Shown here piece after piece: positions 1 to 64,000 of a stretch of 64,000 nt of DNA; position 1 is the first letter of the stretch, and every line of letters starts with the position of its first letter. The stretch is from NCBI RefSeq assembly GCF_003665095.1, contig NZ_RCHV01000002.1, positions 2,117,501 through 2,181,500 of the forward strand, written 5' to 3'. Position numbers and translations under genes: made by a program. Source of the stretch: Streptomyces sp. Z26 (GTDB taxonomy: Bacteria; Actinomycetota; Actinomycetes; Streptomycetales; Streptomycetaceae). The notes below the pieces were generated by a model. That model searched no databases. It worked only from the letters and a program-made list of their open reading frames with translations, and was not told the DNA's origin.

Positions 1-366
1 GGAAGCCGCACCGGCCCGGCCACCGCTGCGGTAGCGGGTGTGGACGCGGGCGCCGATCCGTTCGACGTCGGGCACCGCCGCGAAGATCTCGTCGGTACGC
101 TCGTCGCGCCCCGCCCGCTGGAACGCGCGGAACGCCTCCTCCCCCGTCCACTGCGAGTAGTGCAGCACCGAGCCGCCGTCCTCGGCCGCGTAGAGGCCGT
201 ACGCGAGCAGGTCCGGGGTCGGCCACGGGCGGGCCGCCCAGGTCGCGGCGATCGCGTCGACCGTGGCGGCCTGCCGGTCCGGACCGGACGTGCGCCACCG
301 GCTGAAGACGGCCACCCCCAGGTCGGGGCGGTCGGGGCGGGGCGGGGTGCGGACGACGGCGGTCAC
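1..366 (-). CDS. ABM-domain (antibiotic biosynthesis monooxygenase-like) protein, 3' end cut off
   Basis: The reading frame begins with GTG at 364-366, has a GAGGAG ribosome site 6 nt upstream, and stays open to the window edge (122 codons, no stop). The segment LHYSQWTGEEAFRAF is typical of ABM domains, the small ferredoxin-like alpha+beta fold seen in quinol monooxygenases and polyketide-tailoring oxygenases. A short conserved N-terminal part with RPDLGVAVFSRW precedes it. Codon use matches the neighbours. The substrate cannot be told: many such proteins are stand-alone and uncharacterised. The C terminus is missing, so a second ABM repeat cannot be excluded. Confidence 0.7.
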   Translation of the reverse strand, partial: MTAVVRTPPRPDRPDLGVAVFSRWRTSGPDRQAATVDAIAATWAARPWPTPDLLAYGLYAAEDGGSVLHYSQWTGEEAFRAFQRAGRDERTDEIFAAVPDVERIGARVHTRYRSGGRAGAAS

Positions 367-507
367 GGCGGCTCCTCGGGTGCGGTCTGCGTACCGGCGC
401 GTACCGGCGCCGACCACCCTGCGGCTTGAAGTCCGGTTCAGGTCAACCGGTCCGGATCGACCGGTTCGGGCGCCCCGACCGGGACCCGTTCGGACCGGCA
501 GGCCCGT

Positions 508-1539
508 TCAGACCGGCAGGACCGGGTAGCCGCGCAGCGGCGGGGGCTCGGTGGGGCGGTGACGCGCCGCGAGGGCGAGGGTGACGGCGACGGACGCGGC
601 GGCCCAGACGGCGAGCGTCCACAGGGGCCCGGCGAGCGCGTGCGCGTCGAAGTAGACGGTGTTCCGTACGGCGCTGACACCCGCGCCCGGCGGCAGCCAG
701 GAGCCGATGGCGCTCCAGAAGCCGGGGATCATGTGCTCCTGGTAGGCGCCGCCCGCGCTGGGGTTGCCCAGCACCACCAGCAGCACGATGGCCAGCCCGA
801 TGCCGAACACGCCGCACAGCGTCTGGAGCGCGATCGTGAGCGTGCACGCGGCGAGGACCACCAGCGTGCCGATGCCCCACAGTTCGGGGAGGTGGCCCGG
901 GAGGGCGCCGAGCACCGGGCCGACGATCACCGCGCCGCCCAGCCCGGACACGACGGCGTACACGGCGGACACCAGGAGCCGTACGACGGCCCGCCGCACG
1001 GTGGCGGGGCGCGCCCCGGCGGTGACGCCGAGCATCGCGGCGGCCAGGTAGCCGCCGACGAGCCAGCCGACGACGAGGTAGAAGGCCGTCAGGCTGCCGT
1101 TGTCCTGTCCGCCCGCGGGCGCGATGTCGACGGTGCGCAGCGTGCGGTCCTGGTCGCGGGCGAGCGAGCGGCCGATCTCCGTGACGGCGGAGGTGACGGA
1201 GCCGCCCGCGCCGGAGGCGACGAGCAGGGTGTCGCGGCGGCCGTCGGGGTCCATGACGTACGCGCCGTCGGCGTCGCGCCGCATGACGCGGGCGCGTGCC
1301 TCGCCCTCGTCCCGTACGACGGTGCTGCGCACCGGTCCGCCGGGCAGCGCGTCGAGGCGGTCGGCGACCTGCTGGGGCGCGACGACGGCGAGCGGTACGC
1401 GACGGGGCTCGGGGTGGTGGAACGCCCCGACGTAGCTGAGCAGGAAGCCGAGTTGGACGAGCAGGACACCGAACATCAGCAGGAACGCGCGGGGTGTGAT
1501 CGCGTCGCGCAGCTCGGCGAGGAGGAGGCTGTGGCGCAT
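508..1539 (-). CDS. DUF3533-type multi-pass membrane protein
   Basis: A 343-residue protein with one membrane segment near residues 17-37, a soluble external stretch to about residue 150, then a cluster of four to five hydrophobic segments and a last one near 310-330. This one-plus-many layout is the architecture of DUF3533/ABC-2-permease-like proteins (relatives of YhgE/Pip and SNG1). They are presumed to act in export or in cell-envelope processes; the substrate is unknown. ATG start at 1539. No ATPase gene is adjacent, so it is probably not a classic ABC permease. The family assignment rests on topology and general likeness. Confidence 0.65.
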   Translation of the reverse strand: MRHSLLLAELRDAITPRAFLLMFGVLLVQLGFLLSYVGAFHHPEPRRVPLAVVAPQQVADRLDALPGGPVRSTVVRDEGEARARVMRRDADGAYVMDPDGRRDTLLVASGAGGSVTSAVTEIGRSLARDQDRTLRTVDIAPAGGQDNGSLTAFYLVVGWLVGGYLAAAMLGVTAGARPATVRRAVVRLLVSAVYAVVSGLGGAVIVGPVLGALPGHLPELWGIGTLVVLAACTLTIALQTLCGVFGIGLAIVLLVVLGNPSAGGAYQEHMIPGFWSAIGSWLPPGAGVSAVRNTVYFDAHALAGPLWTLAVWAAASVAVTLALAARHRPTEPPPLRGYPVLPV

Positions 1540-1587
1540 GGGGAAACGTATCCTTACAGGCGATTTGCCCCATGCTTACCCGATGCG

Positions 1588-1626
1588 GTCCCGGCCGGGC
1601 GGCGCGGCGCGCTGCCCGGCCGGGAC
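1588..1626 (-). terminator. GC-rich inverted repeat downstream of lpmP
   Basis: Two perfectly complementary 13-nt arms (1588-1600 and 1614-1626, starting GTCCCGGCC) enclose a 13-nt loop. The hairpin lies just past the LPMO stop codon on the minus strand. There is no U-tract, as is common for Streptomyces terminators. Confidence 0.55.
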
Positions 1627-1683
1627 ACGGACCACCGGCCGCCGCGCGCGGCCGTCCGACCGCTCGCCCGACCGGCCGCCCCG

Positions 1684-2310
1684 TCAGAACTCGACGTCGG
1701 CGCAGGAGTAGAACGCGTTGGAGGTGTCCGCGACGTTCCAGACCCCGACGATCAGGTGGTGGCCGGACTTGTCCGGCAGCTTGCCGTCGTGGGTCTCCTT
1801 CTCGGCGGGCTGCTCGCCGTCCATCGGCACGGTGAGGAACGGCTCCGGCTCCAGGTCGGCGCGGGTCAGCTTCTTCGCCGGGTCCCAGCCGTCCTTCGTG
1901 ACGAAGTACTGGTAGTCGGTCGTCGAGTGGCGGGCGGTGTTGGTCCAGCTGAACGTGTGGTCCGCGCCCGGCTCCAGCTTGGTGGTGGGCCACTCGCCGT
2001 CACGCGGGTCGTCCAGCGCGGCGAAGCCCTCGTTGCCGCCCGCGCATATGGTGCCGTCCTCGGGACCCGCCCCGGGGAAGCCCTTGGGGCCCTCGACGCT
2101 CTGCGGCTCGTTCTCGACGGCGCCGCAGTCGGCGACGTCGCCCTGGGCGCAGTGGACCTGACGGCTGGTCGGGGAGTCGGCGTAGCCGTGCCCCTGGGCG
2201 GAACCGGTGGTGACGAGGACGGTCGCCCCGGCGATGCCCATGGCGGCGACGGCGGTGGCGACGGCCTTGCGCCCGACGGTGGCGCGCTTGACGGAGGTGC
2301 TCTTGCGCAT
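1684..2310 (-). CDS. lpmP: AA10 lytic polysaccharide monooxygenase (LPMO), secreted
   Basis: A 208-residue secreted copper monooxygenase that cleaves chitin or cellulose oxidatively. Residues 1-40 are a signal peptide (basic start, hydrophobic core, ending GSAQG). Cleavage would expose His41 in HGYADSP, the N-terminal histidine of the copper brace; the second brace histidine is likely in ADHTFSW. No extra carbohydrate-binding module follows, so this is the single-domain form. The ATG at 2310 was chosen because it precisely heads the signal peptide; an upstream in-frame extension has none of those traits. It stands divergent from cslA, as in other streptomycetes, where this LPMO is linked to glycan deposition at hyphal tips. 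The dre-like sites upstream also suggest chitin/GlcNAc control. Confidence 0.9.
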   Translation of the reverse strand: MRKSTSVKRATVGRKAVATAVAAMGIAGATVLVTTGSAQGHGYADSPTSRQVHCAQGDVADCGAVENEPQSVEGPKGFPGAGPEDGTICAGGNEGFAALDDPRDGEWPTTKLEPGADHTFSWTNTARHSTTDYQYFVTKDGWDPAKKLTRADLEPEPFLTVPMDGEQPAEKETHDGKLPDKSGHHLIVGVWNVADTSNAFYSCADVEF

Positions 2311-2395
2311 GCCTGCTCCAGTGATGTGGGGGGTCCGCACGGGTACGAGCCGTACCGGCGGGCGCCGGTCGTGCTCACGTACGGCTCCGGTCCGG

Positions 2396-2411
2396 ACTGG
2401 TCCAGACCAGG
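2396..2411 (-). promoter_or_regulatory. dre-like (DasR) / chitinase-promoter-type operator near the lpmP start point
   Basis: The 16-mer ACTGGTCCAGACCAGG is close to the DasR-responsive element (ACTGGTCTAGACCACT type). It also contains TGGTCCAGACC, the repeat described in Streptomyces chitinase promoters. It overlaps the expected transcription start of lpmP: a -35 TGGACA (plus 2442-2447) and a -10 TAGCGT (plus 2418-2423), separated by 18 bp on the minus strand. Confidence 0.65.
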
Positions 2412-2440
2412 CCCACGACGCTAACGCCGGGTCTTCCGCC

Positions 2441-2454
2441 ATGTCCAGACCAAT
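2441..2454 (-). promoter_or_regulatory. Second dre-like half-conserved site overlapping the lpmP -35
   Basis: ATGTCCAGACCAAT repeats the core of the site 43-45 bp away and overlaps the putative -35 hexamer of lpmP. It is less symmetrical than the first site. Paired copies of this element are usual in chitin-regulated Streptomyces promoters. Confidence 0.5.
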
Positions 2455-2879
2455 GGCGGAACAGCGGCGGGACGGGGGCGGCGCACCGCCCCGAGATGCC
2501 GCGCGACGACGGAAAGCAGCCCCGCTGACCTCCCGTCAGCCGTAACACACCGGCCATCCCCGCTGCACGAACCGCCGACACTTCCGTCACATCGTGCGCG
2601 CCGAAAACCCTGCACAGGGCGCGAATACGGCAAATGCTTGTTGCACCGGAGCGCCCTCTCACGGGAGCCTGCCCTCTGGTCACCGCCCCTGGGAAGGCCG
2701 GAACACGAACACACGGCACTCCCCGCACCGGCCGACATGTGTGCGCGGCGTGGAACCGGAGAACGTACTCCTCAGTCTCAGCGGATGGCGGCCCGGACCG
2801 CCGTGTCCGGGACGGTGGGGCACGGACGCGGAGCGAGGACGACGAGCGCGGCGGACGCGCGTGTGGGGGGGAAGTAGAG

Positions 2880-5177
2880 ATGACGTCGACACCCGACGGC
2901 CCCTGGCTGCCCGAGCGGCCGGACGACGCCCCCTTACCCGAGGGGGGTTCGCCACGGGAGGCGCCGCGCGTACCGCGCCAGCCCACGGCGCCGTCGCCGC
3001 CTTCGTACGGGCCACCGCACGACGCGCCGCACGGCCCGCCGTACGGCCCGCCGTACGGGCCACCCTCGTACGAACCGCCCCGCCAGCACGGCGGCGACCC
3101 GGCCCCCGCGCCCCGCCAGCCGCGCTTACCGCGCCCCCGGTCCGGCCCGGCGCACGCCGCGCCCGCCCCCGCGCGGCCGCCCGCCGAGGACGACGACCCG
3201 ACCCGGACCACCCGGCTGCGGCTCCCGCGCCACCGCCGCCCCGACCCGGCGGGCGACGACCCCGGCACCGCGCCCCACGCCACGCCGGGCCGCGCGACGC
3301 GCTGGCCCCGCAAGGAACTCCCCCGCTACGACTACGAGCACTACAGCCGCCTCGCGGGCCCCCTCTCCCAGCCCGACCGGGACCAGCCGTACCGCGTCCG
3401 CTACCGCAGCCTGCTGGCCGACGAACCGCACCGCGTCCGGGCCGCGTTCCTCCTCTGCCTCGCCCCGCTGCTCTCCGCCGGGCTGCTGCTCTGGCTGATG
3501 CAGCCCCAGCACTGGACCGAGCGCGACAACGGCGAGGTCTCCGACCTGGTGCTGAAGCTCGACATCGTGATGCTGGTGTCGATCGGCCTCATCGAGCTGT
3601 TCCGCACGCTGAACGTCATATCCAACGCGCACGCCACCCTCGTCGCCCGCGACCCCGTCCCGGTCGTGCCCGAGCCGGGCACCCGCGTCGCGTTCCTCAC
3701 CTCGTTCGTGCCGGGCAAGGAACCGCTGGAGATGGTCACGCGGACCCTGGAGGCGGCCGTACGCGTCCGGCACCGCGGCACGGTGCACGTGTGGCTGCTC
3801 GACGAGGGCGACGACCCGGAGGTGAGGGAGGTGTGCCGGCGCCTGGGCGTACGGCACTTCTCCCGCAAGGGCGTGGCCCGCTGGAACCAGGAGAAGGGCC
3901 CGCACCGCGCGAAGACCAAGCACGGCAACTACAACGCCTGGCTCGACGCGCACGGCGACGACTACGACTACTTCGCGTCCGTCGACACCGACCACGTCCC
4001 GCTCCCCAACTACCTGGAGCGGATGCTGGGTTACTTCCGCGACCCGGACGTCGGCTTCGTCATCGGCCCGCAGGTCTACGGCAACTACGACAACTTCGTC
4101 ACCAAGGCCGCCGAGAGCCAGCAGTTCCTCTTCCACGCCCTGATCCAGCGGGCGGGCAACCGCTACGAGGCGCCGATGTTCGTCGGCACCAGCAACGCCG
4201 TGCGGATCAGCGCCCTGAAGGGCATCGGCGGGCTGTACGACTCCATCACGGAGGACATGGCGACCGGCTTCGAGATGCACCGTTCGCGCAACCCGGGGAC
4301 CGGCAACCGCTGGCGGTCGGTCTACACCCCGGACGTGCTCGCCGTCGGCGAGGGCCCGAACGCCTGGACGGACTTCTTCACGCAGCAGCTGCGCTGGTCG
4401 CGGGGTACGTACGAGACGATCCTGACGCAGTACTGGCGCGGCCTGTTCACCCTGGGCCCCGGCAAGCTGTTCAACTACACGATGCTGATGATCTTCTACC
4501 CGATCTCGGCCCTGAACTGGATCCTCGCCGCCCTCAGCTGCGCCCTCTTCCTCGGCGTCGGGGCGTCCGGCGTACAGATCGACCCGACCATCTGGATGAT
4601 GCTCTACGGCAACGCCTCGGCCCTCCAGATCGGCCTCTACGTGTGGAACCGGCGGCACAACGTCTCGCCCCACGAGCCCGAGGGCTCCGGCGGCCTGGCC
4701 GGGATGCTGATGTCGGCGCTGTCCGCGCCGATCTACGCGCGGTCGCTGTTCGACACGGTGCTGCGGCGCAAGAGCGGGTTCGTGGTCACCCCGAAGGGCG
4801 ACTCCGCGAGCCCGGACACGTTCTTCGGCACGTTCCGCGTCCACCTGTTCTTCATCGCGGTCTTCGGCGGCTCGTTCGTCGGCTCCGTCTTCCTGGGCCA
4901 CGACCACCCGGCGATGCTGACGTGGGCGGCGCTGGCGATGCTGATCACCGCGGCGCCGATCATCGGCTGGCGCGTCACCCTCCACGCGGAGCGCAAAAAG
5001 CGCAAACATGGACGTACCAGACGGCGGAGCGGTCGGCGCGGGGCCCAGGGCCAGGACGGACAGGGCCCCCCGCCGGGCGGGCCCCCGCCGCCCGGCACGG
5101 ACCCGGCAGCCCGCCCGGACCCGTCCGCGACCCACGACGAGACCATGCAGACCGCCCTTGGGGGACGTGACCAATGA
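2880..5177 (+). CDS. cslA: Cellulose synthase-like glycosyltransferase CslA
   Basis: A 765-residue GT2 membrane glycosyltransferase that makes the beta-glucan-like polymer at hyphal tips. Residues 1-165 are a Pro/Gly/Tyr-rich cytoplasmic region (YGPPYGPP repeats). Two membrane segments follow near 188-206 and 223-241. The catalytic domain then shows DEGDD (308-312), the DxD motif DTD (369-371), TED (457-459) and QQLRW (502-506). More membrane helices and a basic, Pro-rich tail end the protein. The ATG at 2880 has a strong ribosome site; the open frame extends upstream but without a better start. Its stop overlaps the glxA start (ATGA), so the two are translationally coupled. No PilZ domain was recognised. 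Confidence 0.95.
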   Translation: MTSTPDGPWLPERPDDAPLPEGGSPREAPRVPRQPTAPSPPSYGPPHDAPHGPPYGPPYGPPSYEPPRQHGGDPAPAPRQPRLPRPRSGPAHAAPAPARPPAEDDDPTRTTRLRLPRHRRPDPAGDDPGTAPHATPGRATRWPRKELPRYDYEHYSRLAGPLSQPDRDQPYRVRYRSLLADEPHRVRAAFLLCLAPLLSAGLLLWLMQPQHWTERDNGEVSDLVLKLDIVMLVSIGLIELFRTLNVISNAHATLVARDPVPVVPEPGTRVAFLTSFVPGKEPLEMVTRTLEAAVRVRHRGTVHVWLLDEGDDPEVREVCRRLGVRHFSRKGVARWNQEKGPHRAKTKHGNYNAWLDAHGDDYDYFASVDTDHVPLPNYLERMLGYFRDPDVGFVIGPQVYGNYDNFVTKAAESQQFLFHALIQRAGNRYEAPMFVGTSNAVRISALKGIGGLYDSITEDMATGFEMHRSRNPGTGNRWRSVYTPDVLAVGEGPNAWTDFFTQQLRWSRGTYETILTQYWRGLFTLGPGKLFNYTMLMIFYPISALNWILAALSCALFLGVGASGVQIDPTIWMMLYGNASALQIGLYVWNRRHNVSPHEPEGSGGLAGMLMSALSAPIYARSLFDTVLRRKSGFVVTPKGDSASPDTFFGTFRVHLFFIAVFGGSFVGSVFLGHDHPAMLTWAALAMLITAAPIIGWRVTLHAERKKRKHGRTRRRSGRRGAQGQDGQGPPPGGPPPPGTDPAARPDPSATHDETMQTALGGRDQ

Positions 5178-7180
5178 ACTACCGCCCGAGCCGCCGCACC
5201 CGTCGCCTGGCGATCGGCGCGGCGGCCGTGCTCGTACTGGCGGGTTTCAACGGCCCGGCGCTCTACAACATCGCCACCGACCAGTACCACGACTACAAGA
5301 TCGACCAACCCGGGTACAAGGCGGAGAACGGCCACTGGAAGGTCGTCGACATCCCGGAGAAGTACCGCGTGAACACCATCCACGCGGCCCTCCTCCAGAC
5401 CGGCAAGGTCCTGCTGGTGGCCGGTTCCGGGAACGACGCGAAGCAGTTCGACGCCGGTACGTTCCGCACCACCCTGTGGGACCCGGTGGCCGACACGTAC
5501 AAGAACATCCCCACCCCCGCCGACCTCTTCTGCACCGGGCACACCCAACTCCCCAGCGGCAACCTGCTGGTGGCGGGCGGCACCCAGCGGTACGAGTCGC
5601 TGGAGGGCGACGTCGACAAGGCCGGCGGCCTGATGATCGTCTACAACGAGAACCCCGACCGGGCGAAGACCCTCAAGAAGGGCACCCGCTTCACCGGCCG
5701 GAAGAACGGCAAGACGTTCGTCTCCAACTCCAACGTCCTCGTCCCCCGCGCCGAGAAGAAGTCCGACCCGGCGACCGGCGAGGTCGAGGTCACGCCCAAG
5801 AGCGCCCGCGTCTACGTCGAGTCGCCGGAGGAGGGCGAGGAACACCAGACCGGCACCCAGGACCAGTACCTCGTCGACGGGCTCCGCGGCGCCGACCGGA
5901 AGAACGTCTACGGCATCGCGCAGAAGCTGTCCTTCGACAAGAAGGACTTCCAGGGGATCAAGGACGCGTACGAGTTCGACCCCGTCGCCGAGCGCTACGT
6001 CACCGTCGACCCGATGGGCGAGGCCCGCTGGTACCCGACGCTGACCACCCTGGAGGACGGCTCCGTGCTGTCGGTCTCCGGGCTGGACGAGATCGGGCAG
6101 GTCGTCCCCGGCAAGAACGAGGTGTACGACCCGGACACCAAGAAGTGGGAGTACCTGCCGCGGACCCGCTTCTTCCCCACGTACCCCGCGCTGTTCCTCG
6201 CCCGCGACGGCAAGGTGTTCTACACCGGCTCCAACGCCGGGTACGGGCCCGCCGACAAGGGGCGCGTGCCGGGCGTCTGGGACCTGAGCACCAACGAGTT
6301 CCGCGAGGTGCCCGGCATGAGCGACCCGGACGTGCTGGAGACCTCCATGTCCGTGCTGCTGCCGCCCGCGCAGAAGCAGCGGTACATGGTGCTGGGCGGC
6401 GGCGGGGTCGGCGAGAGCGAGAAGGCGACCGCGAAGACCCGCATCGCGGACCTCACCCGCGACGCGCCGCGCTTCGAGGACGGGCCCGACCTGTACGCCG
6501 ACGCGCGCTACCCGAGCAGCGTGATCCTCCCCGACGACACCGTGCTCACCACGAACGGCTCCGGCGACTACCGGGGGCGCGGCGACAGCAACGTACTGAA
6601 GGCGTCGCTCTACGACCCGGAGAAGAACGAGTTCCGCGACGTCGCCGACCCGCTCGTGGGCCGCAACTACCACTCCGGCGGGCTGCTGCTGCCGGACGGG
6701 CGCGTCATGACGTTCGGTTCCGACTCGCTGTTCTCCGACAAGGCCAACACCAAGCCGGGCGAGTTCGAGCAGCGCATCGAGCTGTACACGCCGCCGTACC
6801 TGCACCAGGACGGCGAACGGCCCGAGCTGGAGGACGCGGGGAAGCCGCGGAAGACCGTGAAGCTGGGCGGCACGGTGGCGTACGAGACGAAGGACGCCGC
6901 GTCGGTGGAGAAGATGCGGCTCGTACGGCCGGGCGCCTTCACGCACGTCACCAACGTCGAACAGCGGTCCGTGGCCCTGGACTTCGAGCGGACGGCCGAC
7001 GGCCTGCGCGCCACCCTGCCGGACGACCCGTCGCTGGTGCCGCCGGGCTGGTACATGGTCTACGCCGTGGACGGCGACGGCGTGCCGTCCGAGGCGACCT
7101 GGGTGAAGGTGCCGGTCGACGCCTCGGCCCGCACCCACCGCACGACGGAGGAGGCGCCGCCGGTGACCCCGGGGGCGTAG
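5174..7180 (+). CDS. glxA: Radical copper oxidase GlxA (galactose-oxidase family)
   Basis: A 668-residue membrane-anchored oxidase that works with CslA in depositing the tip glycan. An Arg-rich start and one hydrophobic segment (about 11-30) anchor it outside. The Tyr-Cys cofactor partners align with galactose oxidase: Cys120 in FCTGHTQ and Tyr157 in LMIVYNEN. The other copper ligands are Tyr499-His500 in NYHSGGLL and His591 in FTHVTNVEQ. The first part is a kelch-like propeller; the end is the galactose-oxidase C-terminal Ig-like (DUF1929) domain. It overlaps cslA by 4 bp. All catalytic residues are present, so the enzyme should be active. The natural substrate is inferred from the known cluster. 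Confidence 0.95.
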   Translation: MNYRPSRRTRRLAIGAAAVLVLAGFNGPALYNIATDQYHDYKIDQPGYKAENGHWKVVDIPEKYRVNTIHAALLQTGKVLLVAGSGNDAKQFDAGTFRTTLWDPVADTYKNIPTPADLFCTGHTQLPSGNLLVAGGTQRYESLEGDVDKAGGLMIVYNENPDRAKTLKKGTRFTGRKNGKTFVSNSNVLVPRAEKKSDPATGEVEVTPKSARVYVESPEEGEEHQTGTQDQYLVDGLRGADRKNVYGIAQKLSFDKKDFQGIKDAYEFDPVAERYVTVDPMGEARWYPTLTTLEDGSVLSVSGLDEIGQVVPGKNEVYDPDTKKWEYLPRTRFFPTYPALFLARDGKVFYTGSNAGYGPADKGRVPGVWDLSTNEFREVPGMSDPDVLETSMSVLLPPAQKQRYMVLGGGGVGESEKATAKTRIADLTRDAPRFEDGPDLYADARYPSSVILPDDTVLTTNGSGDYRGRGDSNVLKASLYDPEKNEFRDVADPLVGRNYHSGGLLLPDGRVMTFGSDSLFSDKANTKPGEFEQRIELYTPPYLHQDGERPELEDAGKPRKTVKLGGTVAYETKDAASVEKMRLVRPGAFTHVTNVEQRSVALDFERTADGLRATLPDDPSLVPPGWYMVYAVDGDGVPSEATWVKVPVDASARTHRTTEEAPPVTPGA

Positions 7181-7198
7181 GCGCCCGGAACGGCACGC

Positions 7199-7253
7199 AC
7201 ACAGGCCGGTGGCCCGGTGCTCCCACGGGGAGCGCCGGGCCACCGGCCTGTGT
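7199..7253. terminator. Long bidirectional hairpin between glxA and cslZ
   Basis: Two arms of about 25 nt (ACACAGGCCGGTGGCCCGG... and its complement) pair with one non-Watson-Crick position around an ACGG loop. It lies between convergent genes and can stop transcription from both sides. Directly after it (7250-7303) the DNA repeats TACGGGTGCGGGCGGGCG imperfectly three times. Confidence 0.85.
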
Positions 7254-7300
7254 ACGGGTGCGGGCGGGCGGTACGGGTGCGGCGGGCGTACGGGCGGGCG

Positions 7301-8383
7301 TTACCGCTTGGCGTTGCGCGCCAGCTCCAGCGCGTACTCCGGATACCACTCGCCCGCCTTCGGGCCGCCCTTGCAGGCGCCGTCCGACTCGCCGGGCCGC
7401 TTGATCCAGAGGTACGCGTCGACCAGCTCGTCGCCGGTCTCCGTCGTCGGCACCTCACCGAGCGCCCGGCCCGGCGGGTTGCACCAGGACTCCGTGTCGT
7501 GGCCGCGGGCCGGGCCGTTGCCGTTCCGGCTGGTGTCGATGACGAACGGCTTGCCGCCGACCATCGACGACAGCTTCGTGCCGTACGCGGTGTTGGAGGC
7601 GGTCGTCTGGTAGTTCGACACGTTCAGCGCGAAGCCGTCCGCCTGGTCGATGCCCGCGCGCTTCAGCGGCTCGACGAGCCCGCCGGGGTCGCGGACCCAG
7701 TCCGGGTTCCCCGCGTCCAGGTACACCTTCGTGTTCGGCTGCTGCTTGAGCCTGCCGACGGCCTCCTTCAGCAGCGCGTACCGCTCCTCGTGGAACTGCC
7801 GCGGCGTGCAGCCCTCCTGGAGCAGGTGCGGCAGCGCGTCCGGCTCCACGACGACCGTGGCCTTCCGGTCCCCGATGCCCTCGACCACCTCGTCGAGCCA
7901 GGCGCGGTACTCGTCGCCGCCGCCCGCGCCGCCCTGCGAGTACTGCCCGCAGTCGCGGTGCGGCAGGTTGTAGAGGACGAGCAGCGCGCCGAGTTCGTCC
8001 TTCGCGGCGGCCTCGGTGAAGCCGCGCGTCTGTCCCCCGGGGTCCTCCACGCCGATCCACTCGGCCACCGGCTGGCTCGCGATCCGCTCGATCAGCTCGG
8101 CCTTCTCGGCGTCGTCCCGGTCGCGGTACTCGGCGACCTGCCGGGCCGCGCTGCCCTCGGGGTTGATCCAGTACGGCGCGTCGGCGCGCGACGGGGCCTT
8201 CGACTCGCCGTCGTCCTCGCCCGAGGAGTCGCCGCCGGAGGAGCACCCCACGAGGAGCACCGCCCCCGCCAACACCCCGCTCGCGACGGTCCGTACGCGG
8301 GCGGCGCGGCGCGCGCGTACGCGCGGGTGGGCACACGGGCGGGCGCGGCCGACCGCGCTGCGGCCGACGTCGGTGCCGTACAT
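7301..8383 (-). CDS. cslZ: GH6 family endoglucanase/cellobiohydrolase lipoprotein CslZ
   Basis: A 360-residue secreted beta-1,4-glucan hydrolase of family GH6. The N terminus is basic, then hydrophobic, with lipobox LLVGCSS and a Ser/Gly/Asp linker, so it should be a surface lipoprotein. Family motifs follow in order: YNLPHRDCGQYS (acid-assisting Asp), VVVEPDALPHL (catalytic acid region), YLDAGNPDWV and a C-terminal CNPPGRALG segment. The ATG at 8383 is preceded by GAGGGGGAG at good spacing; open sequence further upstream is a chance extension. It converges with glxA and is the third member of the csl cluster. Role: trimming or releasing the CslA product, by analogy with cellulose synthase operons that carry a hydrolase. 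Confidence 0.92.
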   Translation of the reverse strand: MYGTDVGRSAVGRARPCAHPRVRARRAARVRTVASGVLAGAVLLVGCSSGGDSSGEDDGESKAPSRADAPYWINPEGSAARQVAEYRDRDDAEKAELIERIASQPVAEWIGVEDPGGQTRGFTEAAAKDELGALLVLYNLPHRDCGQYSQGGAGGGDEYRAWLDEVVEGIGDRKATVVVEPDALPHLLQEGCTPRQFHEERYALLKEAVGRLKQQPNTKVYLDAGNPDWVRDPGGLVEPLKRAGIDQADGFALNVSNYQTTASNTAYGTKLSSMVGGKPFVIDTSRNGNGPARGHDTESWCNPPGRALGEVPTTETGDELVDAYLWIKRPGESDGACKGGPKAGEWYPEYALELARNAKR

Positions 8384-8541
8384 CCACTCCCCCTCGGAGA
8401 CGACCAGGTACCGGTCGCGCCCATCGTTGCACAGCGGCACGGCCCGTCGCGGGGGTTGTGGACGAGCCACCGCAACGCCCCCGAGCGCGCCGTACGGGCC
8501 GTCCGTGGCGGCGCCGCCACGGGCCCCGGCTGCCGGATCGT

Positions 8542-9318
8542 TCATGCGGAACGCGTCCCGGTGAGGTACGCGGAGACGACCACGTTCGCGTCGTACGCGC
8601 GCCGCTCGCGGTCGAACGTGCCGCCGCAGGTGAGGAGTCGCAGCTCGGCGCGGCCGTCCCGGTGCGGCCCGTAGACCCGGGCGGCGTCGAAGCGGTCGCG
8701 CGTCACCACGTCCACCGACTCGACCGTGAACTCCGCGACGACCCCGTCCGCCCGCGCCACGTCCACCTTCGCGCCGCGCTTGACACTGCTCAGCGGGTAG
8801 AAGACGGCGCGGCTCCGGTCGGTGTCCACGTGCCCGACGACGACCGCCGCGCCGGACGCGCCGGGCGTCGGCCCGCCGCCGTACCAGCCGACCGCGCCCG
8901 GATCGGCGTACGGCGGCGCGGCGACCGACCCGTCGCGCGCCAGCGAGCGGGTCAGCACCCGCGCGTGCACGCCGATCCCGTCCACGTCGAGCCGCACCGG
9001 GCGGGCCGTGCCCGCCACCGGGTCGAGGGGTACGGGCAGTGGCGGCCCTTCCTGCAACTGGCGCCCCACGGCGGGCACTTCGCCGAGCGCGGCGCCGCCC
9101 GAGCCGTCGTCGGTGACGCCGCGGGCCCACAGCCAGAGGCCGAGCAGCAGCACGGCCCAGGCGGTGCCGGTGAGGACGCGGGCCGCCCGGCCGGGGGGCG
9201 GGGGGCCGGGCACCGGGTCGTGCGCGCGGTGGTCCGTCGCTCCGTACGCGGTGCGGCGGGCGGTGTCGCGGGGGTCCTCCTCGCGGGGGTCCGTGTCGCG
9301 GACGCGGTGCCTGGCCAC
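8542..9318 (-). CDS. Class F sortase
   Basis: A 258-residue membrane-anchored transpeptidase. A basic, Asp-rich cytoplasmic start is followed by one hydrophobic segment (VLTGTAWAVLLLGLWLW) and the external catalytic domain. The catalytic triad is visible: His in VVVGHVDT, Cys in LRLLTCGG and Arg in FDRERRAYD. These spacings fit the actinobacterial class F sortases. GTG at 9318 was chosen; it lies 4 nt past the stop codon of the gene upstream, so the two are probably co-transcribed. No LPxTG-type protein was found nearby. The upstream gene is the best substrate or partner candidate. Confidence 0.9.
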   Translation of the reverse strand: MARHRVRDTDPREEDPRDTARRTAYGATDHRAHDPVPGPPPPGRAARVLTGTAWAVLLLGLWLWARGVTDDGSGGAALGEVPAVGRQLQEGPPLPVPLDPVAGTARPVRLDVDGIGVHARVLTRSLARDGSVAAPPYADPGAVGWYGGGPTPGASGAAVVVGHVDTDRSRAVFYPLSSVKRGAKVDVARADGVVAEFTVESVDVVTRDRFDAARVYGPHRDGRAELRLLTCGGTFDRERRAYDANVVVSAYLTGTRSA

Positions 9319-9322
9319 GCCG

Positions 9323-10126
9323 TCAGCGCCCGTCCACCGCGCGGCGCGCCGCCCGGTGCCGCACGCGGGGCACGGCGCGGGCGGCGCCGAGCAGCGCGGC
9401 GGCGCCCACGAGGCACGCGCCGACGGCGGCGGGGCCGGGGCCGCCGGGGTCCGGGGCGGCGGCCGTCGCGCCGCCACCGGCGCGGACGGGGGCGACGGGC
9501 GAGGTGTGCGGGGCGGGCTGGTCGGCGGGCGCGGCGGTCGGCGTGGCCGGGGGTTCGGCGGGGTGGTCGGGCGGCTGTTCGGCGGGGCGGGGCGCGTCCG
9601 GGCCGTCGCGTCCGACGACCGTGACGACGGCGGCGCCCCGCTCCGGCGCGCCCCGCTCCGGCGCGGTCCGCACCGCGCGGTCCGTACCCCCCGCGCCGTC
9701 CGCCCCGGCTCCGTCACCGCCGCAGTCCACCTCGACCACGTACCGGCCCGGCGCGGCGTCCGCCCGTACCCGCGCCATACCCGTCAACTCCCCCTCGGCG
9801 GCGGGCTCCAGGGCCGCCGCCGACCCGAACGCGGCCGACGCCGCCGACGCCGTCCCCGCGCCCGCGCAGTCCCCGGCCCGCAGCTCCAGCCGGTCCCCCG
9901 GCCGCGCCTCACGGGGCGTCACCACGACGCCGCCCGCCCCCGGTTCCCCGGGGAGCGCGGCGGGCGCGGCGGCGGAGGCGGCAGCGGCGGGTCCGGCCAC
10001 GGCTGCGGACGCGGCGAGCACCGCCAGCAGCACGCCGTACGGCACGGCGCCGCCGCCGTGCGCGCGTACGCGTCCGGGTACGGGGAGTGAGCACCTGCGG
10101 GCGTGCTCGGGTCGTGTCCGGGACAT
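9323..10126 (-). CDS. Secreted, C-terminally membrane-anchored protein next to sortase
   Basis: A 267-residue protein not recognised as a named family. It has a signal peptide (basic start to about residue 27, then a long Ala/Val core ending near AAAASAAAPA) and an extracellular beta-rich part with paired Cys (GDCAGAG, VEVDCGG). An Asp/Pro/Ala-rich linker then leads to one C-terminal hydrophobic segment (AVGACLVGAAALLGAA) with a basic tail (RVRHRAARRAVDGR). The tail layout resembles a sorted surface protein, yet no LPxTG is present; the residues before the helix read PDPGGPGP. The ATG at 10126 has GGAGG upstream. It sits 4 nt before the sortase start. Confidence 0.75.
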   Translation of the reverse strand: MSRTRPEHARRCSLPVPGRVRAHGGGAVPYGVLLAVLAASAAVAGPAAAASAAAPAALPGEPGAGGVVVTPREARPGDRLELRAGDCAGAGTASAASAAFGSAAALEPAAEGELTGMARVRADAAPGRYVVEVDCGGDGAGADGAGGTDRAVRTAPERGAPERGAAVVTVVGRDGPDAPRPAEQPPDHPAEPPATPTAAPADQPAPHTSPVAPVRAGGGATAAAPDPGGPGPAAVGACLVGAAALLGAARAVPRVRHRAARRAVDGR

Positions 10127-10264
10127 GGGAACCTCCGGGTCGCTGCTCCCGAACATCCCCCCGCGCCGCCCGTTCCGCACGCCGGGAGCCCCGGACGCTG
10201 CGCCGTTCGGGCCCCGGACCCGGGCCCCGGACGCGCGGCGCCCGGGGTGCGGAGCCCGTACGCG

Positions 10265-11044
10265 TCAGATCCGGTCGACCAGGTCCGCGATCGAGTCGAC
10301 GACCGTCGAGGGCCGGAACGGGTGCCGGTCGATCTCGTCCGGCCGGGTCAGCCCGGTCAGCACGAGGAACGTCTCCATCCCCGCCTCCAGCCCGGCGAGC
10401 ACGTCGGTGTCCATCCGGTCCCCGATCATGGCGCTGGTCTCCGAGTGCGCGCCGAGGGCGTTCAGTCCGGCGCGCATCATCAGCGGGTTGGGCTTGCCGA
10501 CGAAGTACGGGGCGCGGCCCGTCGCCTTGGTGATCAGCGCGGCGACGGAGCCGGTGGCGGGGAGCGCGCCCTCGGCGGAGGGGCCGGTCTCGTCGGGGTT
10601 GGTGGCGATGAAGCGCGCGCCGTCGTTGATCAGCCGGATCGCCTTGGTGAGCGCCTCGAAGCTGTACGTGCGGGTCTCGCCGAGGACGACGTAGTCCGGG
10701 GCGTGGTCGGTGAGGACGTACCCGATGTCGTGCAGCGCGGTGGTCAGCCCGGCCTCCCCGATGACGTACGCCGTGCCGCCGGGACGCTGGTCGTCGAGGA
10801 ACTGCGCGGTGGCGAGCGCGGACGTCCAGATGTTCGCGATCGGCACGTCCAGGCCGATGCGGGAGAGGCGGGCGTGCAGGTCGCGCGGGGTGTAGATGGA
10901 GTTGTTGGTCAGCACCAGGAAGGGCCGCCCGGACTCCTTCAGGCGCGCGATGAACGCGTCCGCGCCGGGCACCGGGATGCCCTCGTGCATCAGCACACCG
11001 TCCATGTCGGTGAGCCAGGACTCGATCGGCTTGCGTTCTGCCAC
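10265..11044 (-). CDS. HAD-IIA family sugar/nucleotide phosphatase (NagD-like)
   Basis: A 259-residue cytoplasmic HAD hydrolase. Motif I is DMDGVL with nucleophile Asp13 and acid Asp15; motif II is LVLTNNS; the C-terminal motif IV is GDRMDTDV. The alpha/beta cap between motifs II and III marks subclass IIA, which includes NagD and p-nitrophenyl phosphatases. The length is normal. ATG at 11044 follows the upstream divergent oxidoreductase region. Likely substrate: small phosphorylated metabolites; not determinable here. Confidence 0.9.
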   Translation of the reverse strand: MAERKPIESWLTDMDGVLMHEGIPVPGADAFIARLKESGRPFLVLTNNSIYTPRDLHARLSRIGLDVPIANIWTSALATAQFLDDQRPGGTAYVIGEAGLTTALHDIGYVLTDHAPDYVVLGETRTYSFEALTKAIRLINDGARFIATNPDETGPSAEGALPATGSVAALITKATGRAPYFVGKPNPLMMRAGLNALGAHSETSAMIGDRMDTDVLAGLEAGMETFLVLTGLTRPDEIDRHPFRPSTVVDSIADLVDRI

Positions 11045-11257
11045 GTGACGGCTCCTGCCAGGTGTCGTGGTGGTGGACCGGCGCCTGGTCCGGGTGCGGT
11101 CCCGGTGCCGACGGGAGCCGCCCGCCGGACGCGCCGCCGGAGCCGACTACCGCGTTCAGCCTAGGCGGTGTCCCGGCGATCTTCGAGGGCCGCTCCCGCG
11201 CCACCGCGTCGGCCCCTCGTACGGGACGCCGCCGCAGCGTGTGCAAGGGTTGCCCGT

Positions 11258-12403
11258 ATGAGCGCCGCCGGTACCGACCCGCAGTCCAGCACCGCCCCGC
11301 TTCCCGCCGGAGCCCGTACCGACGCCCCTCCGCGTTCCGGCGCGGACCTGCGGGTCGGGCTCGTCGGCTACGGACTGGCCGGGTCCGTCTTCCACGCGCC
11401 CCTGGTCACGGCGACCGAGGGGCTCGTCCTCGACACGGTCGTCACCTCGGACCCCGGACGGCAGGCCGAGGCGCGGACGGCGTACGGCGACGGACTCACC
11501 ACGGTGGCGCACGCGGACGAGCTGTTCGCCCGCGCCGACGCCCTCGACCTCGTGGTGATCGCCTCCCCGAACCGCACCCACGTACCGCTCGCCCGCCGGG
11601 CGCTCGACGCGGGCCTGCCCGTCGTCGTCGACAAGCCGCTCGCCGCCACCGCCGCGGAGGCCGACGAACTGGCCGCACTCGCGGACGCGCGCGGGCTGCT
11701 CCTCTCCGTCTTCCAGAACCGCCGCTGGGACAACGACTTCCGCACCGTCCACGCCCTCCTCGACGACGGCGCCCTCGGGGAGGTCCGGCGCTTCGAGTCG
11801 CGCTACGAGCGCTGGCGGCCCCGGCTCAAGGGCGGCTGGCGCGAGTCGGGCGACCCGGCCGAGGTCGGCGGGCTGCTGTACGACCTGGGGAGCCACCTGG
11901 TCGACCAGGCGCTGACGCTGTTCGGCCCGGCGGCGACCGTGTACGCCGAGGCGGACGTACGGCGGGAGGGCGCGGCGGCGGACGACGACACGTTCGTCGC
12001 CCTGACGCACCGCGACGGCGTCCGCTCGCACCTGTGGATGAGCGCGACCAGCGCCCAACTCGGGCCGCGCTTCCGGGTCCTGGGCAGCGCCGCCGCGTAC
12101 GTCAAACACGGCCTCGACCCGCAGGAGGCGGCGCTCCGCGCGGGCGCCCGGCCCGGCGACGACGCGCCGTGGGGCACCGAACCGGAGGCGGAGTGGGGCG
12201 CGTTGGGCTCGCTCGACGGGACCGAGCCCGTACGGACGCTGCCCGGCGACTACCCCGCGTACTACGCCGGGATCGCCACCGCCCTCCGCACCGGCACGCC
12301 CCCGCCGGTCACCGCGCGCGAGGCGGCGGCGACCCTGCGGGTGCTGGAGGCGGCCCGCACGTCGGCGGCGGAGGGCCGCACGGTCGTGCTCACGGCGAAC
12401 TGA
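11258..12403 (+). CDS. Gfo/Idh/MocA family oxidoreductase
   Basis: A 381-residue NAD(P)-dependent dehydrogenase. After a 30-residue leader comes the Rossmann start VGLVGYGLAGSVFHAP, then the conserved VVVDKPLAAT segment (the EKP motif, here DKP), then the C-terminal alpha/beta domain with a substrate-site region around GGLLYDLGSHLVDQA. Family members act on sugars, inositols and their derivatives. ATG at 11258 was chosen because it gives the family's usual N terminus; no strong ribosome site was seen, so it may be weakly translated or start a few codons away. It stands divergent from the HAD gene. Confidence 0.88.
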   Translation: MSAAGTDPQSSTAPLPAGARTDAPPRSGADLRVGLVGYGLAGSVFHAPLVTATEGLVLDTVVTSDPGRQAEARTAYGDGLTTVAHADELFARADALDLVVIASPNRTHVPLARRALDAGLPVVVDKPLAATAAEADELAALADARGLLLSVFQNRRWDNDFRTVHALLDDGALGEVRRFESRYERWRPRLKGGWRESGDPAEVGGLLYDLGSHLVDQALTLFGPAATVYAEADVRREGAAADDDTFVALTHRDGVRSHLWMSATSAQLGPRFRVLGSAAAYVKHGLDPQEAALRAGARPGDDAPWGTEPEAEWGALGSLDGTEPVRTLPGDYPAYYAGIATALRTGTPPPVTAREAAATLRVLEAARTSAAEGRTVVLTAN

Positions 12404-12416
12404 CCCCGGGCACCGC

Positions 12417-13274
12417 CTAGGCAGGTGCCAGGTGTTGGCGTTGGCGGCCCAGGCCGTCGATCTCCAGTTCCACGACGTCGCCCGGCCGCAGGTACGGCTT
12501 GGGGTCCGGGTGGCCCATGGCGACGCCCGCCGGGGTGCCGGTGTTGACGATGTCGCCGGGGTGGAGCGTCATGAACCGGCTGACGTGGCGCACCACTTCG
12601 GCCACCGGGAAGATCTGCTGGGCGGTGCTGCCGTCCTGCCTCAGTTCGCCGTTCACCCACAGCCGGAGCCGTAGTGCCTGCGGGTCGGGCACCTCGTCGG
12701 GGGTGACCAGCCAGGGGCCGAGGGGGTTGAACGTCTCGCAGTTCTTCCCCTTGTCCCACTGGCCGCCGCGTTCGAGCTGGAACTCCCGCTCGGACACGTC
12801 GTGCGCCACCGCGTACCCGGCGACGGCCGCCAGCGCCTCCTCGTCGGACTCCAGGTAGCGCGCCGTACGGCCGATCACCACCGCCAACTCCACCTCCCAG
12901 TCCGTCTTCACGCTGCCGCGCGGTACGAGCACGGTGTCGTACGGGCCGACGACCGTGTCCGCCGCCTTGAGGAAGACGATCGGCTCGGCGGGGACGGCGG
13001 CGCCCGTCTCCCGCGCGTGGTCGTGGTAGTTGAGGCCGATGCAGACGGCCTTGCCGATCCGGGCGACGGGCGGCCCCGTGCGGAGCCCGGCCGGGTCGAG
13101 TACGGGCAGGGCGCCGGACGCGGCCGCGTCCCGTACGCGTTCCAGGGCGGCGGGGTCCGCGAGGAGCGCCCCGTCGATGTCCGGCACCACACCGGAGAGG
13201 TCGCGCAGGACCCCCGAACCGTCCAGCAGCGCGGGGCGCTCGGCGCCCGCCGTCCCGACTCGCAGCAGCTTCAA
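12417..13274 (-). CDS. Fumarylacetoacetate hydrolase (FAH) family protein
   Basis: A 285-residue metal-dependent hydrolase/isomerase of aromatic or keto-acid catabolism. Motifs: CIGLNYHDHA, then EVELAVVIG with metal-binding acidic residues, YAVAHDVSERE, and the C-terminal VNTGTPAGVAMG and PGDVVELEI. A TTG start at 13274 is proposed: it gives the family's normal start (KLLRVGT) and has GGGGAG 8 nt upstream, whereas the longer open frame upstream is low-complexity. It converges with the oxidoreductase (14 nt between stops). Homologues include 2-hydroxyhepta-2,4-diene-dioate isomerase; the exact substrate is not known. Confidence 0.9.
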   Translation of the reverse strand: MKLLRVGTAGAERPALLDGSGVLRDLSGVVPDIDGALLADPAALERVRDAAASGALPVLDPAGLRTGPPVARIGKAVCIGLNYHDHARETGAAVPAEPIVFLKAADTVVGPYDTVLVPRGSVKTDWEVELAVVIGRTARYLESDEEALAAVAGYAVAHDVSEREFQLERGGQWDKGKNCETFNPLGPWLVTPDEVPDPQALRLRLWVNGELRQDGSTAQQIFPVAEVVRHVSRFMTLHPGDIVNTGTPAGVAMGHPDPKPYLRPGDVVELEIDGLGRQRQHLAPA

Positions 13275-13643
13275 CTGACTCTCCCCTGTCGTGCGCACGC
13301 CGTCGCGGGCGTGGGCGTGGGCGCGATGGGGACGGCCATCGACACGAATCGGACGATCGTCCAGGAGCGGGGGCGGACCCGCAACCCCGTGTTCACGACG
13401 TGGGACCGGGCCCGGGAGCGACGTCCGCACGGGGCACGGAAACGGCCCCCGCGCGCGGGGAAAACGGTGCCCCTCCGCACGGAGAACCGTGCCCCTCCGC
13501 ACGGAAACCGGTATCCCTCCGCACGGAGAACGGCGTCCCTCCGACGAGAAGTCGCCCTCCGCGCGCGCGGAGAGCGGAAAGCCCCCGCGCGCCTACGGCG
13601 TCGTCCCCCGCGCGGTGTGCGGAACGCCACTGCGGACTGCGCC
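13275..13643. other. Intergenic region between DUF445 gene and FAH gene, holding the 22-bp array
   Basis: No gene was found in this 369-bp stretch; frames that stay open here run through the repeat array and have no family likeness. The part next to the FAH gene presumably carries its promoter, which I could not place. The periodic array is listed separately. Confidence 0.55.
13449..13558. repeat. 22-bp tandem repeat array with internal dyads
   Basis: Units beginning CCCTCC start at 13471, 13493, 13515 and 13537, exactly 22 bp apart. A more degenerate copy precedes them at 13449 and a partial one follows at 13555. The first and third core units contain the dyad CTCCGCACGGAG (5-bp arms, 2-bp centre) and the second differs at its last base. 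22 bp is not a multiple of three, so the array is not coding. It lies 175-285 bp upstream of the FAH gene on the minus strand. Confidence 0.75.
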
Positions 13644-15086
13644 TCACGCGCCGAGCAGGTGTGCCACCGTGTGGATGGTCAGCCCCGCCAGCGCGCCCAC
13701 CACCGTGCCGTTGATCCGGATGAACTGGAGGTCACGACCGATGTTCGCCTCGATCTTGCGGGACGTCAGCTCGGCGTCCCACCCGGCGACGGTCTCCGTG
13801 ATGAGCGAGGTGATCTCGTTCCGGTAGGTCGTCACCACGTACACCGCGGCGCCCTCGATCCAGCCGTCGACCTTGCCCTGGAGGCGGTCGTCCTCGGCCA
13901 TCCGGCGGCCCAGCGACAGCAGCGACGCCCGCGCCCGTACGCGCAGTTCGCTCCGCTCGTCCTCCGCCGCGGCGACCATCATGGCGCGCACCGAGGACCA
14001 GGCGGAGGCGATGAGGTCCTGCACCTCGGCGCGTCCGAGCACCTCCCGCTTCAGCCGCTCGACGCGCTCCCGCGTCGCCGGGTCGGACCGCAGGTCGCGG
14101 GCGAAGTCGGCCAGGAAACGGTCCACGGCGCCGCGCGCCGGGTGCTGCGGCATGTCGCGCATCTCGGTGACGAAGCGCAGGAGTTCGCGGTAGACGCGGT
14201 CGCCGACGCGCCGGTCCACGAAGCGCGGCGTCCAGCCCGGCGCCCCACCCGTGACGGCCTCCATCACGGAGTCGCCGTGCAGTTCCAGCCATTCGACGGC
14301 CCGTACGCACACCAGGTCCACGATCCGGCGGTGCCCGCCGTCCGCGACGATCTTCTCCAGCATCGTGCCCAGCCCCGGCGCGATCTCCTGCGCGTCGGCC
14401 CGCCGGGTGATGGCCTCACCGACGACGGCCTGCACGTCGGAGTCGCGCAGTACGGTCAGGGCGCCCCGCAGCGCGGTCGCCAGCTCCTCCGTGACGCGGT
14501 CGGCGTGGTCCGGCTCGCCCAGCCACGTGCCGAGTCGGCCGCTGATGCCGACGGCGCGCAGCCGGTCCCGTACGACCTGCTGCGAGAGGAAGTTCTCCCC
14601 GACGAAGTCACCGAGGCTCCGGCCCAGTTGGTCCTTCTTGGACGGGATGATCGCCGTGTGCGGGATGGGCAGCCCCAGCGGCCGCCGGAAGAGCGCCGTC
14701 ACCGCGAACCAGTCGGCGAGCGCGCCGACCATGCCCGCCTCGGCCGCGGCGGCCACATAGCCCGCCCAGGCCCCGGCGCCCGACTTCTCCGCCCACGTGG
14801 CGAGCGCGAAGACCACCGCCATCGCGATCAGCGCCCCGGTGGCGATGGCCTTCATCCGGCGTACGCCGCGCTGCTTCGCCCGGTCCGCCGCCGTGAAGCC
14901 GCCGAGACCGCCGCCGGGCCCGGGACCACCGCCCGCGGCGCCGCCGCCCGGACCGGCACCCGGCCCCGGCCCGGCAGCCCCGCCCGTACCGGCGCCACCG
15001 CCCGCGTCCGCCCCGGCACCGCCTGTGAGTGCCCTCACACGCCCCCGTCCCACCACGGCGCTTTCACCGGATTCCGTACGTTCCAT
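13644..15086 (-). CDS. DUF445 family membrane protein
   Basis: A 480-residue protein. An N-terminal Gly/Ala/Pro-rich tract of about 50 residues precedes the conserved part, which begins near GVRRMKAIATGALIAMAVVF (membrane segment). Next comes the family hallmark of a Gly-Ala-Asp-Trp-Phe-Ala core (ADWFAVTALFRRPLG, then PHTAIIPSKKD). A long helical region and a C-terminal membrane segment (FIRINGTVVGALAGL) complete it. DUF445 (YheB/YjiN) proteins are of unknown function, possibly in envelope maintenance. The ATG at 15086 has AGGTGGAG just upstream and was preferred over an in-frame ATG at 15128. Confidence 0.85.
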   Translation of the reverse strand: MERTESGESAVVGRGRVRALTGGAGADAGGGAGTGGAAGPGPGAGPGGGAAGGGPGPGGGLGGFTAADRAKQRGVRRMKAIATGALIAMAVVFALATWAEKSGAGAWAGYVAAAAEAGMVGALADWFAVTALFRRPLGLPIPHTAIIPSKKDQLGRSLGDFVGENFLSQQVVRDRLRAVGISGRLGTWLGEPDHADRVTEELATALRGALTVLRDSDVQAVVGEAITRRADAQEIAPGLGTMLEKIVADGGHRRIVDLVCVRAVEWLELHGDSVMEAVTGGAPGWTPRFVDRRVGDRVYRELLRFVTEMRDMPQHPARGAVDRFLADFARDLRSDPATRERVERLKREVLGRAEVQDLIASAWSSVRAMMVAAAEDERSELRVRARASLLSLGRRMAEDDRLQGKVDGWIEGAAVYVVTTYRNEITSLITETVAGWDAELTSRKIEANIGRDLQFIRINGTVVGALAGLTIHTVAHLLGA

Positions 15087-15259
15087 CCGCTCCACCTGTC
15101 CGGACCGACCCTTACCCCATTGTCCCAATCCGCTCCCCGGAGGGAACGCTCGACGCCGCCCTCGCGTCTGTGCGTGCGAGGCGCGGCCCCACCCGTGGGA
15201 TCATGGACGCCGATCACTCGGAGCCACGGGCTCCGTCTGCCCGAGGAGAGTCACCGCGC

Positions 15260-16603
15260 ATGACCAGGAACATGGGTTATGCCCTGCTGGCCGGACTGGC
15301 CGCCGTACTGGTGCTGATCTCGACCGCGATACTCATCGGGGCCGGGACCGGCAGGGACGACACGGACGCCACGCCGCCACCCCGCAATCCCGCCGACCCC
15401 GCCGGTTCCGGCACCTGGGTCGGTTCCTGGAGCTCACCCGCCACCGGGGCGGAGCCGCTCAACCCGCGCCGGGGCCGCGCCACGATCGACCCGACGTCGC
15501 GGGAGGGCACCCCCGAGACGACCGTACGGAACGTGGTGCACACCTCCGTCGGCGGCACCCGCGCGCGCGTGCGGCTCTCCAACCTGTACGGCACCAGCGC
15601 GCTGACCGTGTCGCACGCCACGCTCGCGCTCGCCGCCGCGCCCAGCAACCCGACGGCCGCCGCGGGCAGCATGCGCGCGCTCACGTTCGGCGCGAAGCGG
15701 GACATCGTGATCCCCGCAGGGGGTGAGGTGACCAGCGACGCGGTACGGCTCAACGTGCCGTCCGCCGCCGACGTGCTGGTCAGCGTCTACACCCCGGACC
15801 CGGCGGGCGCGGTGACCCACCACTCGTACGCCCGCCAGACCAGCTACGCCTCCCGCGGCGACCAGGCGGCGGACGTGGCGGGCACCGCGTACACCGAGCA
15901 GGTGCCGTACTGGCGTTACGTCACCGGCCTCGACGTCTGGAGCACCGAGGCCGAGGGCTCGGTCGTGGTGATGGGCGACTCCCTCACCGACGGCGTCTCC
16001 TCCAGCCCCGGCGCGAACCGCCGTTGGACGGACTTCCTCGCGGAGCGGCTGCGCACCGAGCCGGACGCGCCGCGCTACAGCGTGCTGAACAGCGGCATCA
16101 GCGGAAACCGCATCCTCGCGGGCGGCACCACCAGCCCGCCGTGGAACAACCCCAGCGGCCTGTCCCGGATGAAGCGCGACGCGCTGTCGCAGAGCGGCGT
16201 GAAGGCCGTCATCGTCGAGATGGGCCTGAACGACCTGCTGCGCACGCCCCGTCAGCGCGACCCCGACAAGATCGTGCGGGGCCTGCGGGACCTGGTGCGG
16301 CAGGCGCACGCGCAGGGCGTACGCGTCATCGGCGGCACCCTCACACCGTTCGGGCGGCACCGGGGCTACGGCACCGAGGTCGACGCCGTACGGCACCGGG
16401 TGAACGAGCAGATCCGGTCCGGCAAGGTCTTCGACGCGGTCGTGGACTTCGACGCGGCGCTGCGCGACCCGGCGCACCCGGAGCGGCTGCGTACGGCGTA
16501 CGACTCGGGCGACCACCTGCACCCGAGCGACAACGGCTACCGCGCGATGTCCGAGGCCCTCGACCTGAAGGTGCTGCGGGGCGCCGCCGCCGCGAAGCTC
16601 TGA
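15260..16603 (+). CDS. SGNH/GDSL hydrolase, membrane-anchored or secreted
   Basis: A 447-residue esterase/lipase-type enzyme acting outside the cell. Residues 5-30 form a signal anchor (YALLAGLAAVLVLISTAIL). After a Pro-rich linker and an N-terminal beta domain of about 180 residues, the SGNH blocks appear: GDSLTDGV (catalytic Ser), ISGNRIL (oxyanion Gly), EMGLNDLL (Asn) and the C-terminal DHLHPSDNGY (Asp and His). Length and two-domain layout fit Streptomyces extracellular GDSL proteins related to rhamnogalacturonan acetylesterase-like lipases. The ATG at 15260 follows GAGGAGAG. Substrate unknown. Confidence 0.9.
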   Translation: MTRNMGYALLAGLAAVLVLISTAILIGAGTGRDDTDATPPPRNPADPAGSGTWVGSWSSPATGAEPLNPRRGRATIDPTSREGTPETTVRNVVHTSVGGTRARVRLSNLYGTSALTVSHATLALAAAPSNPTAAAGSMRALTFGAKRDIVIPAGGEVTSDAVRLNVPSAADVLVSVYTPDPAGAVTHHSYARQTSYASRGDQAADVAGTAYTEQVPYWRYVTGLDVWSTEAEGSVVVMGDSLTDGVSSSPGANRRWTDFLAERLRTEPDAPRYSVLNSGISGNRILAGGTTSPPWNNPSGLSRMKRDALSQSGVKAVIVEMGLNDLLRTPRQRDPDKIVRGLRDLVRQAHAQGVRVIGGTLTPFGRHRGYGTEVDAVRHRVNEQIRSGKVFDAVVDFDAALRDPAHPERLRTAYDSGDHLHPSDNGYRAMSEALDLKVLRGAAAAKL

Positions 16604-16625
16604 CGCGAGGGGGGCCCGGGGTCCA

Positions 16626-16654
16626 GGGCCCGGCCCGCCCGTGGGGCCGGGCCC
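16626..16654. terminator. Bidirectional terminator between GDSL hydrolase and ABC genes
   Basis: Arms GGGCCCGGCCC and GGGCCGGGCCC are complementary over 11 bp around a 7-nt loop. It sits between two convergent genes. Confidence 0.75.
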
Positions 16655-16669
16655 GTCAGCCCGCGCCCG

Positions 16670-17758
16670 TCAGCCCGCGGCCGGGCGCCGCTGCTGCGCG
16701 TACATGCGGGCGATCACGTCCTCGATGTCCGGCTCCCGCAGCGACAGGTCGACCAGCGGGTGGTCCGCCGCGATCCGCGCCACGATCGGCGCCGCGCTGG
16801 CCGACGCCGGGAACGCGAGCCACTGCCGCGGCCCCTCCGTACGTACGGTCCGCGCGCCCGGTACGCCCTCGATGGGCGGCAGTTCGCGCTCCAGGTCGAC
16901 CACGAGGGTGCGTTCGCTCTCGCCCACCTCGTGCAGCCCGGCGAGCGCCCCGTCGTACATGAGACGGCCGTGGTCGATGACGATCACGCGCTCGCAGAGC
17001 TGCTCGATGTCCGTCAGGTCGTGGGTGGTGAGCAGGACGGTGGTGCCGCGTTCGGCGTTCAGGTCCCGCAGGAAGTCCCGTACCTGCGCCTTGCTGATCA
17101 CGTCGAGGCCGATCGTCGGCTCGTCCAGGTAGAGCACCTCGGGGTCGTGCAGCAGGGCCGCCGCGATGTCCGCGCGCATCCGCTGGCCGAGGGAGAGTTG
17201 GCGTACGGGTACGTCCAACAGCTCGCCCAAGTCGAGGAGTTCGACGCAGCGGTCGAGGTTCGCGCGGTAACGCTCCCCGGGGATCCGGTAGATGCGGCGC
17301 ACCAGCGCGTACGAGTCGCGCAGCGGCAGGTCCCACCAGAGCGTCGTGCGCTGCCCGAAGACGACCCCGATGCGGCGCGTCAGCCGCGTACGCTCCCGGG
17401 CCGGGTCGATCCCCGCGACCCGCAGACGGCCACCGCTCGGGGTGAGGATGCCGGTGAGCATCTTGATGGTGGTCGACTTGCCGGCGCCGTTGGGGCCGAT
17501 GAAGCCGACCATCTCGCCGCGCGCCACGGTGAAGTCGATGCCGTCGACCGCCCGCACCTCGCGGCGTTCGCGCCGCAGCACGCCCGTACGGCGGCGCACC
17601 TGGAAGACCTTCTCCAGCCCGACCGCCTCGACGCACACCTCCGCGCCGCCGCCCGTCGGCCCGTACGTCTCCCGGCCCGTCTCCCGGCCGGCGCCGACGC
17701 CCGTCCCGCCGCCCGTCGCGTCGCCGTCCGTACGGCTCTCCGCGCCCGACTCGCCCAT
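16670..17758 (-). CDS. ABC transporter ATP-binding protein (ABC-2 exporter type)
   Basis: A 362-residue ATPase that powers the two permeases encoded just upstream. A variable, Gly-rich N-terminal 40 residues precede the nucleotide-binding domain. Walker A is GPNGAGKST (88-96), the signature is LSLGQRMR, and Walker B is VLYLDEPTIGLD. A C-terminal extension (from about 285) is typical of drug-resistance-type ATPases such as DrrA and of the ABC proteins paired with DUF990-type permeases. It starts 43 nt after the permease stop. Substrate unknown. Confidence 0.92.
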   Translation of the reverse strand: MGESGAESRTDGDATGGGTGVGAGRETGRETYGPTGGGAEVCVEAVGLEKVFQVRRRTGVLRRERREVRAVDGIDFTVARGEMVGFIGPNGAGKSTTIKMLTGILTPSGGRLRVAGIDPARERTRLTRRIGVVFGQRTTLWWDLPLRDSYALVRRIYRIPGERYRANLDRCVELLDLGELLDVPVRQLSLGQRMRADIAAALLHDPEVLYLDEPTIGLDVISKAQVRDFLRDLNAERGTTVLLTTHDLTDIEQLCERVIVIDHGRLMYDGALAGLHEVGESERTLVVDLERELPPIEGVPGARTVRTEGPRQWLAFPASASAAPIVARIAADHPLVDLSLREPDIEDVIARMYAQQRRPAAG

Positions 17759-17801
17759 CCCGTACCCCTGTTCGGCGTTCCGCTGTTCCGGTTTCCTTCG
17801 T

Positions 17802-18686
17802 TCAACTGCCCGTGCTCTGGTAGCCGCGCAGCCCCGCGCGCCACACCAGCCCCGCCACCACGCAGCACAGCGCGGCCACCGCCGGGGACGCGAAGTCCAC
17901 CCAGCCCGGCAGCCGCAGCGGGTCGTCGTGGCCGAGGACGTGCAGCGCGGGCAGCCAGTTCACGAACGCCAGCGGCACCACGAACGTCACCCCGCGCAGC
18001 AGCTCCCGCGCGAAGACCGTCGGCGGGTACTGGAGCATCGTCGTACCGCCGTACGTGAACGAGTTCTGCACCTCCGCCGCGTCCTGCGCCCAGAACTGGA
18101 ACGCGCCACCGAGCACGTACACCGCCCCGAAGATCGCCGCGCCGCTCACCACCATCACCGGCACCAGCAGCAGCCGCCCCGGCGTCCAGTCGAGGTCCAG
18201 CGCCGTCACCGACCAGCCCAGCAGCAGCACCGCCTGGAGCAGCCGCCCCACCCGGCGCAGCGCGAACCGGTCCGCGGCCACCTGCGCGAGCACCGGCACC
18301 GGGCGGACGAGGAGGGTGTCGACCGTGCCGTCGCGCACCCGCGAGCCGATCCGGTCGAACGAGCCCAGCAGCAGGTCCGCCAGGCCGAACGCCGCGCTGG
18401 ACGTGGCGTACAGGAACGCCACCTCCGGCAGCGTGAACCCGCCCAACTCGTCGATGTGCGTGAACATGATGACGATCGCGAGGAAGTCCAGCAGCGTCGT
18501 CACCAGGTTCCCGACGACCATCAGCACGAACGACGTGCGGTACGCCATCGTGGAACGCACCCACATCGCGGCGATGAACCCGTACGCGCGCACGCCCCAG
18601 CGGGCCCGTACGACCGCCTCCCGCACCGCCCGTACCGCGCGCGCGTCCCGCACGCCCGGCGCCGCCGCCCGTTCCGCCTCAGCCAC
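17802..18686 (-). CDS. ABC-2 family permease (second subunit)
   Basis: A 294-residue membrane protein with six predicted helices. It belongs to the ABC-2 group found as permease pairs with a single ATPase, formerly DUF990. The first helix follows a basic, Arg-rich stretch (VRARWGVRAYGFIAAMW). Its start overlaps the end of the other permease gene by 8 bp (ATG at 18686; upstream stop at 18679-18681), so the two are translationally coupled. The pair presumably forms a heterodimeric channel exporting an unidentified molecule. Confidence 0.85.
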   Translation of the reverse strand: MAEAERAAAPGVRDARAVRAVREAVVRARWGVRAYGFIAAMWVRSTMAYRTSFVLMVVGNLVTTLLDFLAIVIMFTHIDELGGFTLPEVAFLYATSSAAFGLADLLLGSFDRIGSRVRDGTVDTLLVRPVPVLAQVAADRFALRRVGRLLQAVLLLGWSVTALDLDWTPGRLLLVPVMVVSGAAIFGAVYVLGGAFQFWAQDAAEVQNSFTYGGTTMLQYPPTVFARELLRGVTFVVPLAFVNWLPALHVLGHDDPLRLPGWVDFASPAVAALCCVVAGLVWRAGLRGYQSTGS

Positions 18687-19491
18687 CCTGGACCACCACC
18701 TTCGTCGTCGCCGCGGACTGGAGCGCCCGCCCGGCCGCCAGCAGCACCAGCGCCCAGCACGCCTGGAAGCCGAACGCGCCCGCCAGTCCGGCCGCTCCGC
18801 TCCGCTCCTCCAGCAGCACGTCCGCGGGCACCTGGAGCATCGCCGCCCAGGGCAGCTGCCGTACGACCTCGCCGAACGCGCCGGGGAAGACGTTCAGCGG
18901 CAGCAGCATCCCGGAGAAGAACGTGCTGAGCAGCGTCCCGAGCGTGCTCAGCCCCGACCCGTCGAGCAGCCAGAACGCGCTCAGCGCCAGCAGGTAGCGG
19001 AAGGCGAAGCTCACGACGACCGCGAGCCACGTGGACAGCAGGAACGCCAGCCAGGTCAACGGCGAGGAGGGCAGGGCCAGTTCGAAGGCGAACGCGCCGA
19101 CGGCCATCGGCACCACGCCCCGCCCCAGCAGGTGGAACGCCGCCCGCCCGCAGTCGGCCGCCAGCCACCACAGCTGGAGGTCCACCGGCCGGTACAGGTC
19201 GACGGCCACGTCACCGGTACGGATGCGCTCCTGGATCTCGTCCTGCGCGCCGCCGCCGATCAGCGCCACCGCCGCGAGCAGCGCCTGCCCGGTCCACACG
19301 AACGTGAGGGCCTGCGCCTGGTCGTAGCCGCCGAGCTGGGGCCGGGAGGTCCACAGGGCGGTGTAGGTGTAGGCGACGATGAAGCCGAAGACCGTGTTGG
19401 TGAACACTCCCGCCGCGGTGGCGACACGGTACGTGGCGTACCTGCGGAAGCTGCTGCCCGCGACGGTGAAATAGAGTCGCGCGCGACGCAT
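18679..19491 (-). CDS. ABC-2 family permease (first subunit)
   Basis: A 270-residue membrane protein with six hydrophobic segments, first gene of the three-gene ABC exporter. It begins with a short basic segment (MRRARLYFTVAGSSFRRYATYR) followed by the first helix. It overlaps the second permease by 8 bp. The upstream 19492-19753 region is the divergent promoter space shared with the PBP gene; no clear promoter was recognised. Confidence 0.85.
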   Translation of the reverse strand: MRRARLYFTVAGSSFRRYATYRVATAAGVFTNTVFGFIVAYTYTALWTSRPQLGGYDQAQALTFVWTGQALLAAVALIGGGAQDEIQERIRTGDVAVDLYRPVDLQLWWLAADCGRAAFHLLGRGVVPMAVGAFAFELALPSSPLTWLAFLLSTWLAVVVSFAFRYLLALSAFWLLDGSGLSTLGTLLSTFFSGMLLPLNVFPGAFGEVVRQLPWAAMLQVPADVLLEERSGAAGLAGAFGFQACWALVLLAAGRALQSAATTKVVVQGG

Positions 19492-19753
19492 CCTTTTCCG
19501 CTCCTTCTCCGTCTATTGAGTAGCACCTCCGTGCGCAGCCGCGGCTGACGCCAAGCGCGTGACCCTAGCCGAACGGGTTCGTGGACGGCCAAGGGTTTTC
19601 GCACCCCGTACACCGAGCACCTGGTGTCCTACGGCACGCCACAGGTGGGTCACGGGTGCCGCCGATGGCGGGTGGTCGGGACGGATGATGCGACAGTGGG
19701 TCACGGGGCGTCGACACGCATCGCCCGGCCCTGGACGAGGAGCGCCTGCATAC

Positions 19754-22096
19754 ATGAGTGACGTGCCGAACGACATGGCGGAGGGCCGTGCCGAGAGCCA
19801 CGGACCGGGCCCGGACACCCCCGGACCGGCCGCACCGGGGGCGCCGCGCAGAACCGGCTGGCGACGGCTGGTCCCCACCTGGCGGATCGTCGTGGGCTCC
19901 GGCCTGATGATCGTCCTCCTGCTGTCCGGCGGGCTGGTCGCGGGCTACCTCCTCGTCGACATCCCGGCCCCGAACCAGTCGGCGGCCGCCCAGAACAACG
20001 TGTACCTCTACTCCGACGGCACGCAGATCGCGCGCGACGGGGAGATCAACCGGGAGAACGTCACCCTCTCCCAGATCCCCAAGCGCACCCAGCGCGCCGT
20101 CCTCGCGGCCGAGGACCGGAACTTCTACAACGAGTCGGCCGTGAACCTCAAGGCCATGACCCGCGCGGGCTGGAAGATGGTCACCGGCGGCGGCAAGCAG
20201 TCGGGTTCCACGATCACCCAGCAGTACGTGAAGAACTACTACCTGACGCAGGAGCAGACGGTCACGCGGAAGGCCAAGGAGTTCTTCATCGCGTTGAAGC
20301 TGGACAACGAGGTGAGCAAGGACGAGATCCTCCTCGGGTACCTCAACAGCAGCTACTTCGGCCGGAACGCGTACGGCATCCAGGCGGCGGCGCACGCGTA
20401 CTACGGCAAGTCCGCGACGGAGCTCACCGTCCCGGAGAGCGCCTACCTCGCCGCGCTGGTCAACGCCCCCGGCGCGTACGACACCCGCGCGCACCCCGAG
20501 AACAAGGACCGCGCCCTCGCCCGCTGGAACTACGTGCTGGACGGCATGGTCGAGCAGGGCTGGCTGGACGAGGGCAGGCGGGACGCCATGAAGTTCCCCG
20601 AGCCCGGACCCATCAAGCCGCCCAACGCCCTGTCGGGGCAGCGCGGTTACCTGGTCGAGGCCGTGAAGAACTACATCGTCGACAACGGCATCGTCGACGA
20701 GCGGCGGCTCGCCTCCGGCGGTTTCCGCATCACCACGACCCTCGACCGGAAGAAGCAGGACGCGCTCGTCGAGGCCGTCGACAAGCGGCTGATGAAGCAG
20801 CTGAGCGACGACCGCAAGGTCGACAAGTTCGTCCGGGCGGGCGGCACGTCGATCGACCCGGAGACGGGCGAGGTCGTCGCGATGTACGGCGGCAAGGACT
20901 TCGTCCAGCAGTACGTGAACAACGCCACCCGCCGCGACTACCAGGTGGGTTCGACGTTCAAGCCGTTCATCTTCACCTCGGCCGTGCAGAACGACTCCAC
21001 GACGCAGAGCGGCCAGGCGATCCGCTCCCGGACGATCTACGACGGCACCAACAAGCGCCAGGTCATGAGCGACGGCCAGCCGACCGACTACGCCCCGGCC
21101 AACGAGGACGACCGCAGCTACGGCCAGATCCCCGTCACGACCGCCATGGACAAGTCCGTGAACTCGGTCTTCGCGCAGATGGGCGTCGACGTCGGCCCGC
21201 AGAAGGTCAAGGACACCGCGATCGACCTCGGCGTGCCGAAGGACACACCGAACATGCCCGCGGACGGCTCCATCGCCCTCGGCGTCGCCACCGCCTCCAC
21301 GTTGGACATGGCGGAGGCGTACGCCACGTACGCCCGGCACGGCATGCACCGCGACAGCAGCCTGGTGAAGAAGGCGACGCGGGGCGGCGAGGTCATCAAG
21401 CTGCCCGGCCGCGAGGAGAAGCGGACGGTGCCGCGCGAGGCCGCCGACTCCACCACCGCCATGCTGGAGAGCGTCGTCAAGGGCGGCACCGCCGTCGCCG
21501 CCCAGTCCGCGGGCCGTCCGGCGGCGGGCAAGACGGGCACGGCGGAGGAGGACCGGGCCGCCTGGTTCGCGGGCTACACGCCCGAACTGGCCACCGTCAT
21601 CAGCGTGATGGGCCAGAACCCGGAGGGCGGCCACGAGCCGCTGTACGGCGCCGCGGGCCTCCCCCGCATCAACGGCGGCGGCTTCCCCGCGGAGATCTGG
21701 GGCGCGTACACGGCGGACGCGCTGAAGGGCGAACCGGTCGAGGAGTTCGACCTGGAGACCGGCAGCGACGATCCCGGGCCGCCGACCGTACCGCCGGACT
21801 CCGGCGGCCAGACGGGCGACACCCCGCCCGGCGACCCGACGACCGAGCCGCCGAACACCCCGTCCGACACCCCGGAGGAGCCCAGCCCGCCGGAGGAGAC
21901 CCCGCCCACGGAGGAGCCCAGCGGACCGGGCATCCCGCCGACGGGCGGCCTGGAGGGCGGCGCGACGGACGGCTCGACCGGCGGTGACCCGGGCGGCGCG
22001 AACGGCGCCGACGGCGGGGCGAACGGCGACCCGGGCGGCGGCGCGGTCAACGGCGACCCCGGCGGCGGCACCATCCCCATGGGCCGACGCGACTGA
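19754..22096 (+). CDS. Class A penicillin-binding protein (transglycosylase/transpeptidase)
   Basis: A 780-residue bifunctional peptidoglycan synthase. A short cytoplasmic part leads to one membrane helix (about 46-68). The GT51 domain shows the catalytic Glu120 in LAAEDRNFY and the GSTITQQYVKN motif (151-161). The transpeptidase domain has SxxK at Ser400-Lys403 (GSTFKPF), SxN at Ser468-Asn470 (KSVNSV) and KTG at 593-595. The last ~130 residues are a Pro/Glu/Thr then Gly/Asp/Asn-rich tail without a recognised domain. ATG at 19754 has GAGGAGCG upstream. Transcription ends in a strong hairpin at 22131-22171. Confidence 0.95.
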   Translation: MSDVPNDMAEGRAESHGPGPDTPGPAAPGAPRRTGWRRLVPTWRIVVGSGLMIVLLLSGGLVAGYLLVDIPAPNQSAAAQNNVYLYSDGTQIARDGEINRENVTLSQIPKRTQRAVLAAEDRNFYNESAVNLKAMTRAGWKMVTGGGKQSGSTITQQYVKNYYLTQEQTVTRKAKEFFIALKLDNEVSKDEILLGYLNSSYFGRNAYGIQAAAHAYYGKSATELTVPESAYLAALVNAPGAYDTRAHPENKDRALARWNYVLDGMVEQGWLDEGRRDAMKFPEPGPIKPPNALSGQRGYLVEAVKNYIVDNGIVDERRLASGGFRITTTLDRKKQDALVEAVDKRLMKQLSDDRKVDKFVRAGGTSIDPETGEVVAMYGGKDFVQQYVNNATRRDYQVGSTFKPFIFTSAVQNDSTTQSGQAIRSRTIYDGTNKRQVMSDGQPTDYAPANEDDRSYGQIPVTTAMDKSVNSVFAQMGVDVGPQKVKDTAIDLGVPKDTPNMPADGSIALGVATASTLDMAEAYATYARHGMHRDSSLVKKATRGGEVIKLPGREEKRTVPREAADSTTAMLESVVKGGTAVAAQSAGRPAAGKTGTAEEDRAAWFAGYTPELATVISVMGQNPEGGHEPLYGAAGLPRINGGGFPAEIWGAYTADALKGEPVEEFDLETGSDDPGPPTVPPDSGGQTGDTPPGDPTTEPPNTPSDTPEEPSPPEETPPTEEPSGPGIPPTGGLEGGATDGSTGGDPGGANGADGGANGDPGGGAVNGDPGGGTIPMGRRD

Positions 22097-22130
22097 CGCG
22101 GCACGGCGCACGGGCCGCACGGCACACGGA

Positions 22131-22171
22131 CGGCGCGGGGCGTTCCTCCTCCGGGAGGACGCCCCGCGCCG
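22131..22171 (+). terminator. Terminator of the PBP gene
   Basis: A GC-rich stem of about 18 bp (CGGCGCGGGGCGTTCCTCC and its complement) with a tiny loop, followed by GTCTTTGC. It lies 35 nt past the PBP stop codon and just before the riboswitch region. Confidence 0.9.
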
Positions 22172-22193
22172 TCTTTGCTAACGTCGGGAGGAA

Positions 22194-22234
22194 CCCGACG
22201 AGACGCGCCGTACCGGGACCGCAAAGACGACGCA
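22194..22234 (+). ncRNA. Guanidine-III (ykkC-III) riboswitch aptamer
   Basis: The segment CCCGACGAGACGCGCCGTACCGGG...GCAAAGACGACGC has the layout of the ykkC-III class: a CCCG arm, a conserved ACGAG element, the GCGCCGU arm, CGGG closing the first stem, and a final AAGACGnCGC arm that pairs back with GCGCCGU as a pseudoknot. It strongly resembles the structurally studied Thermobifida aptamer. The last helix has one C-A mismatch. The downstream gene is a guanidinium-exporter-type SMR protein, exactly the expected partner. Confidence 0.88.
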
Positions 22235-22262
22235 CCCCGTAAGTGATTTCTTCACGGAGGTG
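22233..22262 (+). promoter_or_regulatory. Shine-Dalgarno-sequestering hairpin of the sugE leader
   Basis: CACCCCGT (22233-22240) can pair with ACGG-A-GGTG (22254-22262), eight pairs with one bulged A, closing on a 13-nt loop. This buries the GGAGG ribosome site at 22256-22260. Its first base is also the last base of the aptamer's pseudoknot arm, so aptamer and hairpin are in contact. This suggests translational control. Confidence 0.6.
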
Positions 22263-22267
22263 CCGTC

Positions 22268-22588
22268 ATGGCCTGGTTCCTGCTCGTCGTCGCCGGTCTG
22301 CTGGAGGTCGGCTGGTCGATCGGCCTCAAGTACACCGAGGGCTTCACCCGCCTCTGGCCGAGCGCCGCGACCGTCGTGGGCTTCGCCGCCAGCATGTACC
22401 TGCTCGCGCAGGCCACCCGTACGCTGCCGATCGGCACCGCCTACGGGGTGTGGGTCGGCATCGGCGCGGCGGGCGCCGCGGTGCTCGGCATGGCCGTCCT
22501 GGGCGAACCGGCGACGGCGGCCCGGATCTTCTTCGTCTGCCTGCTGCTCGTCTCGGTGGTCGGCCTCAAGGCCTCCTCGGGCCACTGA
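22268..22588 (+). CDS. sugE: SMR family guanidinium exporter (SugE/Gdx)
   Basis: A 106-residue four-helix membrane protein of the small multidrug resistance family. The conserved Glu in the first helix is seen in AGLLEVGWSIGLKYTEGF; this GxxxxxW...KYTEGFTR signature marks the SugE/Gdx branch rather than EmrE-type drug pumps. Gdx proteins export guanidinium in exchange for protons as dual-topology dimers. The upstream guanidine-III riboswitch fully agrees with this role. It is a single gene; no paired SMR partner is present. GGAGG precedes the ATG by 7 nt. Confidence 0.93.
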   Translation: MAWFLLVVAGLLEVGWSIGLKYTEGFTRLWPSAATVVGFAASMYLLAQATRTLPIGTAYGVWVGIGAAGAAVLGMAVLGEPATAARIFFVCLLLVSVVGLKASSGH

Positions 22589-22610
22589 CCCGGCGGGGCC
22601 GCACGGCGGT

Positions 22611-22970
22611 CTACAGGTACAGGCCGGTGGAGTCCTCGGAGCCCTGGAGGCGCTCGGCGGCCACCGCGTGCAGGTCGCGTTCGCGCATCAACACGTACGC
22701 CACGCCGCGTACTTCGACCTCGGCCCGGTCCTCCGGGTCGTACAGCACCCGGTCGCCGGGCTCCACCGTGCGCACGTTCTGCCCGACCGCGACCACCTCG
22801 GCCCAGTTCAGGCGGCGGCCGACCGCGGCCGTCGCCGGGATGACGATGCCGCCCGTGGAACGGCGCTCGCCCTCCGGGATGTCCGTGCGGACCAGGACGC
22901 GGTCGTGCAGCATGCGGATGGGCAGCTTGTCGTGCTGCGGGGAGTCGGGTACGGCGTTCTGGGAACTCAC
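22611..22970 (-). CDS. GroES-like co-chaperone family protein
   Basis: A 119-residue protein with the chaperonin-10 fold signature: RMLHDRVLVRTDIPEGERRS, then TGGIVIPATA and the C-terminal GDRVLYDPEDRAEVEVRG. The typical mobile loop region is shortened. It is longer at the N terminus than canonical GroES by about 20 residues. There is no groEL gene next to it, so it is probably the extra, divergent Cpn10 paralogue of streptomycetes, not the main GroES. GTG at 22970 was chosen as the first codon that gives a full-length domain. It converges with sugE, with 22 nt between the stops. Confidence 0.8.
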   Translation of the reverse strand: MSSQNAVPDSPQHDKLPIRMLHDRVLVRTDIPEGERRSTGGIVIPATAAVGRRLNWAEVVAVGQNVRTVEPGDRVLYDPEDRAEVEVRGVAYVLMRERDLHAVAAERLQGSEDSTGLYL

Positions 22971-23079
22971 GGCACGACCGTATCCCAAGCCCCCGTACGG
23001 CACCCCGCCCGTCCGCCACATCGGCCGTACGGCGTCCGCGTCCCGCCACGACGACCGCGCCACGGCGGCCCGCGCGCGG

Positions 23080-23421
23080 TCAGCGGCGGCGGCGCCCCCG
23101 CCCGTCGTCGCGCCGCGTGGACAGCGCGACGAGGCCGCCGACGACGGCGACCGCCACCAGCGCGGCGGGGACGATCCGGTCCATGCGCGGCGCGCCGTCC
23201 TCGTCGACGAAGCGCGCGCGTACGTTCTCCACCTGGCGGTTGGCCGCGACGTACACGCGTCCCGCCGTACGGTCCACCGTGGCGGCCGCCTGCGCCTTGG
23301 CGTCGCCGACGATCGTCTTCGGGTGCACGCGTACGGCGATCTCGTCCAGCACGACGGCGAGATCCTGCCGCCTGCTGGCGATGTCCGCCTCGATGTCCGC
23401 GGGGGTCCTGGCGTCCGACAC
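23080..23421 (-). CDS. DUF3618 family membrane-associated protein
   Basis: A 113-residue protein. The N terminus (ARTPADIEADIASRRQDLA) and the following helical part fit the DUF3618 family. One hydrophobic segment near residues 85-102 (IVPAALVAVAVVGGLVAL) is followed by an Arg/Asp-rich tail. Function unknown; such proteins are often near phage-holin-like or envelope stress genes. GTG at 23421 has GGAGG upstream with good spacing. Confidence 0.75.
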   Translation of the reverse strand: MSDARTPADIEADIASRRQDLAVVLDEIAVRVHPKTIVGDAKAQAAATVDRTAGRVYVAANRQVENVRARFVDEDGAPRMDRIVPAALVAVAVVGGLVALSTRRDDGRGRRRR

Positions 23422-23647
23422 CGTGCCGCCTCCGTCACTGCTCGTGGGACTCGGCCCGTTCCGGGCGGTTCCGGCCGGGTTCCGTACTGTACTGACACTG
23501 TTCTGACCGGACGACAGTCTGTCAGTTGGGACACGGCCGCGCCCCGCGGCACCCCCGAACGGGGACCTCGCTACGCTCGACACCCCCGGCCGCGGCGCCC
23601 CCGGGCGTACGGCCGCACCTCCGCGCGAACCCCTTCGAGGAGCACCG

Positions 23648-24115
23648 ATGAGCGAGCGACTCCAGCCCGGCGACACCGCCCCCGCCTTCACCCTGCCCGA
23701 CGCCGACGGCAAGGACGTCTCCCTGGCGGACCACGCCGGGCGCAAGGTCATCGTCTACTTCTACCCGGCCGCGCTGACCCCCGGCTGCACCAAGCAGGCG
23801 TGCGACTTCACGGACAACCTGGACGTCCTGGCGGCGGCCGGTTACGACGTCATCGGGGTCTCCCCCGACAAGCCGGAGAAGCTGGCGAAGTTCCGCGAGA
23901 AGGAGGACCTGCGGGTCACGCTCGTCGGGGACCCCTCGAAGGAGACGCTGGAGGCGTACGGCGCGTACGGCGAGAAGAAGCTGTACGGCAAGACGGTGAC
24001 CGGCGTCATCCGCTCCACCGTCGTCGTCGGCGCGGACGGGAAGGTCGAGCGGGCGCTCTACAACGTGCGGGCCACCGGGCACGTCGCGAAGCTCCTCAAG
24101 GACCTGGAGGTCTGA
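23648..24115 (+). CDS. bcp: Thioredoxin-dependent thiol peroxidase (Bcp/PrxQ)
   Basis: A 155-residue peroxiredoxin that reduces hydroperoxides. The peroxidatic Cys47 lies in LTPGCTKQACDF and the resolving Cys52 is five residues on, as in the PrxQ helix-type enzymes. Family features FTLPDADG, YFYP and GVSPD are all present. The length is normal and the protein should be cytoplasmic. GAGGAGCACCG provides the ribosome site. It stands divergent from the DUF3618 gene. Confidence 0.95.
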   Translation: MSERLQPGDTAPAFTLPDADGKDVSLADHAGRKVIVYFYPAALTPGCTKQACDFTDNLDVLAAAGYDVIGVSPDKPEKLAKFREKEDLRVTLVGDPSKETLEAYGAYGEKKLYGKTVTGVIRSTVVVGADGKVERALYNVRATGHVAKLLKDLEV

Positions 24116-24220
24116 GCCGGGCGGGCCGGGCCGGGGCGGCGGGCGTACGCGGGGTACGCGGGGTCACCCGGCGGGCGCCGTCGGCGGATTGAGCCGCGTG
24201 ATCCGCGGTACCCATCCCGC

Positions 24221-25753
24221 ATGCACCACGAGGCGTCAGCACCCCCCGACCCGGCGGCACTCCGCCGTCACCGCGTCCTCTTCCGGGCGATCGAACAGCG
24301 CCTGCGCCCGAAGGTACGGCGCAGCGACATCACCGTGAGCGACGAGCGGGCCGTGAAACGCGCCGTGAAGGCGGCCGCGCTCGGCAACGCCATGGAGTGG
24401 TTCGACTTCGGCATCTACGCCTATCTGACCGTCACCATCGGGCACGTCTTCTACTCGGGCGCGAGCGACGGCGTGCAGACCCTGGCGTCGTTCGGCACGT
24501 TCGCGGTGTCGTTCCTCGTACGGCCGCTGGGCGGGATGTTCTTCGGGCCGCTCGGCGACCGGGTGGGCCGCAAGACGGTGCTCGCGCTGACGATGATGCT
24601 GATGGCCGCGGGCACGTTCGCGATCGGCCTCATCCCGAGCTACGACACGATCGGCGTGTGGGCGCCGATCCTGCTGATCCTCTGCCGGATGGTGCAGGGC
24701 TTCTCCACGGGCGGCGAGTACGGCGGCGCGGCCACGTTCATCGCGGAGTACGCCCCGGACAAGCGGCGCGGCTTCTACGGCAGCTTCCTGGAGATGGGCA
24801 CCCTCGCCGGCTACACCTTCGCGGCGGGCCTGGTCCTCGTCCTCACCACCGTGCTCGGGGACTCCGGGATGGAGTCCTGGGGCTGGCGCGTGCCGTTCCT
24901 CGTCGGCGGCCCCATCGGCGTCGTCGGGCTCTACCTGCGGCTCCGGCTCGACGAGACGCCCGCGTTCAAGCGGCTGGAGGCGGAGCAGGCCGCCGGACGC
25001 CCCGCGGGCGCGGACCCCGAGGCGCGGGGAACGGAGAACGGCGGGCCGCACCTGTCGGAGGACGCGCCGCAGAAGGAGCTGAAGGACATCTTCGGCACCC
25101 ACTGGCGCACGATGCTCCAGTGCGTGTGCCTGGTCGCCGCGTACAACGTCGCCAACTACATGCTCCTCACGTACATGCCGACGTACATCACCGAGGAGTT
25201 GGGGCACGAGGAGTCGCTGGAGCTGGTCTCCGCCATCGTGACGATGCTCGCCATGATGACGGTGATCGTGCACCTCGGCGCCCGCAGCGACCGCGTCGGA
25301 CGGAAGCCGCTGCTGATGACGGGCATGGTCGGCTTCCTGGTGTGCACCGTGCCCGCGTTCGCGCTGTTCCAGCAGGGCGGTCGGCTCGCGATCTTCGCCG
25401 GGATGCTGCTGCTCGGCGCCTGCCTGGTCTGCCTGCTCGGCACGATGTCCGCGACCCTGCCCGCGCTGTTCCCGACCGACGTGCGCTACGGCTCGCTGGC
25501 CATCGGCTACAACCTGTCCGCGTCCCTCTTCGGCGGCACCGCCCCCGTGATCATGGAGGCGCTGGTGAGCGGCACCGGCAGCAAGCTGGCCCCGGCGTTC
25601 TACACGACGGGCTTCGCCGTGGTCGGCATCATCGCGGTGGTCACGCTGAAGGAGACCGCGCGGCAGCCGCTGGAGGGCTCGCCGCCGTCGGTCGCCACCC
25701 GCGAGGAGGCCGAGGAGATGGCGCGGGGGCAGGCGCAAACCCCGGCCTTCTGA
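24221..25753 (+). CDS. MFS transporter, metabolite:H+ symporter (MHS/ProP-like) family
   Basis: A 510-residue membrane transporter with twelve predicted helices. The loop 2-3 motif is GDRVGRKTVL, and the family opening ALGNAMEWFDFGIYAYL and the GFSTGGEYGGAATFIAEY segment are hallmarks of the ProP/ShiA/KgtP group that imports osmolytes, organic acids or shikimate with protons. A long cytoplasmic central loop (about residues 255-285) is rich in Glu/Gly. A basic 50-residue leader (LFRAIEQRLRPKVRRSDIT) precedes the first helix. Substrate not determinable from sequence. Confidence 0.9.
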   Translation: MHHEASAPPDPAALRRHRVLFRAIEQRLRPKVRRSDITVSDERAVKRAVKAAALGNAMEWFDFGIYAYLTVTIGHVFYSGASDGVQTLASFGTFAVSFLVRPLGGMFFGPLGDRVGRKTVLALTMMLMAAGTFAIGLIPSYDTIGVWAPILLILCRMVQGFSTGGEYGGAATFIAEYAPDKRRGFYGSFLEMGTLAGYTFAAGLVLVLTTVLGDSGMESWGWRVPFLVGGPIGVVGLYLRLRLDETPAFKRLEAEQAAGRPAGADPEARGTENGGPHLSEDAPQKELKDIFGTHWRTMLQCVCLVAAYNVANYMLLTYMPTYITEELGHEESLELVSAIVTMLAMMTVIVHLGARSDRVGRKPLLMTGMVGFLVCTVPAFALFQQGGRLAIFAGMLLLGACLVCLLGTMSATLPALFPTDVRYGSLAIGYNLSASLFGGTAPVIMEALVSGTGSKLAPAFYTTGFAVVGIIAVVTLKETARQPLEGSPPSVATREEAEEMARGQAQTPAF

Positions 25754-25783
25754 GGGCCGTACGCCGCAGTACGATACGGGGGC

Positions 25784-25868
25784 GCGCGAGTGCCGGAATT
25801 GGTAGACGGGACGGCTTTAGGTGCCGGTGTCTTCGGACGTGGGGGTTCGAGTCCCCCCTCGCGCACCA
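25784..25868 (+). tRNA. tRNA-Leu (anticodon UAG)
   Basis: An 85-nt tRNA with CCA encoded. The acceptor arms GCGCGAG (25784-25790) and CTCGCGC pair fully. The anticodon loop TTTAGGT between CGGC and GCCG gives anticodon UAG, which reads CUA/CUG. The long variable arm is class II, as expected for leucine. A possible -10 TACGAT lies at 25770-25775, nine bases before the 5' end. Confidence 0.96.
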
Positions 25869-25891
25869 CTCTCGTACGGGCGCCTGCGGGG

Positions 25892-26512
25892 TCAGCCCAG
25901 CAGGTCGCGGATCACCGGGGCCAGGGCGCGGAAGGCACGGCCCCGGTGACTGATCGCGTTCTTCTCCTCCGGCGTCAGCTCGGCGCACGTACGGCCCGCG
26001 ACCAGTTCCGCCGGGCCGTCGGGCTGGAGGATCGGGTCGTAGCCGAAGCCGCCGTCCCCGGCGGGCGCGTGCCGCAGCACACCGCGCAGCGTGCCCTCCG
26101 CGACGTGCTCCGTGCCGTCGGGCAGCGCGAGGGCGGCGGCGCAGGCGAAGTGGGCGGCGCGGTGCGGGGCTTCGATGTCGGAGAGCTGGGCGAGGAGCAG
26201 CGCGAGGTTCGCCGCGTCGTCGCCGTGCGTACCGGCCCAGCGCGCCGAGAAGATGCCCGGGGCGCCGCCCAGCACGTCCACGCAGAGCCCGGAGTCGTCG
26301 GCCACGGCGGGCGCCCCGGTGGCGGCGGCGAGCGTACGGGCCTTCAGCAGCGCGTTCTCCGCGAAGGTGACGCCCGTCTCCCGTACGTCGGGGACGTCCG
26401 GGTAGGCGTCGGCGCCCACGAGGTCCAGGGTCACGCCCGCCTCCGCGAGGATGGCGCGCAGCTCGGTGACCTTGTGGGCGTTGCGGGTGGCGAGGATCAG
26501 ACGCTGGCTCAT
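25892..26512 (-). CDS. rdgB: Non-canonical purine NTP pyrophosphatase RdgB/HAM1
   Basis: A 206-residue cytoplasmic enzyme that hydrolyses XTP/dITP/ITP to the monophosphates, keeping deaminated purines out of DNA. The start RLILATRNAHKVTEL holds the substrate-binding TxNxxK motif. The centre has AVADDSGLCVDVLGG and APGIFSARWAG; the C-terminal part has GYDPILQP and ISHRGRA. Length and motifs are complete. It sits downstream of rph with the lipoprotein gene between them, an order common in actinobacteria. Confidence 0.95.
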   Translation of the reverse strand: MSQRLILATRNAHKVTELRAILAEAGVTLDLVGADAYPDVPDVRETGVTFAENALLKARTLAAATGAPAVADDSGLCVDVLGGAPGIFSARWAGTHGDDAANLALLLAQLSDIEAPHRAAHFACAAALALPDGTEHVAEGTLRGVLRHAPAGDGGFGYDPILQPDGPAELVAGRTCAELTPEEKNAISHRGRAFRALAPVIRDLLG

Positions 26513-26558
26513 GGCGCCCGATTCTCGCAGGAACGGGCGCCGTGCGGCCGGGCGGGGA

Positions 26559-26948
26559 TCACTCCGACTTGCAGACCTTCGTCAGCTCGTCCGCGGCGTC
26601 GACGATCGGCTGTATCTCGGGGTCGCGGCCCTGGTCGACGTCCGTACCGGCGTCCTCGACCGCCTGGTTGAGGTCCTTCACGGCCTGCTCGACGTCGGCG
26701 TCGTCGGCGTCCTTGTCCAGCTCGTCGAGCTTCTTGTCGATCCGGTCGAGCGCCTCGCGGGCGTCGGTGTCCGTGGTGTCGTCGGAGGCGTCCCGCACGG
26801 CCTGCTGGAGGTCCTCGACGGTGCCGGCGACGGTGACCGCGGTCTCGGCGCAGTCCAGCGCCTTGTCGAGGTCGTCGCAGCCTGCGGTGAACGACGCGGT
26901 GACGGCGACGAGGGTGACGGTGGCGGCCAGTGAGGCGATGCGGCGCAC
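26559..26948 (-). CDS. Small acidic lipoprotein
   Basis: A 129-residue secreted protein, not recognised as a named family. A signal peptide ends at lipobox FTAG|C24, so it should be membrane-anchored outside. The mature part is strongly acidic and helical, with Asp/Glu/Lys patterns suggesting coiled coil (DRIDKKLDELDKDADD), and a Cys pair (LDCAETAV near the start and VCKSE at the end) that could close a disulphide. It lies between rph and rdgB on the same strand and has its own upstream gap of 200 bp. Confidence 0.75.
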   Translation of the reverse strand: MRRIASLAATVTLVAVTASFTAGCDDLDKALDCAETAVTVAGTVEDLQQAVRDASDDTTDTDAREALDRIDKKLDELDKDADDADVEQAVKDLNQAVEDAGTDVDQGRDPEIQPIVDAADELTKVCKSE

Positions 26949-27149
26949 GGGCGGACCCTTCTGTGGGGTACGGGCGGTGGTACGGACTTCCGCGGATGCG
27001 GGCCGAGCCGTACGGCATGACCCGTACGGCCCGTACCCCCACAGACGCGTAAAGCCCGTGCAAAGTTGCCCACGCCGCTCCGGCGTGCGGAAGCGCGCGT
27101 ACGGCGACCGCGTGCGCCCGGTGGTCCCGGTGGCCCCGCCCGGTGGTCC

Positions 27150-27893
27150 CTACTCCCGCGCGAGCGCCCGGCGTTGGACGCCGTCCAGCTCGGCGCAGCC
27201 CTTGACGGCCAGGTCCAGCAGGGAGTTCAGCTCGTCGCGGCTGAACGGGGCGCCCTCGGCGGTGCCCTGGACCTCGACGAAGCGGCCGTCGTCGGTGCAG
27301 ACCACGTTCATGTCGGTCTCGGCGCGCACGTCCTCCTCGTACCGGAGGTCGAGCAGCGGCACGCCGTCGACGATGCCGACGCTGACGGCGGAGACGGCGC
27401 CGGTGAGCGGCTGCGCCTTCGCCTTGACCAGCTTGCGCTCCTGCGCCCAGGACACGGCGTCGGAGAGGGCGGCGTACGCGCCGGTGATGGCCGCCGTACG
27501 GGTGCCGCCGTCGGCCTGGAGGACGTCGCAGTCGAGCACGACGGTGTTCTCCCCGAGGGCCTTGAAGTCCACGACGGCCCGCAGGGCGCGGCCGATGAGG
27601 CGGGAGATCTCGTGCGTACGGCCGCCGATCTTGCCGCGGACGGCCTCGCGGTCGCCGCGGGTGTTGGTGGCGCGGGGCAGCATGGCGTACTCGGCGGTCA
27701 CCCAGCCCTGGCCGCTGCCCTTGCGCCAGCGGGGCACGCCCTCGGTGACGCTCGCGGTGCAGAGGACCCTGGTGTCGCCGAAGGAGACCAGGACGGAGCC
27801 CTCGGCGTGCTTGCTCCAGCCGCGTTCCAGAGACACGGGGCGCAGCTGGTCCGGTGTCCTCCCGTCGATGCGGGGGACGTCGCTCTGAGACAT
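27150..27893 (-). CDS. rph: Ribonuclease PH
   Basis: A 247-residue phosphorolytic 3'-5' exoribonuclease that trims tRNA 3' ends. The family start [18 protein letters not shown], the phosphate-site [13 protein letters not shown] region and the [16 protein letters not shown] motif are all present. It presumably forms the usual hexameric ring. ATG at 27893 was chosen: it gives the normal N terminus, and an in-frame ATG at 27959 would add 22 residues with no likeness. It stands upstream of the lipoprotein gene and rdgB on the same strand. Confidence 0.95.
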
Positions 27894-27917
27894 GGGGGCG
27901 AGCCTATCCGCAAAACG

Positions 27918-27948
27918 GTGGGGCCCGTTCCGCGGGAACGGGCCCCAC
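27918..27948 (-). terminator. Intrinsic terminator downstream of nagF
   Basis: Perfect 14-bp arms (GTGGGGCCCGTTCC and complement) with a 3-nt loop. On the minus strand the hairpin is followed by CGTTTTGCG, a short U-tract. Confidence 0.85.
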
Positions 27949-27991
27949 CGGCGGGTCACTTCGGGACCCGGCGCTCACGTCGCGCCGTGGC

Positions 27992-28225
27992 TCACATCAT
28001 GTCCTCGATCTCGGAGGCCACCGGGTCCGCGTCGGTGCCGATGACGACCTGGATCGCGGTGCCCATCCGGACGACCCCGTGGGCACCGGCGGCCTTCAGG
28101 GCCGCCTCGTCGACCAGGGAGGGGTCGACGACCTCGGTGCGGAGACGGGTGATGCAGCCCTCGACCTCCTCGATGTTCTCCAGACCGCCGAGTCCGGCGA
28201 CGATCTTCTCAGCCTTGCTGGCCAT
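27992..28225 (-). CDS. nagF: PTS glucose/GlcNAc-type EIIB component
   Basis: A 77-residue phosphotransferase domain. The phosphorylation Cys lies in EEVEGCITRLRTEV, the EIIB(Glc) signature. It receives phosphate from EIIA and passes it to N-acetylglucosamine bound by the divergent EIIC. In Streptomyces the separate small EIIB for GlcNAc is NagF. The strand, size and placement beside the EIIC gene match. A perfect terminator follows it. The nagF promoter probably lies in the shared 28226-28407 region. Confidence 0.93.
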   Translation of the reverse strand: MASKAEKIVAGLGGLENIEEVEGCITRLRTEVVDPSLVDEAALKAAGAHGVVRMGTAIQVVIGTDADPVASEIEDMM

Positions 28226-28407
28226 GTGCTTCTCCTGGGGTCTCGGCCCTGCGGACGCAGGGCGTCCGTGGCGCGGTGCGCACACGGTAGTCCACGATCG
28301 GTCGGGTCGGCGGGCGCCCGTACAACGGGTGGCGAGGGGCGTGAGTGCCCGATGTGATCCACGCCACTCGTCGCAACGGATTCCCCGTCCGCCGTGCCCA
28401 TGTTAAA

Positions 28408-28423
28408 AATGGTCTAAACCACT
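28408..28423. promoter_or_regulatory. DasR-responsive element (dre) 1
   Basis: AATGGTCTAAACCACT agrees with the dre consensus (A-C/G-TGGTCTAGACCA-type 16-mer). It lies 67-82 bp upstream of nagE2 and about 183 bp upstream of nagF. DasR is the GntR-type repressor of GlcNAc uptake, released by glucosamine-6-phosphate. Confidence 0.9.
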
Positions 28424-28424
28424 C

Positions 28425-28440
28425 AATGGATTAGACCATT
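28425..28440. promoter_or_regulatory. DasR-responsive element (dre) 2
   Basis: AATGGATTAGACCATT is a second 16-bp dre-like palindrome, separated from the first by one base. The centre-to-centre distance is 17 bp. Both flank the probable nagE2 promoter, so DasR binding here would block initiation. Confidence 0.85.
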
Positions 28441-28489
28441 TATGGGGCCCGTGTCCACATTCGGCGGTGCCCGACACCGGGAGGAAGCT

Positions 28490-29764
<1,275 letters not shown>

Positions 29765-29796
29765 TCCACCAGGGTTGATCCCCGCACGACCCACGT

Positions 29797-29831
29797 ACGC
29801 GGCCCCGGAGCTGATCGCTCCGGGGCCGCGT
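29797..29831. terminator. Bidirectional terminator after nagE2
   Basis: Complementary 15-nt arms (ACGCGGCCCCGGAGC and its reverse) around TGATC lie between convergent nagE2 and the MBL-fold gene. Confidence 0.85.
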
Positions 29832-29853
29832 GCGTACGGGGTACGGGCGCGCG

Positions 29854-30615
29854 TCACATCTCGTAGACCGCCCCGGCGCGGGCCAGCTCCACCGGGCCGT
29901 CGAAGGCCGCCTTCGCGTCGCGCAGGTTGGCCTGCGCGTCCGTCCACGGCGGGATGTGCGTGAGGACCAGCCGCCCGGCGCCCGCCTCGGCGGCGCACTC
30001 CCCGGCCTGACGACCGTTCAGGTGCAGCTCGGGCAGGTCCTCCTTGCCGTCCGTGAAGCTGGCCTCGCAGAGGAAGAGGTCCGCGTCCCGCGCCAGCGCG
30101 CCGAGTTGGGGACAGGGGCCGGTGTCGCCGGAGTACGTGACCGTACGGCCGGTGGCCCGGTGCTCGACGCGGAAGCCGTACGCCTCGACGGGGTGCGTCA
30201 CCAGCTCCGTGCGGACGACGAAGGGACCCAGCTCGAAGGTGCCGCCGGAGGTGATCGTGCGGAAGTCGAAGACCTCGCTCATCGACTTCTCGGAGGGCGT
30301 GTCGTCGTACGCCGTGGTCAGCCGCTTCTCCGTGCCGTCCGGGCCGTAGACGGGGATGGGGGCGCAACGGCCGCCCTCGTAGCGGTAGTAGCGGGCGACG
30401 AAGTACGCGCACATGTCGATGCAGTGGTCGGCGTGCAGGTGGCTGAGCGCGACGGCGTCCAGCTCGTACAGGCCGCAGTGGCGCTGGAGTTCGCCGAGGG
30501 CGCCGTTGCCCATGTCGAGGAGCAGCCGAAAGCCGTCAGCTTCGAGGAGGTAGCTCGAACAGGCCGAGTCCACGGACGGGAAGGACCCGGAACAGCCGAC
30601 GACGGTGAGCTTCAT
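29854..30615 (-). CDS. MBL-fold metal-dependent hydrolase
   Basis: A 253-residue metallo-beta-lactamase-fold protein. The metal motif HLHADHCIDM (HxHxDH) is complete; further ligands lie in YSGDTGPC and VLTHIPPW. The start KLTVVGCSGSFP is shared with the cAMP phosphodiesterase/ribonuclease-Z-like branch often annotated as 3',5'-cyclic-nucleotide phosphodiesterase. ATG at 30615 gives this N terminus. Substrate cannot be decided. In other streptomycetes this gene lies in the same position after nagE2. Confidence 0.88.
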   Translation of the reverse strand: MKLTVVGCSGSFPSVDSACSSYLLEADGFRLLLDMGNGALGELQRHCGLYELDAVALSHLHADHCIDMCAYFVARYYRYEGGRCAPIPVYGPDGTEKRLTTAYDDTPSEKSMSEVFDFRTITSGGTFELGPFVVRTELVTHPVEAYGFRVEHRATGRTVTYSGDTGPCPQLGALARDADLFLCEASFTDGKEDLPELHLNGRQAGECAAEAGAGRLVLTHIPPWTDAQANLRDAKAAFDGPVELARAGAVYEM

Positions 30616-30821
30616 GGAGCGGGAACCTCCGGTTACGGCCCGTTGCGGTCCCCATGCCCTGGCGGGTGGCTGGGGGTTTCCCGAGCGTAAGCCGCGTGGA
30701 CCCGGGTGACTCCTCCACATCGCTGTGGTGTGGGCGGAATCACCAGCCCGGGGTACGGTCGGGGGCCGGGGACTCTCGTACAGCCATACGGTCACGCAGC
30801 GCGTGGTCGGAGGGGGCGCGC

Positions 30822-31016
30822 GTGGAGACGTGGTCGTGGGCCGCGCTGGGCGGGGTCGCCCTGCTGGCACTGGTGGCGACGCTCGTGGACGGCCTGGGTC
30901 GGCTCGGCCCGCGCAGGCGGCGCGGAGGCGGGAGCGGCGACCGTCCCGGGGACAGCGGCACCGACCGCGACGGCACCGACCCCACGGACGGCGACGGCCG
31001 CCGCCCGGAGCCGTAG
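30822..31016 (+). CDS. Small single-pass membrane protein
   Basis: A 64-residue protein with one hydrophobic helix (WSWAALGGVALLALVATLVDGLG) and a basic then Asp/Gly-rich tail. The GTG at 30822 is preceded by GGAGGGGGCGC. It is too short for family assignment; the strong ribosome site and codon pattern favour a real gene. It stands between the MBL gene (minus) and cysM (minus), on the opposite strand. Confidence 0.6.
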   Translation: METWSWAALGGVALLALVATLVDGLGRLGPRRRRGGGSGDRPGDSGTDRDGTDPTDGDGRRPEP

Positions 31017-31048
31017 CCCGGACGGCGGCCGCGTGCCGCGTCGGATGG

Positions 31049-32563
<1,515 letters not shown>

Positions 32564-32648
32564 TCACGTCGTGGACAACCATGGGCTCATCGTAACGATT
32601 CCCGGGCCCCGGAAGCCGCTCTCGTACCAGCATGCGGACCCACCCGTC

Positions 32649-33080
32649 TCACTCGCCGTACGCCGGGACCGTACGCACGTCCTCCTCGGTCACCTCGCCG
32701 CCCACGATGCGGAACGACCGGAAGGAGACGGGCCCTTCGTCGTTGCCGCACTCGGCGGTGGACACCAGGACGTAGTGCGCGCCGGGCTCGTTGGCGAGGG
32801 AGATGTCCGTACGGGACGGGTACGCCTCGGTGGCGGTGTGCGAGTGGTAGACGACGACGGGCTCCTCGTCCCGGTCGTCCATGTCGCGGTAGAGCTTCAG
32901 CAGGTCGGTCGAGTCGAACTCGTAGAAGGTGGGCGAGCGGGCCGCGTTCAGCATCGGGACGAAGCGCTCGGGCCGGTCCGTGCCCTCCGGTCCGGCGACC
33001 ACGCCGCACGCCTCGTCGGGGTGGTCGGCACGGGCGTGCGCGACGATCCGGTCGTACAGCTCCTGGGTGATGGTCAGCAT
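32649..33080 (-). CDS. mec: JAMM/Mpn+ metalloprotease Mec
   Basis: A 143-residue zinc isopeptidase that releases cysteine from the CysO-cysteine adduct. The JAMM motif HxHx7SxxD is complete in HSHTATEAYPSRTD; the upstream catalytic Glu lies in DEACGVVAG. It precedes the leader peptide, cysO and cysM on the same strand, completing the pathway. The 114-nt gap to the leader shows no terminator, so a read-through transcript is possible. Confidence 0.93.
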   Translation of the reverse strand: MLTITQELYDRIVAHARADHPDEACGVVAGPEGTDRPERFVPMLNAARSPTFYEFDSTDLLKLYRDMDDRDEEPVVVYHSHTATEAYPSRTDISLANEPGAHYVLVSTAECGNDEGPVSFRSFRIVGGEVTEEDVRTVPAYGE

Positions 33081-33107
33081 GGTGTGCAGGATAGGTCGGC
33101 ACGGGAA

Positions 33108-33151
33108 CGGGGCCCCGCCCGCGCCCCCCGAGGGGTGCGGGCGGGGCCCCG
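33108..33151 (-). terminator. Terminator downstream of the AGCS symporter gene
   Basis: 15-bp arms (CGGGGCCCCGCCCGC and complement) around a 14-nt loop, located between the mec start and the symporter stop codon on the minus strand. Confidence 0.8.
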
Positions 33152-33176
33152 GTGCCGTACGGGGACCGGCGGCCGG

Positions 33177-34739
33177 TCAGGCCTCCTTGGCCGCTCCCGC
33201 CGTGGCCCAGCTGGCCTCGATCTCCTCCTCGGTCTCGCCCGCGTCGCGCCGGCGGGTGTACTCCAGGACCTTCTTCAGCTCCTGCTTGACCACCGGGGTG
33301 AGGAAGTACAGGCCGACGATGTTGAAGAGCGCCGCCATGAACAGCGTCGCGTCCGAGAGGGACACCAGGGTGCCGAGGGACATCAGGGCACCCATCACGA
33401 CCGTGAGACAGAAGACGATCTTGTAGATCAGCTCCGAGATCTTGCTGTCGCCGAACAGGTACGTCCAGCTCTTCATCCCGTAGTAGCTCCAGGTGATGAG
33501 CGTCGAGAAGGCGAACAGCAGGACCGCGACGGTCAGCAGGTGCGGGAACCACGACAGGGCGGTCTCGAAGGCGTCCGAGGTGACCGAGATGCCCTGGCTG
33601 GTGCTGCCGTCCACGGCCTTGCCCGCGGCGGCGTCGTCGCGCAGGCCCTCGTACATCGGGCCGCCCGCGACGATGATCGTCAGCGCCGTCATGGTGCAGA
33701 TCACGACCGTGTCGAGGAAGGGCTCGATCATGGCGACGAGACCCTCGGTCGCCGGGTGCTTCGTCTTCACCGCGGAGTGGGCGGTGGGCGCCGAGCCGAT
33801 GCCCGCCTCGTTGGAGAACGCGGCCCGCTGGAAGCCGATGATGAGCGCGCCGATCAGGCCGCCCGCGACGCCCTCGGGGTTGAACGCCTCGGTGACGATG
33901 GTGGCGAAGGCGCCGGGCACCTCACCGATGTTGAAGCCGATCACGAGCAGGCAGGCACCCACGTACAGGATCGCCATGGCGGGCACCAGGCGGCTGGTGA
34001 CGGCGCCGATGGCCTTGATGCCACCGAGCAGGACGAGGGCGACGAGAGCGGCGATGACGGCCCCGTACAGGAACGCGCCGGTGGACCCGCTGAAGAAGCT
34101 GTCCTCCTTGCCGGTCACGGCCGTGACCTGCTCCAGGGACTGGTTGACCTGGAAGAGGTTGCCGCCGAAGAAGGTGAAGAACAGGAGCATCGAGCAGGAG
34201 CCGACCGCCAGGACCTTGCCGAGGACCGGGAAACCGCGCTCCGCCAGGCCCTTGCGCAGGTAGTACATCGGGCCGCCGGAGACGGTGCCGTCCTCGTCGA
34301 TCTCCCGGTACTTCACGCCCAGCGTGCACTCCACGAATTTCGTGGCCATGCCGAGCAGACCGCAGAGGATCATCCAGAACGTGGCACCCGGGCCGCCGAT
34401 GGAGACGGCGATGGCCACACCCGCGATGTTGCCGAGGCCGACGGTGCCGGAGACGGCGGAGGTGAGCGCCTGGAAGTGGCTGATCTCGCCGGGGGCGTCC
34501 TTCTGGTCGTACTTGCCGCGTACGAGCCGGAAGGCGGTCCTGATGTAACGGACCTGGGCGAACCCGAAGTACCCCGTGAAGATGAGCCCGGCGGCCACCA
34601 GCCAGCCGACGATGAGCGGGAAGTCCGTACCGAAGACGTGGACGTCGTAGAAGACGATCTCGTTCGCCTTCGTCGCTATGGGCTCGAAAACATCATTGAT
34701 GCTCTCGTCGACCTTGTCGGTCCAGGATTCGCTTGCCAT
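33177..34739 (-). CDS. Alanine/glycine:cation symporter (AGCS family)
   Basis: A 520-residue membrane transporter importing alanine or glycine with Na+ (or H+). Family segments: the start FEPIATKANEIVFYDV, then GTVGLGNIAGVAIAVSIGGPGA (the sodium-site loop), KYREIDEDGTVSGGPMYYL and AFSNEAGIGSAPTAHSAV. About ten helices are seen. It is monocistronic: a terminator follows and a 394-bp upstream region with three palindromes precedes it. The specific amino acid is inferred from family only. Confidence 0.93.
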   Translation of the reverse strand: MASESWTDKVDESINDVFEPIATKANEIVFYDVHVFGTDFPLIVGWLVAAGLIFTGYFGFAQVRYIRTAFRLVRGKYDQKDAPGEISHFQALTSAVSGTVGLGNIAGVAIAVSIGGPGATFWMILCGLLGMATKFVECTLGVKYREIDEDGTVSGGPMYYLRKGLAERGFPVLGKVLAVGSCSMLLFFTFFGGNLFQVNQSLEQVTAVTGKEDSFFSGSTGAFLYGAVIAALVALVLLGGIKAIGAVTSRLVPAMAILYVGACLLVIGFNIGEVPGAFATIVTEAFNPEGVAGGLIGALIIGFQRAAFSNEAGIGSAPTAHSAVKTKHPATEGLVAMIEPFLDTVVICTMTALTIIVAGGPMYEGLRDDAAAGKAVDGSTSQGISVTSDAFETALSWFPHLLTVAVLLFAFSTLITWSYYGMKSWTYLFGDSKISELIYKIVFCLTVVMGALMSLGTLVSLSDATLFMAALFNIVGLYFLTPVVKQELKKVLEYTRRRDAGETEEEIEASWATAGAAKEA

Positions 34740-35078
34740 GGGGATTCCTCTGGCCGTTTCCGATACGTGGTCACGGTGGACGGGAGAGCCGCCCGCGACC
34801 GGCGCGCCCCCGATGCACGAGGACCGAACCGCCGACCCGGACTTGGCAACTCCTTGACGATGTTTTGGCTTTTGGTGTTCCTACCACGCACAGCTACCGA
34901 CCTGGTGCTTCGAAGAAGAAGCAGTCACATCACATCGGAGTAACGCCTCGGGAATTTCCCCGCGAAGGAGACATTCTCCTCCATCAATGTGCAGTGCACA
35001 TGAATAATGCGCGGACGTGATCACACGGAGTCACGACGGCACGGTCAGAAGCGCGGGAGGCTTCCGCGCACGGAAAAG
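34740..35078. other. Palindrome-rich upstream region of the AGCS symporter
   Basis: A noncoding region that is less GC-rich than its neighbours (for example around 34855-35010). It holds three palindromes in a row: GGGAATTTCCC (34950-34960), AGGAGACATTCTCCT (34966-34980) and ATGTGCAGTGCACAT (34987-35001). No gene was recognised. A promoter for the symporter should lie here but no consensus pair was clear. Confidence 0.6.
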
Positions 35079-35114
35079 CCCGTGGGGCGTACGGGAATCC
35101 GTACGCCCCACGGG
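35079..35114 (-). terminator. Intrinsic terminator of the amino acid permease gene
   Basis: A perfect 16-bp stem (CCCGTGGGGCGTACGG and complement) with loop GAAT. On the minus strand it is followed by CTTTTCCG. It lies 19 nt past the permease stop codon. Confidence 0.92.
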
Positions 35115-35133
35115 CAGCAGTCCGCCGAGTGCG

Positions 35134-36588
35134 TCAGCCGACGGGCTCCTTGGCGTTCTCGCCGCTCGACGGGCCGCCGCCGAGCAGGACGTCCTGCTCG
35201 CGCCGCTTCAGCACCTGCCAGCCGACGGTGAGGCCGATGGCCCAGCCCACGGCGACGTACAGCGAGATCCGCGCGTCCTCGTCCATGGCGACGAGCACCA
35301 GCACGAAGATCAGGAACGCGAGCGCGATGGAGCTGGCGATCGCGCCGCCCGGCGCCCGGAAGGGCGAGCTGGGCAGGGTGCCGGCGACCACGGCGCGGCG
35401 GTAGAGGATGTGGCAGGTCAGGATGACGCACCAGGTCCAGATACCGGCGGCCGTGGAGACCGAGGTGACGTAGCCGAACGCCTTCTCCGGCACGAAGTAG
35501 TTGAGGACGACGCCGATGGCCATGACCGACACGGAGAGCGCGACGCCGTTGGCCGGGGCGTGACGGCGGTTGAGCTTGCCGAAGAGGCCCGGCGCCTGCT
35601 TGTTGGACGCGAGGTCGCGCAGCATGCGGCCGGTGGAGTACATGCCGGAGTTGCACGACGAGAGCGCGGCCGTGAGCACCACGAAGTTGACGATGCCCGC
35701 GCCCAGCGGGATGCCGATCTTGGCGAAGGCGGCCACGAACGGGCTGACGCCCGGCTCGAACTCGGTCCACTTCACGACGGACAGGATGACCAGCAGCGAG
35801 CCGACGTAGAAGATCGCGATACGCCAGGGCAGCGTGTTGATCGCCTTGGGCAGCGTCTTCTCCGGGTCCTCGCTCTCGGCCGCGGTGACGCCGACCAGCT
35901 CGACGGCGAGGTACGCGAACATGACGCCCTGGAGCGTCATCAGGCTGTCCCCGATGCCGTTCGGGAAGACGCCGCCGTGGTCCACCAGGTTCGAGGCGGT
36001 CGCGGTGTCACCGGCGTCGGAGAAGCCGAGGGTGAGCACGCCGAGGCCGATGACGATCATGCCGATGATCGCGGTGACCTTGATCATCGAGAACCAGAAC
36101 TCGACCTCGCCGAAGATCTTCACCGAGATCAGGTTCACGCCGAACAGCACGATCAGGAAGACCAGGGCGCTGAACCACTGGGGGATGTCCGGGAACCAGT
36201 AGTTGATGTAGATCGCCGAGGCGGTCAGCTCCGCCATGCCGGTCACGACCCACAGCAGCCAGTACGTCCAGCCGGTCGCGAAGCCGAAGAACGGGCCGAG
36301 GAACTCCCGCGCGTACTCGACGAAACCGCCGTCGACGTGCCGGTAGAGCAGCAGCTCGCCGAGGGCCCGCATGATGAGAAAGACGACGACGCCCGCGAGG
36401 GCGTACATCAGGATGATGCTCGGGCCGGCCTTCGCGATGTTCGCGCCGGCGCCCATGAAGAGGCCCACACCGATCGCGCCGCCGATGGCGATCATCTGGA
36501 CCTGCCGCGGGCCCAGTCCCCGTTCCAGCTCCTCGCCTGCGGGCTCGGGGGCCCCGGCTGAGGACGCCATGTCCTGCTCAGACTTCAT
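35134..36588 (-). CDS. APC superfamily amino acid permease
   Basis: A 484-residue membrane transporter. The APC signature appears at the first helix as QMIAIGGAIGVGLFMGAGANI, followed by GPSIILMYALAGVVVFLIMRALGEL. Twelve helices fit the amino-acid transporter family that includes CycA (D-Ser/D-Ala/Gly) and GABA permeases. ATG at 36588 begins the protein; an upstream in-frame extension is not conserved. It should be transcribed alone, ended by the hairpin at 35079-35114. Substrate: a small neutral amino acid is likely. Confidence 0.92.
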   Translation of the reverse strand: MKSEQDMASSAGAPEPAGEELERGLGPRQVQMIAIGGAIGVGLFMGAGANIAKAGPSIILMYALAGVVVFLIMRALGELLLYRHVDGGFVEYAREFLGPFFGFATGWTYWLLWVVTGMAELTASAIYINYWFPDIPQWFSALVFLIVLFGVNLISVKIFGEVEFWFSMIKVTAIIGMIVIGLGVLTLGFSDAGDTATASNLVDHGGVFPNGIGDSLMTLQGVMFAYLAVELVGVTAAESEDPEKTLPKAINTLPWRIAIFYVGSLLVILSVVKWTEFEPGVSPFVAAFAKIGIPLGAGIVNFVVLTAALSSCNSGMYSTGRMLRDLASNKQAPGLFGKLNRRHAPANGVALSVSVMAIGVVLNYFVPEKAFGYVTSVSTAAGIWTWCVILTCHILYRRAVVAGTLPSSPFRAPGGAIASSIALAFLIFVLVLVAMDEDARISLYVAVGWAIGLTVGWQVLKRREQDVLLGGGPSSGENAKEPVG

Positions 36589-36902
36589 TGGTGATGCGCC
36601 TTTCTCCACACCGGCTCCCCTCACGGAGCCGGTTCCGTACAGCCGGACGGAGCGTGCGTGCCGACGGACGACCGCCGGACGACACCGCGGCGCAGGGGCA
36701 GCGTCCGCGGCGATTTCGATCGTGCAGGTGTACCACGGCGGAAGGTTCCGATCGGGCACACGAATGTGCCCCACACCACACGAATCCATGGACAGAAAGG
36801 GACATCGGCCGTCAGATACAACCCCCGTGTTGGGCTGATCTTTACCTGGAATTGAGGGCCCTCTGAGCCTGGCCCGACAGCGCTCCGGAGCCCCTCGGGA
36901 AC
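36589..36902. other. Upstream region of the amino acid permease with a palindrome
   Basis: This region is less GC-rich than the genes and has no recognised gene. It holds GGGCACACGAATGTGCCC (36754-36771), a perfect 7-bp inverted repeat with a 4-bp centre, 166 bp before the permease start. It is a good operator candidate. Confidence 0.55.
36754..36771. promoter_or_regulatory. 18-bp palindromic operator candidate upstream of the permease
   Basis: The arms GGGCACA and TGTGCCC are exactly complementary around CGAA. Palindromes of this shape are typical of GntR, LacI or FadR-type repressors. No regulator gene is next to it. Confidence 0.5.
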
Positions 36903-37502
36903 TCAGCGTACGAGCGTCTCCACCAAGGTCTCCTGGAGGGCGCCGAGCCACAGGTACGCCATCACCATCGGCTTGCGCGGATCGCCGTCCGGGAGGTCGT
37001 ACAGCCCGCCGCCGCCCTCGTCGTCCGTGACCTCCAGCCGGGTGCCGATGGCGAGCCGCAGATCGTTCAACGTGCCCAGCCAGCAACGGGACTGAGCCGC
37101 CGTCAGCCGGAGCACCGCGCCGCCGTCGGCGCGCGCCGTGAGGGCGTCGAGGCCGTGGACGACGGCGAGGGCGTTCTCGCGCTTCCCGGCCCGCAGGTCG
37201 TTCTCGGTGAAGCGGCGGAAGTCCCGGGAGGCGGTGCGGGCGTCCTCGTCCTGGTCGCCGGGCCTGCTCTCCGGGTCGCGGTACGCGTCGGGGAAGAGGC
37301 GCGCGAGCACCGGGTCGGACGGGGGTTCACTCGGGCCCTCCGCGAACAGCGCGGCGAGCGGGTCGTCACCCTCGGCGGGCTCGTCGCCGGGGCCGACCAG
37401 CTCCAGCAGCTGGACGGCGAGGCTGCGCAGGATGGAGATCTCCACCTCGTCGAGCGCGAGCGCGGCGCCGCCGTCGGCGGTGGCCTCGAACTGCCCGGAC
37501 AT
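36903..37502 (-). CDS. DUF2017 family protein
   Basis: A 199-residue cytoplasmic protein of unknown function. The N terminus (LDEVEISILRSLAVQLLELVG) and the C-terminal AYLWLGALQETLVETL helix are the conserved parts of DUF2017; the middle is acidic and variable. It directly follows clpS, overlapping by one base (TGATG), and this pair is conserved in actinobacteria. This suggests a role related to the ClpS/ClpAP N-degron machinery, which is inference from linkage. Confidence 0.88.
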   Translation of the reverse strand: MSGQFEATADGGAALALDEVEISILRSLAVQLLELVGPGDEPAEGDDPLAALFAEGPSEPPSDPVLARLFPDAYRDPESRPGDQDEDARTASRDFRRFTENDLRAGKRENALAVVHGLDALTARADGGAVLRLTAAQSRCWLGTLNDLRLAIGTRLEVTDDEGGGGLYDLPDGDPRKPMVMAYLWLGALQETLVETLVR

Positions 37503-37813
37503 CAGCGCTCCCGGGTGAGGGTCGCCCAGAGGCCGTACCCGTGCATGGCCTGCACGTCGCGCTCCATCTCCTCGCGGCTGCCCGTGGAGACGACCGCGCG
37601 GCCCTTGTGGTGGACGTCCATCATCAGCTCCTTCGCCTTCTCCTTGGGGTAGCCGAAGTAGCTCTGGAAGACGTAGGTCACGTAACTCATCAGGTTCACG
37701 GGGTCGTTGTGGACGACGGTCGCCCAGGGGACGTCCGACTCGGGCACCTCGTAGGGCGCCTCGCTCGACTCCGGACGCTCGATCTCCGTGGGGGCGACAC
37801 TCACGGGTTCCAT
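37502..37813 (-). CDS. clpS: ATP-dependent Clp protease adaptor ClpS
   Basis: A 103-residue adaptor that hands proteins with destabilising N termini to the ClpA/ClpC unfoldase. The family core is VVHNDPVNLMSYVTYVF, whose Asn-Asp and hydrophobic pocket recognise the N-degron, followed by a KAKELMMDVHHKGRAVV helix. A 30-residue disordered, acidic/Pro-rich extension precedes it. It is co-translated with the DUF2017 gene (1-bp overlap) and stands divergent from pncB. Confidence 0.94.
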   Translation of the reverse strand: MEPVSVAPTEIERPESSEAPYEVPESDVPWATVVHNDPVNLMSYVTYVFQSYFGYPKEKAKELMMDVHHKGRAVVSTGSREEMERDVQAMHGYGLWATLTRER

Positions 37814-37910
37814 GCTGCCACCCCGGGGGGTGTCCCGCGCAAACGGCTCCCGTCCGGGTGGACACGGAGAGTCATGCCCATGGATATCGTCACTCTGACG
37901 AAATCTGCGG

Positions 37911-37916
37911 TAGCAT
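37911..37916 (+). promoter_or_regulatory. -10 box of pncB, probably leaderless
   Basis: TAGCAT ends 7 nt before the ATG at 37924. There is no Shine-Dalgarno sequence in between or upstream. The geometry (TAnnnT then about seven bases to the start codon) is what leaderless Streptomyces transcripts show. The -35 is weak (GTCACT about 16 bp upstream). Confidence 0.55.
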
Positions 37917-37923
37917 GGCCCGT

Positions 37924-39267
37924 ATGAACACTGCTGAGCTGGAACTGCCGGTGTCCGTGCCGTCCACGGCGCTCTTCACCGACCAGTACGAGCTGACGAT
38001 GCTCCAGGCGGCGCTCCGCTCCGGTACGGCGCACCGGCGGTCCGTCTTCGAGGTCTTCACCCGCCGCCTCCCCGAGGGCCGCCGGTACGGCGTGGTCGCC
38101 GGGACCGGCCGCGTGCTCGACGCGGTGGAGAACTTCCGCTTCGGCCCGGACGTGCTCGACTTCCTGCGCTCCCGCGCGGTCGTCGACGAGGCCACCCTGA
38201 GCTGGCTCGCGGACTACCGCTTCGGCGGCGACATCCACGGCTACCCCGAGGGCGAGGTGTACTTCCCCGGCTCCCCCGTCCTGCGCGTCGAGGGCACCTT
38301 CGCGGAGTGCGTGCTGCTGGAGACCGTCGTCCTGTCGATCCTCAACCACGACTCCGCCGTCGCCGCCGCCGCGTCCCGCATGGCCGTCGCCGCCGGGGAC
38401 CGGCCGCTGGTCGAGATGGGGGCCCGGCGCACCCACGAGCTGGCGGCGGTGGCCGCGTCGCGCGCCGCGTACGTCGGCGGCTTCAGCCGGACCTCCGACC
38501 TGGCGGCCGGGTTCCGCTACGGCATCCCCACCTCCGGCACCAGCGCGCACGCCTTCACGCTGCTGCACGACAGCGAGCGGGACGCGTTCACGGCGCAGGT
38601 CGAGTCGCTGGGGCGCGGCACGACGCTGCTGGTCGACACGTACGACGTGGCCGAGGCGGTCCGTACGGCCGTGGAGGTCGCCGGGCCGGACCTGGGCGCC
38701 GTACGGATCGACTCCGGCGACCTGCTGCTGGTCGCCCACCGGGTACGGCAGCAGCTGGACGAGCTGGGCGCGCGGGACACCCGGATCGTGGTGACGAGCG
38801 ACCTGGACGAGTACGCCATCGCGTCGCTGGCGGCGGCGCCGGTCGACTCGTACGGCGTCGGCACGCAGCTGGTGACCGGGAGCGGGCACCCGACGTGCTC
38901 GATGGTCTACAAGCTGGTCGCGCGCGCGGACGACGCGGACGACGGCGGTACGGGCGGCGGGGGCGCGCTGCGGCCCGTCGCGAAGCGGAGCCTCGGCGGC
39001 AAGTCCACCGTGGGCGGCGCGAAGTGGGCCGCCCGGCCCCGCGACGCGGACGGCGTCGCGCGCGCCGAGGTGCTCGGTACGGGCGCGCTGCCGGAGGAGC
39101 TGGCGGACGTGCGGCTCCAGGTGCCGCTGGTGCGCGCGGGGCGGACGATCGGCCGCGAACCGCTGGACGCGGCGCGCGACCGGCACCGCGCCGCGCTGGC
39201 CGGGTTGCCGCTGTCCGCGACGCAGCTGTCGCGGGGCGAGCCCGTGCTGCCGACGGAGCAGCGGTGA
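37924..39267 (+). CDS. pncB: Nicotinate phosphoribosyltransferase
   Basis: A 447-residue enzyme of NAD salvage that converts nicotinic acid and PRPP to nicotinate mononucleotide. The start FTDQYELTMLQAALRSGTAHR and the FEVFTRRLPEGRRYGVVAG segment are family marks; the catalytic core has MGARRTHE, GGFSRTSDLAAG and the phosphate loop around VRIDSGDLLLV. The C-terminal part is Gly-rich and variable. ATG at 37924 was chosen because of the promoter geometry. The nicotinamidase gene pncA follows, so the pair turns nicotinamide into NAD precursor. Confidence 0.95.
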   Translation: MNTAELELPVSVPSTALFTDQYELTMLQAALRSGTAHRRSVFEVFTRRLPEGRRYGVVAGTGRVLDAVENFRFGPDVLDFLRSRAVVDEATLSWLADYRFGGDIHGYPEGEVYFPGSPVLRVEGTFAECVLLETVVLSILNHDSAVAAAASRMAVAAGDRPLVEMGARRTHELAAVAASRAAYVGGFSRTSDLAAGFRYGIPTSGTSAHAFTLLHDSERDAFTAQVESLGRGTTLLVDTYDVAEAVRTAVEVAGPDLGAVRIDSGDLLLVAHRVRQQLDELGARDTRIVVTSDLDEYAIASLAAAPVDSYGVGTQLVTGSGHPTCSMVYKLVARADDADDGGTGGGGALRPVAKRSLGGKSTVGGAKWAARPRDADGVARAEVLGTGALPEELADVRLQVPLVRAGRTIGREPLDAARDRHRAALAGLPLSATQLSRGEPVLPTEQR

Positions 39268-39272
39268 CGGGC

Positions 39273-39392
39273 GACCGCCCGCGGCGCGGGCGTTCCGGCG
39301 GTCCGCGCGGTGGGGGTTCCGGCGGGCTCCGGCGCGGGCGTTCCGGCGGGCTCCGGCGCGGGCGTTCCGGCGGGCTCCGGCGCGAGGGTTTC
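39273..39392. repeat. 24-bp tandem repeat array after pncB
   Basis: Five units of 24 bp run from 39273 to 39392. The third and fourth (39321-39344, 39345-39368) are identical: GGCGGGCTCCGGCGCGGGCG then TTCC. The others differ by a few bases, and a sixth degenerate unit follows. It begins 6 nt after the pncB stop codon. On the minus strand it would spell PEPAGTPA repeats, but no gene supports that. Confidence 0.85.
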
Positions 39393-39505
39393 GACGGTCC
39401 GCGGCGCGGGACACAGGGGTACCGGCCGCGGCGTGCGGCACCGGGTGAATACTCTCGGACACGGTGGCGGAGCCACCCCCCATCCCCGGCCGAAAGGTGT
39501 GCGCC

Positions 39506-40093
39506 ATGCACCGGGCACTGATCATCGTCGACGTGCAGAACGACTTCTGCGAGGGCGGCAGCCTCGCGGTCGCGGGCGGCGCGGACGTCGCCGCCGCCAT
39601 CACCGAGCTGGTCGGCGCCGCGACGCCCGGCTACCGGCACGTGGTCGCCACCCGCGACCTGCACATCGAGCCCGGCGACCACTTCTCCGACCAGCCGGAC
39701 TACGTCGACTCGTGGCCCCCGCACTGCGTCGCGGGCACCGAGGGCGTCGGCTTCCACCCCAACTTCGCCCCCGCCATGGCCTCCGGCGCGGTCGAGGCGG
39801 TCTTCGACAAGGGCGCGTACTCGGCGGCGTACAGCGGCTTCGAGGGCGCGGACGAGAACGGCGTGGCGCTGGGCGACTGGCTGCGGCAGCGGGACGTGCG
39901 GGAGGTGGACGTCGTGGGCCTCGCCACGGACCACTGCGTACGGGCGACCGCGCGGGACGCGGCGGCGGCGGGCTTCCGTACGCACGTGCTGCTGGAGCTG
40001 ACCGCGGGCGTCGCGGCGGAGACGACGGAACGGGCGTTGGCGGAGCTGCGCGACGCGGGCGTGGAGCTGACGGGCGAGCCCGTCGTGCGCTGA
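39506..40093 (+). CDS. pncA: Nicotinamidase (isochorismatase family)
   Basis: A 195-residue cytoplasmic hydrolase that deamidates nicotinamide to nicotinate. The catalytic triad is present: Asp in IIVDVQNDFCEGG, Lys in VFDKGAYSAA and Cys in GLATDHCVRATARD. The metal-site motif HIEPGDHF is complete. ATG at 39506 follows GAAAGG. It is downstream of pncB, separated by the 24-bp repeat, and completes the nicotinamide salvage route. Confidence 0.95.
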   Translation: MHRALIIVDVQNDFCEGGSLAVAGGADVAAAITELVGAATPGYRHVVATRDLHIEPGDHFSDQPDYVDSWPPHCVAGTEGVGFHPNFAPAMASGAVEAVFDKGAYSAAYSGFEGADENGVALGDWLRQRDVREVDVVGLATDHCVRATARDAAAAGFRTHVLLELTAGVAAETTERALAELRDAGVELTGEPVVR

Positions 40094-40134
40094 GCGACCG
40101 CCGGGCGGGGCCCCGGGGCCCGTGGGCCGGGCGC

Positions 40135-40806
40135 TCAGCCCCCCGCGGGCCGGGCGCCCGGTGCCCGTGACGCGTGCGCGTGGTGGTGCCGCAGCAGCGT
40201 GCCTATCGGGTGCCACGCCTCGGTCTCGTCGCCCGGCCGGGCCCGCCAGACCAGCCCGTCGGGGTGGTGCAGCACGGCGGTGATCTCGTCGGGCGTCGGC
40301 GGCTGGGTGTTGCCCCGCAGGTAGACGGCGCGGAGGCCGAGGTTCCGCAGCCGGGTCAGGGCGCGGGCGCGGTTGCCCGCGTGCACCAGCACCCGTACGC
40401 ACGGCTCCTCGGGGGCGGCCAGGACGCCCGTGCGCGGGGCGGCGGCGCGCACGGTACGGGCCGCGTCGGCGTGGGCGGACCAGCGGCGCCGCTCGGGCGC
40501 CCACGGGTCGTCCGGCGACAGGCGGTGGCGCCACGGCGCGGGCGCGCCCTGGGGCGCGGCCGTCGCGCCCGGCCCGGCGGGCCACGGCACGGGCGCCGTA
40601 CGGCGGTCGCCGCGCGCGTGCGGCGCGGCGGCGACGGCGCGCGGGTCGGCGCCGGGCGGCGCCGCGCCGGGGGCGGGCCCCGGCGGCCCGCCGGTGGCGG
40701 CGGCCGACGTGCCCGGCGCCGGAGCCGCGCCCGCACCCGGGCTCGGCAGTGACAGCGCGACGATCACACTGCCGTCCGGAAGCTGGGCGAATCCGCCTAC
40801 AGCCAT
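40135..40806 (-). CDS. Conserved streptomycete protein of unknown function
   Basis: A 223-residue protein not recognised. The first 25 residues (GGFAQLPDGSVIVALSL) look conserved; a long Pro/Ala/Gly-rich middle follows. The C-terminal 90 residues form a compact globular part: VRVLVHAGNRARALTRLRNL, then VYLRGNTQPPTPDEITAVL, then GDETEAWHPIGTLL. This could be a small alpha/beta ligand-binding domain, but no function can be named. ATG at 40806 has GGGGAG upstream; an in-frame ATG at 40857 would add 17 residues. Confidence 0.7.
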   Translation of the reverse strand: MAVGGFAQLPDGSVIVALSLPSPGAGAAPAPGTSAAATGGPPGPAPGAAPPGADPRAVAAAPHARGDRRTAPVPWPAGPGATAAPQGAPAPWRHRLSPDDPWAPERRRWSAHADAARTVRAAAPRTGVLAAPEEPCVRVLVHAGNRARALTRLRNLGLRAVYLRGNTQPPTPDEITAVLHHPDGLVWRARPGDETEAWHPIGTLLRHHHAHASRAPGARPAGG

Positions 40807-40864
40807 GATCAACAACTCCCCCGCAGACTGGTCGTCAGAAGAACCTCGTGGGGGCATCTAAACG

Positions 40865-40902
40865 TGATCGGCCGCTCCCCGCCAGGGGGTAGCGGCCGAT
40901 CA
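40865..40902 (-). terminator. Hairpin between the M6 protease and the unknown gene
   Basis: Complementary 12-nt arms (TGATCGGCCGCT and AGCGGCCGATCA) around a 14-nt loop. Located 25 nt past the protease stop codon on the minus strand. Confidence 0.75.
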
Positions 40903-40926
40903 TGTTTTGACCTGCAACGATGCAAA

Positions 40927-43308
40927 TCAGCGCTTCGAGGGTCCCACCCCGACCGTGATCGACTTACCGTTCCAGGGCTGCTTCAGGATGCTGATCCGGG
41001 TGTTCGTGTCCGGCACCTTCACACCCGCCTGCGGGTTGCTCTCGTACCAGTACGTCCCCTTGTGGTCGTCGAATACCGGAGTGCCCCACTTCGACTTCAC
41101 GACGGTCTTCTTGCCGTTCGTGTGGAGGTTCATCCCGTTCGACGGGTACCAGCTGAAGGGCGAGTCGTACGCCTGCACCCGCCCGCGCATCAGGCTGTCG
41201 TCGTGCTTCCAGCGCTCCGGCTTGGCGTGCGCGTCGATCGGCAGGATCAGGCCCTCACCAGGGTGGACACCGACGTTGTTGTCCGCCTGCGAGGTGTCCC
41301 AGAGCCAGAGCAGCAGGCCCTTCTGGTAGTCGTAGCGCTCGACCCAGTCCGGGCGGGTCGAGGCCCAGCCGAAGTTGTACGGGCCGTGCGCGAGCGACTT
41401 GTCATAGCCGACGTGCTGCCGGTTCTCGGCGATGTAGAACTGCTCGTAGTCCTTCGTGAAGGACTCACCGATGCGCGAGAAGCCGGTCGCCGTCCAGCCG
41501 TTGTCGTCCGCCTCGGCGCCGTCCTCGAAGACCTTCTCGCCGTCCGCGGTGACCGAGAGCGCGTCCGCGGCGAAGCCCTTCTGGGCCACTCCACCGTCCG
41601 TCAGATAACGGAAGCGAACGTCGATCTTCTTGCCCGCGTAGGCGTCCAGCGGGAAGACGAGGTCGCGGTACGACTCCGACACACCGCTCAGCGCGGGGCG
41701 GTCGCCGCCGTCGCGCGGGATGGCCTCGCCGTCCGAGGTGCCGTCCAGGGGCGTCCAGTTGGCGCCGCCGTCGGTGGAGACCTCGGTGTAGAGGAAGTCG
41801 TAGTTCTCCTCGATGTCCCACCAGCCCTTGAGACCGAGCGAGGCGCTCGACTTGCCCGTGAGGTCCACGGAACGGCTCAGGGTGTTGCGCAGGTCGTCAC
41901 CGCTGCCGCTCCACCACTGGTGCTCACCCTCGGCGGGCTTGGTGATGGTGGTGGTGACCTTCTTCTTCGGCAACTCCACCATGAGCGCCTGGGGGTTCTT
42001 CGTCTGGTAGCTCTGATACCCCAGCTTGTGCGTGGACTTGGTGGCCGCCTTCGCGGACTCGTAGTCCAGCCAGCCCAGTTGGAACTTGTCCCAGGCGTTC
42101 AGGTCGCCCGCCGAGTCACCGATCGCGTCCTTGCCCTTGTTGAGCCAGGAGCCCGAGGACATCAGGGACCAGAAGCCGACCGAGTTCTCGCCGGTGCCCG
42201 TCGTGTCGTAGTGGTCCGGCAGGCCGAGGTCGTGGCCGTACTCGTGGGCGAAGACGCCGAGTCCGCCGTTCTCCGGCTGCGCGGTGTAGTCACCGACCCA
42301 GATGCCGGTGTCACCGATCTCCGTACCGCCCGACTTGTTGCCCTCGGGGCCGGTGTGGCCCGCGTCGGTGCCGTACGCGTACCAGCGGTGCGCCCAGATC
42401 GCGTCCTCGCCCTGGACGCCGCCGCCGGCGGACTCGTCCTCACCGGCGTGGATGAACTGGAAGTGGTCGATGTAGCCGTCGGGCTCGTTGAAGTCGCCGT
42501 CGCCGTCGAAGTCGTAGCGGTCCCACTTGTCGTACTCCGCTATGGAGTCCGCTATCTCCTCGTCCGAACGGCCTTCCGCCTTCTGGCCCTTCACCCACGC
42601 CTCGACGCCGTCGCGGATCGCGTCCCAGACGGTCGGGCAGGTGGTGTCGCCGCAGTAGTTGGAGCCGTAACGCGCCTCGTTGTAGTCGACCTTGACCCAG
42701 TCGGAGACGGCGCCCTCGACGGAGTAGCGGCCGGAGGACTGCTTCTCGTAGTACGTCTTGAGGGAGTCGGTGCCCTCCCCGAAGTAGATGTCCTCGAAGT
42801 GCTCGCGGTCGAAGTCCTCCTTCCAGTACGTCGAGTTGTCGTCCTTGCGGTCCGGCTTCGCGATCTTGTTGTGCAGCGGACCGGCGTCACCGCCGTACTC
42901 CGGGTCGACCTTGTCGCCGAACTCGACGAGGATGGTGAAGATCTTGTCCGTCTTCTCCCGGGCCAGCTCGACGTACTTGTCGTCGCCGAGCTTCATCACC
43001 TTGGAGTCCTTGCGGGTGAAGGTGTCGACGTCACCCTTCTCCCCGTCGCCCGCGGCGAGTTTGGTGAGGGCCGCCTGACGCTCCGCGCGCTGCTTGGCGC
43101 TGAACGGACCGTCCAGATTGTGGCTGTGCTCCTCGCCGCCGTGCCCCGCGTCGTCCGCGTGACCGGCCTGCCCCGCCTGCTGTTTCGGCTGGGCGTCCGG
43201 CTGGGCCTGCGCGGTCCCGGCGGGCAGCAGCACCGCGGCACCGACAGCCGCGAGCACGGTGGCCAGCGCCGCCGAGGTGGATCTGATGGATCTCCGTCTG
43301 CTGTTCAC
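40927..43308 (-). CDS. Secreted M6 family metalloprotease (immune inhibitor A-type)
   Basis: A 793-residue extracellular zinc protease. A signal peptide (RRRSIRSTSAALATVLAAV, ending near TAQA) is followed by a His/Asp/Gly-rich propeptide and the catalytic domain with zinc motif HEYGH in VFAHEYGHDLGLPDHYD (about residue 355-370). An acidic calcium-like loop (YDFDGDGDFNEPDGY) lies before it. After the catalytic part come a beta-rich region (KGWWDIEENYDFLYTE) and an Ig/CBM-like C-terminal part. Immune inhibitor A of Bacillus is the reference. GTG at 43308 has GGAGGA upstream. Confidence 0.93.
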   Translation of the reverse strand: MNSRRRSIRSTSAALATVLAAVGAAVLLPAGTAQAQPDAQPKQQAGQAGHADDAGHGGEEHSHNLDGPFSAKQRAERQAALTKLAAGDGEKGDVDTFTRKDSKVMKLGDDKYVELAREKTDKIFTILVEFGDKVDPEYGGDAGPLHNKIAKPDRKDDNSTYWKEDFDREHFEDIYFGEGTDSLKTYYEKQSSGRYSVEGAVSDWVKVDYNEARYGSNYCGDTTCPTVWDAIRDGVEAWVKGQKAEGRSDEEIADSIAEYDKWDRYDFDGDGDFNEPDGYIDHFQFIHAGEDESAGGGVQGEDAIWAHRWYAYGTDAGHTGPEGNKSGGTEIGDTGIWVGDYTAQPENGGLGVFAHEYGHDLGLPDHYDTTGTGENSVGFWSLMSSGSWLNKGKDAIGDSAGDLNAWDKFQLGWLDYESAKAATKSTHKLGYQSYQTKNPQALMVELPKKKVTTTITKPAEGEHQWWSGSGDDLRNTLSRSVDLTGKSSASLGLKGWWDIEENYDFLYTEVSTDGGANWTPLDGTSDGEAIPRDGGDRPALSGVSESYRDLVFPLDAYAGKKIDVRFRYLTDGGVAQKGFAADALSVTADGEKVFEDGAEADDNGWTATGFSRIGESFTKDYEQFYIAENRQHVGYDKSLAHGPYNFGWASTRPDWVERYDYQKGLLLWLWDTSQADNNVGVHPGEGLILPIDAHAKPERWKHDDSLMRGRVQAYDSPFSWYPSNGMNLHTNGKKTVVKSKWGTPVFDDHKGTYWYESNPQAGVKVPDTNTRISILKQPWNGKSITVGVGPSKR

Positions 43309-43629
43309 CAGTCGGTGTCCTCCCGTGAAAATGCAGTGAACTTGACGGGAAGCATTCGACCGGAGTGTCACGGGAAAAGACAGCCCTTGATTAAACAGGG
43401 AGCACAGCAGTAGGTTGCTGCGTCCATCTGTCGGGATGCCCGCAGACCCCGTGCGCCCGTGCGCCCCCCGTGCAACGGCGACGTGGGTGAGGTCACGCTT
43501 ACCGTGGCACCTGGTGGGCAATTCGCATCGTAGAGTCGTTCGACGGCGCGCATCCACACCGGTCGTCCGACTCCGCGTACTTCCCGTACGCCCCGTACTC
43601 CCGACAGTCTCCTGAGGACGGATACCGCC
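43309..43629. other. Divergent intergenic region, M6 protease / small membrane protein
   Basis: About 320 bp with no recognised gene. The plus-strand gene has GAGGA upstream of its ATG. The stretch 43340-43420 is less GC-rich than average, as expected of promoter DNA. No operator was identified. Confidence 0.4.
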
Positions 43630-43983
43630 ATGCCGCGTCCGACCCCCGCACAGCTCGCCTACGGTTCGGTCACCGTCGTCTCCTCGACACTCGCCATGCT
43701 GCTGCTCTCGGGGGTCACCTCGGGCGCGGGCGTCATGGTGATCGCCGTGGCGGCGCTCGCGTCGGGACTCCTCGTCGCCCTCACCGCGCCCCTGGCCCGT
43801 ACGGCCCTCGGCTCGCGCGGCCGCGCGACCGCACCGGCCGCCACCGCGCCCACCGCCTCCACCGCCGCGGCCGCGACCGCCGCACCGGCGGCGGCGCGTA
43901 CGGCGGACGACGGGCCGTCGGCCCGGGTGCGCCACGGGCGGCCCGCCGGGGTGCGCCCGCAGGTGTCGTCCGCGCGCCGCTGA
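43630..43983 (+). CDS. Small two-helix membrane protein
   Basis: A 117-residue protein with two hydrophobic segments (VTVVSSTLAMLLLSGVTSG and VMVIAVAALASGLLVALTA) and an Ala/Thr-rich then basic C-terminal tail. No family was recognised. The ribosome site is GAGGACGG. It stands between the M6 protease and the RDD genes, facing the latter. Confidence 0.65.
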   Translation: MPRPTPAQLAYGSVTVVSSTLAMLLLSGVTSGAGVMVIAVAALASGLLVALTAPLARTALGSRGRATAPAATAPTASTAAAATAAPAAARTADDGPSARVRHGRPAGVRPQVSSARR

Positions 43984-44007
43984 ACGGCCCGCACGGGCTG
44001 GGCCGTT
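43983..44007. terminator. Short bidirectional hairpin
   Basis: Arms AACGGCCC and GGGCCGTT (8 bp) around a 9-nt loop, overlapping the stop codon of the small membrane protein gene and preceding the stop of the RDD gene. Confidence 0.5.
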
Positions 44008-44022
44008 GAACGGGCCAGGCCC

Positions 44023-44757
44023 TCAACCCGCCGTCACGGCCACGGTCTTCGCGGCCTTGTCGTGGAAGCACCGGCGGTACGGCTGGTCCCAGGTGCAGGA
44101 CAGCACGTTCACGAGCCAGAACAGCGACCCGATGCACGGGACCAGCGTGGGCAGTTGGTAGACCGCCGCCCGCGTCCAGGCCGGGGAGCCGGTGGGCACG
44201 GAGCCGTCGTGCAGCATCGCCACGCGGATGTTCATGACCTTCTTGCCGACCGTCTGGCCGGACTGCGAGAGCATGACACCCTCGTAGAGGAAGTACACGA
44301 CGGTGTAGAGGCTGCCCTGCCAGAAGGCGGCCCTGTTGTCGTCGTACGAGAAGCCGGTGAGCAGCCCCATCACCAGGCCCAGCGGGATGCCCACGATCAG
44401 CGCGTCGATCAACCGCGCCACGACCCGCTTCCCGAGCGGCGCCAGCGGCGGCATCCCGGCCAACGGGTCGGCGGCGCCGCCCGCGTGACCGTACGGGCTC
44501 GCGCCGTACGGATCACCGGGCGCGGGCTGCGCTCCCCCGCCGTACGGGGAACCGCCGTACGGGGAACCGCCGTACGGGCCCGCTCCCGAGCCGTACGGGC
44601 CGGTGCCGTAGGGCGCGCCGCTGCCGTACGGGGAGCCGCCGCCCGGCGGGGGTTCGCCGTACGGGGAGCCGCCCGGCGCCTGGCCGGGCGGGGGCTGGGA
44701 CTGCTGCGCGGGCGGCGGTTTCCGGAACGGGTCGCCCGAAGGCTGCTCGGTGCTCAT
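44023..44757 (-). CDS. RDD family membrane protein with YG-rich N terminus
   Basis: A 244-residue protein. The first ~130 residues are disordered and repetitive (PYG and SPYGG repeats with Pro/Gly). The C-terminal RDD domain begins LGKRVVARLIDALIVGIPLGLVMG (the Arg/Asp motif) and has further helices (LYTVVYFLYEGVMLSQSGQTVGKKVMNIRV). RDD proteins are of unclear function, some being ion antiporters. A second RDD gene lies 88 nt upstream on the same strand. Confidence 0.88.
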   Translation of the reverse strand: MSTEQPSGDPFRKPPPAQQSQPPPGQAPGGSPYGEPPPGGGSPYGSGAPYGTGPYGSGAGPYGGSPYGGSPYGGGAQPAPGDPYGASPYGHAGGAADPLAGMPPLAPLGKRVVARLIDALIVGIPLGLVMGLLTGFSYDDNRAAFWQGSLYTVVYFLYEGVMLSQSGQTVGKKVMNIRVAMLHDGSVPTGSPAWTRAAVYQLPTLVPCIGSLFWLVNVLSCTWDQPYRRCFHDKAAKTVAVTAG

Positions 44758-44845
44758 GGCTTCGAGTGGAACGCGCGCCACAGCACCCCGCAACCGCGGA
44801 CGCGGTCGGGGCCCCCGCGCCGGGGTCACCTCCGTGCGGGCGCGG

Positions 44846-46783
44846 TCACTTCCCCGCGACGAACGTACGGGCCGCCTTGTCGTGCCAGCACTGCCGCCAC
44901 GGCTGGTCGAACACGCACCAGAGGACGTTGACCACACCGATGACGAGCACGGCCAGCACGTTGTACGTCAGCCACCGCACCACGGCCGCGCCCATCGCCG
45001 GGGTGTCCTGGCGCTCGACGTCCAGGACGCGCAGGCCGAGCAGCCGCTTGCCGAGGGTCTGGCCCCAACGGGCGGTCGGCAGCGCCTCGTAGAGCAGCCC
45101 GAAGACGAGGAAGACACCGAGGACCACGGCCAGATAGCCGCCGGTCGTGCCGTCGATCAGCCACACGTCGCGGGTCACCCCGGCCTGCTCGACCGCGTCG
45201 ATCTTCTCCTGGACGTGGTCACCGGCCTTGCCCGCGAACGGGACCGCCGCGAGGGCGCCCGCCCCGAACACGAAGAAGCCGTCGATCACCCGCGCCGCCA
45301 GCCGCCGTCCCGGCGAGGCGGGCCGCGCCTGCTGCCTGGCCTGCGCGAACGGGTCGGCCACGGGCGGGCGCCAGGGCGTCACGGCGTCCGGGCCGCCGCT
45401 GGGCGCCTGCGCGGGCAGGCCGCCACCGGCGGCGGACGGCTGCGCCAGGTCGTGCACGTGCTGGGCCCACGGGGGGCGCGCCGCGTCCTGCGCGGGGGCG
45501 GCGCCGTGCGCGGGGGCGGCCTGTCCCGCGCCGTACGCGGCCGGGGCGTCGGCGCCGTACGGCTGCCGCGCGGCGGGGGTCGCCGCCGGGGCGGCGTGCG
45601 CGGGCGGGGCGTCCTGCGGCGGAGCCGCAGCGGCCGACGCGGCGGAGGCGGCCGACGCGGAGGCGGCCCGCTGGCGGGCGTCGGGGGCGGCGCTGCCGCG
45701 CAGGATGTCCGCGCGGCGCAGCCGGGTCGTGTGCTCGGACCGTCGCCCCGGCGGGGCCGGGGACGCCTCGGCGTCCGGAGCCGCGCCCGTACCCGGACCC
45801 GCGTCCGGCGCGGGGGTGGCGTCCGCGACCGCGTCGCGGGAGCCCTCGGCGGGGCGCGGGATGCGCAGGCCGACGGTGTCCTTCGGGTGGCCGCCGGACG
45901 GCTCCTGCCCGGCGGGGCGGCCCACGGGGCCCGCCGACAGCTCGGCGCCGCCCGCCGCCGGGAAGCCCTGCGGGCCCTGCGGCCCGCCCGCGCCCGCGTC
46001 GTCGGACCGTCCCCAACCACCGCGCGGGTCCGGCGCGTTCGCCGTGCCGCCGGGCGCCGCGTCGGCGCCCCCGGCACCCGCCGGGGAGCCGTCCGGCTCG
46101 CCCCAGGCGAGGCCGGAGGCGGCGCCGCCGTAGGCGGACTGCTCCGGTACGCCCTGCCCCTCCGGTACGCCGGACCGCCCCGGGTCGCCGGTGTGCCAGT
46201 CACCGGCGGCCTCGGGCCGGTTGCCGTGCAGGCGGCGCGGGTCGTCCCAGCCGGTCACCGGCGGCTCGTGCGGGGCGACCTCGCCGGACGCGCGGACCGC
46301 CGGGAGCCCGGCTCCGTCCGTCGCGCCGGGGCCGGGGGTGCTGCCGGGCAGGCCGCCCTCGTCGAAGAACATCGGGCCCGTGTCGTCGGCGGACGCGGCG
46401 CCCCAGCCGCCCCCGGTCTCGGGGGTGCCGGTGCCCTCGGGGACCGCGGCGGGTTCCGGCTCGTGCCGCTGCTCCGGCACCGGCCGCCCGTCCCCGGTCA
46501 CCACACGGCCCTCCAACGGCGCGCCGCCGGACCCGGACCCCGTACCGCCGCCGCCCGCGCGCTCCTTCGCGCCGGACACGGCGGACGCACCGGACGCGCC
46601 CTTGCCGTCCGCCGCGCCGCCGGGCGGCTCCGGCATCGGCTCGCCCTCCTTCGGCTCCGGGCGGCTGGTGCCCGGCACCCAGGACGCGCCGTCCCAGTAG
46701 CGGATGTAGCCGGGGATGGACGGGTCCGGGTAGAACCCGGGCAGGGGGCTTCCGCTGGCGTTTCCTGCGGGTGGGGCACTCAT
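44846..46783 (-). CDS. Large RDD family protein with DUF2510 N terminus
   Basis: A 645-residue protein. It starts with a DUF2510-type domain (LPGFYPDPSIPGYIRYWDGASWVPG), then a very long low-complexity Ala/Gly/Pro/Glu-rich linker (about 70-480), and ends with an RDD domain: RRLAARVIDGFFVFGAGALAAV, then ARWGQTLGKRLLGLRVLD. Membrane helices are confined to the last 150 residues. The linker is unusually long. Together with the neighbouring RDD protein it may work at the envelope. ATG at 46783 gives the conserved domain start. Confidence 0.88.
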   Translation of the reverse strand: MSAPPAGNASGSPLPGFYPDPSIPGYIRYWDGASWVPGTSRPEPKEGEPMPEPPGGAADGKGASGASAVSGAKERAGGGGTGSGSGGAPLEGRVVTGDGRPVPEQRHEPEPAAVPEGTGTPETGGGWGAASADDTGPMFFDEGGLPGSTPGPGATDGAGLPAVRASGEVAPHEPPVTGWDDPRRLHGNRPEAAGDWHTGDPGRSGVPEGQGVPEQSAYGGAASGLAWGEPDGSPAGAGGADAAPGGTANAPDPRGGWGRSDDAGAGGPQGPQGFPAAGGAELSAGPVGRPAGQEPSGGHPKDTVGLRIPRPAEGSRDAVADATPAPDAGPGTGAAPDAEASPAPPGRRSEHTTRLRRADILRGSAAPDARQRAASASAASAASAAAAPPQDAPPAHAAPAATPAARQPYGADAPAAYGAGQAAPAHGAAPAQDAARPPWAQHVHDLAQPSAAGGGLPAQAPSGGPDAVTPWRPPVADPFAQARQQARPASPGRRLAARVIDGFFVFGAGALAAVPFAGKAGDHVQEKIDAVEQAGVTRDVWLIDGTTGGYLAVVLGVFLVFGLLYEALPTARWGQTLGKRLLGLRVLDVERQDTPAMGAAVVRWLTYNVLAVLVIGVVNVLWCVFDQPWRQCWHDKAARTFVAGK

Positions 46784-47123
46784 CTGTCCAGGTCCCGTAT
46801 CTCTCGACCGTTGTGTCGGGGTCGTGCGACGTGCGGCGCGCGGTGGCTCCGCTGCTCCGGCGTACGGACGGTGCCGACCGGCACGGAGACAACGCGGAGA
46901 CAACATCTACCAGAAGCCGACGGCGAACCGCCCGCCGCGCTCTGCCCGTTCGGACGCGTCTCCCGGCAGTTCGGGGCCACGGATCGGACCGTTCCGCCGG
47001 TGCCGGGGGTCGTCCTGAAAATATCCTGTGAAGTCGCGTAAGGATATCCGCCCCGAGCGCTCTCCCCTTGTGCGGGACCGTCCGCGACCGCCGGACGGGC
47101 GCACGTAGCGAAAGGGCAACACG
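46784..47123. other. Divergent region RDD / ssgG-like with an inverted repeat
   Basis: A 340-bp region without a recognised gene. It holds the inverted repeat ATATCCT (47021-47027) ... AGGATAT (47041-47047), 77-103 bp before the SsgA-like start. The stretch around it is AT-richer (CCTGAAAATATCC), as expected of a regulated promoter. Confidence 0.5.
47021..47047 (+). promoter_or_regulatory. Inverted repeat upstream of the SsgA-like gene
   Basis: ATATCCT and AGGATAT are exact complements, 13 bp apart; the centres of the arms are 20 bp apart, which puts them on the same DNA face. Candidate operator. The regulator is not known. Confidence 0.45.
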
Positions 47124-47600
47124 ATGCACAGTGTCGTCGAACGGGAACTCGAACTCAGGCTGGTGCTCTCGCCCGAGCGCAGCATCCCCGTACCGGCCCG
47201 GCTCACCTACCGCACCGCCGAGCCGTACGCCGTCCACATGGCCTTCCACATCGGTTCCGAGTCGCCGGTCCGCTGGACCTTCGCCCGCGAACTGCTCGTG
47301 GAGGGCGTCTTCCGGCCGTGCGGCCACGGCGACGTACGGGTGTGGCCGACGAAGGTCGACTCGCGCAACGTCCTCTGCATCGCGCTGACCTCGCCGGACG
47401 GCGACGCGCTGCTGGAGGCTCCGGCCGTGGCCGTCTCGGCCTGGGTCGAACGGACGCTGCGGGTGGTGCCGCCGGGCACCGAGGCCGATCTGCTCGGGAT
47501 CGACGAGGGGCTCAGCGAACTGCTCACGCCGACGCCGGGCGACGAGCTGTACCTCAACGACCCGTGGCCCTCGGACGAGACGGGGGAGGCGGGTGCCTGA
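47124..47600 (+). CDS. ssgG: SsgA-like sporulation/cell-division protein
   Basis: A 158-residue member of the actinomycete SALP family, which guide septum placement and peptidoglycan turnover in sporogenic hyphae. The whole family core is present: ELRLVLSPERSIPVPARLTY, YAVHMAFHIGSESPVRWTFA, RELLVEGVFRPCGHGDVRVW and SPDGDALLEAP. Its position between RDD genes and the Lrp-hppD pair matches the place of ssgG in S. coelicolor as I remember it, so the symbol is a synteny-based inference. Like others in the family it is cytoplasmic. The ribosome site is GAAAGG. Confidence 0.85.
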   Translation: MHSVVERELELRLVLSPERSIPVPARLTYRTAEPYAVHMAFHIGSESPVRWTFARELLVEGVFRPCGHGDVRVWPTKVDSRNVLCIALTSPDGDALLEAPAVAVSAWVERTLRVVPPGTEADLLGIDEGLSELLTPTPGDELYLNDPWPSDETGEAGA

Positions 47601-47660
47601 GGGTGCGGGCCCCGGGCACGTACGCGAACCGGGCACGTACGCGGGAAGGCCGCGGCTCCG

Positions 47661-47722
47661 CCCCCGGACGCCGCCCCCGGCCCCGGACGCCGCCGCCGGC
47701 CCCGGACGCCGCCGCCGGCCCC
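47661..47722. repeat. 19-bp tandem repeat downstream of the SsgA-like gene
   Basis: The word GGACGCCGCC recurs at 47666, 47685 and 47704, exactly 19 bp apart, in near-identical units of CCGGCCCCGGACGCCGCCG type. It is noncoding and lies between two convergent genes. Confidence 0.6.
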
Positions 47723-47783
47723 GCGCGGGTGCCGGTGCGGCGCCGGGTTGACGGCCCCCGGGGGCGGGCGGCCCCCGGACCCG

Positions 47784-49540
<1,757 letters not shown>

Positions 49541-49831
49541 CCGCACCGGTCCGCACCGCGTACCACGTACGACGCCCCCGTACGACGCACCGCCCGTCCC
49601 GGCCGAGCCGGGGCGGGCGGTCGCGCGTACGGGCGGCGCGGGCACGGGCCCGTACGGCGGCGGCGTCGCTCAACCGGGCGACCCCGACGACGACTTCACC
49701 TCCGGGCCGCGCACGCTGCCGGACGGCGTGGCCGTACGGGTCGCGGCCCGCGCGCCGCGCCGAGGCGGAAAACGAGGGGAAGCCGCGCACCGTCTGTTGC
49801 CCGCCCCGCACCCGGGTGCGACGCTGCTGGC

Positions 49832-51205
49832 ATGAGCGCGCTCCTCGAACAGCTGCGGTCCGGACTGCCCGCCGGGGCCGTCGTCACCGATCCGGACGTG
49901 GTGCGGTCGTACGCCCACGACATGGCGAGCTTCTGCGAGGCGGGCACGGCCGCGGTCGTCGTCCAGCCGCGCACCGTGGAGGAGGTGCAGCACGTCATGC
50001 GCACGGCGACGGCGCTGCGCGTACCGGTCGTGCCGCAGGGCGCGCGTACGGGCCTCTCCGGCGCGGCCAACGCCACCGACGGGTGCGTCGTGCTCTCCAT
50101 GGTCCGGATGGACCGCATCCTGGAGATCGACACCGTCGAGCGGATCGCCGTCGTCGAACCGGGCGTCGTCAACGCCACGCTGTCCCGCGCGGTCAACGAG
50201 CACGGCCTCTTCTACCCGCCGGACCCCTCCAGTTGGGAGGAGTGCACCATCGGCGGCAACATCGGCACCGCGTCCGGCGGCCTCTGCTGCGTGAAGTACG
50301 GCGTCACCGCGGAGTACGTGCTCGGCCTGGACGTCGTCCTCGCGGACGGGCGGCTGATGTCCACCGGCCGCCGTACGGCGAAGGGCGTCGCGGGCTACGA
50401 CCTGACGCGGCTGTTCGTCGGCTCCGAGGGCAGCCTCGGCATCGTCGTACGGGCGACGCTCGCGCTCCGGCCCGAGCCGCCACGGCAGTTGGTGCTGGCC
50501 GCGGAGTTCCCGTCGATGACGACGGCGGGCGAGGCGGTCTGCCGGATCATGGAACGCGGGCACGCGCCGTCGCTGCTGGAGATCATGGACCGGACGACGC
50601 TGCGCGCCGTGAACGACATGGCGCGGATGGGCCTGCCCGAGACGACGGAGGCGCTGCTGCTGGCGGCCTTCGACCTGCCGCACGAGGCGGCCCTCGCGGA
50701 ACTGGCCGCCGTCGGCGAGGTGTGCGCCGCGGCGGGCGCCACCGAGGTGGTGCCCGCGGACGACGCGGCCGAGTCCGAACTGCTGCTGAAAGCACGGCGG
50801 TTGGCCCTGGTCGCGCTGGAGAAGGTGACCGGCACGACGCTGATCGACGACGTGTGCGTGCCCCGTTCCCGGCTCGCGGAGATGCTCGACGGGGCGGCGG
50901 CCATCGGGGACAAGTACGGCCTGACGGTGGGTTCCTGCGCGCACGCGGGCGACGGCAACACGCACCCCATCGTGTGCTTCGACCCGACCGACGCGGACGA
51001 GGCGCGGCGCGCCCGCGAGTCGTTCGACGAGATCATGGCGCTCGGCCTGGAGCTGGGCGGCACGATCACGGGAGAACACGGCGTGGGCGTGCTGAAGAAG
51101 GACTGGCTCGCCCGCGAACTCGGCCCGGTCGGGCTGGAGATGCAGCGCGGCGTGAAGCAGGTCTTCGACCCGCACGGCCTGTTGAACCCCGGCAAGCTGT
51201 TCTGA
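49832..51205 (+). CDS. FAD-binding oxidase (GlcD/D-lactate dehydrogenase-like)
   Basis: A 457-residue flavoprotein. The FAD-binding PCMH domain shows VVPQGARTGLSGAANAT, then PPDPSSWEECTIGGNIGTASGG and GVTAEYVLGLDVVLADG. The C-terminal domain carries AGDGNTHPIVCF and GEHGVGVLKK, as in glycolate oxidase subunit D and D-lactate dehydrogenases. It acts on 2-hydroxy acids, passing electrons to quinones or cytochromes. No GlcE/GlcF partners are present, so it may work alone. The substrate is not decided. Confidence 0.92.
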   Translation: MSALLEQLRSGLPAGAVVTDPDVVRSYAHDMASFCEAGTAAVVVQPRTVEEVQHVMRTATALRVPVVPQGARTGLSGAANATDGCVVLSMVRMDRILEIDTVERIAVVEPGVVNATLSRAVNEHGLFYPPDPSSWEECTIGGNIGTASGGLCCVKYGVTAEYVLGLDVVLADGRLMSTGRRTAKGVAGYDLTRLFVGSEGSLGIVVRATLALRPEPPRQLVLAAEFPSMTTAGEAVCRIMERGHAPSLLEIMDRTTLRAVNDMARMGLPETTEALLLAAFDLPHEAALAELAAVGEVCAAAGATEVVPADDAAESELLLKARRLALVALEKVTGTTLIDDVCVPRSRLAEMLDGAAAIGDKYGLTVGSCAHAGDGNTHPIVCFDPTDADEARRARESFDEIMALGLELGGTITGEHGVGVLKKDWLARELGPVGLEMQRGVKQVFDPHGLLNPGKLF

Positions 51206-51276
51206 CCGGACGGGTCGGGCGCGCCCGACCCTGCGCCGCGCCCGCACTCCCTCGTACGTGAGGGTGCCCGGAGGTG

Positions 51277-52227
51277 TCAGCAACCGGGCACGTCACGCCC
51301 GTCCTTGAGCGCCTTCAACGCGTCCACCGCGCCGTCCAACGTGGTGACCGGCACCAGCCGCAGGCCGTCCGGGGTGTTCGCCCCCGCGTCCGCGCACTCC
51401 TCCTTCGGCACCAGGAAGACCGTCGCGCCGTCCCGCCGGGCGGCACGCGTCTTGAGGGGTACGCCGCCGACCGGCCCGATCTCGCCGTTCTCCTCGATGG
51501 TGCCGGTGCCCGCGACCGTACGGCCGCCCGTCAGGTCGCCGCCGCGACCGTCGCCGTCGAGCATGTCGATGATGCCGAGGCTGAAGAAGAGGCCCGCGCT
51601 GGGGCCGCCGACGTCCGCGAGGTTCAGCTCGACCCGTACGTCGTCGGGGGACAGCCGGAGCTGGCGCAGCGCGGCCCGTACGGCGACGTCCTGCGACTCG
51701 CGCATCTCCGCCGCGTTGTGCTCGCGGACCTCGGCGGGGTTGTCACCGACCGGGTAGACCGAGTCGCGCGGCATCACGGCGCGGTCCTCCGCGAACCAGT
51801 CGCGCACGACGTCCTTCAGCCGCACCGACGCGTCGGGCGCGGTGGCGGCGATGGTCGTCATCAGCAGCTCGCCCTCGGTCTCCCGGACGCGTTCGCCACC
51901 GGTGATCGCGATGACGGGTTCGTCGCGGTAGTCCCCGACGACGTTCGCGGTGAGGCCGGGCTGCGCCACGGAGAACGGCAGCGGGGCGGCGGCCGCGACC
52001 GCCAGCAGGGCGACGACGGGCACCGCGCAGACCGCGAGCGTACGGCGGCGGCGCCGTACGCTCGGTACGCCGAACAGCCCCGTGGGGGACGGCGATCCGG
52101 TCGCGGCGGCGGCGCTCCCGGAGTCGGCGTGGGAGGCGGCTTCGGAATCAGCTTCGGAGGCGGCTTCGGAGCCGGACGCGCCCGACGGCGGCGGATCGGA
52201 CGGCGACGGCTGGCGGGTCGGTGGCAT
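51277..52227 (-). CDS. Membrane-anchored Lon-type (S16) protease
   Basis: A 316-residue protein. The N-terminal part is acidic and Ser/Ala-rich; one membrane helix follows a basic stretch (RRRRRTLAVCAVPVVALLAVA). The extracytoplasmic part ends in the Lon proteolytic domain: catalytic Ser in DVGGPSAGLFFSLGI and catalytic Lys in GGVPLKTRAARRDGA. No AAA+ module is present, and no clear PDZ domain was seen between. It resembles secreted S16 proteases of actinobacteria. Target unknown. ATG at 52227; the stop comes 72 nt after the convergent oxidase. Confidence 0.85.
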   Translation of the reverse strand: MPPTRQPSPSDPPPSGASGSEAASEADSEAASHADSGSAAAATGSPSPTGLFGVPSVRRRRRTLAVCAVPVVALLAVAAAAPLPFSVAQPGLTANVVGDYRDEPVIAITGGERVRETEGELLMTTIAATAPDASVRLKDVVRDWFAEDRAVMPRDSVYPVGDNPAEVREHNAAEMRESQDVAVRAALRQLRLSPDDVRVELNLADVGGPSAGLFFSLGIIDMLDGDGRGGDLTGGRTVAGTGTIEENGEIGPVGGVPLKTRAARRDGATVFLVPKEECADAGANTPDGLRLVPVTTLDGAVDALKALKDGRDVPGC

Positions 52228-52249
52228 GGGTCGAATCTAGTTCACGGGC

Positions 52250-52894
52250 TCACCGCAGCGCGTCGGCGACCTCCCGCGCCGCGTGCACCACCCGGTCCCC
52301 CACCTTCTCCGGCACCACCTCGGACAGCATCACCACGCCGACGCTGCCCTCGATGCCGAGCACCCCCAGCATGGGCGCGGCGGCGCCGCTGGCCCCCGTC
52401 TCCAACTCGCCGTGCGTGAGCACGTATCCGGGCCCCTGGTCGCGGTCGGGCCCGCGCCCGGCGAGGATCGCGCGGCCCGCGGCGCCCCGGTCGAGGGGGT
52501 GCCGGAAACCGGTGCGGTACGCCACGTGGTAGTCGGTCCAGCTCGGCTCGACGACGGCGACGGCCAGCGCGTCCGCGCCGTCCGCGAGCGTCAGGTGCGC
52601 CGTCGCGCCGACCTCCTCGGCCAGCGAGCGGAGCGCGGGCAGCGCGGCCTCCCGTACGAGGGGGTGGACCTGGCGGCCCAGTCGCAGCACCCCGAGGCCG
52701 ACGCGGGCGCGTCCGCCGAGGTCGCGGCGTACGAGGGAGTGCTGCTCCAGGGTGGCGAGCAACCGGTAGACGACGGTGCGGTTGACGCCGAGCCGCAGGG
52801 ACAGCTCGGTGACGGTCAGGCCGTGGTCGGTGTCGGCGAGCAGCTTGAGGACCCGCAGTCCCCGGTCGAGCGTCTGAGAGGTCTCCGCCGTCAC
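52250..52894 (-). CDS. IclR family transcriptional regulator
   Basis: A 214-residue regulator. The N-terminal helix-turn-helix reads TLDRGLRVLKLLADTDHGLT, LSLRLGVNRTVVYRLLATLE. The C-terminal effector domain has REAALPALRSLAEEVGATAH, the DYHVAYRTGFRHPLDRGAAGRAI loop and ASGAAAPML. Such regulators answer to small aromatic or organic acids. The ATG at 52894 precedes the conserved domain. It may affect hppD or the nearby oxidase, but no palindrome pins this down. It is 23 nt upstream of the Lon-type gene. Confidence 0.9.
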   Translation of the reverse strand: MTAETSQTLDRGLRVLKLLADTDHGLTVTELSLRLGVNRTVVYRLLATLEQHSLVRRDLGGRARVGLGVLRLGRQVHPLVREAALPALRSLAEEVGATAHLTLADGADALAVAVVEPSWTDYHVAYRTGFRHPLDRGAAGRAILAGRGPDRDQGPGYVLTHGELETGASGAAAPMLGVLGIEGSVGVVMLSEVVPEKVGDRVVHAAREVADALR

Positions 52895-53352
52895 GACGCC
52901 CCCCTTCTCGGGTGAGTGGCGGACGGCCCACGGGGAGTGCCGTGCCGCCGTCCGGCGGCAGCGTAGCTACTCCACGCGGGGAGCCGACGGCCGAAGTGGC
53001 ACAGGAATACGCGTAGTTGCCTCTGCGTGTGCATACGTCACCGGCCACGCTCCGGGGCGGGGGTCGCTCCGGGGCGGGTGCGTGAGCCGAAACCTAGCGA
53101 GGGTTACCGCTCACCGGAAGGGTCCGTCCAGAATCCGGGCACCAACCGCCCGTTATGTCGGGAATACGACGGGGCTCGGGCCGGTGACGACGGGCTTCGC
53201 CGCGCCCGCGCCCCGGCGGCCACCATCGGATACCGGCCACCCGGGAACGTACGGGCGGCGGCGGGCGTACGGCCGTACGGAAAGCGCGCAACGGGCAGGG
53301 GGCAGCGGGCAGCGGGCAGCGGGCGTACGAGAAGCGGGGGCGCGTACGCCCC
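52895..53352. other. Intergenic region upstream of iclR-type gene
   Basis: A 458-bp region with no gene recognised. A short run of GGGCAGC repeats occurs at about 53297-53322. The stretch 53030-53160 is of average base composition and could hold a promoter for the regulator gene. Nothing else was seen. Confidence 0.4.
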
Positions 53353-55134
53353 TCACCGCATCCGCGTGGCCCACTCCCGCACCTTGTCGATGCGCTGCCG
53401 CAGCTGCCCCGCCGTCGCCTCCGCGCTCGGCGGGCCGCCGCACAGGCGGCGCAGCTCGGTGTGGATCACCCCGTGGGGCTTGCCGCTCTGGTGGACGTAG
53501 GCGCCGACGAGGCCGTTCAACTCCTTGCGCAGCTCCATCAGTTCCTTGTGGGTGACCACCGGCCGCCGTTCGGCGGGCAGTTCGAGCAGGTCCGCCTCGT
53601 CGTCCGGCTTCTTGCGGCTGTGCGCGATCTGCCGTGCCTGCCGCTTCTGGAGGAGCATCTGCACCTGGTCCGGTTCGAGCAGCCCGGGGATGCCGAGGTA
53701 GTCCTGCTCCTCCTCGCTGCCCGGGTGCGCCTGCATCCCGAACTCGGCGCCGTCGTAGGTCACCCGGTCGAAGACCGCGTCCGACTCCAGTGCCTCGAAG
53801 GGGAGTTGGTCGTCGTCGCCGGTGTCCTCGTCCTCCTCGCGTTCGGCCGCCGCGAGCAGTTCGGCCTCCTCGGCGTACGGGTCCTCGTCCGCGGCCTTCT
53901 TCGGCTTGTCCAGGACGTGGTCCCGTTCCACCTCCATCTCGTGCGCGAAGGTGAGGAGCGTCGGGATGGTCGGCAGGAAGACGGACGCGGTCTCGCCGCG
54001 CCGCCGCGACCGTACGAACCGGCCGACCGCCTGCGCGAAGAACAGCGGCGTGGAGATCGTCGTCGCGTACACCCCGACCGACAGGCGCGGCACGTCCACG
54101 CCCTCGGACACCATGCGGACCGCGACCATCCAGCGGTCCTCGGACGCCCGGAACTCCTCGATCCGCCCCGAGGCGCCGGTGTCGTCGGAGAGGACGACGG
54201 TCGGTTTCGCGCCGGTGATCTCCCGCAGCAGCTTGGCGTACTCGCGGGCGGAGTCCTGGTCGGTGGCGATCACCAGCCCGCCCGCGTCCGGTACGGCCTT
54301 CCGCACCTCGCTCAGCCGCTGGTCCGCCGCGCGCAGCACGGCGGGCATCCAGTCGCCGCGCGCGTCGAGCGCCGTACGCCACGCCTGCGACACGGCGTCC
54401 TTCGTCATCGGCTCGCCGAGCCGCGCCTCGATCTCGTCGCCCGCCTTGGTCCGCCAGCGCATGTTGCCGCTGTAGGAGAGGAAGATGACCGGCCGGACGA
54501 CCCCGTCGTGGAGGGCGGTCCCGTAGCCGTACGTGTAGTCGGCGACGGAGCGGCGGACGCCGTCGTTGCCCTCCGCGTAGCTGACGAACGGAATCGGGTT
54601 GGTGTCCGAGCGGAACGGCGTGCCGGTCAGCGCCAGCCGCCGCGTCGCGGGCTCGAACGCCTCCAGGCACGCCTCGCCCCAGGAGCGGCTGTCCCCGGCG
54701 TGGTGGATCTCGTCGAGCACGACGAGCGTCTTGCGCTGCTCGCACCGGTTCCGGTGGAGCATCGGGCGGACGCCGACGCCCGCGTACGTGACGACCACGC
54801 CGTGGTACTCCCGGCCGACCGGGCCGGAGCTGTACTCCGGGTCCAGCTTGATCCCTATGCGGGCCGCCGCCTCCGCCCACTGCGACTTCAGGTGCTCGGT
54901 CGGCGCGACGATCGTCACCTGCTGCACGACGTGGTGGTGCAGCAGCCAGGAGGCGAGGGTGAGCGCGAACGTCGTCTTGCCCGCGCCGGGCGTCGCGACG
55001 GCGAGGAAGTCGCGGGGCTGCGCCTCGACGTACTCGTCCATCGCGCCCTGCTGCCAGGCGCGGAGCTTGCTCGCCGTGCCCCAGGGGGCGCGGCCGGGGA
55101 AGGCGGGTGAGAGGTGGTGCGTGGTGGTGGTCAC
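53353..55134 (-). CDS. SF2 DEAD/DEAH-box helicase
   Basis: A 593-residue ATPase. Motif I is ATPGAGKTT, motif II DEIHHAG, motif III LTGTPFRSD and motif VI QAVGRFVRSRRR. The order and the start SKLRAWQQGAMDEYVEAQPRDFLAVA place it near the XPB/restriction-type helicases. The C-terminal ~200 residues are acidic and specific to actinobacteria. GTG at 55134 was chosen: GGAG lies just upstream and the N terminus (TTTTHHLSPAFPGRAPWG) fits the family; the upstream frame also continues. A role in DNA repair or nucleic-acid remodelling is likely but not defined. Confidence 0.88.
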   Translation of the reverse strand: MTTTTHHLSPAFPGRAPWGTASKLRAWQQGAMDEYVEAQPRDFLAVATPGAGKTTFALTLASWLLHHHVVQQVTIVAPTEHLKSQWAEAAARIGIKLDPEYSSGPVGREYHGVVVTYAGVGVRPMLHRNRCEQRKTLVVLDEIHHAGDSRSWGEACLEAFEPATRRLALTGTPFRSDTNPIPFVSYAEGNDGVRRSVADYTYGYGTALHDGVVRPVIFLSYSGNMRWRTKAGDEIEARLGEPMTKDAVSQAWRTALDARGDWMPAVLRAADQRLSEVRKAVPDAGGLVIATDQDSAREYAKLLREITGAKPTVVLSDDTGASGRIEEFRASEDRWMVAVRMVSEGVDVPRLSVGVYATTISTPLFFAQAVGRFVRSRRRGETASVFLPTIPTLLTFAHEMEVERDHVLDKPKKAADEDPYAEEAELLAAAEREEDEDTGDDDQLPFEALESDAVFDRVTYDGAEFGMQAHPGSEEEQDYLGIPGLLEPDQVQMLLQKRQARQIAHSRKKPDDEADLLELPAERRPVVTHKELMELRKELNGLVGAYVHQSGKPHGVIHTELRRLCGGPPSAEATAGQLRQRIDKVREWATRMR

Positions 55135-55403
55135 GGTCTCCGTCACGGTCACGGTTGCGTGGGTGGGCCGGTGGTGCGGGTGCGGTGCTCGGGTCGTACG
55201 GGTGCGGCGCGGCACGGGCCGTACGGGTCGGGGGCGTCGGACAGCCGCGCCAGCCTACCCGTGCGGTCCGCGCGCGCACGGGGCGCGCGGGGGTGCCGGA
55301 GGCGGGTGGGACCCACGTCACACGGGGTGCGGTGGCGTGTTCCCGACGGTCGGGGCGGCGGCGCGCGGGCCCGTACGGGGGCCGCGCGTGGGCCGTACGG
55401 CGG

Positions 55404-56576
55404 TCACGCCGTGAGGACCACGCCCGCGTACGACACACCGGCGATGACCACCCAGGCGCACAGCCCCAGCGCGGCGACGCGCGGCCCCGTACGGGCCAGC
55501 GTCGGCAGGTGCACGGCGGTGCCGAGCCCGAACAGGGCGGCGGCGAGGAGGAGTTCCTGCCCCGTCTGCGCCGCGTCCAGCGCCTCGGCCGGGACGTGAC
55601 CGGTGCTGCGCACGGCCATCATCGCGACGAAGCCGCAGACGAACAGCGGGACGAGCGGCGGCCGCGCGCCGACCCGCCCGCCCGCGTCACCGTCACCGTC
55701 CCCGGCACCGGCCGGGCCCGTGGCGTCGCTCGCGGCCCGCCGCCGTACGGCCAGGACGACGCCCGCCACCAGGGGCGCGAGCAGCAGCACCCGCATCAGC
55801 TTCACGAGCACCGCCTCACCCAGCGCCGGGCCGCCCGCCGTACCGGCCGTCGCCACGACCTGCCCCACGTCGTGCACGCCCGCGCCGACCCAGCGGCCGA
55901 ACTCGGCGTCGCTCAGGCCCAACGGGTGCTGGAGCAGGGGCAGTACGGCGATGGCGAGGGTCCCGCAGAGCGTGACGAGCGCGACGGAGACGGCCACGTC
56001 CCGTTCGTCGCTGTCCTTGGCCTCGCTCACGGCGCCGATGGCGGAGGCGCCGCAGATCGAGTAGCCCGTGGCGACGAGCAGCGGCTGGTCGCCCTCCAGC
56101 CCGAGCCTGCGCCCGAGCCACAACGTGCCGCCGAACGTCACGGCCACCACCGCGCACACCATGGCCGCCGTCGCCCAGCCCAGCCCCAGCACGTCGCCGA
56201 GGCTCAGCTTGAGCCCCAACAGCACGACGCCGACGCGCATCAGCCGCTTTCCGGCCAACGTCAGCCCGGGGCGCGCGGCTCCGCACACGAACGTACGGAG
56301 ACCCGGTACGTGCGCCACCGCGACGCCGAGGACGACGGCCGCCGTCATGGCCGGTACGCCGGGCAGCGCCCGGTGCGCCGCCTCCGCCACCGCGACCCCG
56401 GCCGCGGCGAGCGCGAGTCCGGGCAGCGGCCGCAGGCGCGACGGCCGGGCGGCGGGCGCGGGTCGGGGTCCGGGGGCGGGTTCCGGCGCGGGTTCGGGGG
56501 CGCGTACGGTCCCGGGCGCGCGTACGGGCTCGGCGGCGGGCGCGCGTACGGGCCGGGGCCCGCCCAGCAGCGCCAT
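55404..56576 (-). CDS. YeiH-type putative sulfate/sulfonate exporter (UPF0324)
   Basis: A 390-residue membrane protein with about ten helices. The UPF0324 marks are AGKRLMRVGVVLLGLKLSLGD, VATGYSICGASAIGAVSEA, VTLCGTLAIAVLPLL and WVGAGVHDVGQVVATAG. The first ~55 residues are a repetitive Pro/Arg/Ala-rich leader (PEPAPEPAPGP). It starts inside the cysteine dioxygenase stop codon (TGATG), so they are co-translated. Linked to cysteine oxidation, it may export the resulting sulfite or sulfonate. This function is inferred from context. Confidence 0.85.
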   Translation of the reverse strand: MALLGGPRPVRAPAAEPVRAPGTVRAPEPAPEPAPGPRPAPAARPSRLRPLPGLALAAAGVAVAEAAHRALPGVPAMTAAVVLGVAVAHVPGLRTFVCGAARPGLTLAGKRLMRVGVVLLGLKLSLGDVLGLGWATAAMVCAVVAVTFGGTLWLGRRLGLEGDQPLLVATGYSICGASAIGAVSEAKDSDERDVAVSVALVTLCGTLAIAVLPLLQHPLGLSDAEFGRWVGAGVHDVGQVVATAGTAGGPALGEAVLVKLMRVLLLAPLVAGVVLAVRRRAASDATGPAGAGDGDGDAGGRVGARPPLVPLFVCGFVAMMAVRSTGHVPAEALDAAQTGQELLLAAALFGLGTAVHLPTLARTGPRVAALGLCAWVVIAGVSYAGVVLTA

Positions 56577-57208
56577 CAGTGCTCGGTCGCGGGAAGGTCG
56601 TACACCCGTCGCACGCTCGTCCCCAGGCGTCCGATGTCCGCGCCGTACAGATGCAGGGAGACCGCCTTCTCCGTACAGCCGTTCCACACCCGGTGGATGT
56701 CGCCGGGCGGCGCGAAGCCGCACACGGAACCCGGCGGGTTCACGACGTCCTCCGTGGCGACGAGCCGCGCCGGGTCGCCGTCGGCGCCGGGACCGGCGGG
56801 GACGAGGCGGTAGCGGCGCTCGTGCTCCTCGCCCTGGTGGACGCCGGTGACGCACCAGGAGACGTGGTCGTGGATCGACGTCCGCTGCCCCGGCAGCCAC
56901 ACGAGCGCGACGACCGAGAAGCTGCCGTCGGCCTCGGAGTGCAGCAGGTGCTGGCGGTAGTGGGCGACGTCGCCCTCGTACTGCTCCGGCGTCAGCAGGT
57001 CCGCCGCCCCCAGGTGCGGGGCGAGCTTCTCGCCCACCAGGTACGCGGTGACGTCCGGCGCCAGACCCCGTCCGACGGCCTCCCGCACGTCGGCGACGAG
57101 CGCGTCGAGGCGCTCCGTCGTACGGACGGCGGTGCCGGTGCCGCCTCCGGCTCCGCCGGCGGAGGTGGGGGCGCCGACGGAGGCGGAGGCGGGGGAGGAG
57201 GTGGCCAT
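56576..57208 (-). CDS. Cysteine dioxygenase
   Basis: A 210-residue cupin that oxidises cysteine to cysteine sulfinate. The two iron-ligand histidines lie in IHDHVSWCVTGVHQGEEH and the third His in GDIHRVWNG of cupin motif 2. A variable N-terminal extension of about 30 Ser/Gly/Ala-rich residues precedes the start of homology (TERLDALVADVREAVG). ATG at 57208 was chosen. The gene is translationally coupled to the YeiH-type exporter and follows a LysR gene, forming a cysteine catabolism unit. Confidence 0.92.
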   Translation of the reverse strand: MATSSPASASVGAPTSAGGAGGGTGTAVRTTERLDALVADVREAVGRGLAPDVTAYLVGEKLAPHLGAADLLTPEQYEGDVAHYRQHLLHSEADGSFSVVALVWLPGQRTSIHDHVSWCVTGVHQGEEHERRYRLVPAGPGADGDPARLVATEDVVNPPGSVCGFAPPGDIHRVWNGCTEKAVSLHLYGADIGRLGTSVRRVYDLPATEH

Positions 57209-57241
57209 GTCCGCAGCGTGGCGGCGGCCGGGGCGCCGCGT

Positions 57242-57259
57242 CCAACGACAGTCTGTTGG
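57242..57259 (-). promoter_or_regulatory. Inverted repeat in the cysteine dioxygenase promoter
   Basis: CCAACGACAGTCTGTTGG has 5-bp complementary arms around 8 bp, 34-51 bp upstream of the dioxygenase ATG. A -10-like TATAAG (minus strand, plus 57277-57282) lies further upstream, so the palindrome lies near the start point. LysR-type sites often have this shape. Confidence 0.5.
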
Positions 57260-57326
57260 CCGCACCCCAACTCCCGCTTATACGTGGGCGCGAGCCGTCC
57301 CCCGTAGCCGCTCCCCGCCCCCCAGC

Positions 57327-58232
57327 TCAGCACCCGACGCGGTTCGCGGCGACCGCCTTGAGGCCGTCCAGCACCAGCGCGGTCGCCGGGATCTCCAGGT
57401 GCTCCCGCAGCACGTACGCGGAGACCTGGCGGCGCGACGCCGGGTCCAGCGGGCGGCCCGTGACCTTCTCGTGCACCAGGAACGACAGCACCAGGCCCGG
57501 CATCATCGCGATGCCCAGCCCCTCCGCGACGAGGCTCTGCACCACCAGGTTGTCGTCGGTGGTGAACACGATGTCCGGCGCGAAGCCCAACTCGGCGCAC
57601 TCGTGCAGGAAGTTGCTGCGGCAGCGCAGGCACCCGGCGATCCAGCGTTCGTGCGCCAGCTCCTCCAGCCGCACCGCCCGCCGCCACGCCATCGGGTGCC
57701 CGGCGGGCAGCAGCACCGTCAACTGGTCCTCCAGCAACGGGATCTCGACCAGCTCCGGCGGCACCTGCTCCCGCAGGCCGGGATAGGTGAAGGCGAGGGT
57801 GATGTCGCACTCGCCCCGTACGACGCGCGCCAGCGACTCCGGCGGCTCGCTCTCCTGCAACTCGACCCGTACGCCCGGGTGTTCGACGGCCAGCCGGGCC
57901 AGCGCCTCCGGTACGAGCGTCGCCCCCGCGCTGGGGAACGCGCACATCCGCACCCGGCCCGCGCGCAGCCCCGTCAGCGCCGCCATCTGCTGCTGCGCCG
58001 TCGCGATGCTGTCGAGGATCACCCCCGCGTGCCGGGACAGCGCCTCCCCCGCCTCCGTCAGCCGCATGCGCCGCCCGACACGGATGAACAGCGGTGTCCC
58101 CACCGCCCGTTCGAGCGCCTTCATCTGCTGGGTGATCGCGGGCTGGGTGTAGCCGAGGGCGCGGGCGGCGGCCGAGTACGAACCGGCGCGCACCACCTCG
58201 TCGAACGTCCGTATGTGCCGCGAGTCGAACAT
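57327..58232 (-). CDS. LysR family transcriptional regulator
   Basis: A 301-residue regulator. The N-terminal winged helix-turn-helix reads RTFDEVVRAGSYSAAARALG, then TQPAITQQMKALERAVG; the C-terminal substrate-binding domain starts near RVRMCAFPSAGATLVPE. It lies 118 nt upstream of the cysteine dioxygenase gene on the same strand and is a natural controller of that gene pair. Its effector is likely cysteine or a sulfur metabolite. ATG at 58232. Confidence 0.93.
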   Translation of the reverse strand: MFDSRHIRTFDEVVRAGSYSAAARALGYTQPAITQQMKALERAVGTPLFIRVGRRMRLTEAGEALSRHAGVILDSIATAQQQMAALTGLRAGRVRMCAFPSAGATLVPEALARLAVEHPGVRVELQESEPPESLARVVRGECDITLAFTYPGLREQVPPELVEIPLLEDQLTVLLPAGHPMAWRRAVRLEELAHERWIAGCLRCRSNFLHECAELGFAPDIVFTTDDNLVVQSLVAEGLGIAMMPGLVLSFLVHEKVTGRPLDPASRRQVSAYVLREHLEIPATALVLDGLKAVAANRVGC

Positions 58233-58317
58233 GCCCGAACCATAAGCACGATTTGGGAACCGGCGGCAGTCCCCCCGTACGACCGGCGGTCACCGACCCC
58301 GCTCCGTACCCGGCCGC

Positions 58318-59895
58318 TCACCTCTCCGTACGGTGCAGCCGCCCCGCCACCACGATCCCCAGCGCCGCGACCGCCGCCGCCACCGCGTACACCGCCGCGA
58401 ACGCGACCGGGCTGCCCGCCTCCGCGCTCCGCGCCGCGTCCCCGGCGTGCGCCGCGCCCGCGCTCGCGTCGCCGCCGCCGAGGGCGGCGAAGGCGGCGCC
58501 GGTCACGGCGAGCAGCAGGATGTTGGAGAGGCCGTCGGAGGTCTGGAGGGCCGCCGAGTTGTTGCCCGCCTCGTCCGGGGCGGACAGCTGGAGCAGCAGC
58601 ACGCTGGTCGACGAGATGACGAGCCCCATCCCGTAGCAGCCGAACGCCATCAGCACGGCGAGCGACCAGACGGGCACCTCGTCCAGGAGCACGGCGGGCG
58701 TGTACGCGATCGCCGCCGTGACCAGCACCATGCCGAGGCGGGTGAGCCGCTCCCGGTACGGCTCCGCCCGCGGCCGCGACTGCGTGAACGAGCCCAGCGC
58801 CCAGGTCGCGCCGCCCGCCGCCAGCGTGAACCCGGCCATCGTCACCGACAGCCCGCGCTGCGTGACCAGCATCAACGGGACGAAGCTCTCCGCCACGATG
58901 AACGAGCCCGCCGCGATCCCCCGCAGCAGGACCACCGCGGGCAGCCCGCGCGCCGCCCGGTACGTGCCGCGCGGCAGCAGCCGCAGCGCCGCCGGGACGA
59001 GCAGCGCGGCGCCCGCCGACGCGGGCAGCAGCGCGAGGGGGCGCAGGTCCTGGCCCGCGTACTGGAGCAGGCCCGCGCCCACGGCCACCGCCAGCGCGAG
59101 CCGCAGCCGCCGCCGGTCGAGGGGCGCGGCGCCGCCCTCCCCCGCCGGTCCCGTACGGGGCGGCGGGCCGGACGCGCGGCGGCGCAGCGGCGGCAGCATC
59201 ACGGCGAGCGGCAGCGCCACGAGCAGCGGGATGCCGAGGAACACCCAGCGCCAGCCGAGCTGTTCGGTGACCGCGCCGGAGATAAGCGGCCCGACGACGG
59301 CGGGCACCACCCACGACGCGGCGAACGCGGCCATCACCGTCGGCCGCAACCGTTCCGGATAGGCGCGGCTCACGGTGACGTACAGCGCGACGATCACCAG
59401 CCCGCCGCCCGTGCCCTGCACCGCCCGCCCCAGCACGAAGACCCACATGCCGGAGGCCGCGCCGGACAGCACCAGCCCGGCCGCGAACGTGACGATGCCC
59501 GTCACCAGCGGCGGCAGCGGGCCGCTGCGGTCGGCCCACGTCCCGGCGACGGTGATGCCCAGCAGGCTCGTCGTGAAGTACGCGGAGAAGGCGTACGCGT
59601 ACAGGTGCACGCCGTCCAACTCGTCCGCCGCCACCGGCATCGCCGTCCCCACCGCCGTCGCCTCGAAGGCGATCAGCAGCACCACGGACACGATGCCGAG
59701 GGTGAGCGCCCGGTGTGCGGCGCTGAGCACGGTCCGCTCGCGCTCGGGTATCACCGCCGGGTCCGCCGCGGGGAGCGCGGGGAGGGGTGGTGTGGGGACC
59801 GGTGGCGCGTTGAGCACCTGGTCGGGCGCGCTCCGGGAGGTCTCTGCCGCGTGCGCGTCCGCCGTCGGCGCGGACGCATCGTCGTAAGCCGTCAC
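58318..59895 (-). CDS. MFS multidrug-type exporter
   Basis: A 525-residue membrane transporter of the major facilitator superfamily. After an acidic/Ala-rich leader the first helix is IVSVVLLIAFEATAVGTAMP. Motif A is TWADRSGPLPPL and motif C-like LGRAVQGTGGGLVIVALYV. Fourteen hydrophobic segments fit the DHA2-like group. GTG at 59895 was chosen as the nearest start, but no ribosome site was visible; an ATG at 59958 is also in frame. Substrate unknown. It stands 85 nt upstream of the LysR gene. Confidence 0.85.
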   Translation of the reverse strand: MTAYDDASAPTADAHAAETSRSAPDQVLNAPPVPTPPLPALPAADPAVIPERERTVLSAAHRALTLGIVSVVLLIAFEATAVGTAMPVAADELDGVHLYAYAFSAYFTTSLLGITVAGTWADRSGPLPPLVTGIVTFAAGLVLSGAASGMWVFVLGRAVQGTGGGLVIVALYVTVSRAYPERLRPTVMAAFAASWVVPAVVGPLISGAVTEQLGWRWVFLGIPLLVALPLAVMLPPLRRRASGPPPRTGPAGEGGAAPLDRRRLRLALAVAVGAGLLQYAGQDLRPLALLPASAGAALLVPAALRLLPRGTYRAARGLPAVVLLRGIAAGSFIVAESFVPLMLVTQRGLSVTMAGFTLAAGGATWALGSFTQSRPRAEPYRERLTRLGMVLVTAAIAYTPAVLLDEVPVWSLAVLMAFGCYGMGLVISSTSVLLLQLSAPDEAGNNSAALQTSDGLSNILLLAVTGAAFAALGGGDASAGAAHAGDAARSAEAGSPVAFAAVYAVAAAVAALGIVVAGRLHRTER

Positions 59896-59968
59896 TCGCG
59901 CAACGGTAAGGCCCCACCGGGCCGCTGACCCCTGTCCCCGGTACGTGATCCGCTGCACCGTTGGACCT

Positions 59969-59998
59969 ACGCCGCCCGCCGGAACCGGCGGGCGGCGT
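59969..59998 (-). terminator. Terminator downstream of the FG-GAP gene
   Basis: Perfect arms ACGCCGCCCGCCGG and complement with an AA centre. It lies 15 nt past the FG-GAP stop codon. Confidence 0.85.
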
Positions 59999-60013
59999 CA
60001 CCGTCGTACGTCC

Positions 60014-61486
60014 CTACCGCGCGAAGCGCGTGCCCAGCTCCGCGCCCGGCTCCGGCGCGCCCAACTCCCCCGGCCCGAACGACCGTACGCCCGCCGTCGA
60101 CAGGCCACCGGTCGTACCGCGCAGCACCCACGCCGCGCCCGTGTCGGTGAAGCCGTTGCCGTCCTCGCCCGGCGTACCGATCCCCAGGTCGCGCCGCCCG
60201 TCGCCGTCCGCGTCCTGGAGCGACACGGCGCTGCCGAAGTAGTCGTTCTTCTCCGCGACGCCCGGCACCCCGGCCGTCGACTGGTGGAACGCCTGCGCGC
60301 CCTTGCCGCTCAGCCCGGCCTTCGCGCCCTTCAGCAGCACGATCGCGCCGGTTTCCTTCTGCCCGGCCTCCAGGTCCTCGTGCGGGACGCCGACCGCGAT
60401 GTCCGCGATCCCGTCGCCGTTCACGTCCCCGGCGGAGAGGGAGTAGCCGAACTGGTCGCCGTCCTCGTTCGCCCCGGGCACGCCCGCGCTGTTCTGGTCG
60501 ATCTTCGCGGTACGGGTGCTGAGGCCGTCCTTCGACCCGTAGATCACCTTCAGCGTCCCGTGGTCGTACGGCAGGTTCTCCACCACGCCGCCCGGCACCG
60601 TACGGATGACCAGGTCGCCGTAGCGGTCGCCGTCCACGTCGCCGACGGTCGCGGACGCGGCCGCGTCGAACGGCGTCGACTTGTCCGCGAGGCCGTCCTT
60701 CCCGCCCTTCCAGAACAGGCTGCGCTCCGACATCTCCTCGAACGCGTGCGTGCTGACCAGGTCGTCGGCGCCGTCCCCGGTTACGTCGCCCGCGACCAGG
60801 TCGACCGGCCCGAAGATCTTGTCCGTGGTCAGGTCGCTCGTCCGCGCCGCGTGCCCGTCGCGCGTGAACGGCCCGTACAGCACGCGCATGCCGACCGTGT
60901 CCTCGTCGTCGGGGTCCCCGGCGACGAGGTCGGCGTGGCCGTCGCCGTCGAAGTCGCCGCCCACGAGGTCGTTGCCGTCCGTACGGAGGTCGGCCGCCAG
61001 CTCCGTACCGCCCGTCAGGCCCTCGGCGGAGCCCCACACCACGGTGACGTTCTCGGAGTTGGGGTCCTGCACCGCGAGGTCCGTACGGCCGTCGCCGTCG
61101 AGGTCGCGGGCGACGGAACGGTAGCCCCACCACGCCTGCGCGGCCGGGTCGCCCGGCACGCCGTCCGTGGCCTGGCTGACCACCTGGCGGTGGCCGGTGT
61201 CGGCGCTCGCGGGCGAGCCGTACACCACGGCCACGTAACCGGCCTCCGCCTTGCCCGCGACGGTGGCGGCGGGGGCGGTGAGCAGCTGGTCCGCGTAGCC
61301 GTCGCCGTTGAAGTCCGCGTCGGGCGCGACCCCGGCGGGCTGCGCGCCCGCCCGTGCGGGGGCGTCCGGCGCGGCGGGCGCGCCCGGCGCCGCGCCGGCC
61401 GTGTCGACCGCGAGGGCCGACGCGGCGGCCAGCAGTACGGCGAGCCCGGCGGAACGGGCGATCCTCGCGTTCGGTCGATGGCGCAT
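60014..61486 (-). CDS. Secreted FG-GAP (integrin-alpha-like) repeat protein
   Basis: A 490-residue secreted beta-propeller protein. The signal peptide ([25 protein letters not shown]) ends near TAGA. About seven repeats follow, each with a calcium loop such as [54 protein letters not shown] and DADGDGRRD. The blades likely form one propeller. Such proteins bind ligands or surfaces; there is no enzyme motif. A perfect terminator follows. It is divergent from a hexapeptide acetyltransferase. Confidence 0.9.
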
Positions 61487-61919
61487 GTCTCTCCCGTGGA
61501 GTGAGGTCCGGGCGGCGCCACCCGCGGCGTGGTCGGCGCGCGGGGTGGCGGTGGGGCCGAAGGGCTGGGCGGCGCCCGGAGTTGGTGGCGGGTTCGTCTT
61601 TCGTCCACCCAGCCAGACAGACGACCGCGGCCGATGGTTGTGCGCCGGGGCGCGACCCGTACGCGGGGGCGCCGGGGCGGAGGCGGGGGCGCTGCGCCCG
61701 GCGCCGGGGCGGAGGCGGGAGCGCTGCGCCCGGCACCGGGGCGGAGGCGGGAGCGCTGCGCCCGGCACCGGGGCGGGGGCGCCGGAAACCCGGGGGCGCC
61801 GGGGAGCGGCCGGTGGCATGATCGACGCCGCCCGCGCACCACCCGCCCGCGCGCCGTGCGCCGCCCGGCCCGTACCGCGTCCCCCTACCCCGTACCTCCG
61901 CCGAAAGGGCCCGCCCGCC
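61487..61919. other. Divergent intergenic region with the 32-bp repeat array
   Basis: This 433-bp stretch separates the FG-GAP and acetyltransferase genes. The part near 61690-61784 is a tandem repeat. No clear promoter was found on either side. Confidence 0.45.
61689..61784. repeat. 32-bp tandem repeat array
   Basis: Units starting GCGCTGCGCCCGGC begin at 61689, 61721 and 61753, exactly 32 bp apart; the second and third are almost identical. A partial copy precedes them (61670-61688). 32 is not a multiple of three, so it is not a coding repeat. Confidence 0.85.
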
Positions 61920-62567
61920 ATGCCCCGTGTCCCCGCCGACCCGACCGTCCTGCACCCGTTCCCCGACCAGCCGCGCGTGGTGCTGCTGAGACCGCTGGTG
62001 ACCTCGGAACTGATCGAGGTCGGCGAGTTCACGTACTACGACGACCCCGACCACCCCACCGCGTTCGAGACCCGGAACGTCCTCTACCACTACGGCCCCG
62101 AGAAGCTCCGCATCGGCCGGTTCTGCGCCCTCGGCACGGGCGTCCGGTTCCTGATGAACGGCGCCAACCACCGTATGGACGGCCCCTCCACGTTCCCGTT
62201 CCCCATCATGGGCGGGTCCTGGGGCGAACACTTCGACCTGATCACCGGGCTGCCGGGCCGGGGCGACACCGTCGTGGGCAACGACGTGTGGTTCGGGCAC
62301 GGCGCCACCGTCATGCCCGGCGTACGGATCGGGCACGGCGCCGTCGTCGCGGCGGGCTCCGTCGTCGTGGACGACGTCCCGGACTACGGCGTCGTCGGCG
62401 GCAACCCGGCCAAGCTGATCCGCCGCCGCTTCGACGACGACACCGTCGCCCGGCTGCTGGCCGTCGCCTGGTGGGACTGGCCGCTGGACCACCTCACCGA
62501 GCACCTGCGCGCGGTCATGTCCGGCACCCCCGCCGACCTGGAACGCCTCGCGCCGCCGCCCCGCTGA
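61920..62567 (+). CDS. Hexapeptide-repeat acetyltransferase (Vat/xenobiotic type)
   Basis: A 215-residue left-handed beta-helix acyltransferase. The family marks are [39 protein letters not shown], the active-site His in NGANHRMDG, and the hexapeptide strip [32 protein letters not shown] (seen as consecutive hexads), then [14 protein letters not shown]. Relatives include the streptogramin A acetyltransferases (Vat) and chloramphenicol CatB, but chromosomal forms may act on sugars. ATG at 61920 gives the normal length; longer frames are chance. It converges with galM, with 1 nt between stop codons. Confidence 0.88.
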
Positions 62568-62568
62568 C

Positions 62569-63762
62569 TCACCCGGCGGAGAACCCGTACACGGTGCTGC
62601 TGCGGTACGTACCGCCGGGCCGCAGCACCGTCGACGGGAAGTGCGGCTGGTTCGGGGAGTCCGGGAAGTGCTGGGTCTCCAGGCAGAATCCGTCGCCCTG
62701 CCGGTAGCGGCGGCCACCGCTGCCCACGGTCGTACCGTCCAGGAAGTTCCCCGTGTAGAACTGCACGCCCGGCTCCGTCGTCGCGACCGTCATCACCCGA
62801 CCCGAGCCCGACTCCCGTACGGTCGCCGCCACTTCGGGTCCCGGCGTGACGCCCTTGTCGAACACGAAGTTGTGGTCGATGCCCCGCGCGTACCGCAGTT
62901 GCGGGTCCGCCGCGCGCAACTCCGCCCCGATCGCCCGGCCGTGGCGGAAGTCGAACGGGGTGCCCGCCACCGGGGCCAGCTCGCCCGTGGGGATCAGGTC
63001 CGCGCCCACGGGCGTGTAGCGGGCGGCGGCCATCCGCACCTCGTGGGCGTGGACGGTGTCGGTGCCCTCGCCCGCCAGGTTGAAGTAGGTGTGGTTGGTG
63101 AGGTTCACGACGGTCGGGCTGGTCGTGGTCGCCGTGTAGTCGATGCGCCACTCGCCCGCGGCACCGAGCGTGTACGTGACGCGGACGGCGAGGCGGCCGG
63201 GGTAGCCCCCCTCGCCGTCCTCGCTGACGCGGGTGAGGGCGATACCGACGGGGGCGGCCCCGTCCGTACCGTCCGCTCCCCCGGCTCGGCCGGTTCCGTC
63301 GGCTCGGCCGGTTCCCTCGGGCAGCGGCTCGACGTGCCAGACGCGCTTGTCGAAACCGGCGGGGCCACCGTGCAGGCTGTTCGGGGCGTCGTTCACCGGC
63401 AGCTCGTACCGCACCCCGTCGAGGGCGAACCGGCCGTCCGCGACGCGGTTGCCGTAGCGGCCGATGAGCGCGCCGAAGAAGTGGGTGTTGTCCGGGCCGG
63501 TGTAACCGTCGAGGGTGGCGTAACCGAGCGCCACGTTCGCGGTACGGCCGTCGCGGTCCGGGACCTCCAGGGAGTGCACGGTGCCGCCGTACGACAGGAC
63601 GCGCAGCCGGGTTCCACCGTTCGCGAACGTCCACACGTCCACCTCGGTCCCGTCCCCCAGCCGCCCGAACGACTCCCGCCACGGCACCTCACGCCCGGCA
63701 CGGGACGTACGGGGGGCGGTGTGCGCGGGGTCGGCGGCCGTCAGGGAGTCCTGGGATGTCAT
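62569..63762 (-). CDS. galM: Aldose 1-epimerase (mutarotase)
   Basis: A 397-residue enzyme that interconverts alpha- and beta-anomers of aldoses such as galactose. The family marks are LSYGGTVHSLEVPDRDG, NRVADGRFALDG, LTNHTYFNLAGEG (catalytic His) and EPGVQFYTGNFLDG (catalytic Glu region). A 40-residue N-terminal extension exceeds the E. coli length, but no signal peptide is visible, so it is probably cytoplasmic. The middle has a Gly/Thr/Asp-rich insert. It ends 1 nt after the convergent acetyltransferase. Confidence 0.92.
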   Translation of the reverse strand: MTSQDSLTAADPAHTAPRTSRAGREVPWRESFGRLGDGTEVDVWTFANGGTRLRVLSYGGTVHSLEVPDRDGRTANVALGYATLDGYTGPDNTHFFGALIGRYGNRVADGRFALDGVRYELPVNDAPNSLHGGPAGFDKRVWHVEPLPEGTGRADGTGRAGGADGTDGAAPVGIALTRVSEDGEGGYPGRLAVRVTYTLGAAGEWRIDYTATTTSPTVVNLTNHTYFNLAGEGTDTVHAHEVRMAAARYTPVGADLIPTGELAPVAGTPFDFRHGRAIGAELRAADPQLRYARGIDHNFVFDKGVTPGPEVAATVRESGSGRVMTVATTEPGVQFYTGNFLDGTTVGSGGRRYRQGDGFCLETQHFPDSPNQPHFPSTVLRPGGTYRSSTVYGFSAG

Positions 63763-63872
63763 GGGTGGGGCCCCTTCACCACGGGTGCGTTGGTGCGTTG
63801 GTCAGGACGCTCGCTCGCGCGGTCCGCGATGCCGACAGGCTACGGCACCCCGCCCCGCGGAACGCCTGCCCG

Positions 63873-64000
63873 TCACCGCTGGACGGGCCCCGACTCGGGA
63901 ACGCGCGGCAGCGGCAATCCGGCCTTCATGCCATGCGGAGCCTCCATCACCACCTCAACCTCAGAATCCGGGCTCAAGTCGAGGTCGTTGACACAGCCCA
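63873..64000 (-). CDS. Unidentified protein, 5' end beyond the window
   Basis: The last ~42 codons of a minus-strand frame entering from the right edge, stopping at 63873-63875. The end reads VNDLDLSPDSEVEVVMEAPH and closes PLPRVPESGPVQR. Codon use (GAT, TCT, GTT, GCT, CAT) is less GC-rich at third positions than its neighbours, which may mean recent acquisition or a weakly expressed gene. No family was recognised. Its reality rests only on an open frame and plausible protein composition. Confidence 0.4.
   Translation of the reverse strand, partial: GCVNDLDLSPDSEVEVVMEAPHGMKAGLPLPRVPESGPVQR

Follow-up and report, generated by a model that had tools for sequence, protein, structure and literature searches.

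A 22-bp array between the DUF445 and FAH-family genes of Streptomyces sp. Z26 appears to be one copy of a palindrome-centred family of site clusters

Between a DUF445 gene and an FAH-family gene of Streptomyces sp. Z26 lies a gap of 369 bp with a tandem array inside it. The locus raises the question of what this array belongs to, the FAH-family gene, to which an earlier note had linked it, or something not confined to this place. The window is the whole stretch of 64,000 nucleotides that was analysed, and all positions are given in its coordinates (Table 1). According to gene calls from codon usage the gap is intergenic, so the non-coding location given in the earlier note holds.

TRF reported a tandem array with a period of 22 bp at 13459-13550/13562. 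The word CCCTCCG occurs in it four times with a spacing of exactly 22 bp (at 13471, 13493, 13515 and 13537), and a further CCCTCCG, 18 bp beyond 13537, merges into the 16-bp palindrome CTCCGCGCGCGCGGAG. The longest run of equally spaced 7-mers in 1000 dinucleotide shuffles of 13275-13643 was three (in 4 shuffles) and a run of four was never reached, which confirms that the array exists. Some details proposed earlier had to be corrected. Four units of the dyad CTCCGCACGGAG was too strong a description, as two dyads are perfect, a third has one mismatch and the fourth has lost one half. An array does lie at 13449-13558, but its real extent is larger and takes in the palindromes at both ends. The placement of all dyads on the same face of the DNA is approximate, because 22 bp drifts by 34 degrees per unit at 10.5 bp per turn. 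The array is one-sided, with units only on the FAH side of the core palindrome. The stop of DUF445 and the core are 71 nt apart, the core's centre is about 290 bp from the FAH start, and the array is as much 3′ of DUF445 as 5′ of FAH. Searches against Rfam gave no family match with E up to 1 in 12300-15300. Elsewhere in the window, a near-perfect tandem array with a period of 32 bp (61668-61781, 3.6 copies, 96 % matches) sits in the gap between the called genes 60014-61486 (-) and 61920-62567 (+).

Table 1. Positions of the genes, units and palindromes at the DUF445-FAH locus in the window
Feature	Position	Strand	Evidence or remark
FAA_hydrolase (FAH family) gene	12417..13274	-	PF01557, E 6.9e-72; TTG start; downstream neighbour of the array
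Outermost 14-bp palindrome CCCCGCGCGCGGGG	13447..13460	.	sequence; far end of the array, on the FAH side
Unit 1 (22 bp), fourth half-site outward, +88 from core	13471..13492	-	perfect dyad CTCCGCACGGAG at 13473-13484
Unit 2 (22 bp), third half-site outward, +66	13493..13514	-	dyad at 13495-13506 with one mismatch (CTCCGCACGGAA)
Unit 3 (22 bp), second half-site outward, +44	13515..13536	-	perfect dyad at 13517-13528
Unit 4 (18 bp), first half-site outward, +22	13537..13554	-	dyad from 13539 (CTCCGACGAG), right half lost
Core palindrome CTCCGCGCGCGCGGAG, 16 bp	13557..13572	.	centre 13564/13565; signature of the genome-wide family
DUF445 gene	13644..14855	-	PF04286, E 2.1e-116; upstream neighbour of the array

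When the 401 bp around the array were compared with the genome itself, 15 matches were recovered, its own place included. The palindrome CTCCGCGCGCGCGGAG with up to one mismatch has 68 copies in the 6.5-Mb genome (reversed control 1), and 29 of its copies are exact. We sampled 392 genomes of the genus, this one included; 38 of the 391 others hold an exact copy, with a maximum of two in each. A whole-genome pattern of the core plus an outward half-site gave 33 matches in this genome (2 for the reversed control) and no more than 2 in any of 394 others, 28 of which have at least one. Among the matches listed, the gap between core and half-site (6-16 allowed) was 14-16 in 9 of the 10 own matches but in only 6 of the 29 foreign ones. 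Judged by sequence comparison, the core family is limited to this genome within the sample, and the window array belongs, as one copy, to a family of site clusters that are centred on the palindrome and dispersed over this chromosome. No description of this palindrome family was met in the full-text literature searched (one library).

A plasmid or phage origin was considered and rejected, as similar DNA was found in neither the plasmid nor the phage collection. The 18-mer CTCCGCGCGCGCGGAGGG (L308, 5471-5488) is present in one viral contig of IMG/VR. The word CCGTACGG is also strongly enriched here, in coding and intergenic DNA alike: it occurs 0.63 times per kb, whereas samples from two further genomes of the genus have 0.10 and 0.14 (CGTACG 2.89 times per kb, compared to 1.12 and 1.19 in the same two).

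The surroundings of the cores were surveyed in 80 stretches of the genome (69 of 20 kb, 2 of 19 kb and 9 of 8 kb). Genes were called by an in-house codon-usage script, not by an established caller, and 15 % of the 1.42-Mb grid was intergenic. The survey contained 40 intergenic and 65 coding cores CCGCGCGCGCGG, or 39 and 65 after dropping those less than 160 bp from the end of a stretch. Eleven stretches (L188-L198) and 15 loci of the search with up to one mismatch were chosen for holding the palindrome, L002 as a match to the 401-bp query and L218 for holding an array, and four grid stretches (L217, L263, L264 and L287) had copies known beforehand. The word GGAGGG, which we then counted, was chosen after viewing the copies and the P values below are conditional on that choice.

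Within 8-150 bp around the 39 intergenic cores, GGAGGG points outward 53 times and inward 15 times. The periodogram of the outward words has its peak at 22.0 bp with a power of 23.5 (20.0 without the window; 95 % of the null 6.2), a height that none of 2000 random sets reached, and the inward word gives no peak. At the first step (20-27 bp), 20 outward GGAGGG were counted in 37 intergenic cores where 0.5 is expected per 8-bp stretch; this set leaves out the window and L218, which was chosen for its array, and the 20 matches represent 18 arms, two of them counted twice. The later outward places of the same cores hold 6 (43-49 bp), 4 (65-71 bp) and 3 (87-93 bp) words, with 3, 2 and 2 in the gaps, and inward GGAGGG at the same four places amounts to 2, 1, 1 and 0. 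Among 92 other intergenic hairpins of the genome, we found one outward and one inward word at 18-28 bp.

How far the ladder extends depends on the loci counted. A pattern of three CCCTCCG, in which spacings of 17-27 bp were allowed, recovered arrays at five loci, the window included (12 matches in total, reversed control 1; two irregular ones at further places were set aside). Without these five loci there are still 17 first-step matches in 35 cores and a peak at 21.75 bp (P 0.0015 against random positions), and the later places have 3, 2 and 1 matches compared to 3, 2 and 2 in the gaps. Only the first step then clearly stands out, and it carries the 21.75-bp peak; so it is a general feature, and the longer ladder belongs to the five arrays. 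The 12 intergenic cores of the grid outside the window gave 5 first-step matches and 2, 1 and 1 at the later places; the 8 intergenic cores from grid stretches without previously known copies gave 2 at the first step, 1 at the second and 1 in a gap. Seventeen of the 39 intergenic cores have such a half-site no more than 28 bp away, on both sides in 4 and on one side in 13. Coding cores show a smaller excess, with 5 first-step matches in 63 cores and no 22-bp peak.

The four other arrays have their CCCTCCG words about 22 bp apart (18-23 bp), so the phasing of about 22 bp noted in the window recurs beyond it, both there and as the first step at other cores. What the arrays have in common is CCCTCCG, mostly as CCCTCCGC, which is half of the palindrome. 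The dyad CTCCGCACGGAG, which had been taken for the core unit, was dropped as the unit since it is absent from the other arrays listed and the 27-base pattern of the window unit matched here only; the common unit is the outward half-site GCGGAGGG. At the level of sequence, the core family, the outward orientation, the first step and the arrays at five loci were demonstrated. KOPS are signals oriented along the replichores, and a KOPS-like role was rejected, as the counts of GGAGGG and CCCTCC have no consistent switch along the chromosome.

Two further properties of the copies bear on their nature. The spacers beside the half-site have an identity between loci of 0.317 and 0.331 in register and 0.25-0.37 out of register (24 sequences, with 5 of 16 shifted values above the in-register value), and they are not clearly alike from locus to locus. 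What recurs is the half-site, its orientation and the distance of the first step, without the spacers, and this speaks for recognition more than for recent copying. The intergenic cores, on the other hand, often extend into complementary arms of up to 26 bp that are specific to each locus. In the 40 intergenic cores the arms pair more than in shuffled pairings from offset one to offset eleven outside the 12-bp core; selection of many loci by the 16-bp palindrome inflates the first two of these values.

Our best reading, which we hold tentatively, is that the family may constitute a lineage-specific binding platform for a putative DNA-binding protein, and that the window array would be one branch of it. 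The core CTCCGCGCGCGCGGAG comprises two half-sites of the GCGGAGGG type back to back, on which the putative lineage-specific protein could load as a dimer. Many intergenic copies have a further outward half-site about 22 bp, or two helical turns, from the centre, usually on a single side; at the five array loci, this one among them, half-sites continue outward in steps near 22 bp. Along these phased half-sites the protein might extend outward and form small nucleoprotein arrays at many places of the chromosome. Its place here would be the DUF445-FAH gap, and the FAH-family gene would be affected, if at all, as a member of a global set. Protein binding, its cooperativity and the role of a platform are what we infer.

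Several observations weigh against the platform. The locus-specific complementary arms are needed by hairpins, not by a platform. The first-step half-site is present at only 17 of 39 intergenic cores, 13 of them one-sided; the 8 cores in grid stretches without prior-known copies have just 2 first-step matches, and the coding cores have 5 in 63 and lack the 22-bp peak. The steps beyond the first depend on five loci, for which reason we weighed the platform lower and both the dispersed repeat and the hairpins, discussed below, higher; these loci came from a search limited to steps of 17-27 bp. Within the window array the units resemble one another closely enough for local tandem duplication, and the spacer test that favours recognition has 24 sequences, with 5 of 16 shifted values exceeding the in-register one.

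The competing possibility, doubtful but to be taken seriously, is a dispersed palindromic repeat without host function, similar to REP/BIME or the Rickettsia palindromic elements. It would have spread, or have been generated by slippage and template switching, and would be tolerated in the DNA between genes and, where it is read in the SARAE frame, within the linkers of proteins. According to the codon-usage gene calls, the 29 exact 16-mers are divided into 18 intergenic and 11 coding copies, and in the grid the 12-bp core has 14 intergenic and 34 coding copies, corresponding to a 2.3-fold enrichment between genes. In favour of a repeat, 14 of 16 copies of TCCGCGCGCGCGGA in coding DNA encode SARA(E/D), among them those in a germacradienol/geosmin synthase, a MurJ-family protein, a histidine kinase and a VanZ protein, and several in-gene copies fall in linkers, loops or tails. 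At L137, 14 residues around the copy are gapped in the alignments with the three solved structures shown, two of which are variants of one protein, and for the gene of the MurJ family (L194) 28 of 29 relatives have a shorter version of the 70-residue segment that surrounds the copy. These two cases suggest in-frame insertion relative to the orthologues. At L287 and L134 a second SARR appears seven codons further on, which fits a half-site step of 21 bp.

A repeat would also agree with the confinement of the family to one genome in our samples, with a window array that resembles the product of tandem duplication, and with the fact that the steps beyond the first are carried by the five array loci. 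However, no Y1 transposase of the RAYT/IS200 type was found: PF01797 had no match in the genome, given as 94.8 % complete, and is present in 5 of 14 control genomes. The spread of REP-like copies by a RAYT was rejected on this ground. The spacers also lack the similarity expected of recently copied DNA, and copying alone leaves the outward orientation and the first-step distance over dissimilar spacers unexplained.

The platform reading can be widened into a chromosome-wide addressing system acquired by the lineage, with CTCCGCGCGCGCGGAG as the palindromic loading site and half-sites stepping outward by about 22 bp, on which a putative undescribed protein would nucleate at the core and polymerise in two-turn steps, the sites being tolerated in proteins as SARAE linkers. 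In this full form we consider it unlikely.

Hairpins at gene ends, acting as bidirectional terminators or stabilising the mRNA, are in our judgement unlikely to explain the family. The tip of such hairpins would have been fixed as (CG)4-5 in the lineage and the half-sites would be broken outer stems. The excess of arm complementarity over shuffled pairings at the first eleven offsets in the 40 intergenic cores is what hairpins should give, and the placement of the elements may lean the same way. Among 30 strong intergenic elements (arm of at least 9 or a first-step half-site), 8 are flanked by convergent genes, an arrangement that accounts for 11 % of the intergenic length (binomial P 0.013). 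Co-directional genes flank 16 and, by the codon-usage calls, divergent genes 6, and 11 of the 16 co-directional ones are closer to the 3′ end of the upstream gene (P 0.11). The window core follows the DUF445 stop by 71 nt, and both strands of the DUF445-FAH locus fold better than shuffles (z -2.3 and -2.9). The six divergent elements, which include the arrays at L193 and L264, speak against hairpins, as do the phased words missing from the 92 other hairpins and the first-step half-sites, most of which are one-sided and so have no mirror partner to pair with. A scan with a terminator consensus found no T-run after a GC hairpin at the DUF445-FAH locus, hence no U-tract terminator, although terminators of Streptomyces may be without a T-run. 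A conserved terminator 3′ of DUF445 was considered separately and rejected, as the 29 relatives have other hairpins there with perfect stems of 4-12.

An operator private to the FAH-family gene, suggested by the array in the 369-bp gap upstream of it and by units two helical turns apart, was rejected as highly improbable, since the palindrome has 29 copies in the genome and the core-plus-half-site pattern 33, the FAH-family gene stands next to DUF445 in just 2 of 29 relatives' loci (blastn, about 1.5 kb of flank), and the best matches in the relatives leave the array uncovered among the matches listed; the array was not found conserved upstream of FAH orthologues.

Returning to the platform, the common orientation and the two-turn first step over dissimilar spacers point to a recognising protein, which could be retrieved with one probe. 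Of the several hundred genomes sampled, this one alone has the family in abundance. If the platform is true, it would show the origin of a new genome-wide DNA address within one bacterial genus, and the in-frame copies in proteins would be a by-product. If the elements are functionless, they are still a family of palindromic repeats with an unusual oriented architecture and with no RAYT-type transposase detected.

The REP, BIME and REPIN elements of E. coli and Pseudomonas are described as short palindromic cores that share a consensus over many copies and sometimes stand in ordered clusters (PMC12306157, PMC3116915), and some repeat families are biased to the 3′ ends of genes (PMC1590033). 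The family described here resembles them as a short palindrome in multiple copies with a common consensus (29 exact, 68 with up to one mismatch). It differs in that REP are extragenic and seldom overlap with genes, whereas 11 of 29 exact 16-mers and 34 of 48 12-bp cores of the grid are coding here, in that a Y1/RAYT-type transposase was not found in this genome, and in the outward half-sites at about 22 bp with spacers without clear similarity. Membership among REP/REPIN fails on two of these features, the common coding copies and the Y1/RAYT transposase not found in the genome. The Rickettsia palindromic elements are palindromes inserted in frame within unrelated proteins. The copies here are likewise read in frame inside unrelated proteins, but it is mainly a core of 14-16 bp that recurs in the coding copies, and their insertion relative to orthologues is putative.

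The string of the core palindrome also lies within a CRISPR repeat of Paraburkholderia zhejiangensis that is listed with type I-E-like cas genes, namely cas1, cas2, cas6e and cas8e (PMC5968390). This is probably a coincidence; the copies of the family are single or about 22 bp apart. In the conjugation of Streptomyces, TraB recognises 8-bp repeats at clt and, less often, clt sequences in the chromosome (PMC5365140), a possible parallel to the family described here. The nearest known mechanism is that of BldC in Streptomyces, which binds cooperatively to a variable number of direct repeats, AT-rich and 9 bp in length (AATTNNNN(C); PMC5859096). Direct repeats in variable number are common to both, a cooperative oligomer is proposed for this family too, and the unit is a different one, here the GC-rich GCGGAGGG at 22 bp around a palindromic core.
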